In this document: positions 1-36,118 of the stretch, in pieces
Layout of the letters: every line of letters starts with the position of its first letter
Position numbering within the stretch: the first letter of the stretch is position 1
NCBI GenBank assembly: GCA_020073585.1
Contig: JAIQEV010000041.1
Span: 1 to 36,118, forward strand
Reading direction: 5' to 3'
Source: Terriglobia bacterium
GTDB lineage: Bacteria > Acidobacteriota > Terriglobia > Acidiferrales > UBA7541
Length of the DNA stretch: 36,118 bases
Program-made: the position numbers and the translations under genes
Notes under the pieces: model-generated
Database searches by the model: none
What the model was told of the DNA's origin: nothing
What the model saw: only the letters and a program-made list of their open reading frames with translations

Positions 1-175
1 ACTGGCGCAGCCGCTGCGCCTCGTTCACATCCAAGCCCCCGTACTTCGCCTTCCAGGCGTAGATCGTGTGCTTCGAGACGCCCATCTCGCGGCCTACATC
101 CTCAGCCCGCCGCCCCGCTTCCAATTGTTTCAGCGCTCCGATCATCTCCGCTTCGCTGTGCTTTCCCTTCGACAT
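1..175 (-). CDS. IS3-family transposase OrfA-like protein, N-terminal part
   Basis: Fifty-eight codons are visible before the gene leaves the window. The protein begins MSKGKHSEAEMIGALKQLE and continues with VSKHTIYAWKAKYGG, the helix-turn-helix recognition segment of IS3-family OrfA proteins, which bind the element ends. The ATG at 175-173 is preceded on the minus strand by a strong AGGAGGAG ribosome site about 5 bases upstream, which fixes the start. The rest of orfA, and orfB with the DDE catalytic domain that is normally made by programmed -1 frameshifting, are outside. Confidence is high for the family and lower for the IS subgroup. Confidence 0.85.
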   Translation of the reverse strand, partial: MSKGKHSEAEMIGALKQLEAGRRAEDVGREMGVSKHTIYAWKAKYGGLDVNEAQRLRQ

Positions 176-237
176 CACACTCCTCCTCATTCCGCAGAAT
201 CATATACACTTCCCTGCGGATTGAGGGGAACAGGTCA
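1..237 (-). mobile_element. End of an IS3-type insertion sequence, running off the window
   Basis: The first ~237 bases read on the minus strand as the beginning of an insertion sequence: a short leader followed by an OrfA-like transposase gene. The outer end appears to be near 237, where the minus strand begins TGACCTGTTCCCCTCAATCC, a TG-start terminus with a C/T-rich run as in IS3-family (IS407-like) elements. The other end, orfB and any target duplication lie outside the window, so the exact boundary is an inference. Confidence 0.6.
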
Positions 238-367
238 ATCGAGACCCGCTAGTACTTCCAATCGTTCGTCCATGCAGAGTCGCCGTGATTGTCCAGATAG
301 TAGAGGTGAACTGTGACGCTCATGGACCGGAGTCTATCATGGGTTCTGGTTCGATGCGCCGGGGCGG

Positions 368-508
368 CTACACGTTCACCTTCTGGTCGGTAAATCTCTC
401 GTCGGTCAGCCCCGAGATTTCCATCCAGTCATCACCGGAAAGTTTCTCCACAGCGAATTTGACCCAATGCAGTTCGCACTTCTTGCAATGTTGTGGGGCC
501 GAGGGCGG
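368..508 (-). pseudogene. Possible gene remnant in frame after the neighbouring stop
   Basis: Immediately after the TAA that ends the secreted hypothetical gene, the same frame stays open for 46 codons to a TAG at 370-368. It encodes a protein-like tail including HCKKCELHWVKFAVEKLS and a final TDERFTDQKVNV. There is a CxxC pair but no start codon. It may be the C-terminal stump of a gene cut off by rearrangement next to the IS element, or a tail once joined to the upstream gene. It could also be a chance open frame. Confidence 0.25.
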
Positions 509-1207
509 TTACTCCCAAGGTTCGTCTGAGGACTTAAAATCTTTGAGCAAATACCCCTTCAAGACGCTCGCAGCACTGACGGTCCAGTTTTGGACCTTCG
601 CATCCATTTTTGTTCCAAAGTCGGTGTTGAGGTTATCAAGCAACTTGGCCCGTTCTTCCTTCGTGATAACCAGGTGGCTGGCGTGACCCTTAGAGTCGGC
701 CTTTAGGTCTATTAGAGTTGCGAAGACCCAAGGAGATGCTTCAAACAGAGCGTGGTCAATAAAATCCAGTTGCCCCCTTATCTCAGGCATCTCGGCAGCG
801 AGTTTACTATAATCAACACCCGGCTTCGGTCCCCCAATGAAGGCGCTACCAATCTCGGCCATCCGCTTCCATAAAAGGATTTTGCGTTCATAGAAAGCCG
901 TGATGTTGGGAATGAGTTGGTCATGTGGAGCTTTTAGGCGCATCCCTTTCAACATCTTGATTTGCGACCCCAATTCTAATTGGAACAGAGTGCTACTATG
1001 GATCATGTTAGAAAATGTGCTGTTTGGGTCTTCCTTTAGCTCCTGTTCACCTGATTCGCGGATATTCTCAATGGCGGACAACTCGCGAATATATTCGGTA
1101 ACGAAGGCAAGATGAGACGTTTCTGGCTTCTCAACCCCGAAAGTTGAGGGCGCTCCCACCACCAAGGCGACACCGAGACAAATACGTGCCGCAACTGCGA
1201 GTTTCAT
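509..1207 (-). CDS. Secreted hypothetical protein (232 aa)
   Basis: I do not recognise a named family. The N-terminus (MKLAVAARICLGVALVVGAP, then STFGVEK) looks like a Sec signal peptide with a short basic start and hydrophobic core, so the mature protein is probably periplasmic or exported. The rest is predicted mostly helical and hydrophilic, with no cysteine pairs or catalytic signature that I can see. The start is well supported: the minus strand has GGGGAG about 8 bases before the ATG at 1207. Local GC is lower than in the housekeeping genes after 2.4 kb, in keeping with an accessory region. It is transcribed away from the small membrane ORF at 1286. Confidence 0.65.
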   Translation of the reverse strand: MKLAVAARICLGVALVVGAPSTFGVEKPETSHLAFVTEYIRELSAIENIRESGEQELKEDPNSTFSNMIHSSTLFQLELGSQIKMLKGMRLKAPHDQLIPNITAFYERKILLWKRMAEIGSAFIGGPKPGVDYSKLAAEMPEIRGQLDFIDHALFEASPWVFATLIDLKADSKGHASHLVITKEERAKLLDNLNTDFGTKMDAKVQNWTVSAASVLKGYLLKDFKSSDEPWE

Positions 1208-1285
1208 CTTCGGTCTCCCCTACTTGCGGGGATTCTACCACGCCGGTGTTCTGGGCCGTGATACAACAGTTATGAGAGGTGTTCA

Positions 1286-1534
1286 ATGGCAATAAGCATT
1301 ATTGTCGCATCAGTTACAGCGTTTTGGGGCCTTGCCGTCTGGTTTGTGAAGCTAATCTTGCTTGAACGCTACCAGTTCATGGACATGATCGGCGGCCAGC
1401 CCGTTAAGAATCCATATGTGATGATTCGTCTGGACCGTCTAACAGGAGCAGTTGATGCATTCAATTGGGCCGGGTGGGTAAGGATAAAGCCACACTCCGG
1501 GTATCCAGGGACGGAGAAGGCTGGCGCAGACTGA
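1286..1534 (+). CDS. Small membrane protein, possibly truncated
   Basis: The 82-residue product starts with one hydrophobic segment (AISIIVASVTAFWGLAVWFV, residues 2-21) followed by a polar tail, so it could be a single-pass membrane protein. A GAGAGG ribosome site lies about 6 bases before the ATG. The stop codon falls inside the direct repeat at 1522-1548 (the codons GCA GAC TGA are repeat sequence), so the natural C-terminus may have been replaced when the repeat junction formed. No homologous family is recognised, and a non-genic reading is possible. Confidence 0.45.
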   Translation: MAISIIVASVTAFWGLAVWFVKLILLERYQFMDMIGGQPVKNPYVMIRLDRLTGAVDAFNWAGWVRIKPHSGYPGTEKAGAD

Positions 1535-1548
1535 GCGTCTCGGCAATA
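1522..1548 (+). repeat. 27-bp direct repeat, copy 1
   Basis: This copy matches 1997-2023 at 26 of 27 positions (core GCGTCTCGGCAATA; the one difference is TGAGCG versus TCAGCG). The two copies flank the higB scar and higA. It contains the stop codon of the small membrane ORF and adjoins the truncated toxin, so it marks a recombination junction or is a member of a dispersed repeat family. Confidence 0.75.
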
Positions 1549-1563
1549 TCAGGGTGCCCCTCA

Positions 1564-1649
1564 ACAAGACCGAAGCACGTTTTGTGGGCCTCGGTTGGGC
1601 TTACGGGGCATAAGCCGTGACGGCAGTGGAGATTATCGATTACCATTAG
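1564..1649 (+). pseudogene. higB toxin remnant (C-terminal scar)
   Basis: Directly before the antitoxin gene the plus strand encodes VEIIDYH followed by TAG (1626-1649), matching the usual HigB/RelE-type C-terminus VEIVDYH. Further upstream, LNK (from about 1570) faintly resembles the HigB segment INKQYR, but a TAA at 1611-1613 interrupts the frame. The first ~60 residues of a normal toxin are missing and replaced by the direct repeat. The remnant cannot encode an active ribosome-dependent mRNA endonuclease. The short final match is clear; the extent upstream is a guess. Confidence 0.5.
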
Positions 1650-1659
1650 GAGCATCGCT

Positions 1660-1962
1660 ATGGCACTCACCGCTATCCATCCGGGCGAACACCTGGCCGA
1701 AGAACTCGAAGCGCTCGATATCAGCGCGGCCGAGCTGGCCCGCAAGCTCGACGTGCCCACCAATCGCGTCACGCAAATCCTCAACGGCACCCGCGGCATC
1801 ACCGGGGATACCGCCCTGCGCCTCGCTCATTTCTTCGGCACCAGCGCGCAGTTCTGGCTCCATCTCCAGACTCTCTACGACTTGCGCCGCGCCCAGGAAA
1901 AGGCCGGCAAATCCATCAAGTCACTTCCCACCCTGAAGCGCTCCGATCCCGTCCACGCCTGA
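1660..1962 (+). CDS. higA: HigA-family antitoxin, orphan
   Basis: This 100-residue protein of the HigA/VapI class has a Cro/CI-type helix-turn-helix (about residues 20-60: AAELARKLDVPTNRVTQIL, NGTRGIT, then ALRLAHFFGTSAQFW). In a complete module it neutralises HigB and represses the operon. Length and the starting motif IHPGEHLAEEL are typical. TTAGGAG, overlapping the toxin stop, provides the ribosome site, which is the normal higB-higA arrangement. Here the toxin is a scar, so the gene may act as a free repressor, protect against HigB in trans, or be decaying. No upstream promoter is obvious. Confidence 0.9.
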   Translation: MALTAIHPGEHLAEELEALDISAAELARKLDVPTNRVTQILNGTRGITGDTALRLAHFFGTSAQFWLHLQTLYDLRRAQEKAGKSIKSLPTLKRSDPVHA

Positions 1963-1996
1963 ACGTCTCGCAGGACCGCATTCATTCCCTGCCGGG

Positions 1997-2023
1997 TGGC
2001 GCAGACTCAGCGTCTCGGCAATA
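1997..2023 (+). repeat. 27-bp direct repeat, copy 2
   Basis: This is the second copy of the repeat at 1522-1548, in the same orientation 475 bp downstream and just after higA. It is followed by an AT-rich stretch holding a consensus promoter, whereas copy 1 is followed by the toxin scar. Confidence 0.75.
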
Positions 2024-2042
2024 ACGCCCGCTTACTATTTTG

Positions 2043-2071
2043 TTGACAACAAGTAACTTATACGTTATTAT
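2043..2071 (+). promoter_or_regulatory. Near-consensus sigma-70 promoter with operator-like palindrome, no clear gene
   Basis: TTGACA (2043-2048) is separated by exactly 17 bases from TATTAT (2066-2071), an unusually good match in such GC-rich DNA. Between them lies TAACTTATACGTTA, whose TAAC/GTTA ends are inverted, reminiscent of operators of HigBA-type modules. No convincing gene follows before lysA (convergent). It may be the displaced promoter of the broken toxin-antitoxin operon; that link is inference. Confidence 0.5.
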
Positions 2072-2398
2072 GGCCCGTGAATCGCGTCGGACACCCCCGC
2101 CGGCAACCGCACACTCCCCCTTCATCCCCATCTCCCTGCTCCCCACCGCATGCTCAAACCGCGCTCTTTGCGCTCTTTTGCGCCCAACGCCTTCCTGTAA
2201 CTCCTGTATTTGCCGCTCTTACGCTCTTCCAAAAACAGGAGCGCGCCGCAACTCTCCTGGATTCAAACGATTACGCACTCTTTGCAAAAACACCGGGGGT
2301 GGGGGTAGGGGGTCCGCTCCGAATCCTAAACCATTACTTGAAGTTTGCTCCCGCTCCGGTCTCTTCTCCGCGATTTTGTAGCCGCCGGGCGGAATTTA
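2072..2398. other. Intergenic region, probable dispersed repeat, no gene seen
   Basis: These ~330 bases have no supported reading frame. They contain a C-rich tract, several CGCTCTT-like units (about 2160-2230), and a G-run (GGGGGTGGGGGTAGGGGG, 2294-2311). From memory this style resembles dispersed intergenic repeats in Acidobacteriota genomes; I cannot confirm copy number here. Confidence 0.4.
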
Positions 2399-2415
2399 TC
2401 CCGACCCTGTCGGGA
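2399..2415 (-). terminator. Hairpin after lysA
   Basis: TCCCGAC/GTCGGGA forms a perfect 7-bp stem with a 3-base loop just downstream of the lysA stop on the minus strand, followed by ATAAATTCC. The U-rich tail is weak, so it may be a terminator or part of an intergenic palindrome. Confidence 0.4.
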
Positions 2416-2430
2416 GCCCGGCCGAAGCGG

Positions 2431-3822
2431 TCAGCGCGGGGACTTGGCGAGGACGCCGGTCTCCGCGCGGAGCAGGTCGTCGAGGGTTTCGCGGCGGCGG
2501 ATGAGGCGGTAGCCGCGGCCCGCGACGAGCACTTCGGCGGGGCGCCGTCGGGCGTTGTAGTTGGACGCCAGGGACATGCCGTAGGCTCCCGCGCACCAGA
2601 TGGCCAGCACATCGCCCGGCTCGACGGGCGGCAGCGGCCAATCGCGCAGGAAACAGTCGCCGCTTTCGCACACCGGCCCGACGATGTCCGCGCGCCGCAA
2701 GGGCCCGGAGCGGCTGCCCTTCCCCCGGGTGACCGGTGTCACCGGATGCACCGCCCCATAGAGGACCGGGCGCATCAGGTCGTTCATCGCCGCATCCACA
2801 ATCACAAAGCGCTTGCCGCGGTTTTCCTTGGTATAGATCACGCGGGTAAGCAGCACGCCGGCCTGGGCCACCACCGAACGCCCCGGCTCGAGCAGCAGAT
2901 GGCAGCCGAGCGGGCGCACGATCCCGCGCACCAGGCGCGCATAGGCCGCGCGCGAAGGCGGCTTTTCCCCGGTGTAGCGCACGCCGAGGCCGCCGCCGAA
3001 ATCCAGAAACCGCAACTCCACGCCGGCGCGGCGCAGCTCCAGAAAATAGCCGGCCAGGCGCCGCAGCGCTTCGCGGAACGGATCGAGGGAGAGCACCTGA
3101 GAGCCGATATGCGCGCTGATGCCCTGCCACTGGATCACCCGCGATTCGCGGTGCGCGAGATAGAGCCGGCGCGCCGCGGGCCAGTCCAGTCCGAACTTGT
3201 GCTGGTGGTGCCCGGTGGAAATGTGCGGGTGGCCCCCGGCCTGCACGTCGGGATTGACGCGCACGGAGACGCCCGGGGCGTCGTTCCCGCCGCGCACGCT
3301 GCGCGCGGCCTCTTCCAGCAGCACCTCCAGCTCCGCTTCGGATTCCACGTTGAAGAGCAGAATGCCGCGCCGCGCCCCGCGGCCCGCGGCCGGATAGCGC
3401 AGCGCTTCGCGCATCTCCTCGCGGGTCTTGCCCACTCCGGAAAAGACGATGCGATTTCCGGGCACCCCGGCGCGGCGCAGCAGCTCGATCTCGCCGCCGG
3501 AAACGGCGTCGAAGCCGCTGCCCATCCGCGCCAGCATGCGCAGCAGCGCGAGATTGCCGTTGGCCTTCACCGCGAAGCACAGCGTGTGCGGCACGTCCGC
3601 CAAGCCGCGGTCCAGCTCGCGGTACGCGCCGGCGATGGCCGCGCTGCTGTAAAGATACGTCGGCGTGCCGCACTCGGCGGCCACTCGGGCCAGCGCCACG
3701 CCTTCGGCCTGCACCGCTTCCCCGCCGCGCGAGGGCTTCCAGGAAAAGTGCGGCGTAAAACCCGCGGGATCGACGTAGCTCGACTTTTTTGCGGAGGCGC
3801 TAGACAGCGGGCTGGTCATCAT
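2431..3822 (-). CDS. lysA: Diaminopimelate decarboxylase
   Basis: This fold-III PLP enzyme decarboxylates meso-diaminopimelate to L-lysine, the last step of lysine synthesis, in the cytoplasm. At 463 aa it is near the usual ~420-450, with a ~40-residue polar N-terminal extension. The family signatures are visible: the PLP lysine in CFAVKAN (K86), HKFGL (206-210), the glycine loop FGGGLG (273-278), EPGRS (310-314), and CESGD with the catalytic cysteine of the partner subunit (C383). The final tyrosine motif GAYGMSLASNYN is present. Either of the tandem ATGs could start it; GGAG lies 3 or 6 bases upstream. The start overlaps the 3' end of the phosphatase gene by 23 bases, so the two are probably co-transcribed and translationally coupled. 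Confidence 0.95.
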   Translation of the reverse strand: MMTSPLSSASAKKSSYVDPAGFTPHFSWKPSRGGEAVQAEGVALARVAAECGTPTYLYSSAAIAGAYRELDRGLADVPHTLCFAVKANGNLALLRMLARMGSGFDAVSGGEIELLRRAGVPGNRIVFSGVGKTREEMREALRYPAAGRGARRGILLFNVESEAELEVLLEEAARSVRGGNDAPGVSVRVNPDVQAGGHPHISTGHHQHKFGLDWPAARRLYLAHRESRVIQWQGISAHIGSQVLSLDPFREALRRLAGYFLELRRAGVELRFLDFGGGLGVRYTGEKPPSRAAYARLVRGIVRPLGCHLLLEPGRSVVAQAGVLLTRVIYTKENRGKRFVIVDAAMNDLMRPVLYGAVHPVTPVTRGKGSRSGPLRRADIVGPVCESGDCFLRDWPLPPVEPGDVLAIWCAGAYGMSLASNYNARRRPAEVLVAGRGYRLIRRRETLDDLLRAETGVLAKSPR

Positions 3823-5599
3823 TGGCTCCGCGCACCTTCATCACCACCAGGGTGCGGTCATCCGACAGCGGCGCGCTCTGCGAGAACCAGTCCACCTCGC
3901 GCAGGATCAGGTCGGCCAGCTCCGCGGCGGACAGATGCACCTGCTCTTCGATGAGCTTGCGCAGGCGCCCGGTGCCGAAGAACTGCCCGTCGGCGTTGGC
4001 CGTTTCCGAAATGCCGTCGGAGTGCAGCACGAGGATGTCGCCGGGCTCCAGCGTGCAGCCCCACTCCTCGTAGCTCACATCCTCGAAGATGCCCAGGGGG
4101 AATCCGGTGAGCGGGATCTTTTCGCAGCGCCCGTCTTTGAAGAGCAGCGGCTGCGACTGCCCCGCGCTGGCGATGCGCAGCTTGCGGCGGCCCTTCTGCC
4201 AGGTGGCGAAGCACATGGTCATGAAGCGCCCTTCGATGCGCCGCTCGCCCACGAGCTGGTTCATTTGCGCGAGCATCTCCGCGGGCTGCAGTTTCTGCGG
4301 AGCGAGGCTGCGCATGATGCCGATGGTCACCGCGCCGTACAGCGCGGCCGCCGTGCCCTTGCCGCTGACGTCGCCGAGCGCGATGCCCAGTTGCTGCGGG
4401 CCGTAGCGCAGGAATTCGTAGAGGTCGCCGCACACTTCGCGGGCGGAGAGATAGCGCGCGGCGATGTCCAGCTCGTAATCGCCGGCCGGAGCGGGGCGCA
4501 GCAGGGCGCCCTGAATGCGCTTGGCGGCCTGCAGGTCGCGCTCCAGGCGCGCTTCGTCGCGCGCCACCTGCTCGTAGAGGCGCGCGTTTTCCAGGGAGAC
4601 GGCGAGATTGGCCGCGAGAATCGAGAGCGTCTGGACGTGGTCCGCGGTGAAATAATTGAGCTGCGGGCTTTCCAGGTCGAGCACGCCGATGACCCGGCCC
4701 TTGTGGAGCATGGGAATGGCCAGCTCGGAGCGCGTCTCCGGATTGATCATCAGGTAGCGCGGATCGGCGCTCACGTCGGGCACCAGCACCGGTTCGCGCA
4801 GCGTGGCCGCCGCGCCGACGATGCCCTCGGTGGGCGCGGCGCGCAGCTTGCCCTGCACGCGCTGGCCGTGCTTCACGTCCAGGCGGTGGCGGAAGACCTT
4901 CTGGTCCTCGTCGTAGAGCATGAGGCTGAGGATCTGGTAGTCGATGACCCGCTTGGTCTGCTCGGCGGCGTGGCGCAGCAACTCTTCGACGTCGAGGATC
5001 GAGCCGGTCTCGCGGCTGACTTCGCTCAGCACCAGCAGCGTATCGGCCTGCGCGCGGACGCGCTCGAAGAGCCGCGCGTTTTCGATGGCCACCGCCAGGC
5101 GGCTGGCGAGCAGGGTGAGGATGTTCTGCTGGTCGCGCGTGAAATAGTTGGGATGGTTGCTCTGGATGTCCAGCACGCCGATGCACTTCCCGCTGATGAG
5201 CAGCGGCACGGCCAGCTCCGAGCGCACGCTGTCGATGGCGTTGATGTAGCGATTGTCCGTGGTGGTGTCCTTGACGCGCACGGACTGTCCGGTGCTGGCG
5301 GCCGTTCCGGTAACGCCCTCTCCGAGCGGCACGCGCAAATTCTCGGCCAGGTCGCGCGGGTAGCCGATGGTGAAGCGGTGCTTGAGATAGCCGGAGGACT
5401 CTTCCAGCAGCAGCACGCCGAAAATTTCGTAGTCGATCAGGCGCTTGATCATCGCCGCGGTGCGCGCCAGCACCTCGTCGAGGTCCAGCGAGGCGTTGAC
5501 CTCCTCGCCGATTTCCACCAGGGTCTGCAGGACCTCCGCGGAAACGGGCAGCTCCGGCGTGGTCGTGGGGGGTTGCGCCTGTGCGTCAGCGGGGTTCAT
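3800..5599 (-). CDS. GAF-GAF-SpoIIE/PP2C serine phosphatase (RsbU-like)
   Basis: The 599-residue protein has two successive GAF sensory domains (about 30-180 and 200-350; both carry LA(V/I)P-LLISGK or LAIPMLHKG-type cores), a short coiled linker (LERDLQAAKRIQGALL) and a C-terminal SpoIIE/PP2C phosphatase domain (about 385-590). The metal-binding acidic motifs GDLYEF, GDVSGKGTAAAL and LHSDGISE are present. Such proteins dephosphorylate anti-sigma-factor antagonists in partner-switching stress control; the GAF domains suggest input from a small ligand or redox signal. It has no membrane segment, so it is cytosolic. Its 3' end overlaps lysA. No RsbV/RsbW partner is in the window. Confidence 0.93.
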   Translation of the reverse strand: MNPADAQAQPPTTTPELPVSAEVLQTLVEIGEEVNASLDLDEVLARTAAMIKRLIDYEIFGVLLLEESSGYLKHRFTIGYPRDLAENLRVPLGEGVTGTAASTGQSVRVKDTTTDNRYINAIDSVRSELAVPLLISGKCIGVLDIQSNHPNYFTRDQQNILTLLASRLAVAIENARLFERVRAQADTLLVLSEVSRETGSILDVEELLRHAAEQTKRVIDYQILSLMLYDEDQKVFRHRLDVKHGQRVQGKLRAAPTEGIVGAAATLREPVLVPDVSADPRYLMINPETRSELAIPMLHKGRVIGVLDLESPQLNYFTADHVQTLSILAANLAVSLENARLYEQVARDEARLERDLQAAKRIQGALLRPAPAGDYELDIAARYLSAREVCGDLYEFLRYGPQQLGIALGDVSGKGTAAALYGAVTIGIMRSLAPQKLQPAEMLAQMNQLVGERRIEGRFMTMCFATWQKGRRKLRIASAGQSQPLLFKDGRCEKIPLTGFPLGIFEDVSYEEWGCTLEPGDILVLHSDGISETANADGQFFGTGRLRKLIEEQVHLSAAELADLILREVDWFSQSAPLSDDRTLVVMKVRGANDDQPAV

Positions 5600-5664
5600 G
5601 GAATCGCTTCATTATAGCAGGCGAAGGAAGCGGACCGTTGCGTTCCGGTGAATCCGCGGGCGAT

Positions 5665-6372
5665 TTAGCGCGGCCCGCCCGCGGCAGCGTAGCGCGTGCG
5701 GGCCTCTTCGACAATCTTAACGCCGGCGCTGGCGCCGATGCGCGTGGCTCCCGCCGCGACCATCTGCAACAGGTCGTCGAGCGAGCGCACGCCGCCGGAG
5801 GCTTTCACCCCCATCGCCGGGCCCACCGTTTCCCGCAGCAGGCGCACGTCCGCGGGGGTCGCGCCGCCCGGGCCAAAGCCCGTGGAGGTCTTCACGAAGG
5901 CCGCGCCGGCATCGCGGGCCAGCAGGCAGGCGCGTCTCTTTTCCTCGTCGGTGAGCAAGGCGGTCTCCAGGATGACCTTGCAGAGCGCGCCGGCGGAGCG
6001 GCACACCCCGGCAATGCCGCGGATGTCCGCGGCCACCGCGGCGTCTTCGCCGGCCTTCAGCGCGCCGACGTGAATGACCATGTCGATTTCGCACGCGCCC
6101 GCGGCCAGGGCCAGCTCCGCTTCGCGGAGTTTGGCTTCGGCGAGCATGGCGCCCAGCGGAAAACCGGCGACGCTGCACACCGCCGGTGAGGAGCCGCGCA
6201 ATAATCGCGCCACCAGCGGCACGTACACGGAATTCACGCACACTGCGGCGAAGGAATAGTGCAGGGCCTCGCGACAGAGCTTTTCGATTTCGGCGGGGAG
6301 CGCATCGGCGCGGAGCAAAGTGTGATCGATCAGGCGGGCGACGGCCGCGGGCTGCAGCGGCTGGGGAGTCAT
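5665..6372 (-). CDS. deoC: Deoxyribose-phosphate aldolase
   Basis: This class I aldolase cleaves 2-deoxyribose-5-phosphate to glyceraldehyde-3-phosphate and acetaldehyde in deoxynucleoside salvage. The 235-residue length is typical. The Schiff-base lysine is K161 in FVKTSTGFG, the second active-site lysine K190 in VKASGGV, and D97 in EIDMVIHVGALK completes the site. The frame is open far upstream, but the ATG at 6372 (MTPQPLQPAAVARLIDHTLL) is the sensible start: it begins the family's normal N-terminus and forms an ATGA overlap with the stop of hpt. The overlap implies coupled translation of two nucleotide-salvage enzymes. Confidence 0.95.
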   Translation of the reverse strand: MTPQPLQPAAVARLIDHTLLRADALPAEIEKLCREALHYSFAAVCVNSVYVPLVARLLRGSSPAVCSVAGFPLGAMLAEAKLREAELALAAGACEIDMVIHVGALKAGEDAAVAADIRGIAGVCRSAGALCKVILETALLTDEEKRRACLLARDAGAAFVKTSTGFGPGGATPADVRLLRETVGPAMGVKASGGVRSLDDLLQMVAAGATRIGASAGVKIVEEARTRYAAAGGPR

Positions 6373-6953
6373 ACCGCGCCCTCTTTCTTTGCTTTGCCGT
6401 GCAGGCTCAGGACGCAGACGTCGGCCAGGTTGCGGTAGCGTTCCGCGTAGTCCAGGCCGTAACCCACCACAAATTCGTTGGGAATGCGAAAGCCGACGTA
6501 GTCGGCGCTGACCGGCACCTTGCGCCGCTCGGTCTTGTCCAGCAGGACGGCGACGCGCAGGCGCTTGGGGCGGCGCTGTTCGAGGACCCGCAAGAGATAG
6601 CTCACGGTCAGGCCGGTATCCAGGATGTCCTCGACCAGGAGGACGTTGCGTCCCTCGATGCTGGTGTCCAGGTCCTTGGTCAGGCGCACCTGCCCCGAGG
6701 ACTGCGTCTCCTTGCCGTAGCTGGAAACGGAGATGAAGTCCAGCGAGACCTCCCCGGACATGTGCCGGGCGAGATCGGCGAGAAAGAAGATGGCGCCCTT
6801 GAGCACGCCGACGAGGTGCACGGGCTCGTCGCGGAAATCGCGGTTGATTTCGCGCGCCAGGGTGGCGATGCGCGTCTGCACGCGGCTGCGCGAGAGCAGG
6901 ATGCGCGTGCTTTCTCCCGGCATGGTGGCTGCAGTCGTCTTCTTTTTGGGCAT
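6369..6953 (-). CDS. hpt: Hypoxanthine phosphoribosyltransferase
   Basis: This enzyme transfers a phosphoribosyl group from PRPP to hypoxanthine or guanine (purine salvage). The PRPP-binding signature VLLVEDILDTGLT is at 104-116, the flexible-loop SSYGKET at 77-83 and the purine-side motif VGFRIPNEFVVGYGLDYAE near 153-171. I chose the ATG at 6953 (MPKKKTT, 194 aa). A TTG at 6968 would add five residues and a later ATG (MPGEST) is also possible; none has a strong ribosome site. It overlaps deoC by 4 bases. The 177-bp gap to the divergent aminotransferase holds both promoters. Confidence 0.94.
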   Translation of the reverse strand: MPKKKTTAATMPGESTRILLSRSRVQTRIATLAREINRDFRDEPVHLVGVLKGAIFFLADLARHMSGEVSLDFISVSSYGKETQSSGQVRLTKDLDTSIEGRNVLLVEDILDTGLTVSYLLRVLEQRRPKRLRVAVLLDKTERRKVPVSADYVGFRIPNEFVVGYGLDYAERYRNLADVCVLSLHGKAKKEGAV

Positions 6954-7145
6954 GGGCCTGTTCCGCAATCCGTTTTGGCAGTGGCCGCCACTCTAGCGCA
7001 CGGCGCCGGGCCAGGGCAAGGCGGTCGCAACCCCGCACCGCTTTTGTTTCCGGCGCGTGCCGTGTTACGGTGTTTGGCGCTGCCCCAGGTTCCGCGATCA
7101 CGCGTGCGGAGCGGTGCGGCGCGCACTCCATACCGAGGTCCGAAA

Positions 7146-8483
7146 ATGACGACTGGCGCAACGGGAAAACCGATGAGCGGCGAAGAGATGATCGCCCTGA
7201 CCAGGAAACACACGCTCTTCGAGTGGTCGGCGCAATCCAAGGTGGACCCCATCGCCGTGGCCGGCGCCAAGGGCATCTACTTCTGGACGCCGGAGGGCAA
7301 GCGCTACATCGATTTCAACAGCCAGTTGATGAGCGTGAACATCGGGCACGGCGACCCGCGGGTGATCCAGGCCATCAGCGAGCAGGCCGCCACGCTGGCC
7401 TACGCCAATCCGTACATGGCCACCGAGCCGCGCGCGCGGCTGGGCGCCAAGCTCGCCGAGCTGGCCCCCGGAGACATTGACGTCTTCTTTTTCACCAACG
7501 GCGGCGCCGAAGCCACCGAGAACGCGGTCAAGCTGGCGCGCTTCTTCACCGGCCGGCACAAGATCCTGGCGCGCTACCGCTCCTACCACGGCGGAACCGC
7601 CGGCAGCATCACGCTTACCGGCGATCCGCGGCGCTGGGCGGCCGAGCCGGGCATTCCCGGCGTCGTGCATGTGCTCGATCCGTACCACGGCATCGAGCGC
7701 GGCTGGGACACCGCGGAGCAGTCGCTGGCGATGCTCGAGGAGACCATCCAGCTCGAAGGGCCCAACACCATCGCGGCCTTCATTCTGGAAACGGTCACCG
7801 GCACCAACGGCGTTCTCATCCCCCCGGACGGCTATCTGCAGGGGGTGCGCGAGCTGTGCACCAAGTACGGCATCCTGATGATCGCCGACGAGGTCATGGC
7901 CGGCTTCGGGCGCACCGGGAAGTGGTTTGCGGTGGAGCACTGGAACGTGGTGCCCGATCTGCTGTGCATGGCCAAGGGCCTGACCAGCAGCTACCTTCCA
8001 CTGGGCGCGGTGGGCATGCGCCGGCACATCGCGCAGCACTTTCAGGACAAGGTGTTCTACGGCGGGCTGACCTATAACAGCCATCCCATGGGCTGCGCCG
8101 CGGCGCTGGCCACCATCCGCGTGTACGAGGAAGATAAGCTGATCGAAAACGCGCAGAAGATGGGCGCGGTGATGAAGCAGCTGCACGGCGAGCTGGCCGC
8201 CAAGCATCCTTCGGTGGGCGCGGCGCGCTCCATCGGGCTCTTCGGCATCTTCGAACTGGTGCGCAGCCGGCGCACGCGCCAGCCGATGGCGCCCTTCAAC
8301 GGCGCGTCCGAGGAGATGGCCGCGCTGGGAAAATTCTTCCGCCAGGAAGGCCTCTACACCTTCGTGCGCTGGAACACCTTCTTCACCAATCCCCCGCTGT
8401 GCATCACCGAAGCGGAGCTGCGCACGGCCTTCGCCATCATCGACCGCGCCCTGGAGATCACGGACAAAGCGGTGACCGACTAG
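7146..8483 (+). CDS. Class III PLP-dependent aminotransferase
   Basis: This 445-residue omega-amino-acid-type transaminase has all landmarks of the subgroup: [18 protein letters not shown] (115-132), the SYHGG motif (146-150), [13 protein letters not shown] with the PLP-nitrogen aspartate D248, and the Schiff-base lysine K277 in MAKGLTSSY. The overall look is that of taurine-pyruvate or beta-alanine-type aminotransferases, but substrate cannot be settled from sequence alone. The frame is open much further upstream (antisense to hpt and deoC); the ATG at 7146 with GAGG nine bases upstream and a normal N-terminus is the supported start. It appears monocistronic. Confidence 0.9.
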
Positions 8484-8731
8484 GGCTTCCGCGGCGCAGG
8501 CCGGAATGCCTGCCCTGCCGCCCCGTGTTTCCGTGGATAAGGCCGGTCAAGGAAGCAAGCCGCTGCATTGTCCGTGTCAATGATCTCCGGCACAACTCTC
8601 CTCTTGCTGCGATGAGGGGCGGGCGCCGCGTTCTTTCGGCCATTTCCCTTCACGGTTGCAACCGGGGTCGCGCCGCGCACGTCCATCTCTTCAGTGTCCT
8701 CCCTGCTCGCCTGGAAGGAGAAATTTCACTC

Positions 8732-10051
8732 ATGCGTAGAGCCCTCGCAGTATTGCTCACCCTCTGCCTCGCCAACCTTTCCCTGCTGGAAGCCGCTGCG
8801 GCCCGTGCCGCCGCAAAGTCCGCGGCGCAAGGCGAAGAGTACTATTACGAGCCGTTTTCCCCCGAACAACTCGACAATCTTCTCGCGCCCATCGCGCTCT
8901 ATCCCGATCCGCTTCTTTCCCAGGTTCTGGTGGCCGCCACTTTCGTGTATGACGTGGACGAAGCGGCGCGTTGGGTTCGCGCCAACGGCGCCCGGGGCAT
9001 CGACGAGCAGCCTTGGGACGTCAGCGTCAAGGCCGTCGCCCACTATCCGACGGTGATCTACATGATGGCCGACAAGATCGACTGGACCACTTCCCTGGGC
9101 CAGGCCTACGTGAATCAATCCACCGACGTGATGATGTCGGTGCAGCGCCTGCGGCGCATGGCCCGCAACGTGGGCAATCTCGTCACCACGCCGCAGCAGC
9201 AGGTGTTCTTCGAAGATGACTACATCCGCATCGTGCCCCTTGAGCCGGCGTACATCTACGTGCCGGTTTACGATCCCTACATCTGCTATTACCGCCGGCC
9301 CGCCTGGGGATTGGCCATCACCTTTGGCTTTGGATTCCTCATCGGCGCCTGGCTCAATCGCGATTGCGACTGGCATCACCACCGCATCTACTATCATGGC
9401 TGGCAAGGCCCGGGATGGATCGACCGCTCCCGCCCGCGCGTGCGCATCACCAACGTCTATGTAAACAATCGCTATGACAATGTTCTCGTCAACCGCAACG
9501 TCATCCAGCGCAACGTGAATGTGAACAACATCGACCGCTACCGGTCGGTCCACCGCGACGTGAACTACAACAACATCCGGGACAACAACGTGCGCATCAA
9601 TCGCCGCAACAACGTCCGCGTCGACGAGCGGCCCGCCCGTCCGCCCGTGAACAACAGGATCATCAACCGCAATATCGATACCACCAATCCGCGCCTGGAG
9701 CAGTACCGCGGGCGCGAAGGCGCCATTCGTCCGGCGCGGCCTGCTCCTGCGCCGCAGCCGCAACCTCAAGTCCGACCGCAAGCTCCGGTTCGGCCCGCTC
9801 CTGCACCGCCGGTTCGGCCTGCTCCTGCGCCGCCAGCCGCTCGCCCGGCTCCGGCCCCTGCTCCCCGGCCCGCGCCGCACGTCTTTGGCCGGACGGAGGG
9901 CAATTTCGATCCGCGCGCGTCCAGCCAGCGCGGCCAGTCCAGCCGCCAGCAGATGAGCCAGCCGCGGCCCGCTCCTCGTTCGGCGCCGCCACCTCGCGCC
10001 CAGAGCAAGCCCGCGCCCGCGCCGCGCGGCGGCGAACGGAGGAAGCCATGA
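8732..10051 (+). CDS. DUF3300 secreted protein
   Basis: The 439-residue exported protein has an N-terminal signal peptide (RRALAVLLTLCLANLSLLEA) and a DUF3300 domain (about 45-200) with the characteristic LLAPIALYPDPLLSQVLVAAT and AYIYVPVYDPY segments. A short hydrophobic stretch (LAITFGFGFLIGAWL) follows, then an Asn/Arg-rich region with repeated NVNxNN/NNVR units (about 245-320) and a Pro/Ala-rich tail with PAPAP/VRP repeats. Its biochemical role is unknown; a surface or periplasmic role is likely. GGAAGGAG precedes the ATG at 8732 by about 12 bases. Its stop is immediately followed by the DUF2950 gene, a pairing I know from Acidobacteriota and some Proteobacteria. Confidence 0.88.
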   Translation: MRRALAVLLTLCLANLSLLEAAAARAAAKSAAQGEEYYYEPFSPEQLDNLLAPIALYPDPLLSQVLVAATFVYDVDEAARWVRANGARGIDEQPWDVSVKAVAHYPTVIYMMADKIDWTTSLGQAYVNQSTDVMMSVQRLRRMARNVGNLVTTPQQQVFFEDDYIRIVPLEPAYIYVPVYDPYICYYRRPAWGLAITFGFGFLIGAWLNRDCDWHHHRIYYHGWQGPGWIDRSRPRVRITNVYVNNRYDNVLVNRNVIQRNVNVNNIDRYRSVHRDVNYNNIRDNNVRINRRNNVRVDERPARPPVNNRIINRNIDTTNPRLEQYRGREGAIRPARPAPAPQPQPQVRPQAPVRPAPAPPVRPAPAPPAARPAPAPAPRPAPHVFGRTEGNFDPRASSQRGQSSRQQMSQPRPAPRSAPPPRAQSKPAPAPRGGERRKP

Positions 10052-10098
10052 AAATCATCCTGGGAACGGTCACGCATAACGCGGAAGGAAACAGAAAA

Positions 10099-11115
10099 AT
10101 GAACGCACCCACGCTGAAGTTCCATTGGACCGCGCTCCTCACCGCCACTTGCTTTCTTGCCGTGAGCTTGATTGGCGTCGCTCCCGCCGCGCAGGCGCAA
10201 GCACCGGCGCAAGCAACCTATGCTTCTCCCGACGAGGCCCTGCAGGCTCTCGTGACGGCCGCAAAGGCCAAGGATCGCTCCGCGCTGGCGACGATCTTCG
10301 GGCCGGACCACGAGCAGTTGCTCTCCGGCGACGAAGTTGAGGACGCGAATGATCTCGACGACTTCGCCGAAGCCGTGGGCGAGTCCGCGCAGCTTCAGAA
10401 GATCGGCGATTCCAAGTACACGGCCGTCGTCGGCAAGAACAACTACCCCATGCCTATCCCCATCGTTCAAAAAGACGGCCACTGGCTCTTCGACACCAAG
10501 GCGGGTCTCGACGAAATTCTCAATCGCCGCATCGGCGAAAATGAGCTTTCCGCCATCAACACCTGCCGCGTCTACGCCATCGCGCAGTGGGAGTACTTCA
10601 CCGAAGGCGATTGGGACAACGACGGCGTGGCCGAATACGCGCAGAAGTTCATCAGCTCTCCGGGCGGACGCAATGGACTCTATTGGGAGACCGCCGAAGG
10701 TGAAAAGCCCAGCCCGCTCGGCAAACTCGTCGCTGCGGCGCGCGAGGAAGGCTACGGACCCAGAGCGCGGAAACCCGCCGCGTCCGCGCAGGCTGCCAAG
10801 CCCGCCTCGGAAAAGGAAGGGCCTGCCCACCCGCGCGCCCCGTACCACGGCTACTACTTCAAAATCCTGAAGAGCCAGGGGCCCCACGCGCCCGGCGGAA
10901 AATACAGCTACATCATCAACGGCAACATGATCGCCGGATACGCGCTCATCGCGTATCCCGATAAGTGGGGCAATTCCGGCGTGATGACGTTCATCATCAA
11001 CCAGCAGGGCCGCGTCTATCAGAAGAATCTCGGCCCGGACACCGTCAAGATCGCCGCGGCCGTCACCGAATACGACCCCGACCCAAGCTGGAAGCTCGTC
11101 GAGGCTCAACCCTAG
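10099..11115 (+). CDS. DUF2950 secreted protein
   Basis: The 338-residue protein has a signal peptide (HWTALLTATCFLAVSLIGVA, cleavage likely after AQA) and a DUF2950 body. Typical segments are SPDEALQALVTAAKAKD, FGPDHEQLLSGDEVEDAND, INTCRVYAIAQWEYF and the C-terminal APYHGYYFKILKSQGP. An ATG at 10048 overlaps the DUF3300 stop (ATGA) and would add 17 residues before the signal peptide. The ATG at 10099 has GGAAGG upstream and gives a normal export signal, so I prefer it. Function is unknown; together with DUF3300 it probably forms an envelope-associated pair. Confidence 0.88.
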   Translation: MNAPTLKFHWTALLTATCFLAVSLIGVAPAAQAQAPAQATYASPDEALQALVTAAKAKDRSALATIFGPDHEQLLSGDEVEDANDLDDFAEAVGESAQLQKIGDSKYTAVVGKNNYPMPIPIVQKDGHWLFDTKAGLDEILNRRIGENELSAINTCRVYAIAQWEYFTEGDWDNDGVAEYAQKFISSPGGRNGLYWETAEGEKPSPLGKLVAAAREEGYGPRARKPAASAQAAKPASEKEGPAHPRAPYHGYYFKILKSQGPHAPGGKYSYIINGNMIAGYALIAYPDKWGNSGVMTFIINQQGRVYQKNLGPDTVKIAAAVTEYDPDPSWKLVEAQP

Positions 11116-11172
11116 TTGGGGAGAAACACGCGGAGCAGATCGAGAAATACGCAGTGCAGTGAATCAACGGGA

Positions 11173-11216
11173 GCCGGCAGACGAATGGGAGCCGGCTTTC
11201 CTGTACGTCTGCCGGC
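11173..11216. terminator. Long inverted repeat between DUF2950 and the att scar
   Basis: GCCGGCAGACG (11173-11183) pairs perfectly with CGTCTGCCGGC (11206-11216) around a 22-base loop that itself contains AGCCGGCT. It lies ~60 bp after the DUF2950 stop and just outside the tRNA-Lys fragment. It could end DUF2950 transcription, or have been part of the original downstream flank of a tRNA gene. There is no U-tract. Confidence 0.45.
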
Positions 11217-11229
11217 GACAGGACAATTG

Positions 11230-11250
11230 GTAGGGGCGGTGGGGATCGAA
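11230..11250 (-). repeat. tRNA-Lys 3'-end fragment (outermost att scar)
   Basis: These 21 bases are identical to the 3' end of the tRNA-Lys gene at 34957-34977 and to the fragment at 27816-27836, all in the same orientation. On the minus strand they run from the T-loop (TTCGATC) through the acceptor end (CGCCCCT). The next three bases inward (TTT) are shared with the 27816 copy but not with the tRNA gene (CCC), as expected for element-derived sequence at two left attachment sites. Confidence 0.8.
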
Positions 11251-11649
11251 TTTACCCGAACACTGAATCCAAAGGAACTCCTTGGAACGCGTTGGACTCG
11301 TAAGTCATTTGTTGTTCGTATGCGGAACTGCTATTGCCCCCGGATTGTCCCCGCGTTTTCATGCTGTCTTTTCCACAAGCAAGACCATCCGAACGACTTT
11401 GCTATTTGCTTTTCGCAACGCCGATAATCAGCTACAAAAAATGAAAATGTGTCGCGCCAGAGCGAAAATAATTTGATTGGGTCTGAAATTCCGGGGATCG
11501 TGGCCAACTGCTGTGCTGGAATCTCCGGATCGCTTTGCACAGTGGGAGACAGGTGCATTCGTTCCTAGACGCGCCGAGAGGGATGTGATTGGGGGTGAAG
11601 TGCTCTTCGTGTCGGTGTGGTAACTCGGTGGTAAGAGTACTAAATGGTT
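11251..11649. other. Intergenic region, no gene seen
   Basis: This ~400-bp stretch is AT-richer than its neighbours, especially 11380-11480. It contains AAGGAACTCCTT (11272-11283), a short palindrome, but no reading frame with a credible start and composition. It may hold decayed sequence from the inner edge of the att scar. Confidence 0.4.
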
Positions 11650-12555
11650 TCAGAGATGTTGGCGCGGAGGGTGCTGAGAAAGCGGGCGTCGAACGAGGAC
11701 TTCCAGCAGGGACCGCACCCGTTCGTCCCAATAGGACCAGGTGTGCCCGCCGGGCGTCTCGTGGTATTCGTAGGCGGCATTTTGTGCCTGCAGCAATGCG
11801 GCAAAGGCGCGGTTTGCGGAGAGGAAACTGTCCGAAGTCCCGCAGTCGATGTAGAAATAAGGCAAATTGGCGGGTGGCGATTTTTTGAGCAGTGTGAAGA
11901 CGTCATTCTGCGTGCGCGTGGCGCTTCCCGCCGGACCGAAGGCCTTGAGCAGTCCTTCGCGATAGACCGGATGCGTGGAATCCAGATCGGCGGCGGCAGT
12001 GAGAGCGCCGCTGAAGCTGCCCGCGAATGCAAACAGCTGCGGGTATTTCAGAGCGAAAGCAACGGCGCCGTATCCGCCCATGGAAAGACCGGCGATGGCC
12101 CGGCCGTGGGGCGCCCGGATCGTCCGGTAGTGCTCGTCGATCTCCGCGAGCAGGTCTTTGGCAATGTAGTCGCCGTATTTCCGGACGGGATCGCTATCCC
12201 AATTGACGTACCAGGAATCGCCGGCATCGGGCATCACGATGATCAGACGCAGACCCTGCGCATAGCGCACCAGACCGGTGCGCGTGCTCCAGTCTTCGAA
12301 GTTTCCAGAAAGCCCGTGCAGGAGATAGAGAGCGGGGTAACGTTCCTGTGACTGGCCGTATCCCGCCGGCAGCAGGATGCGGTAGCGGACCTCGCGGCCG
12401 AGCGCGGCGCTGCGGAAGGTGCCGTCGCGCAACTGCGCGGATCGCGTAGGAGTGCGGGACGCCGGCCGCGCTGCCTGCGCCTGGGCAGGCAGCCCTGAGG
12501 CCCAGCCCAGGAACAGCAAGAGCACGGCAAATGCAAAGCGCTTGCGGCCAGACAT
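11650..12555 (-). CDS. Secreted alpha/beta-hydrolase esterase (esterase D / feruloyl-esterase-like)
   Basis: The 301-residue protein has a signal peptide (FAFAVLLLFLGWASGLPAQA) and an esterase-D/antigen-85-type alpha/beta-hydrolase fold. The oxyanion/strand motif PALYLLHGLSG, nucleophile S158 in GLSMGG, acid D242 in CGTSDSF and H271 in GGHTW form a full catalytic triad. Relatives hydrolyse acyl or feruloyl esters on carbohydrates, so here it could deacylate an esterified glycan outside the cytoplasm. It is the last gene of the minus-strand operon nanE-kinase-esterase (52 bp after the kinase). Substrate is inferred from context. Confidence 0.85.
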   Translation of the reverse strand: MSGRKRFAFAVLLLFLGWASGLPAQAQAARPASRTPTRSAQLRDGTFRSAALGREVRYRILLPAGYGQSQERYPALYLLHGLSGNFEDWSTRTGLVRYAQGLRLIIVMPDAGDSWYVNWDSDPVRKYGDYIAKDLLAEIDEHYRTIRAPHGRAIAGLSMGGYGAVAFALKYPQLFAFAGSFSGALTAAADLDSTHPVYREGLLKAFGPAGSATRTQNDVFTLLKKSPPANLPYFYIDCGTSDSFLSANRAFAALLQAQNAAYEYHETPGGHTWSYWDERVRSLLEVLVRRPLSQHPPRQHL

Positions 12556-12607
12556 GGCTACTCCCTTCTCCCGGCGGCAAATTCCACGGTCTTCACGCGC
12601 TGAGATC

Positions 12608-13597
12608 TTACTCCTGGAGCTTGTTCACCCAATCGAGATACGTCTTCTCGCTCACCTGGACGCCCGCGGCGCGATAGGCCATCAACAGCGACCCCAGGAC
12701 CGGCGGCAGCAATGCCGGGCGCGTTTCGGCCTCGGGGCGTTTGTTGCGGATTGTTTCCTGGAAGGCTGACATTACCGCGCGGCTCTGAAAAACGCCGCCG
12801 GAACAACAGACGAGCGGACGATTTGCCCCTGCCTGTGCGGACGGCGCCGCCGGAAAGAGGCGATCGAGGAGGATGCCGGCGAATCCCGCGAGATCCTTCC
12901 CGGCATGCTGCAGAATCCGCAGCGCAACGGCGTCGCCGCCCTCCGCGGCCTCGTTCACCCATCCGGCGAGTCCCGCCAGGTGCTCCCGCGGCCAGGTTCC
13001 CGCGTAGTAGTGCGCTCGGAGCGCGCTTGCGGAGTCCACTCCGAGGCGGCCGAGGAGGATGGCGGTGAGCGCTGTCTTCGGGCCCATCCCGTCCTCTTCG
13101 GCGGAGACGGCGCTGACGGCCGCCTTGCCGATGAAGTACGCGCTGCCTTCATCGCCGAACGTGTAGCCCCAGCCGCCGACGCGCGACTCCCGGCCCTCGG
13201 CGTTCACGCCGCTGGCTACCGAACCCGTACCCGCTATGACGTTGATTCCCGGCGCGCCCGCCGTGGCGCCTATCAGCGCATTCACGGAGTCATGCACGAC
13301 ACTCAAGTGCGGCGTGCGAATGAAACTTTCGAGGATCCGGCGTTTGATCACCACCTCGCCGGTCATCCCGAAACAGGCGGCCGCAAATTCGCACTCGCCG
13401 ATGTGCGGCGCCTTGATCGCCGCAAGGGCGCTCGCGACCGTCTCCCGGACTACCCGCTCCAGCCGCTCCGGCCCGCCCGGCTCTTCGGTATGGTTGCTGG
13501 GCCCGCCCGTTGACTGGGCCACGATGCGCATCTCTGCATCGCCCAGAACGACTTTGGTGGTGCTCTGGCCCCCGTCAACCCCGAGGAATAATTTCAT
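12608..13597 (-). CDS. BadF/BadG/BcrA/BcrD-type sugar kinase (GlcNAc/ManNAc kinase-like)
   Basis: The 329-residue ASKHA ATPase has phosphate-1 loop GVDGGQSTTK (6-15), a catalytic-base candidate D103 in VHDSVNAL, the phosphate-2 loop IAGTGSVASG (121-130) followed by GGWGYTFGDEGSAY (141-154), and an adenosine-side CCSGGVF. This motif set matches the N-acetylglucosamine-kinase branch, rather than the benzoyl-CoA reductase subunits that name the family. With NanE upstream, phosphorylation of ManNAc or GlcNAc at C6 is the best guess. It lies 63 bp downstream of nanE and in the same direction. Confidence 0.82.
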   Translation of the reverse strand: MKLFLGVDGGQSTTKVVLGDAEMRIVAQSTGGPSNHTEEPGGPERLERVVRETVASALAAIKAPHIGECEFAAACFGMTGEVVIKRRILESFIRTPHLSVVHDSVNALIGATAGAPGINVIAGTGSVASGVNAEGRESRVGGWGYTFGDEGSAYFIGKAAVSAVSAEEDGMGPKTALTAILLGRLGVDSASALRAHYYAGTWPREHLAGLAGWVNEAAEGGDAVALRILQHAGKDLAGFAGILLDRLFPAAPSAQAGANRPLVCCSGGVFQSRAVMSAFQETIRNKRPEAETRPALLPPVLGSLLMAYRAAGVQVSEKTYLDWVNKLQE

Positions 13598-13660
13598 GGA
13601 TGGTTCTTCCTTTGCCGGCCGCCACTCCTGCGGTGGTGATGAATTGGCCGGCCCGCATCG

Positions 13661-14401
13661 CTACTCGACTTCCACCCGCGCCATTCCCCGGCGGCGGCGC
13701 GGAACGGCAGCGACCAGCCTGCGCACCAGCCATTCGATGTCCGTGACCGCGGTTCCCGCGACGATGGCATGCGCGCCAAGATCGAATCCCTTTTGCACAT
13801 CCACGGCGCTGCGCACCCGCCCTTCCAGAATGATCGGCACGCTCAATTCCCGCACCAAGTCGCGGAGCAGCTTGAAGCCGGGTCCGCAGAACTGTTTCGT
13901 CGTTTCCGTGTATCCGAACAGCGTGGTGGCGACGAGATCCGCGCCCAGTTCCTGGGCTTTTCTGCCCTGCTCCAGCGTGGCCACATCGGCCATCACCACG
14001 ACGTTGGACCGCTGCTTCAGCTCCTGCACGATCTCGCCGGCCGACTGGCCGCCCGGGCGCTGGCCGCCCGTAAAATCCATCGCGATAATGTCCGCGCCGG
14101 CCCGCAACACGCGGCGTGCGGACGCCAGATGGGGAGTGATGTAGACGGAGCAGCCGGGCACGCGCAACTTCTCGATGCCGATGATGGGAATCTTCACGCG
14201 GCGCCGCACGGCGCGGATGTTCCGCGCCCCATTGATCCGCACCGCGACCGCGCCCTGTTGTTCGGCCACCAGCGCCATCGCGGAAATCACCAGCGGGTGA
14301 TTAATGGGCGAGTCCTCGGGAGCCTGACAGGAAACGATGACGCCATTCTTCAATGCCTGGATCACTTCGGTGGTTCTCTTCCTGCCCACCAAATGCCGCA
14401 T
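13661..14401 (-). CDS. nanE: N-acetylmannosamine-6-phosphate 2-epimerase
   Basis: The 246-residue TIM-barrel enzyme of the NanE family interconverts ManNAc-6-P and GlcNAc-6-P. NanE signatures are visible: GVIVSCQAPEDSPINHP (20-36), the catalytic lysine K78 in IIGIEK, the acid E193 in PIILEGRVRS and the phosphate loop VAGTAVTD (214-221). The reading frame is open to 14509, but GGGGGAG eight bases before the ATG at 14401 marks the start. It is first in an operon with the kinase and esterase, and the promoter at 14481-14509 faces it. No NanA lyase or NagA/NagB is present, so the source sugar may be ManNAc itself. Confidence 0.88.
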   Translation of the reverse strand: MRHLVGRKRTTEVIQALKNGVIVSCQAPEDSPINHPLVISAMALVAEQQGAVAVRINGARNIRAVRRRVKIPIIGIEKLRVPGCSVYITPHLASARRVLRAGADIIAMDFTGGQRPGGQSAGEIVQELKQRSNVVVMADVATLEQGRKAQELGADLVATTLFGYTETTKQFCGPGFKLLRDLVRELSVPIILEGRVRSAVDVQKGFDLGAHAIVAGTAVTDIEWLVRRLVAAVPRRRRGMARVEVE

Positions 14402-14469
14402 GCGATTCGCTCCCCCGCGCCCGTGCCCGAAATCCCCGCTGGAGGAATTTCGCACATGGAATTGGCAAC

Positions 14470-14523
14470 TTGACAGGCTTAGTATATTCAAAGTAGTCTT
14501 CTCTGGCAAGCTAGGTATCTAGA
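14470..14523. promoter_or_regulatory. Divergent nanE/gntR promoters with operator-like half site
   Basis: For nanE (minus strand) TTGCCA (14509-14504) and TATACT (14486-14481) are exactly 17 bases apart. For gntR (plus strand) TTGACA (14470-14475) and TAGTCT (14494-14499) are 18 apart. The promoters overlap face to face. CTAGGTAT at 14511-14518, just upstream of the nanE -35 and 18 bases before the gntR start, also occurs in the palindrome inside the receptor promoter at 24866-24881, suggesting a common GntR operator. Confidence 0.6.
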
Positions 14524-14535
14524 GGGGGTGCGAGG

Positions 14536-15321
14536 GTGGCTACCATACTGGAGTCTCCGGATTCCGCGGCGCCCGAGCTTTTTGCTCTGTCCTTGGATAA
14601 GTCCAGCGGGCTTCCCTATTACCGCCAGATTGTGGACTATGTCCGCGATCTGGTCCAGAAAGGCCGTGTGAAACCAGGGCAGCCTTTCTGGTCCGAGGGC
14701 GTGATTGCCCAAAAGCTCGGCGTCAGTAAGATGACCGTCCGCCAAGCCTTCCAGAACCTGCGCGCCGAAGGTCTCCTGCTCATCGAAAAAGGCAAACGGC
14801 CGGTCGTGGGCACGGGACGCATCCTCAAGAACTTTCAGGAGTTGCGCGGCTTCACGGAAGAGATGCGCCGCAGCGACCTGGTTCCCTCGACCCGCCTGCT
14901 GGAGATCGAACTGCTGGCCCCCGATCCCGAGATTGCCGAGATTCTTGGTCTCGACAAGGGTAAGAAGGCCTACCGGATCAAGCGCCTGCGCTTTGCCAAC
15001 AAAGAACGCATCGCCATCGAAACCACCTTCCTTCCGGCGCACTTCTTCCCCAATCTCGAAAAAGAGGACATGGAGAATCAGTCGCTCTATTCCATCCTGG
15101 AGAACACGTACAAGATCAAGCTGGGCTGGTCGGAAGAAACGCTGGAAGCGGTCCCGGCCCGGGCGGAGGAGGCGCGTCTCCTGCGGGTGAAGCAGGGCTC
15201 TCCCCTGTTTTCGATGCGCCGGACGGTGCATAGCGTGGACGGCACGCCCGTCGAGTACGGCCATTCCCTTTTCCGCGGCGACCGGTACCGCGCCACGGTG
15301 GTTTCCTGGCGGAACAAGTAG
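14536..15321 (+). CDS. GntR-family regulator, HutC/UTRA subclass
   Basis: The 261-residue protein has an N-terminal winged helix (about 25-95: LPYYRQIVDYVRDLV, then VIAQKLGVSKMTVRQAF and GLLLIEKGKRPVV) and a C-terminal UTRA effector domain (about 110-258), the layout of NagR/HutC-type repressors that bind sugar phosphates. It starts with GTG at 14536 behind a G-rich AGGGGG/GAGG leader. It is divergent from nanE, so a GlcNAc-6-P or ManNAc-6-P effector is plausible. A likely operator motif is shared by its own promoter region and the receptor gene's promoter. Confidence 0.9.
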   Translation: MATILESPDSAAPELFALSLDKSSGLPYYRQIVDYVRDLVQKGRVKPGQPFWSEGVIAQKLGVSKMTVRQAFQNLRAEGLLLIEKGKRPVVGTGRILKNFQELRGFTEEMRRSDLVPSTRLLEIELLAPDPEIAEILGLDKGKKAYRIKRLRFANKERIAIETTFLPAHFFPNLEKEDMENQSLYSILENTYKIKLGWSEETLEAVPARAEEARLLRVKQGSPLFSMRRTVHSVDGTPVEYGHSLFRGDRYRATVVSWRNK

Positions 15322-15454
15322 AACTCCTTCCGCCAGAGCCCGCTGGAAAGAACCGCAGGAACAGATGAGCCGGTGACAATGCGCGCAGTCCCGCTCTTAA
15401 GCAGGATTCCTTCTGCGGGCTGGCGGTGCTCGTCCCAATCTCCAGGAGTCTCCC

Positions 15455-18400
15455 ATGAGTGAGGATCGGAAGTGCGATAAGCAACTCGAAAGCTCCGCGC
15501 AGAAGCATAGGGTTGACCGCAGGCAGTTCATCCAGTGGAGTTCGCTGGTGGCGGGATGGGCGGCCCTGCCCGCGCATGTGGACGCGCTGACCTGGGCGGA
15601 TGCGTCCGCTACTCCCGCGAGCGGCGGCTCGGGTTCCGCCCTGACGCCGACGCTGCTCGATGATGGAGGACTGCAGGCCGGACGCCTCGGCTGGGAATTC
15701 GGCGAGGGTTGCCGGATTATCGCCGCGGCGCAAGCTCCCAGCCCCAAGGTGCTGCACGTCCGGCACCGCGGCAGTTCCTCGGTGCGGGCCATCATTCTTT
15801 CTCCGATACAGGGCCGGACGTACACTCTCCACGGGTTCATGAAGACCAGCGGCGTGACTCCCCTCGAACCGGGCGGCGCCGCCGTAATGTCCATCAATCA
15901 ATTCGAATTTCAAGGGCGTCCCGTCGGACTCCACAACTTCGCCGTGCTTACCGGCGAGCACGACTGGACTCCCTTTACCTACACTTTCGTTTGCCAGCCG
16001 CAGGTCATCTGGTTCGAATTGTCGCTGGGGCTGTTCCGCGCGGAAGGCGAGGCCTGGTTTGCCGATTTGACGCTGGTGGAAGGCCCCGCCGCGAAGACGC
16101 TCTCCGAGGTCATTCCGCGGGAAGAAGAGCCCGGCTACCCCGCGCCCCAGCGCAAGGGTCTGCCGCACGTGGCCATCCTGCGCGACCGCCTTCCCGCGCA
16201 GGGCACGCCGTCCGATCCGGAGGCCATCGGCTCCCTGCTCCAGGGCGCCGGTTACCCGGTCGAATACCTCACGGCGGACCAGCTCTCCGATCCGGCGCGC
16301 TTCACGCGCGAGAAGCACGACATCCTGGTCCTGGGCTACGGCGCGACATTTCCGGCGCCGGCGCAGAAAGCGCTCGAGAGTTTTCTGAGCAAAGGCGGAA
16401 GCTTTTTCTCCACCGGAGGCTATGCCTTCAACAATCCCGTGCTCCAGACCGGGAGCGGCTGGGCTGCGGAGATGGACGCGCTCGCCGCCGATCCGGGAAC
16501 GGAACTGCTTCGCGAGAGCGCATTCGACGGCACGCTCGCTGCTTGCCGCGCCGCGGGCTGGAAGCTCAATAACCCGGAGTATTGCTCGCTCGATTCCACG
16601 CAGAAGCATCAGGGCAAGCAGGCGGCAGCGGTCTCCATACCGGAAGATGGCTGGTGGAAGGGCGCCGCATGGGAGTACGAAGTCAGCGGGATGCAGGACC
16701 GCGACCGTTTTGTCTTTTCCTGCTGGGCCAAAGTGGAGAACGTGAGCGACCGCTTCGACGGCACGGCCTACGTCAATCTGGAGCAACTGGATGAAGACCG
16801 CGCCTCGATCTTCGTTTCGAAAATCGAGGTCGTCGAGTTGCGCGGCAGCACCGGCTGGCAGCGCTACGAGCGCATGACCGTCGCCTCTCCGCAGACCAAA
16901 TACATTCGCGTCTCCTTCGGCCTCAAGCGGACCTCCGGAAAGCTCTGGGTGCAGCAGGTCAGCCTGCGCAAGAAGTTTCCCGAAATCCGGATCAACACCG
17001 CGAAGGGTTTCCCCAACGACGAATTGCGCGTAACGCCCGAGCAGATCGGCGTCTTCGATGCCGATTATCGCTTGAACCGCGTCTCCTACCTTGCGGCCGC
17101 TCCCGGGCAGGAGATCGTCAAGGGTCCGTACCGGCTGAACGCTCCCGCAACGGGCTACGCCGCCAGTGGCGTGCTCGGCCAGCACAACGCCCGCTGGACG
17201 CCGCTGCTCAACGCCTATGACGGTTACGGGCGTCTGCGCGGAGCCGCCGGCGCGCTGATGCGCCACTATAACGGCGTCTACCGCAAGAGCCACTGGGCGT
17301 TTTTCGGCGTGGAAAACCGCGACCTCTTCCCTGCCGGCGATCCCGCCGCCCGCGCCCTGCTGCTCGATATTTTCGACGCCCTGCGCCGAAAGACCTTCCT
17401 GCACGAGGTGCAGACCGAATACGCCTCCTACCGCCAAGGGGAGAGCGCGCGGTTCTTCACGCGGGTGAGCAATTTCAGTTGCGAAAGCCGCAAACTTACC
17501 GTCCAGGCCGGCATATTCGCCGAACCCGGCAAAAAGCCCGCGTATCACCACGCCCAGGTGATCGAAGTTCCCGCGGACTCGACGGTGCGCTTCGAATTCG
17601 GGTGGAGTCCGGAGAGTTTTGCCGGCCGCAGGTACGAGGTCCAGGTGGTCCTGGAGGAGGCCGGCCGGCGGCTGGACCAGGTCGCGACCGGCTTTCTGGT
17701 GTGGGATGAGCGCGTGCTCCGCGATGGCTTCCCGCTCAAATACGCCGACAACTATCTGCGCGCCAACGACCGTGCCGTCTTCCTGCAGGGCTCGGACGAC
17801 TACATTTATGCCCTGCTCAACCGCTTCGAAAACCCCAAGACCTGGTACCAGGACATTTCCAAATACCGCGACCATTTCCTGCTGGTCTACGAAAACCTGC
17901 TGGGCAGCCGCGGCCTCGACGACGTTCCGCCGGAAACCTGGTGGCGCAAACTGGACGCCATCCTGCAGATCTGCCAGGAATGCAAGATGGTCTTTTTCCC
18001 GGGGCTTTTGATCTTCGGCGACACCGCGGTGGAGAATGCCGACCTGAAGCACCAGCAGGAGTTCTGCAAGGCCTTCGCGAAGCGCTACGGCCTCAGCTCC
18101 GGGCTGATCTATTACCTGAATGGCGATCTGCGCCTGCGCAATCCCGACCTGCCCGACCTGCGGCAGATCTTCAACGACTACCTCCGCAAGAAGTACGGCG
18201 ACGAGAAGCGGCTGCGCGAGGTCTGGACCGACTCCCCGCCCGCCGAGGCGCTGGGCTCGATTCCGCCGCTGGGGGGAACCGACCGCTGGCATGACATGCG
18301 CACGGCGGACAATTTCTGGTTCCGCGTGGAAGTGGTCCGGCGCTGGCTGGATTCGCTGGCCGCGGCCATCCGCGAGGTGGACCAGACCCACCCCATCACC

Positions 18401-20044
18401 GCGGAGTTTTATCAGATTCCCGTGGACGGCATTGACGTGGTCATGTCCACCAACGATCTTTCCCTCGGCAACATCGGCTACTTCGATCCGCCGAAGGAGG
18501 ACATCTACCGCTACCCGCAGACCATGCGCTTCATTGACATGCGCTCCCGCGGGAAATCGATCAACGACGGCGAATTCGGCGTGAAGACGCACCCGGCGTG
18601 GAAGGACGCGGGCGGCTACCTGGTCACCCGCAGCGCGGAGGAGGAAAACCAGTATTTCCTCGCGGTCCCGCACTACGCTGCGGGCCTCGGCGTTTCCAAG
18701 GTGCACAACTGGTGCTGGAAATATCCCGCGGACCTGCCGTTCGAGTGGGGTATCAACTATCCCTGCGACAGCGTCAGCCGCGATGCCCTGCTCCACTACC
18801 GCAACACGGGCCTGTTCTTCCGCCAGTTCGACTTCCAGTACCAGACACCGGAGGTTTTCTTTCTGATTGCGGACAATCACCGCGTATGCGGCCAGGGCGA
18901 GTTGGTGCACCGCTCGGAGCTCAACGCCATTCGCTACCTCCTGGACCTGCACTGCAACTTTGCCGTCACCGACGAAATCCACCTGCATTCGCTTCCGGCA
19001 AACTGCAAGGTGCTCTTCTACCCCATGCCCTTCTGCCCGGACGACGCGACCTTCGACCGCATTCTCTCCTTCGTCGAGCAGGGCGGTACGCTCTACGTTT
19101 CCGGGGACATCTCCTTCGACCAGTTCCGCAAGCGCAACCGCACCGCGCGGCTTGCGAAACTGCTGGGCGTGAAGTTCCTCGAGGAGCGCTATCCCAATAT
19201 CGCCTTTCCCGGCCACCCGGCAAAGATCCAGGTTTCCGGGAACCTGCCGGAACTGCAGGACTACGAGGGGTACCCGTGCATCCGTGTGAGCCCGGAGACG
19301 GCCGAGGTTCTGGCCCGCACGGCGGATGGCAGCCCCGTGATCCTGACCAACCAGGTGGGACGCGGACGCGTTTTCTACACCACCGACCTCCCGGAGATTC
19401 ACGCGCCGGCCCGTACCACCGACCTGGGACACCGCATGTACGCGAGCTTCCTGGCCTGGGCCGGCGTGAAATGCGCCCACCCCTCGCCGGACAGCAAGTG
19501 GATCCACACCTTCCGCGTGCCGGCGCGCCAGGGCGATGAACTGCACATCGTCGTGAACCGCGACGAGTCCGCAGCCATGCAGCAACTCCGCATCCAGACC
19601 GCCGCGGGCCCGGTGCGGGTGGATGTCGCTCGGTACATGACCGGAGCGATCGCTGTCACCCCGCAGGGCGCGCTTCAGTCGCTCGAGACTTCCGGGAGTG
19701 TGGAAGGGGCAGCCGGGCTGTACTGCCAGGCCAGCTCACACGTCATGCTATTCAGCCTGGACCAGAAGGATCTTCTCAAGTCGGAAACCATCTGCTTGCT
19801 GCCGATGGGCGAAGGACGGCTTCAACTGCGCAGCGACGTGCTCCAGAGTGTGCAATTCGAAGCCGGCGAATTCCAGGACGGCAAATGGGTGCGCCTGGAG
19901 CAGGGCCAGCTTTCCTTCCACAACGGCGTGCTGGACTTCCCAATTACCCAGGACCGCAATCTCAGCGTCCTGCTGCTTGCGCGCCCCGGCAAAATGGAAA
20001 CCGCCGTCGGTTTGCTCTCGAAACTTCAGGCGATAGCGGGCTAG
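15455..20044 (+). CDS. Very large Tat-exported GH42-like glycoside hydrolase
   Basis: This is a 1529-residue multidomain protein. The N-terminus has a twin-arginine signal (RRQFIQWSSLVAGWAAL). A carbohydrate-binding-like beta domain follows (about 60-215), then a ThuA/class I amidotransferase-like domain (about 235-330: HDILVLGYGA, FLSKGGSFFSTGG), a second jelly-roll-like domain (about 345-510) and a TIM-barrel region (about 760-1120). A GH42-type trimerisation domain (about 1130-1340) and a beta C-terminus complete it. In GH42 the acid/base is an Asn-Glu pair; here the matching strand reads YYLNGDLRL (N889-G-D891), while E1040 in NDGEFG is a good nucleophile candidate. The subfamily is not recognised. 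CAGGAG lies 7 bases before the ATG. It ends at a strong shared terminator. Confidence 0.75.
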   Translation: MSEDRKCDKQLESSAQKHRVDRRQFIQWSSLVAGWAALPAHVDALTWADASATPASGGSGSALTPTLLDDGGLQAGRLGWEFGEGCRIIAAAQAPSPKVLHVRHRGSSSVRAIILSPIQGRTYTLHGFMKTSGVTPLEPGGAAVMSINQFEFQGRPVGLHNFAVLTGEHDWTPFTYTFVCQPQVIWFELSLGLFRAEGEAWFADLTLVEGPAAKTLSEVIPREEEPGYPAPQRKGLPHVAILRDRLPAQGTPSDPEAIGSLLQGAGYPVEYLTADQLSDPARFTREKHDILVLGYGATFPAPAQKALESFLSKGGSFFSTGGYAFNNPVLQTGSGWAAEMDALAADPGTELLRESAFDGTLAACRAAGWKLNNPEYCSLDSTQKHQGKQAAAVSIPEDGWWKGAAWEYEVSGMQDRDRFVFSCWAKVENVSDRFDGTAYVNLEQLDEDRASIFVSKIEVVELRGSTGWQRYERMTVASPQTKYIRVSFGLKRTSGKLWVQQVSLRKKFPEIRINTAKGFPNDELRVTPEQIGVFDADYRLNRVSYLAAAPGQEIVKGPYRLNAPATGYAASGVLGQHNARWTPLLNAYDGYGRLRGAAGALMRHYNGVYRKSHWAFFGVENRDLFPAGDPAARALLLDIFDALRRKTFLHEVQTEYASYRQGESARFFTRVSNFSCESRKLTVQAGIFAEPGKKPAYHHAQVIEVPADSTVRFEFGWSPESFAGRRYEVQVVLEEAGRRLDQVATGFLVWDERVLRDGFPLKYADNYLRANDRAVFLQGSDDYIYALLNRFENPKTWYQDISKYRDHFLLVYENLLGSRGLDDVPPETWWRKLDAILQICQECKMVFFPGLLIFGDTAVENADLKHQQEFCKAFAKRYGLSSGLIYYLNGDLRLRNPDLPDLRQIFNDYLRKKYGDEKRLREVWTDSPPAEALGSIPPLGGTDRWHDMRTADNFWFRVEVVRRWLDSLAAAIREVDQTHPITAEFYQIPVDGIDVVMSTNDLSLGNIGYFDPPKEDIYRYPQTMRFIDMRSRGKSINDGEFGVKTHPAWKDAGGYLVTRSAEEENQYFLAVPHYAAGLGVSKVHNWCWKYPADLPFEWGINYPCDSVSRDALLHYRNTGLFFRQFDFQYQTPEVFFLIADNHRVCGQGELVHRSELNAIRYLLDLHCNFAVTDEIHLHSLPANCKVLFYPMPFCPDDATFDRILSFVEQGGTLYVSGDISFDQFRKRNRTARLAKLLGVKFLEERYPNIAFPGHPAKIQVSGNLPELQDYEGYPCIRVSPETAEVLARTADGSPVILTNQVGRGRVFYTTDLPEIHAPARTTDLGHRMYASFLAWAGVKCAHPSPDSKWIHTFRVPARQGDELHIVVNRDESAAMQQLRIQTAAGPVRVDVARYMTGAIAVTPQGALQSLETSGSVEGAAGLYCQASSHVMLFSLDQKDLLKSETICLLPMGEGRLQLRSDVLQSVQFEAGEFQDGKWVRLEQGQLSFHNGVLDFPITQDRNLSVLLLARPGKMETAVGLLSKLQAIAG

Positions 20045-20057
20045 GCGGAAAAGAAAA

Positions 20058-20085
20058 CCGCGGACGGCCAGAAGACCGTCCGCGG
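20058..20085. terminator. Bidirectional terminator between convergent genes
   Basis: CCGCGGACGG (20058-20067) pairs perfectly with CCGTCCGCGG (20076-20085) across an 8-base loop. An A-rich run (GAAAAGAAAA) lies on the left and CAGTTTCCTT on the right, so it can end both the hydrolase and the oppositely oriented transporter transcripts. Confidence 0.85.
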
Positions 20086-20114
20086 CAGTTTCCTTCGCCA
20101 TCCGTCGCAGAGTT

Positions 20115-21167
20115 TCAGGAAATCATGCTGGACCAGCCGAGCAGGATAATCGCCAGCACCAGCGTCGCCAGCCCCGCACCCATCCACACGCGCTCCGTCC
20201 GCTTGGAAAGTTTCCATTCCCCGGCGAGCATCCCGCACAGATTGGCCGTGAGCAATCCCACCGTCAGGCTGAGCGGCCAGCCGATGGCCGGCCCCAGCTT
20301 ACCCAGCTTCTGCGCCGCCGACCCGTAAACAAAGATGCTCCCGCCCCACAGCAACCCCATCAGGATGGAAAGCGCGAACAGGGACTGCGTCTTGCCTTCG
20401 AGGTATTTCCCCCAACTGCCGTTTTTCCGGAACAAGTGGCCGCAGAAGCCCAGATTGGACAGCGCTCCTCCTCCCAGCATGAATACCCAGACAACATTGG
20501 ACCCGGCGAACGGGCTGTTCCCGTGGCGCACCGCCGTGTCCACGATTCCCTGCGCGGAGGCATACCCGATATTGAACACGGCCGAAAGCAGCCCGGAGCC
20601 CGAGCACAGCAGCAGGCCCACCCAGAAGGGCCGCGCCGTGCCCACCATGTCTCCCCGCACCTCCGCCTCCTGCCCTTTCTGGCTGCGCTCGCGCAACAGC
20701 CCGGCGTAGCCGCACAAGGCAATGCCGCAAATCCCCACCAGCGTGCCCAGGATGATCGCCTTGCCCTGCGGCTGGAAAAGCCGCTCCGGCGCCAGCAGCA
20801 GAATCGGCAGGAACGAACCGAGCGAGGCGCTGATCGCCAGCACCACTGTGTTGGCCATGGAGATGCCCAGCGCGCTGACGCCCTGGCCGAACATGATCGC
20901 GCCGAAGCCCCAAGCGAAACCGGTGCCCAACGCGATGCCCACGGCCATTCCCGGAACGGAAGCCAGCACGCCGCGCAAGTCCGTCACCGTGCCCAGGGCC
21001 ATCACCGCCGGCAGGAAAATACAGGCCACGATGATGAATAGGGTCCAGACGTTCTCCCACGACCACCGTCCCAGGAAGCGCATCGGCGTGGTGAACGTGC
21101 CGTTCATGAGGCCGGATAAAATCGCGAGACCTACGCCCCAGGCTAAGGCGAGGCTGGTTGCTGGCAT
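20115..21167 (-). CDS. RhaT-like (L-rhamnose/proton symporter family) sugar transporter
   Basis: The 350-residue inner-membrane protein has about ten hydrophobic segments. The family's N-terminal motif is visible in GLAILSGLMNGTFTTPMR, with later GFGAIMFGQGVSALGISMANTVVLAISASLGSFLP and GSAAQKLGKLGPAIGWPL. RhaT members take up L-rhamnose, but distant relatives in polysaccharide loci carry other monosaccharides, so rhamnose is not assured. The ATG at 21167 has GAGGAG seven bases upstream; a longer frame to 21221 lacks such support. It is downstream of and codirectional with the receptor gene, separated by a hairpin at 21320-21343. Confidence 0.85.
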   Translation of the reverse strand: MPATSLALAWGVGLAILSGLMNGTFTTPMRFLGRWSWENVWTLFIIVACIFLPAVMALGTVTDLRGVLASVPGMAVGIALGTGFAWGFGAIMFGQGVSALGISMANTVVLAISASLGSFLPILLLAPERLFQPQGKAIILGTLVGICGIALCGYAGLLRERSQKGQEAEVRGDMVGTARPFWVGLLLCSGSGLLSAVFNIGYASAQGIVDTAVRHGNSPFAGSNVVWVFMLGGGALSNLGFCGHLFRKNGSWGKYLEGKTQSLFALSILMGLLWGGSIFVYGSAAQKLGKLGPAIGWPLSLTVGLLTANLCGMLAGEWKLSKRTERVWMGAGLATLVLAIILLGWSSMIS

Positions 21168-21319
21168 GAGTTTCTCCTCTGTGGAAACGTGAAATCCCCG
21201 CGCGTGCAGCTCTCTCCCCAACCGCCCCGGCGGATTGCGCCAAGATCGGTCAACCCCTGCATTCTATCCCCGCGCCAGCCTGAGTGGCCCCCTGGGGCAA
21301 GATATCCCCGGCAAACGCG

Positions 21320-21343
21320 GAGCGGGACCTTGCGGTCCCGCTC
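21320..21343 (-). terminator. Terminator hairpin after the receptor gene
   Basis: GAGCGGGACC and GGTCCCGCTC form a perfect 10-bp stem with a TTGC loop 24 bases after the receptor stop on the minus strand. There is no long U-tract, so read-through into the transporter gene is possible. Confidence 0.7.
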
Positions 21344-21366
21344 CAGCGGCCGGGGCTGCTACGCAC

Positions 21367-24300
21367 CTAGAACCCGAGCCGCAACCCGAGCTGGATGATG
21401 CGCGGATCCATCGCGCCTGTAATGGAGCCAAAGGACGCACCGTTGCTGATGTTATTGTTGAGCCCGGTGAACGAGTGATGGTTCCAGGTATTGAAGAACT
21501 CGCCCCGGAACTGCAGATCGAAGCGCTCATTCAGCTTGAAGGTTTTCCCGATGGCCATGTTCCAGTTATTGGTCCCCGGACCGCGGACTACCCCGACCGC
21601 GGAGTTGCCGAAGGTGAGCGGAGCAGGCAAGGTGAACGCTGCGGTATTGAAGTAATGGCTCACCGTCTTCGTCCCCGCGTTGGGATCGCCGATCTGGTCT
21701 GCGCGCTGCGCCCAACTGCCGATGCCGGCCATGTCCTTGCCGCTAAGGATCGAGTAGGCGTTGCCCTTGTACATGCTGGTGATTCCGGACCAGGTCCAGC
21801 CATCCAGAATCTTGCCGCCCCAGTTGTGCATGTGCTTGGCAAACGGAATCTCCCACACATAGCTGAGCGTCAGCACGTGCGGCCGGTCATAGCTGGCCAG
21901 CCCGCGTTCGTTGGCCATGTTCTTGGAGTCCTGCGGCCAAGCCGTATCGTTGTCCCCCACGGCGATGGTTTTGGACCAGGTGTAGGAAATCTGCAGCGCG
22001 AGCCCCTTGGTGAAGCGGTGGTTGGCCATGACCTGCAGGCTGTGATAGCTGGAGCTGCCGGAAGGTTCGAACGTCTGGATGAACGAATATCCCGCATACG
22101 GGCGGACCGAGTCCGGACTTATCCACCAGTTCATGATCGCGAGGCTCGGCTGCGGCTGGTTCTGGTTGCGCATGCGAATCAAGTGCGTCCCCTTGGTCCC
22201 GACGTAAGACACTTCGAGGAGCGTGTCCGGCAGGATCTCCTGCTGGATGCCTAGCGACCATTGCTGGGAATACGGCACCTTGAAGTGCGGATCGATGGCG
22301 TTGATGCTCATCGGATATTGGAGCTCCCAGCCCGTCGGGTTGCTCAGTCTAACCTGGTAGATGTTGACCGAATAGTTGAACGGCGCCGCATTCTTCATCC
22401 ACAGCATGTACGGCGCCCAGCGGTCGTAATAGAGGCCGTAACCGCCGCGGACAGCCGTCTTGTGCGTGCCGAACACATCCCAGGAGAAGCCGATGCGCGG
22501 AGCGAAGTTCTTCTTCCCGACTTCGTAGAGCGCGTCCCCATAGGGCGAGGTGTGGGCAAAGGGCTTGAAGGCCGCCGGGATGTTTGCGTTCGCAGGGTAG
22601 ACCAGCCCATTCATGTAGTTGTAATTGGTCAGGGTAACCCAGGGCTGGGCGGGGTCCACGAGAGGTCCCCAGAAGAGGACGCCCGGCGCCTGAGTCGGAT
22701 CAAACAGCTTGGGGTCAAAATTCGCCATCATCCCGTTTTGTTCATGCTCCGGGGTGAACAAGCTGTAGCGCAGGCCGACGTTCAGCGTGAAATTCGGCCG
22801 CACTTTGATCGTATCCTGGGCGTACAGCTCAAAATCCCAGTAGCGCAGGACTTGCTTCGGTTTGGATGCACTTTCCTGATACTCGAACGGCACGCCCACC
22901 AGCAAATCCGCCATGGCATCGCCCGTCGGGGAGTTCCAGCCGCCGAAGATGAAGTTGCCGTTCTGGTTGTCGGGACAGCAGTTGTTTTCGTCCTTGCCCT
23001 GCCGCGTCAGCAGCACGCCGGTCTTCACCGCATGCTTCCCGTGCGTCCAGGTGAGGTTGTCCGTAATCTTCGAATAGAAGTACGTATTCCGGAACGGCCA
23101 GAGCAGATTGATGCCTGCCCATCCGCCCGTCCCGAAAGAAAGGTTGGGAATCCGGTTGTTGCTATTGTTCAGCGCGTTGCTGGGGTAATGGTAAGGAATC
23201 GTCAGCCCTCCCGGCGCGCGATTCCGCGAAGAAGCATCGGTCTCGAAAATGCGAATCAGGTTGTGGTCGTAACTGTACTGGAACTCATTGACCAGGTTCG
23301 TTCGCGCGGCGTAGGTGACGTTCAGTCCCGCGTTCTGCAGCGGCTCGAATTCGTCGCTCGCCCCCGTTCCCGGGAAGGGGTTCTCGTGCCACAGGCCGAA
23401 TGGCGAGTGGATGTTCACGATGTCCTGCGCGTAACGCGCGAAGATCGCCAGTTTCTGTGTCGGCTTGTAATCAAACCGGATGATCTCCTCGCGCGTCCTC
23501 GTAAAGTCCGGATCCGAAGCGTTGTAGTTGTAGCCCGGCATCGAAAACCCGGGCGTGGGCAGCGGGAAATACGTATTGATGAGTTTGAAGCCGTTCTGGT
23601 CGAAGCAACTGGGGTCGATCGTGCTGGTCGGATTTCCGGCCGGGCCAGTCACCGTAACGCATGGGCCGCTGGCGTCCGGTTTCTGGAGAGTAGTACTCAG
23701 CGCGATGCCCGGGAAGATTCCCGCCCGCTCCTGCGCGGTCGGTACCCTGGCAATCGAGGTTCCGGCCGATTGAATGGCCCGCCGGAACTCTTCCGACCAG
23801 AAGAAAAAGAGCTTGTTCTTCAGAATCGGCCCCCCGAAGGTGTAACCGAAGTTGTTCCAGCGGTTCTCGGGCTTGCTCGAAGCGAAGTAATTGCGCGCAT
23901 TCAGCTTGTCATTGCGGAAGTATTCGAAGGCGCTGCCGTGATATTCGCTGGTGCCCGAGCGGGTGATCAAGTTCACCGTCGCGCCGGCGCTGCGCCCGGC
24001 CTCGGCGTCATAGGAGGTGCGCGAAACACGGAACTCCGCCAGCGCGTCCAGGTTCGGCGTCAGCATGTTGTTGCTGTTATAGACGTCGATGTTGTTCACG
24101 CCGTCAATCATGTAATTGTTCTGGTTCTGCCGCAGGCCGTTCACCGAAAGTCCCGCTCCCGAGAGCGAACCGAACCCCGGCTGGTCCGGAAGGTTGGAAT
24201 TGACCCCCGGCTCCAGGGTCAACATCTGGATGAACTGGCGCGTCGAGAGCGGCAGATTGCGCAACTGCGTCCCGCTGACCGTATTGCCGATATCGGCCGT

Positions 24301-24690
24301 GTTGGTATCCACGGTCGGCGCGTCACCCACCACGGTCACCTGCTCGGTCACCTGCCCGACCTCGAGCGCGAGGTCCACGGTGATCTTCACCGCCGCGCTG
24401 AGCGTGATGCCCTTGCGCACCAGGCGCTTGAAGCTCGGCGCTTCCGCCGCCACCTCGTACGTGCCGGCGGGCAGGAAGCCGATCTGGTACTGCCCCGTGC
24501 TGGAAGTCGTCGTGGTCCAATCAAAATGCGTGGCCACGTTGGTGATGGTCACCTTGGCCGCGACCACTACCGCGCCGCTCGAATCCGACACCGCTCCGCC
24601 GATGCTTCCACTGCTTTCCACCTGCGCTTGCGCCATCATCGGCAGCAGGCAGAAGCCGATGACCAGAATTCCCAGCAACCTGATTCTCAT
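21367..24690 (-). CDS. Oar-like TonB-dependent outer-membrane receptor
   Basis: The 1107-residue receptor has a signal peptide (RLLGILVIGFCLLPMMAQA), an N-terminal carboxypeptidase-regulatory-like beta domain (about 25-110: GSIGGAVSDSSGAVV, GFLPAGTYEVAAEA), a plug (about 115-230, with VNGLRQNQNNYMIDGVNN) and a long beta-barrel ending IIQLGLRLGF. The terminal Phe is usual for outer-membrane barrels. Such receptors bring oligosaccharides or peptides across the outer membrane using TonB energy, and are abundant in Acidobacteriota. GGAGGGGAG precedes the ATG by six bases. The promoter with an embedded palindrome at 24861-24889 links it to the GntR regulator. Confidence 0.92.
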   Translation of the reverse strand: MRIRLLGILVIGFCLLPMMAQAQVESSGSIGGAVSDSSGAVVVAAKVTITNVATHFDWTTTTSSTGQYQIGFLPAGTYEVAAEAPSFKRLVRKGITLSAAVKITVDLALEVGQVTEQVTVVGDAPTVDTNTADIGNTVSGTQLRNLPLSTRQFIQMLTLEPGVNSNLPDQPGFGSLSGAGLSVNGLRQNQNNYMIDGVNNIDVYNSNNMLTPNLDALAEFRVSRTSYDAEAGRSAGATVNLITRSGTSEYHGSAFEYFRNDKLNARNYFASSKPENRWNNFGYTFGGPILKNKLFFFWSEEFRRAIQSAGTSIARVPTAQERAGIFPGIALSTTLQKPDASGPCVTVTGPAGNPTSTIDPSCFDQNGFKLINTYFPLPTPGFSMPGYNYNASDPDFTRTREEIIRFDYKPTQKLAIFARYAQDIVNIHSPFGLWHENPFPGTGASDEFEPLQNAGLNVTYAARTNLVNEFQYSYDHNLIRIFETDASSRNRAPGGLTIPYHYPSNALNNSNNRIPNLSFGTGGWAGINLLWPFRNTYFYSKITDNLTWTHGKHAVKTGVLLTRQGKDENNCCPDNQNGNFIFGGWNSPTGDAMADLLVGVPFEYQESASKPKQVLRYWDFELYAQDTIKVRPNFTLNVGLRYSLFTPEHEQNGMMANFDPKLFDPTQAPGVLFWGPLVDPAQPWVTLTNYNYMNGLVYPANANIPAAFKPFAHTSPYGDALYEVGKKNFAPRIGFSWDVFGTHKTAVRGGYGLYYDRWAPYMLWMKNAAPFNYSVNIYQVRLSNPTGWELQYPMSINAIDPHFKVPYSQQWSLGIQQEILPDTLLEVSYVGTKGTHLIRMRNQNQPQPSLAIMNWWISPDSVRPYAGYSFIQTFEPSGSSSYHSLQVMANHRFTKGLALQISYTWSKTIAVGDNDTAWPQDSKNMANERGLASYDRPHVLTLSYVWEIPFAKHMHNWGGKILDGWTWSGITSMYKGNAYSILSGKDMAGIGSWAQRADQIGDPNAGTKTVSHYFNTAAFTLPAPLTFGNSAVGVVRGPGTNNWNMAIGKTFKLNERFDLQFRGEFFNTWNHHSFTGLNNNISNGASFGSITGAMDPRIIQLGLRLGF

Positions 24691-24860
24691 AGTAGCTCCC
24701 CTCCACTAAGTGCGGAACGGATAAGGCCCGCTCCAGGCTGGCTTCGAACCCCCGACGCCAAATCCTGTGTCCCGCGACTGCTCACCCCGGAAACGGAAGC
24801 AGCGGCAAATCCGGCAAAAGATCCGAGAGGACCCAGGACAACCCCGCTTAACTGGCTAGA

Positions 24861-24889
24861 GTTACACATAACTAGGTATGTGCTGTCAA
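24861..24889 (-). promoter_or_regulatory. Receptor-gene promoter with palindromic operator between -35 and -10
   Basis: On the minus strand TTGACA (24889-24884) is followed after 17 bases by TGTAAC (24866-24861), a fair -10. The spacer carries the 16-bp palindrome ACATACCTAGTTATGT (24881-24866; two mismatched positions), where a bound dimer would block RNA polymerase. Its core CTAGGTAT (plus strand) recurs at 14511-14518. The remaining 405-bp gap between the receptor and the GH3 gene shows no other feature apart from a C/T-rich tract near 24900-24945. Confidence 0.6.
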
Positions 24890-25095
24890 GGCTTTTTTCT
24901 TTCTCCCCTCCCCACCACCCCATCCTTCCTTCCGCCCTATTCGCCTGCTGCACGGACAGACGCGGGGCGGGACCGGCTTTCCCCGGTGCTGCCCTCGCGG
25001 AAAAAGACGGTTTCGGAAAGTTTCTGTACTTGCGGGTGAGGTTTGCCGGCGCGGCCGGCTCTCGTCGCACCGCGCTCCGCCGGCCTCCGGGAGAC

Positions 25096-27465
25096 TTAGG
25101 GGATGATCGCGAACGTGGCGTGCAGTGTTGCGGTCGAGTCCGGCCCGATCCACAGATCGAAATCCGCCGGTTCCTCCACCCATTTCTTTTCCTGCGGGCT
25201 CCAATAGCTCAACTCTTCCTGACCCAGCATGAAGCGCAGGGTTTTCTTTTCCCCCGGGGCCAGGGTGATCCGCTGAAAACCTTTCAACTGCCGCACCGGG
25301 CGTGAGGCGCTGCCGCTCTGTTGATGGATGTACAGTTGCGCCACTTCATCGCCCGCGCGGTTTCCGGTGTTCTCGACATTTACGGATACCTCGAGCCTCT
25401 CTCCCGCCTTCACCCGGTTTTGCCGGAGTTGGAGATTCGAAAACGCAAATTGGGTATAGCTGAGGCCGTATCCGAAAGGATAAAGCGGCGTGCTCGGCAG
25501 ATCCCAGTACCGCGAGGTGAATTCCGGCGAAGTCTCGGGTTGCTGCGTCCGGTTGTGCGCGTAATAGATGGGAATCTGGCCCGCGCTGCGCGGCCAGGTA
25601 ACCGGCAATTTGCCGCCGGGGCTGGCGTCGCCAAAGAGAAGATCGGCAATGGCATTTCCCCCCTGGGTGCCGGGATACCAGGCCTCCAGAATGGCCGGGA
25701 CATGCTCGGCGGCCCAGGACAAATCGAGCGGGCGCCCGTTGATCAGAACAAGAACGACAGGCTTTCCGGTGGCCACAACCGCTTTCAGAAGGCGTTCCTG
25801 ATCGCCGGGCAGATCCAGCGAAGTGCGGGAAGCCCCTTCTCCGCTCATATCTTCGTGCTCACCGAGAACCAGCACGGCCAGGTCGGAACGGCGTGCCACG
25901 GACACGGCCTTGTCGAATTGCTCTTCGATCTCTGCCGCGGTCGGCGCGGGAGCCGGGGAAACGTTTTGCAGGGCGTCAAACATCGAGGGGTAGCGGCGCC
26001 GGATCTCGACTCCTTTGGCGTAGGCGACGGAAACGCCGGGCGGCAGCTTGTTGCGAATGCCCTGCAGGACAGTGACAACTTCGGAAGGATCGCCTGCAAA
26101 ACTCCAGGAGCCCTGCAGGTCCTTCTGGGAATCGGCCAGCGGCCCGATGACCGCGAGAGAGGCGATATTCTTGCTCAGGGGAAGAAGCGCACCCTGATTG
26201 CGTAGCAGGACCGCGGAGCGCCGCGCGGCGATCCGCGCGAATTCGCGGTGCTCCGGGGCATTCAGAATCTGCTGGGCGCGGGACACGTCCACGTAGGGGT
26301 GTTCGAACAAGCCCAAGCGGATTTTGGCCGCCAGAACGGGACGGACTGCGTTGTCAATGGCCGCCTCCGGAATCCGCCCTTGCCGGACCAAGAGAGCAAG
26401 ATTCGAGAGGTAGCTCTTGGCCCCCATATCCATGTCAATGCCGGCGGTCAGCGCCCGGTAGGCGGCATCCTGCTCGTCACGCGCGAAACCGTGTGTGGTG
26501 AGATCCCGAATGGCGAAGGCATCGCTGACGACAAAACCGCGGAAGCCCCAGCTCTGACGCAAAACATCCTGCAGCAGGAAGCGGTTGCCTGTCGCCGGGA
26601 CATCGTTCAAGTCCATGTAGGCGCTCATGACGCTGCCCACGCCCGCCTGCACCGCGGCATGAAAGGGTGGCAGGTATGTATTCCAAAGAGACACGTCGGG
26701 GATGTAGGAAGAGTCGTAGTCCCGGCCGCCGTCCGCCGCGCCATAACCGGCAAAGTGTTTGACGCAAGCCAGCACGTGTTCGGGGCTCCCGATATACGGC
26801 CCCTGAAAGCCGCGCACTTGCGCGCGCGCGGACGCCGCGCCCAGAAACGGATCCTCCCCCGCGCCCTCGACCATGCGGCCCCAGCGCGGGTCGCGGGCGA
26901 TATCCACCATGGGAGCGAAGGTCCAGCGGATCCCGGCGGCATGGGCTTCCCGCGCGGCGATGGTCTGCACTTGCTCCACGAGGACGGGATCCCAGGATGC
27001 GGCGAGGGCCAGAGGAACAGGAAATATGGTGCGGAAGCCGTGGATGACGTCGAAGCCCATGAGCAGCGGGATGTGCAGGCGCGATTGCTCGACCGCGACG
27101 CGCTGCAGGCGATTCACCTCCGCCGGATCAGTCACAAACAGATAGGACCCCGCCTCGCCTTTGCGAATGCGCTCCTCGGGAGTCGCGCTGTCGGGAATGA
27201 ACTTATAGAAAATCTGCGTGAGCTGGCCGGTCTTTTCCTCCAGCGTCATCTGGCGCAAGAGAGCGCTGACGCGCCGCTCCACCTCCGCATCGCTGAGCGC
27301 AGCGGAGCTTGCGGACATTTCGGCGGATGAGTTTCCGGGCTTTTGTCCGGCTTCGGCGTTCCGCACCGCAAGCAGAAGAAGCGCCTGGAAACAGGCCGCC
27401 AGTACGCACGCGGCGGCCCCTCTCCGCAGATTCCGAGAGAACAGACGCGCCATCCGGTACCGCAT
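25096..27465 (-). CDS. Glycoside hydrolase family 3 (BglX-like), exported
   Basis: The 789-residue enzyme starts with a signal-peptide-like N-terminus (RRGAAACVLAACFQALLLLA). It then has the GH3 N-terminal barrel (about 60-390), with FDVIHGFRTIFPVPLALAASWDP (split across the active site), KHFAGYGA (236-243), and the nucleophile D315 in GFVVSDAFAI. The C-terminal sandwich domain carries GEHEDMSGEGASR, and the last part is fibronectin-III-like. It probably removes beta-linked terminal glucose, xylose or similar from oligosaccharides in the periplasm. I use the ATG at 27465 (CGGGGGT upstream); a GTG at 27510 would add 15 residues before the signal. It heads the minus-strand group GH3-receptor-transporter. 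Confidence 0.92.
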   Translation of the reverse strand: MRYRMARLFSRNLRRGAAACVLAACFQALLLLAVRNAEAGQKPGNSSAEMSASSAALSDAEVERRVSALLRQMTLEEKTGQLTQIFYKFIPDSATPEERIRKGEAGSYLFVTDPAEVNRLQRVAVEQSRLHIPLLMGFDVIHGFRTIFPVPLALAASWDPVLVEQVQTIAAREAHAAGIRWTFAPMVDIARDPRWGRMVEGAGEDPFLGAASARAQVRGFQGPYIGSPEHVLACVKHFAGYGAADGGRDYDSSYIPDVSLWNTYLPPFHAAVQAGVGSVMSAYMDLNDVPATGNRFLLQDVLRQSWGFRGFVVSDAFAIRDLTTHGFARDEQDAAYRALTAGIDMDMGAKSYLSNLALLVRQGRIPEAAIDNAVRPVLAAKIRLGLFEHPYVDVSRAQQILNAPEHREFARIAARRSAVLLRNQGALLPLSKNIASLAVIGPLADSQKDLQGSWSFAGDPSEVVTVLQGIRNKLPPGVSVAYAKGVEIRRRYPSMFDALQNVSPAPAPTAAEIEEQFDKAVSVARRSDLAVLVLGEHEDMSGEGASRTSLDLPGDQERLLKAVVATGKPVVLVLINGRPLDLSWAAEHVPAILEAWYPGTQGGNAIADLLFGDASPGGKLPVTWPRSAGQIPIYYAHNRTQQPETSPEFTSRYWDLPSTPLYPFGYGLSYTQFAFSNLQLRQNRVKAGERLEVSVNVENTGNRAGDEVAQLYIHQQSGSASRPVRQLKGFQRITLAPGEKKTLRFMLGQEELSYWSPQEKKWVEEPADFDLWIGPDSTATLHATFAIIP

Positions 27466-27815
27466 GTACACCCCCGAGTTCGTATAGTGTCTGGCCGGCA
27501 AGATTTGCACCAGCCGCGCCGGGAGTCTACATCAAATTCGACACGGTCTTCCGGCAACTGCGAAACTCCAAAACCCGATTCTCCGTTCTTACGTCTTCTC
27601 ATTTTCCTGTACCCTGGTAAGCAAGAGCATTCTCGCCGACTATTCCACTGCAATCTTGGCGGCGCACAGTCCTAAAGTCGGAGAGTGGCACTATTCAATC
27701 CGATCGTCACCCGTGCCGCTGAAAACTAACGCACAGAACCGGATCATTGGCCTTATCTGCCCCTTTTTGCCCCCGCGTGAATTTGCTAAGTTTCCATCCA
27801 TCAGAAAGATGGATG
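27466..27815. other. Intergenic region left of the mobile element
   Basis: This 350-bp gap has no supported gene. Its last part holds CCATCCATC (27794-27802) and GATGGATGG (27808-27816), a perfect 9-bp stem with a 5-base loop that ends at the first base of the tRNA fragment. Read in the direction of tRNA-Lys transcription this hairpin would lie directly after the tRNA 3' end, so it may be the original tRNA terminator, now moved 7 kb away by the insertion. Confidence 0.5.
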
Positions 27816-27836
27816 GTAGGGGCGGTGGGGATCGAA
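27816..27836 (-). repeat. Left attachment site (attL), displaced tRNA-Lys 3' end
   Basis: These 21 bases are identical to the tRNA-Lys 3' end at 34957-34977. The copy stops matching after the T-loop (GAATTT here, GAACCC in the tRNA), so it cannot form a tRNA. It is the displaced half of the original target site. Confidence 0.88.
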
Positions 27837-27918
27837 TTTGCGGTACATCTCATAAGTCCTGCTGATTCTGTTGCCCTTCTCCCTTCTGTACCCCCGAAAA
27901 TGCAGCTCAGAGGCCGCG

Positions 27919-27940
27919 TTTTGTGGCCTAGATGTGGCCA
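27919..27940 (+). repeat. Left copy of paired TGTGKCC arm-like repeat
   Basis: Two TGTGGCC units (TGTGGCC TAGA TGTGGCCA, preceded by TTT) lie about 85 bp inside the left attachment site. A near-identical block in the same orientation lies at 34897-34917 by the right end. Paired short direct repeats flanking the core are the form of tyrosine-integrase arm-type binding sites; that role is inferred. Confidence 0.55.
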
Positions 27941-27961
27941 GTTTCCGAGAGCGAGGGAACG

Positions 27962-28633
27962 ATGAAAGCGACGCAGGCAATCACTCTGCGCGTTCCCTCT
28001 GGCTGGCAATCGCTTGGCTCAGCGGACGTGCGTTCGATGCTGGCCGATTATCTGCAACGTCCGACACCGAATCTTCCCGCCGATCCGGGGCCGGGCGATG
28101 CCCGGCTCTCTCTCTCCCTCCCCGCGCGCGCCGTCAAGGTTGTCTCGGCGCTCCTGAACGAAAACGAAACCGCCGCGCTCCGCCGCATCATTGCGGCATC
28201 GCGTGGGCTGCCTTCTACAGTGCAGGGGCATGCGCTTCTGATTGAACGGCCTCGCCCGCGCGTGATTGACGTGCAGCCGGAGAAGCCTCGCGCCTTGCTT
28301 CCGGCTTCTGGCGACGGGCCTCCGGCGGGATGGGAGCCGCGAGCTGATGCCGAGTGGCGGCGAACGATCTGGGCCAATTACCCGCCCGAATATAAGGCAC
28401 GGCTCCTCGGCAACGCTGTGCCGTCCCCAAAGCCGAAGCCTCAGCGCGTCAAGGCTCCCCCGGAGCCGCTGCTTGCTCACCTGTGGGCCTGTGCTCCGTT
28501 GCGGATTCTCTTCCTGGCGTTTGTTGCGGTGATCTTCCTGGCGGTCTATTCCGGCGGTGCTCCCCGGCGCGTCTCCGATTCGCCGGAGCCGAAGCCTGGG
28601 CCGCGCTTCCGCCCGTGGAGTCCCAAAACATGA
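27962..28633 (+). CDS. Single-pass membrane protein of the element
   Basis: No family is recognised. The 223-residue product has a soluble N-terminal part (1-165, with a Pro-rich segment around 105-165) and one clear transmembrane segment near 183-200 (ILFLAFVAVIFLAVY). A short Pro/Arg-rich tail follows; there is no signal peptide. GAGGGAA lies 5 bases before the ATG at 27962; an in-frame ATG at 27932 has less support. The stop overlaps the ATPase start as ATGA, so the two proteins are probably made together. A membrane partner for a P-loop ATPase fits a DNA-translocation, extrusion or packaging role, which is inference. Confidence 0.7.
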   Translation: MKATQAITLRVPSGWQSLGSADVRSMLADYLQRPTPNLPADPGPGDARLSLSLPARAVKVVSALLNENETAALRRIIAASRGLPSTVQGHALLIERPRPRVIDVQPEKPRALLPASGDGPPAGWEPRADAEWRRTIWANYPPEYKARLLGNAVPSPKPKPQRVKAPPEPLLAHLWACAPLRILFLAFVAVIFLAVYSGGAPRRVSDSPEPKPGPRFRPWSPKT

Positions 28634-29304
28634 GTGAGATCCAAAACGTTATCGTGTGTTTTGCGGGCCGCAAGGGGTCAGGCAAGAGCACGGCTCTACG
28701 CCGCGTGCTCGAACACTGCCCGCGCTTTTTTCTGTTCGATATAAACGGCGAGCACGGCTGGATTCCGAATCGCTTCGGGCGCATGGCCGACGTGGAGCAA
28801 TTCCTCGCCTGGGGCGAAACGCAGAAATGCTTCGCGGGTTCCTACCTGCCGTCCCGGGACATGCCCGCCTTCTTCGCCCAGCTCTGCAATCTGGTCTACG
28901 CGCACGGGCGGTTGACGTTCGCAGTGGAGGAAGCCCCCGAAGTGTGCAGCGCGGCGTCCCTGCCCGATGCCTTCAGCGTGTGCATCCGGCGCGGGCGCCA
29001 TCGGCGGCTGAATCTTGCCTGGACGTGCCAGCGGCTTGCGGAAACGAGTATCACGCTGCGCTCCCAGACGGACTACTTCGTGATCGGCTCTCAGGCCGAG
29101 CCGCGCGATCTGGACGCCCTGGCCGAGCGGTGCGGCCGGGAAGCGGCGGAGAAGGCCGCTGGCCTGGGCCTGCACGGCTTCCTGGTCTGGGATGTAGTGA
29201 ACAGGCAGGAAGTGCCCCTGGAAGCCGTCCGCGCAGCCTTGGCGGGCGTTCCTGACGGCTCCCGCGTCCTGGCAGGGGCAGGAAGCCGGGCGGGGCAAGT
29301 TTAA
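28630..29304 (+). CDS. P-loop ATPase, HerA/packaging/Zot-like
   Basis: The 224-residue NTPase has Walker A AGRKGSGKST (12-21), Walker B LTFAVEEAPEV (95-105) and a motif RGRHRRLNLAWTCQRLAE (121-138) that matches the sensor region of FtsK/HerA-type motors (TQRP-like). DNA-packaging ATPases of membrane-containing tailless phages and inovirus Zot proteins share this layout. There is no transmembrane helix, unlike most Zot proteins; the upstream membrane protein may supply the anchor. The frame is open upstream, but ATG 28630 in the ATGA overlap starts a normal N-terminus. Assignment to one ATPase branch is not possible by eye. Confidence 0.75.
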   Translation: MSEIQNVIVCFAGRKGSGKSTALRRVLEHCPRFFLFDINGEHGWIPNRFGRMADVEQFLAWGETQKCFAGSYLPSRDMPAFFAQLCNLVYAHGRLTFAVEEAPEVCSAASLPDAFSVCIRRGRHRRLNLAWTCQRLAETSITLRSQTDYFVIGSQAEPRDLDALAERCGREAAEKAAGLGLHGFLVWDVVNRQEVPLEAVRAALAGVPDGSRVLAGAGSRAGQV

Positions 29305-29336
29305 GGGCTTCCTTATGCCTTAGCGGAAAGTTGCAC

Positions 29337-29383
29337 TGTGACTGTGACTGTGCCGGGAATTGTGACGGTAGCTTTTTGTCACA
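29337..29383 (+). promoter_or_regulatory. Cluster of TGTGAC repeats
   Basis: TGTGAC occurs at 29337, 29343 and 29361 in direct orientation, with inverted GTCACA at 29378-29383. The last two face each other across 11 bases like a dimer site. The same hexamer (GTCACA, 30731-30736) lies in the divergent promoter region at 30.7 kb. This gap precedes the winged-helix genes. It may be their operator or a replication iteron. Confidence 0.4.
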
Positions 29384-29417
29384 ACGCAGAAAAGAAAAGC
29401 GATTGCAAGGTTTTGCC

Positions 29418-29726
29418 ATGCGCAGGGAAAACGCAGAGAAAGTTATGACAAAAGCTAAGACACAGGGAAAGCGTGGCCGTTTCGCAGCTTATAATGCGCG
29501 GAAACGGCAGGCGCTTGAGCTATTCGAGCGGCGCGGCTGGCTGAATCCGGCGGCCTGGGCGGTCCTGGCCGGGTTCTACCCGATCCGGGCCAGCTACAGC
29601 TACCTGGGCAGGCTGCACAGGTGGGGCCTGCTCTCGCGGCGGCTGGACGCGCGGGGGCTCATTCTCTATCGGCTCAGTGAGCGGGGCCGGGGGCGGCTGG
29701 CGTGGCTCAATCGGAGGCGGGGATGA
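29418..29726 (+). CDS. Winged-helix-like DNA-binding protein 1 of the element
   Basis: The 102-residue basic protein has a core LFERRGWLNPAAWAVLAGF, YPIRASYSYLGRLHRWGLL and ILYRLSERGRGRLAWL that looks like a winged helix-turn-helix with a wing around SRRLDARGLILY. No named family is recognised. I start at the ATG at 29418 (GCAAGG upstream); MTKAKTQG at 29445 is an alternative. The stop overlaps the next gene as ATGA. It probably regulates or assists replication of the element. Confidence 0.6.
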   Translation: MRRENAEKVMTKAKTQGKRGRFAAYNARKRQALELFERRGWLNPAAWAVLAGFYPIRASYSYLGRLHRWGLLSRRLDARGLILYRLSERGRGRLAWLNRRRG

Positions 29727-30157
29727 AAGCTTTGTTGGTCTGCATGGGGGCGCGCAGGCTCAAGGCGCTGGAGATTCGGCGCGCGCAGTTCGCCGTGCTC
29801 GCCGCGGTGGCTGGGCTTGTGCCGGTCGCTGGTGATTTGGAAGGCCGTGCCTCCGGCCTTCTCTCGGTGGAGCAGATTGCCGAAGCCGCGAATATCCCCC
29901 TTGAACAGGTGCGGTGGGTGTTGGTTTTCTTCCGCACCTGGCGCGTGCTCTGGTTGCGCCTGGGCAAGACGGGCGGCGTAGAGGTGCGATTCCAGAGGCG
30001 CATAGTGGTGGGCTTGCTTGCAGCACAGCGAGTAGTTCCCTTGGAGGTTAAGAAGCTCTTGGCGGCGCATCGGCGGAAGCGCGAGGCTATCGCGCCGCGC
30101 CGGAAGGCGGTGCTACTACAAGGTTCATCAGAGCAGTTTTCGGCTGCTTCTTTCTGA
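29723..30157 (+). CDS. Winged-helix-like DNA-binding protein 2 of the element
   Basis: The 144-residue protein has a central helix-turn-helix (about 45-75: GLLSVEQIAEAANIPLEQVRWVL) and a basic C-terminus (AAHRRKREAIAPRRKAV). No family is recognised. GGAGGCGGGG precedes the ATG. It overlaps the previous gene by four bases; its last ~70 bases overlap the end of the opposite-strand gene at 30087-30719. Tandem small winged-helix proteins suggest an element-specific control switch. Confidence 0.6.
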   Translation: MKALLVCMGARRLKALEIRRAQFAVLAAVAGLVPVAGDLEGRASGLLSVEQIAEAANIPLEQVRWVLVFFRTWRVLWLRLGKTGGVEVRFQRRIVVGLLAAQRVVPLEVKKLLAAHRRKREAIAPRRKAVLLQGSSEQFSAASF

Positions 30158-30719
30158 GGGACTTCAGATGCGCGGGCATTGGTCCGATGTGGCGCAGTGC
30201 GTTCCTTAGGCTTGAATGGTTTTCCTTTGCGGCCTGCTCTACTACATCAGTCCAGATTCTTTCTCCTTCGCTCTCTTCAAAGAGCTGGATGGCTCTCTGG
30301 TGGATTCTGCACTTGTTTTCAGGTGTCAATTTTCCGCTGCCTTTATGTCTCCCCGCAGGCATAGGATCGAGTTTTTTCGCTACCTCTGCATTTTTGGTAA
30401 TTATTCGACGCGCTGTACCTAGGAAAGTCTGGCGAATCCTTTTGTACTCGCCGGGCTGCGAGTTCTGGCCGAGGATCAAACCCCCTTTGAGAAGGTGTGC
30501 AGGAAGGGCTTTATAGATTTGTTCAAAGAGGCCGGGGCGTAGTTCCTCTGGAAGCTCCTCACGTCGCATTTTTGAGTAAGGATGCCCCTTACTGAATTCC
30601 AGCGGTCGGATCTTCCCCTTTTCCATGTAGACCGGGCCTAGGTGTGTGTGTGCAGGGGTATGCTTTTTGAGTTCTTGGACGGTCTTGCCGTGTCGTTTCG
30701 CTGCTTCCTTTAGTTTCAT
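30087..30719 (-). CDS. Hypothetical basic protein, the only minus-strand gene of the element
   Basis: The 210-residue product is basic and largely helical, with no recognised domain. Notable segments are EAAKRHGKTVQELKKHTPA near the N-terminus and RIHQRAIQLFEESEGERIW in the second half. The frame is unlike a mirror shadow: it extends about 560 bases beyond the plus-strand gene and has AT-leaning third positions. Its 3' end overlaps the plus-strand gene tail-to-tail by 71 bases. It faces away from the 30787 gene across a short divergent region with GTCACA, so it might be a repressor or lysogeny-type factor. The ribosome site is weak. Confidence 0.5.
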   Translation of the reverse strand: MKLKEAAKRHGKTVQELKKHTPAHTHLGPVYMEKGKIRPLEFSKGHPYSKMRREELPEELRPGLFEQIYKALPAHLLKGGLILGQNSQPGEYKRIRQTFLGTARRIITKNAEVAKKLDPMPAGRHKGSGKLTPENKCRIHQRAIQLFEESEGERIWTDVVEQAAKENHSSLRNALRHIGPMPAHLKSLRKKQPKTALMNLVVAPPSGAAR

Positions 30720-30786
30720 TGCCAGTAATTGTCACATCTATTCATCGAAAAGTCTACCTGGGATACTGACCTGGAAAGGGGGCGCT

Positions 30787-30963
30787 ATGCGACACATCTT
30801 GACGAAGGCGGAGAAGGTTTCCGGTCTGAAAAAAGCGATTGCCTCGCCCCGGACGCCAAAACATCTGAGGGTGTATCTGCGTGCACATCTTCGGAAGTTG
30901 GAGGGGCGCGGGCAAGGTAGGCGGGGTAAACCCACCAGTTTTCTTGGCTGGTTGAGTCTGTGA
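30787..30963 (+). CDS. Small basic protein (58 aa)
   Basis: The product begins MRHILTKAEKVSGLKKAI and has a basic helix (TPKHLRVYLRAHLRKL). GGAAAGGGGG lies close upstream of the ATG and a terminator follows directly after the stop, which supports a real short transcript. It could be a DNA- or capsid-binding peptide; no family is recognised. Confidence 0.5.
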   Translation: MRHILTKAEKVSGLKKAIASPRTPKHLRVYLRAHLRKLEGRGQGRRGKPTSFLGWLSL

Positions 30964-30973
30964 AAAAGAAAAA

Positions 30974-30997
30974 CCCGGCTCAGGTCGCCGGGCTTTT
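30974..30997 (+). terminator. Intrinsic terminator
   Basis: CCCGGC (30974-30979) and GCCGGG (30987-30992) form a stem with a 7-base loop, followed by CTTTTC and preceded by AAAAAGAAAAA. It separates the small basic gene from the zinc-ribbon gene, whose ribosome site begins right after it. Confidence 0.7.
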
Positions 30998-31012
30998 CGG
31001 AGGAGATGAAAA

Positions 31013-31222
31013 TTGAAAGCAGCAAAATCAGTATTAGCGAAACCCTACAGGAAGTCAACCCCGGAAAAGAAAACTACGGTGCTGGAATCAGCCGGGCGTG
31101 TGCGGGTCACGCGCCAGTTGGAAGCGTTCACGTGCGCCGAGTGTCACGGCCATTTTTATGTGGACAGTTGGGGGCGGGCGAAGGCGTGTCCGTGCTGTGG
31201 GCGGCCAGAGGTGAACCAATGA
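31013..31222 (+). CDS. Zinc-ribbon protein with TTG start
   Basis: The 69-residue protein has two cysteine pairs, CAEC (about 45-48) and CPCC (about 60-63), spaced as in a small treble-clef or zinc ribbon, after a basic N-terminus. The TTG at 31013 sits seven bases after GGAGGAG, better placed than the ATG at 31006 that opens another frame. The stop overlaps the next ATG (ATGA). It might bind DNA or partner with the replication protein. Confidence 0.6.
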   Translation: MKAAKSVLAKPYRKSTPEKKTTVLESAGRVRVTRQLEAFTCAECHGHFYVDSWGRAKACPCCGRPEVNQ

Positions 31223-31860
31223 AAAAACTTGCAGCATTCTCCATCGTGATTGCCTTGGCGGCGCTCCTGGCCGTCCTCAAGCCAGAGCGGTCCGTCCAGG
31301 CGCAGCTACCAACACAAATCGAGCTTCCCTGTCCTGCAGGATTTTATCCGCTGAATCCTGGCGGGCAGACGATCAACGGCAACACCGGAAAGTTTCGGCA
31401 ATGGCTTTGCGCGGATGCACAGGGGAATGTGTTCGGCGCACTTGCGGCAGGTTCGACAATCGGCGGCGTAGTTCCAACGCCAGTGTCAGTCAATCCTCTC
31501 GCTGTGAATCGCATTAATGCAAGTCTGGGCACGGCGCTAGTTGCGGCAGACTTCGCACTCTCCGCAGGGTGGGGAAGCACGGCCACAAAAAATAACATTA
31601 TAGGAACAGACCAAGCCTGGCAAATGACGGTCTTAAGTCAGGGCGCGGGAATTGCGGCTAGTCCCACAGTCACACTCACGTTCAAAGATGGCACATGGAC
31701 AAATTCCCCGATCTGCATTTCTAAACTCGTTGGTGGAACAGGAGCACTCGGAACAATTGTTTCCGAGGCAACTACCGCAACGACTTACACACTCAACTAC
31801 ACTCTGACTCCGAGCGCGGGATTGACGTACCAATTTTCAGCCGTGTGCATGGGCCGATAA
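31219..31860 (+). CDS. Secreted beta-rich protein, phage receptor-binding-like
   Basis: The 213-residue product has a clear signal peptide (KKLAAFSIVIALAALLAVL, cleavage likely after VQA), a short segment with CPAGFYPLNPGG, and a Gly/Thr/Ser-rich beta domain (about 90-213). The latter includes LSAGWGSTATKN, ASPTVTLTFKDGTW and the final LTYQFSAVCMG. This pattern of Gly-Trp-Gly, TVTLTF and terminal VCMG resembles head domains of tail-fibre or minor-coat proteins from memory; I cannot name a family. Export through Sec would suit a filamentous-phage-like adsorption protein or an exclusion factor. AGAGGTGA precedes the ATG. It lies directly before the replication gene. Confidence 0.65.
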   Translation: MKKLAAFSIVIALAALLAVLKPERSVQAQLPTQIELPCPAGFYPLNPGGQTINGNTGKFRQWLCADAQGNVFGALAAGSTIGGVVPTPVSVNPLAVNRINASLGTALVAADFALSAGWGSTATKNNIIGTDQAWQMTVLSQGAGIAASPTVTLTFKDGTWTNSPICISKLVGGTGALGTIVSEATTATTYTLNYTLTPSAGLTYQFSAVCMGR

Positions 31861-31863
31861 GAA

Positions 31864-33543
31864 ATGAGACTCCCTCCCCCGCTCTCCGCCCGAGAAATAA
31901 AGGCCCACGCCGACCTGGCCGCGATTGCCGGCAGGTACACGCGACTGCGCCGGGCCGGGCGCCAGTTCATCGGCCTCTGCCCGCTGCACAGTGAACGTCA
32001 CCCGTCATTCTACGTTCACCCGGAGCGGCAGGTCTGGTTTTGCTTCGGCTGTCAGTGCGGCGGCGACGTGTTCGATTTTGTGATGCTCGCCGAGTGCTGC
32101 GATTTTCGCCGGGCGCTACAAATCGTCGCCGAATTCTCCCAGGGGGAAGCGAGCGGCAGTGAACCGCGAAGCGGTTCACGATTTGCCGCGAGCGAGGGGG
32201 ATGGAATCCCCCAGGCCCGCGCAGCGGGCCTCCCCTATAGCCAGGACAGTCCAGGCGCTCGCGCCCGCATCCTGGCGGCACTCGATGCGGCGGATCGGCG
32301 GCTGCGTGCAATCGAGGCCGTGAACCGCGCGGCATCGTCGGCGATGGCTACGGACTGTGAACCGGAGCGCGGCGGCTCCCTTTTGCTGGTGCCGGAAGCT
32401 GTCTGGCATGACGCTTCGTTTGTGTCGAAGCGCGAACGGGAGAGGAATCTTCGCTTCGCCCGTAAGCGGCGCGGAGGGGTTGATGTTGGTGGACAGTTCT
32501 GCTCGCCGGAGCGCGAGAGCGATTTGGTGCGCGAGCGGCCAGCATTGCAGCGTCAAAAGCGAAACCGTAAGCCGGGCGATCCGTCGCGGGCAGTGCCGCT
32601 GGCTTTCGATGAGCGCGGCGATTTTGTCGAGCCTCTGCGTGGGCAGATTCCAGAGCGGCAGGCGGAGCAGGCACGTCTTTTGCTTGAATTGGGGCTGACG
32701 GGTAAGGCGCGGCGGCAGGCATGGTGCGGCCTCATTGGTCGGCGACGGGACTGCTTCTCCGGCAATTCTGAGCACAGGTTTTATACACCGTGTTTTTGTG
32801 GCAATCGCTACTGTCCGACGTGTGGGCCGAAGTCCTTCCGCGACTTGTTCACTCACCATTCGCGGCTGCGCCCGTTGGTGGAATCCCTGTTGAGTCATCG
32901 GTCTGACGATCATCGGGAGCGCGTTCTGGCGAAGTTGGACATTACGACGCGCAACGTCGGCGAGATGCCGACTGCGGAAGAGGTTCGCCAGTTCAACAAG
33001 GATATTCGCAGGTTCTTCCGCGCAATCGAAAGAGAGTTCGGAATCTCGCGGCGTGACTACGGGGTTTTGTGGTGCTGCGAATTTGGAAGCGGCAACACAA
33101 ATTTGCACGCGCATGGGGTCTACGCCGGGCCACGCCTCCCTCAGAGGAAGCTATCGCGTATCTGGTCCGAGATTCGCACGGATGGTTCCTTCATCGTCTC
33201 GATTAAGGAAGCACATTCCTTCGAAGCCGCGCTCGGCCATGCGCTGAAGTACCCGTCTAAATTTTTCAACGCGGCTCCGGCGCGACTTGTTGAATTGGAA
33301 GTTGCATTTGACCGCGTGCGTCGTGTGCACGCTCTCGCGGCTTTCTACAATCCGAAAATCGAGCGCGAACCGGGCGAAGAGGGGCCTGCCGAAGCTGGGC
33401 ATTGTCCGATTTGCGGCGATCTGCTACTCGACGCTCCGGGCTATCACTTCATCTCCGATCTACAGCGTGAAGGTCGCCGCGATGTGGACGCAGTTCGCGT
33501 TGATGTTGCTCGCGCGAGGGTTTTTGGGGAGTCCCCGCCATGA
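31864..33543 (+). CDS. Replication protein: CHC2 zinc finger joined to HUH rolling-circle nuclease
   Basis: The 559-residue protein starts with a DnaG-type CHC2 zinc finger (about 10-95: CPLHSERHPSFYVH, CFGC; ligands C39, H42, C60, C63). A variable linker follows (about 96-300). Then comes a Rep nuclease region with a CxC-x4-CxxC zinc motif (C310, C312, C317, C320), an HUH motif HAH (H415, H417) in NTNLHAHGVYAG, and a candidate nicking tyrosine Y463 in HALKYPSK. CPIC at 514-517 adds another metal site. It would nick one strand at the origin, and the CHC2 part might help prime the lagging strand. Three back-to-back palindromes lie inside the linker coding sequence. Its stop overlaps the ATG at 33540. 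Confidence 0.8.
   Translation: MRLPPPLSAREIKAHADLAAIAGRYTRLRRAGRQFIGLCPLHSERHPSFYVHPERQVWFCFGCQCGGDVFDFVMLAECCDFRRALQIVAEFSQGEASGSEPRSGSRFAASEGDGIPQARAAGLPYSQDSPGARARILAALDAADRRLRAIEAVNRAASSAMATDCEPERGGSLLLVPEAVWHDASFVSKRERERNLRFARKRRGGVDVGGQFCSPERESDLVRERPALQRQKRNRKPGDPSRAVPLAFDERGDFVEPLRGQIPERQAEQARLLLELGLTGKARRQAWCGLIGRRRDCFSGNSEHRFYTPCFCGNRYCPTCGPKSFRDLFTHHSRLRPLVESLLSHRSDDHRERVLAKLDITTRNVGEMPTAEEVRQFNKDIRRFFRAIEREFGISRRDYGVLWCCEFGSGNTNLHAHGVYAGPRLPQRKLSRIWSEIRTDGSFIVSIKEAHSFEAALGHALKYPSKFFNAAPARLVELEVAFDRVRRVHALAAFYNPKIEREPGEEGPAEAGHCPICGDLLLDAPGYHFISDLQREGRRDVDAVRVDVARARVFGESPP
32159..32231 (+). repeat. Three consecutive perfect hairpins inside the replication gene
   Basis: GTGAACCGC/GCGGTTCAC (32159-32179, 9-bp stem), GGGGGAT/ATCCCCC (32196-32212, 7-bp stem) and AGGCCCGC/GCGGGCCT (32213-32231, 8-bp stem) each have a 3-base loop. 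They encode residues about 99-122, the start of the poorly conserved linker. They could form the double-strand origin or a single-strand origin, or be an in-frame palindromic insertion. Confidence 0.8.
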
Positions 33544-33791
33544 CGCGAACGCTGAAACAATTCGCGGGTGGCACGCTTCCCGGCGACGGGAGCAACGGCG
33601 AGGTGTCTGTGGTGCGCGCTGAGAATCAATCCGGCGAGCAAAAGTTCGGTCTTTCTTCCTTCCCCCCGGTCTCCGCGCTGCTCTCCGGGGGATCGGGAGT
33701 ACTCTGCGGGGGCAATTGCGGGGCTTCTATTACGCCTAAGTGTGATACCGTCCCGGCTCAAGGGCAACGAGTCAGCGGGCCAGAGGTAAAA
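33540..33791 (+). other. Open leader in frame with the integrase, with hairpin
   Basis: An ATG overlapping the replication-gene stop (ATGA at 33540) opens a frame that runs without stop into the integrase, adding 84 residues of low-complexity sequence (GGTLPGDGSNGE, GGSGVLCGGNCG). A hairpin CCCCCGG/CCGGGGG (33663-33691) lies within it. It could be a coupled N-terminal extension, a separate leader, or a regulatory spacer whose frame is open by chance. Confidence 0.4.
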
Positions 33792-34949
33792 ATGGCTCGC
33801 AGACGTTACCAGAAAGGATGTATCCGCCGTAGGGGCAATCAATGGACTCTCCGTTGGCGGGAAGATGTTGTACTCGCTGACGGAGCTACGAAGAGGGAGC
33901 AGAGAACGACGTTGCTCGGCACGGTCGAGGAATTCGCTACGAAACGGCTGGCAGAGCGGGAAGCTACGGCTTTTCTCGCTCGCGTCAATCGTCTCGACTA
34001 TCGGCCAGTGAAGCGGGCGACGTTCGCGGAGTTCTCCGAGAGCTGGAAGAAACAGGTGATTGACCTGCTCAAACCTTCGACGGCTAAGGTCATGGCGTCG
34101 CATCTGCGTTTTCATCTTGTCCCGGCGTTCGGTCGAATGAGGCTCGATGAGATGGGGCAGGAGCAGATGCAGGCGTTCGTCGGCAAGCTGGCGAAGGGGC
34201 GGAGTCGGCACACGATTCTAAACGTTCTCGGTACTCTGGCATCTGTTCTCAAGATGGCGCGAAAGTGGGGCTACGCAGTGGCAGGATTCCAGCAAAGCGA
34301 TCTTGTCATGCCGTGCTCGAAGCCGGGCAAGCCTGGACGGTTTTTCACGGCGGAGCAGGCGCGTTCGATTCTCGCGCTTGCTTCGGAGCCGTGGCACACG
34401 ATTTTCGCGCTTGCTGCTATGACGGGGCTTAGACCGGGCGAAGTTCTCGGACTCTCGATTGATGATCTGGACTTCGAGCAGCGGTTGATTTTTGTCCGTC
34501 GCTCGGCCTGGTATAGCCATCTCATCTCGCCGAAGAATGCTCGCAGTGTGGCGACGGTGCCGATGCCTGGGCCTCTGGCCGAAGTGCTGACAAACTATCT
34601 CGCGTCATGGCGTCCCAACGAAAAACGGTTGCTGTTCTCGAATCGCCGGGGCAATCCCTACAGCGAGAACAAAGTTGTACAGAAAAGGCTCTGGCCAATT
34701 CTGGACGCACTCTCGATTCCTCGCTGTGGGATGCACGCATTCCGGCATGGGCACGGAAGTCAGATGCATTCGAGTGGTGCCTCGTTGAAGGTTACACAAA
34801 CTCAGTTGCGGCACGCTGACGCGAGCACCACGTCGCGGTATTATCTTCACGTGATCGGCTCAGAGCAGCGCGACGCAGCAGAGAAAGTAGCCTGCATTTT
34901 GTGTCCAGATGTGGCCAAGTCTGAAAGGAAGTCGGTGCATGTCAACTAG
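33792..34949 (+). CDS. int: Tyrosine site-specific integrase
   Basis: The 385-residue phage-type integrase has an N-terminal arm-binding part (MARRRYQKGCIRRRGNQWTLRW), a SAM-like core-binding domain (about 75-160) and a catalytic domain (about 180-370). Catalytic residues are visible: Arg in AAMTGLRPGEVLGL, Lys in SPKNARSVATVPM, HxxR in HAFRHGHGS, His in LRHADAST and the nucleophile Tyr in TSRYYLHV. AGAGG five to eight bases before the ATG at 33792 supports this start, although the frame is open to 33540. It ends 8 bp from the attachment core in tRNA-Lys, so it almost certainly inserted the element there. The last codons overlap a TGTGKCC arm-like repeat. Confidence 0.94.
   Translation: MARRRYQKGCIRRRGNQWTLRWREDVVLADGATKREQRTTLLGTVEEFATKRLAEREATAFLARVNRLDYRPVKRATFAEFSESWKKQVIDLLKPSTAKVMASHLRFHLVPAFGRMRLDEMGQEQMQAFVGKLAKGRSRHTILNVLGTLASVLKMARKWGYAVAGFQQSDLVMPCSKPGKPGRFFTAEQARSILALASEPWHTIFALAAMTGLRPGEVLGLSIDDLDFEQRLIFVRRSAWYSHLISPKNARSVATVPMPGPLAEVLTNYLASWRPNEKRLLFSNRRGNPYSENKVVQKRLWPILDALSIPRCGMHAFRHGHGSQMHSSGASLKVTQTQLRHADASTTSRYYLHVIGSEQRDAAEKVACILCPDVAKSERKSVHVN
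34897..34917 (+). repeat. Right copy of paired TGTGKCC arm-like repeat
   Basis: TGTGTCC AGA TGTGGCCA, preceded by TTT, matches the block at 27919-27940 with one substitution and one 1-base gap, in the same orientation. It is 40 bp from the right attachment core and inside the last codons of the integrase gene. Confidence 0.55.
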
Positions 34950-34956
34950 TTGCATA

Positions 34957-34977
34957 GTAGGGGCGGTGGGGATCGAA
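34957..34977 (-). repeat. Right attachment site (attR) within tRNA-Lys
   Basis: This is the copy of the 21-bp core that forms the functional 3' end of tRNA-Lys: acceptor strand, T-stem and T-loop. The element therefore restored the tRNA on insertion. Confidence 0.88.
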
Positions 34978-35029
34978 CCCACGACCTTCGGCTTAAAAGG
35001 CCGCTGCTCTACCACTGAGCTACGCCCCT
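34958..35029 (-). tRNA. tRNA-Lys (anticodon UUU)
   Basis: The 72-nt minus-strand gene folds as a normal cloverleaf: acceptor AGGGGCG/CGCCCCT, D stem GCTC/GAGC, anticodon loop CTTTTAA with TTT at 34-36, T stem GTGGG/CCCAC with loop TTCGATC, and discriminator A. The CCA end is not encoded. One base pair at the top of the anticodon stem (27-43) is a G-A mismatch. Its 3' end is supplied by the mobile element. Confidence 0.95.
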
Positions 35030-35117
35030 GCGGATACAATTTTTCAATTGTAGCCTGTACGGACAGGGGCCGCAACTTGACGCCTGGAAGGGCGGCCGGG
35101 AGGGCGGCGCGGGGCGC

Positions 35118-35465
35118 TCAGGCGAACTGCTGGACGAGGCGGCGTTTGCGCTGCCAATCGTGATCTTTGCGCAGGCGCGCCTGATGTTTTTTCACCTGTT
35201 CCGCGAGGTCGCGGAACGCCTGTTTGCAACTGGCGCGCACGTCGCTGCCGGTGCCGGTGGCGTGCAGGGTGCCCGTGGGCAGCTTCAGGTTCAGGGAAAA
35301 GGAATGCTCGCTGTTGTGGAGATTCCTGGCAAACACACCGTGGATGTGGACGGCATCGGACGGATAACACTTCAACAGCTTACTCAGCTTGCCGGTGTAC
35401 CGGCCGATCTCTTCTTCGACAGGCTGGCGTGACTGGACGTACTTGTAGCTGATCGAAATGTTCAT
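35118..35465 (-). CDS. hpf: Short ribosome hibernation promoting factor (HPF/RaiA family)
   Basis: The 115-residue protein of the S30AE/RaiA family binds the 30S decoding site in stationary phase and blocks translation. The N-terminus (MNISISYKYVQSRQPVEEEI) and the segment DLAEQVKKHQARLRKDHDW fit the beta-alpha-beta-beta-beta-alpha fold. It lacks the C-terminal dimerisation domain of long HPF. A GAAAAGGTGCGTCC-like leader (AAAAGGTG) supplies the ribosome site. It lies just outside the element beside tRNA-Lys. Confidence 0.88.
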   Translation of the reverse strand: MNISISYKYVQSRQPVEEEIGRYTGKLSKLLKCYPSDAVHIHGVFARNLHNSEHSFSLNLKLPTGTLHATGTGSDVRASCKQAFRDLAEQVKKHQARLRKDHDWQRKRRLVQQFA

Positions 35466-35667
35466 GGACGCACCTTTTAGAGAGAGGAAAAGGAAAGAAC
35501 GCTACGCGGCTGGAGTGGCAATACCGCATTGCAGGGCGAGCATAGCAAGGCGCGGGCGCGGAGGCAATCGCCAGCGGGGACCAAGGTTCCAGAAGGTTGA
35601 CAGCGCGCACGGGCATTCCCTACTCTGCTCGCAGGTTGGCGATCCGCAGCCCTTTCGGGAAACTATC

Positions 35668-36118
35668 TTGACCGCAACCCCGCAGCACTCCAAAGCCCTG
35701 ACCCCCGCGGAAGCGCGGCGCGTGCGCGTCGGCCCGGCGGGCTGGTCGTATCCGGACTGGGCGGGGTACGTCTATCCGGCGCGCAAGCCGAAAGGCTTTC
35801 ACGAAGCGGCGTATCTGGCGGGCTTTTTCGACGTCATCGAGATCAACACCTCGTTCTACCATCCCATCCGGCCGGAGCACGCGCGGCTGTGGATCGAGAA
35901 GGCCGCGGCGAATCCGCGCTTGGTGTACACCGCCAAGCTCTGGCAGAAGTTCACGCATGAGCCGGGCGCCACGGCGGAAGACGAGCGCGCGGTGCGCGCG
36001 GGCTTCGACGTGCTGCGCGAGGCCGGCAAGCTCGGCGCGGTCCTGCTGCAGTTCCCTTTCTCGTTTCACCGCACCGCGGAGAGCATCGCCTATCTCACGG
36101 CGCTGCTGGGGCGCTTCC
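35668..36118 (+). CDS. DUF72 (YecE-like) protein, N-terminal part
   Basis: The frame runs open off the window. It shows the DUF72 hallmarks VRVGPAGWSYPDW, then FFDVIEINTSFYHPIRPE, YTAKLWQKFTHE and LGAVLLQFPFSFH, a TIM-barrel family of unknown function. The proposed TTG start at 35668 (GGGA 9-12 bases upstream) gives a short polar leader of about 18 residues; there is no in-frame ATG upstream, so a different start codon remains possible. Confidence 0.85.
   Translation, partial: MTATPQHSKALTPAEARRVRVGPAGWSYPDWAGYVYPARKPKGFHEAAYLAGFFDVIEINTSFYHPIRPEHARLWIEKAAANPRLVYTAKLWQKFTHEPGATAEDERAVRAGFDVLREAGKLGAVLLQFPFSFHRTAESIAYLTALLGRF

Follow-up and report, generated by a model that had tools for sequence, protein, structure and literature searches.

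A finger and a predicted nickase in one frame

Can a single protein carry both the zinc finger of a bacterial primase and the nickase of a rolling-circle replicon, and if so, what would the finger do there? The window, that is the whole stretch of 36,118 nucleotides analysed here from a draft genome of a Terriglobia bacterium, raises this question with one gene close to its right end. The sequence-only reading had placed a DnaG-type CHC2 finger and a Rep region in a single continuous frame, and the frame is open over its entire length (Table 1). The ligands C39, H42, C60 and C63 are found where they had been proposed and Pfam agrees on the family, with PF01807 matching residues 10-93 at 86.4 bits (cut-off 24.9, E 1.2e-24). 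The best solved relative of the finger by sequence is the primase of B. stearothermophilus (1d0q, E 4.4e-19), and the finger part of the AlphaFold2 model aligns with 1d0q (Z 14.2) and 2au3 (Z 13.9). With PADLOC, the finger also gave weak matches to defence models of the reverse-transcriptase type, including one with the name DnaG-like.

We rejected the idea that the protein is a primase in its own right, because the catalytic core is absent from its Pfam and NCBIfam matches. The NCBIfam dnaG model covers residues 9-93 only (86 bits, cut-off 283.6), and neither Toprim, nor DNAG_N, nor any AEP primase family appears among the Pfam matches of the protein up to E 1. A DnaG piece from the source genome does match DNAG_N (E 9.1e-26). 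As no primase catalytic domain was found, the fusion protein should not prime by itself. Besides the dnaG copy on contig C107, the source genome displays a second dnaG start at the end of another contig (L016, G000:C98:8816-9477), which may represent a paralogue or contamination.

Table 1. Coordinates of the fusion gene, its parts and the surrounding element in the window
Feature	Position	Strand	Basis
CHC2-HUH fusion protein	31864..33543	+	open frame, 559 aa
CHC2 zinc finger, residues 1-94	31864..32145	+	Pfam, fold match, conserved positions
Linker, mostly low-confidence, helix at 130-160; probable former gene boundary near residues 170-178	32146..32598	+	model, alignments
Rep part: Cys-rich segment and HUH nuclease core (about residues 350-500)	32599..33543	+	alignment, fold
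HUH metal motif H415-A416-H417	33106..33114	+	sequence, alignments
Catalytic-type motif Y463-P-S-K466	33250..33261	+	sequence, alignments
Left copy of 21-bp att-like repeat (copy of tRNA-Lys 3' end)	27816..27836	.	identical 21-mer
233-aa ORF, part of the element, no family match in Pfam or PHROGs	27932..28633	+	
P-loop ATPase, PHROG 2666 (named terminase large subunit)	28627..29304	+	E 1.8e-19
151-aa ORF, conserved in L012 (49.6%) and L014 (47.7%)	29702..30157	+	identity
Frame with small conserved ORF that recurs in five further Rep elements or loci	30646..30963	+	
Putative exported protein frame (C-terminal ~213 aa)	31006..31860	+	export judged by eye
Tyrosine integrase, overlaps end of fusion gene	33540..34949	+	PF00589, E 2.9e-22
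Right copy of att-like repeat, within tRNA-Lys	34957..34977	.	identical 21-mer at 27816 and 34957
tRNA-Lys(ttt), probable integration target	34957..35029	-	

The Rep part is a predicted HUH nuclease

HxH and tyrosine motifs are the family motifs of HUH replication initiators, and both had been claimed for the C-terminal region, as HAH at 415-417 and KYPSK around Y463. The claim holds on inspection of relatives. All nine Reps of an alignment that includes the window Rep (which begins there at residue 171, so that the positions read H245, H247, Y293 and K296) have H415, H417, Y463 and K466, and several cysteines of the Rep part are likewise invariant. The HxH and YxxK motifs stay invariant in a seven-row set containing the full fusion protein. 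Profile matches were weaker: PF23343 (REP_ORF2-G2P) on residues 373-465 reached 21.2 bits (cut-off 27.8) and PF01446 (Rep_1) on residues 305-389 reached 16.3 bits (cut-off 33.2). As both stay below their cut-offs, the HUH assignment relies on conservation and on the predicted fold.

The AlphaFold2 model of the fusion protein, built from a 14-row alignment, displays two confident parts separated by a mostly low-confidence linker at about residues 95-245. H415 and H417 lie in strand 414-423, and the second part resembles SIRV1 ORF119 (2x3g, Z 8.4), followed by the nuclease domains of parvovirus, geminivirus and AAV. A model of the Rep part alone (pLDDT 87.8), in which Y463 opens helix 223-227 in the numbering of that model, has the same best match (2x3g, Z 8.5, rmsd 4.1 Å over 110 aligned residues, 16% identity), then 3wrn (Z 7.4), 7vg8 (Z 7.0) and the AAV and geminivirus Reps. 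Ribosomal S6 appears from Z 6.0 downwards, which leaves HUH a modest margin; we discounted this and other fold matches that belong to neither the HUH nor the DnaG family, taking the arrangement they share to be a common one. Foldseek recovered nothing from PDB at E <= 0.001 with the Rep-only model. Among viral models, its named matches included primase or CHC2 proteins and several microvirus replication initiators; the latter presumably concern the Rep part (match ranges are not given).

We also wrote a pattern of the HUH motifs with these Reps in view, which accordingly recovers 15/15 of them, and it matched one of 391 background ORFs. False matches of the pattern are an amidohydrolase (L091) and the window frame 35458-36118. 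Fold and motifs taken together, the Rep part is very likely an HUH nuclease with predicted activity, and we are confident in calling the fusion protein an HUH initiator.

The gene sits in a small element at tRNA-Lys

The last 21 bp of the tRNA-Lys gene recur at position 27816, so the element spans about 27816-34956, roughly 7.1 kb. A search for an origin by inverted repeats upstream gave weak candidates and nothing convincing. Another stretch of 26 bp in the window (11228-11253) is identical to the region around the left att-like repeat, and 21 of these 26 bp are common to the tRNA-Lys end; it is chromosomal, beside a DUF2950 gene, and is perhaps a trace of another integration.

Some of the neighbouring genes recur in relatives. 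The P-loop ATPase (PHROG 2666, head and packaging) is common to two loci with this Rep family, the window and L020 (23-595), and this may mean that small phages are among these elements. An inovirus, recognised in the description of PMC6813254 by a pI-like ATPase that has one or two transmembrane segments and Zot as its nearest Pfam domain, was rejected, as no Zot appears among the Pfam matches of the ATPase (28627-29301) up to E 1. The putative exported protein shares 43.6% identity over 78 aa with an apparently exported protein of L011 (14134-15039), and the two could be spike or coat-associated proteins. A small conserved ORF (in frames of 50-105 aa) precedes Rep in six elements or loci, with the relatives of the window copy at L011:11004-11156, L012:9964-10173 and 15906-16088, L018:1091-1273 and L020:2026-2286. 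By eye, a similar small gene precedes Rep also in L040, L041 and L104.

The Rep family itself (Rep1) is rare. It was found in 4/95 genomes of the order and 8/399 genomes of the class, the source genome counted in both, and in 3/396 genomes of the phylum, namely the source genome and two weak, partial matches. The named records among the relatives (four loci) belong to Acidobacteria or Terriglobia. Direct repeats of 21-48 bp, spaced by 7.3-8.8 kb, flank Rep in five loci (L011, L012, L014, L015 and L034), and tRNA genes are found at the edge of five (L011, L014, L018, L033 and L034). Genome G055 has two elements arranged head to tail (L012:6575-20000), which differ in both Rep and integrase. Phage and plasmid records contained no match for Rep1 or for the second Rep family described below. 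Viral contigs gave none with the window Rep alone and two with a four-row Rep1 profile; the Rep of L040 recovered there its own contig only, and the second family nothing. Two IMG/VR contigs of 17.8 and 32.5 kb carry Rep1 without a finger gene (L040:2954-4162 and L041:7689-8917).

Finger and Rep are neighbouring genes in two relatives

We asked whether the fused form is conserved. Twelve Rep1 loci had upstream DNA in view (the window, L011, L012 twice, L014, L015, L018, L020, L033, L034, L040 and L041); L035, whose upstream region is off the contig, and the weak phylum matches L038 and L039 were left out of this count. A finger is present in three of the twelve and fused in one, the window, and the other nine loci lack it. 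In L011 a separate finger gene (198 aa) stops 2 nt before Rep, and in L012 a separate finger gene (186 aa) stops 8 nt before Rep. A conserved fusion is thus rejected, the fused form being limited to one locus, in a draft genome, among the loci found.

The junction preserves some trace of how the two parts came together. The window Rep aligns with the L011 Rep from its first residues, which makes the Rep N-terminus complete across the junction. In the DNA alignment with L011, the stop/start region is missing from the window and the frame is changed; roughly 35-40 nt seem to be lacking there, a figure which is uncertain at this divergence. Judged from these alignments, the finger was probably once encoded by a neighbour gene and became joined when the stop/start region was lost. 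The sequence comparison extends poorly beyond CHC2: a common tail of the finger genes is weakly supported for the window and L012 (34/2000 shuffles reach the score) and unsupported for the window and L011 (1701/2000) or for L011 and L012 (1232/2000).

The sequence-only reading had associated separate genes in all relatives with a chance fusion. Its first half is borne out by L011 and L012, where the genes are separate and adjacent, and the second half fits poorly. It could be that the fusion is an accident or an assembly error, two neighbours joined in a draft contig without any new function, as its occurrence at a single locus and the separate genes of L011 and L012 would suggest. We consider this improbable, because the joined frame retains both folds, the key residues and the complete Rep N-terminus, and because recurrent pairing of finger and Rep makes the joining functionally sensible. 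GC content by codon position has no abrupt step at the junction, and we saw no sign of a frame artefact. Chance joining is unlikely also because a second HUH Rep family has fingers of this type just upstream of it (L060 and L089).

The pairing recurs with a second Rep family

L060 was reached by a finger search of 13 genomes and L089 by a finger search of 399. The finger gene of L060 (180 aa) and the Rep ORF downstream of it (294 aa) are 100 nt apart; in L089 the gap between the finger gene (292 aa) and the Rep ORF downstream (247 aa) is 215 nt. The two Rep ORFs are 65% identical, and that of L089 passes the cut-off of PF23343 (REP_ORF2-G2P; 32.4 bits, cut-off 27.8). Since Rep1 profiles had no match to either at E <= 1, we call them another family, Rep2. 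Given the likeness of both families to PF23343 (21.2 and 32.4 bits), Rep1 and Rep2 could be remotely related members of the HUH superfamily. Two of the four Rep2 loci have a finger (L060 and L089) and two do not (L104 and L105); a further match in G094 (L103, E 7.3e-4) is left out of this count.

The fingers and the Reps do not follow each other in their relationships. The finger of L089 is the closest to the window finger among the matches listed (60%), though its Rep is Rep2. Identity between the L012 and L060 fingers, both from G055, is 69% over 140 aa; related HTH (65%) and integrase (48%) genes also occur in both elements, while their Reps are of different families. Alike fingers beside unlike Reps indicate that finger and Rep were re-combined while staying neighbours. 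In a tree of 44 finger rows (one of which, L054, is a second copy of L012), with unsettled bootstrap and long branches, the paired fingers of L089, the window, L060 and L012 form a group with support 89/79, within which L012 and L060 are a clade at 100/100. The paired finger of L011 and the unpaired finger of L061 fall elsewhere; placement of fingers in this tree is poorly resolved.

To summarise conservation within the finger, we took the 37 positions with at least 95% constancy across 36 DnaG rows. Of these, 29 are retained in the window finger and 23-28 in each of the other four paired fingers. The unpaired L061 finger equals the window finger with 29/37, so conservation of DnaG positions does not mark the pairing.

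Considering gene order and sequence likeness, the finger with an HUH Rep appears to be a recurrent pair in such loci, and functional coupling of the two seems to us quite probable. We view the fusion as a single joining event within a gene pair that recurs, and it is this pair that deserves attention.

No HUH neighbour was found at the control finger loci

As a control we used 58 finger loci outside the five pairs, taken from the matches listed and including L061 and L090-L098. Most of the 48 loci that make up the sets of 40 and 8 are unusual frames picked from the finger matches listed, and in the 40-locus set the best finger ORF per locus was looked at. By the motif pattern, no HUH Rep was found on the same strand within 2.5 kb of the finger at any of the 58 loci, several of which end at contig edges. 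The sole pattern match was that of L091, which is an amidohydrolase by Pfam. The finger ORF had a Toprim-like match at 37 of the 58 loci, some of them whole or broken dnaG genes, and these 37 are probably primases or pieces of them. It had none at the other 21 (11/40, 7/8 and 3/10 by set). A general link between detached fingers and HUH proteins is therefore rejected, and the lack of an HUH neighbour at the control loci makes the pairing a trait of one finger kind.

Finger matches were obtained in 297 phage and 183 plasmid records. Among those listed (60 of 297 phage and 60 of 183 plasmid), no annotation reads Rep; the annotations are primase, primase/helicase, CHC2 protein, DnaB-like, toprim-domain and hypothetical, and many are unannotated.

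What the finger might do

At about even odds (roughly 0.5), we read the fusion protein as the replication initiator of the ~7.1-kb tRNA-Lys element, an HUH nickase with a DnaG finger that would aid host priming. In this scheme the element would excise, and the HUH domain would nick the origin and remain attached to the 5' end. The host would then extend and displace a strand, the tethered finger would dock on host DnaG, replacing or competing with the finger of DnaG itself, and primers for the complementary strand would be laid on the displaced strand of the element.

The part assigned to the finger is the less certain one. The DnaG finger is considered to mediate start-site recognition (PMC6163395). 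The sequence-only reading had proposed that the protein recognises priming sites, which it may do. PMC5429622 describes a DnaG finger that is tethered to the polymerase domain via hydrophobic contacts and salt bridges and works within a two-domain template site; in the same paper, the isolated finger of B. subtilis DnaG shows no ssDNA binding at all. This failure favours docking on the polymerase domain of DnaG over independent site recognition. To the idea that the finger steers host DnaG we give somewhat less than even credence. Rep does not need the finger, as seen from the loci without it (9/12 for Rep1 and 2/4 for Rep2).

The finger might instead be a specificity module for binding DNA or protein, serving in origin recognition, dimerisation or control of nicking, and unrelated to priming. 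Metal-binding modules would suit a Rep which has its own second, invariant set of cysteines, and the nine Rep1 loci manage without the finger. We regard this as unlikely, because the share of DnaG-constant positions kept by the window finger is above expectation for a generic zinc ribbon, and the finger partners two Rep families whose origins should differ. It could also be a decoy that interferes with host DnaG and slows the host or competing phages in favour of the element. The place of the DnaG finger in a two-domain template site is compatible with this, since a finger that is free or tethered to Rep could take its place, and the window finger is about as near to host DnaG (51-52% identity) as to the L011 finger (49%). 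Adjacency and fusion to an initiator point, however, to replication of the element itself, and a decoy seems to us about as improbable as an accidental fusion, perhaps marginally more so.

Under our preferred reading, in which the finger aids host priming, the pairing could be extended to a broader proposal, namely that in these Terriglobia elements a detached DnaG finger works in trans on the host primase and is dedicated to a rolling-circle nickase, to which it is joined in the window. We put this forward tentatively, as a rather unlikely generalisation. A single protein would nick the origin and then present the displaced strand, at selected sites, to host DnaG. Leading- and lagging-strand initiation, whose union the sequence-only reading had envisaged, would thereby be joined without the element carrying a primase. 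The title of Corn et al. 2005 reportedly raises the question of a DnaG finger acting in trans, and our proposal, if true, would show what a detached one can do.

Comparison with known systems

The domain composition differs from that of the DnaG zinc-binding domain (PF01807; 1d0q, 2au3) in what follows the finger. Ligands, fold and 29 of the 37 constant residues are the same; in DnaG the finger precedes DNAG_N and Toprim, whereas in the window it precedes an HUH nuclease. With the initiators of microviruses, SIRV1 (2x3g) and eukaryotic ssDNA viruses, the fusion protein shares the HxH and tyrosine motifs and a similar predicted nuclease fold. It differs from them by low identity (16% to 2x3g), and their listed matches name no primase finger.

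Proteins that join nicking and priming are described elsewhere. RepB' family primases occur joined to a relaxase domain, and RSF1010 has RepB' and MobA apart, as outlined in PMC5862659; some relaxases carry primase domains that help to convert the transferred ssDNA, according to the review PMC5714925. The fusion protein likewise has an HUH nickase and a priming-related part in one protein, with separate-gene versions too. RepB'-type proteins, in contrast, combine a whole catalytic archaeo-eukaryotic primase with a conjugation relaxase, and here a DnaG finger alone stands with a replication-type Rep. In the model systems treated in PMC5714925, rolling-circle Rep plays no part in making the complementary strand, a task that falls to the host. 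If the finger-Rep pairing functions, it would be a counter-example to a Rep-free start of the complementary strand and an element-coded handle on host priming. In the open-access literature we found nothing relevant on CHC2 together with rolling circle, HUH, inovirus or Rep; the one paper recovered concerns human genetics and is unrelated.

The fused, the Rep1-adjacent, the Rep2-adjacent and the finger-less forms provide a ready comparison set. CHC2-only families are known also from phages, and three of them, PHROG 18097, 360 and 2304 (named DNA primase), have profiles of 133-199 positions that match the window finger.
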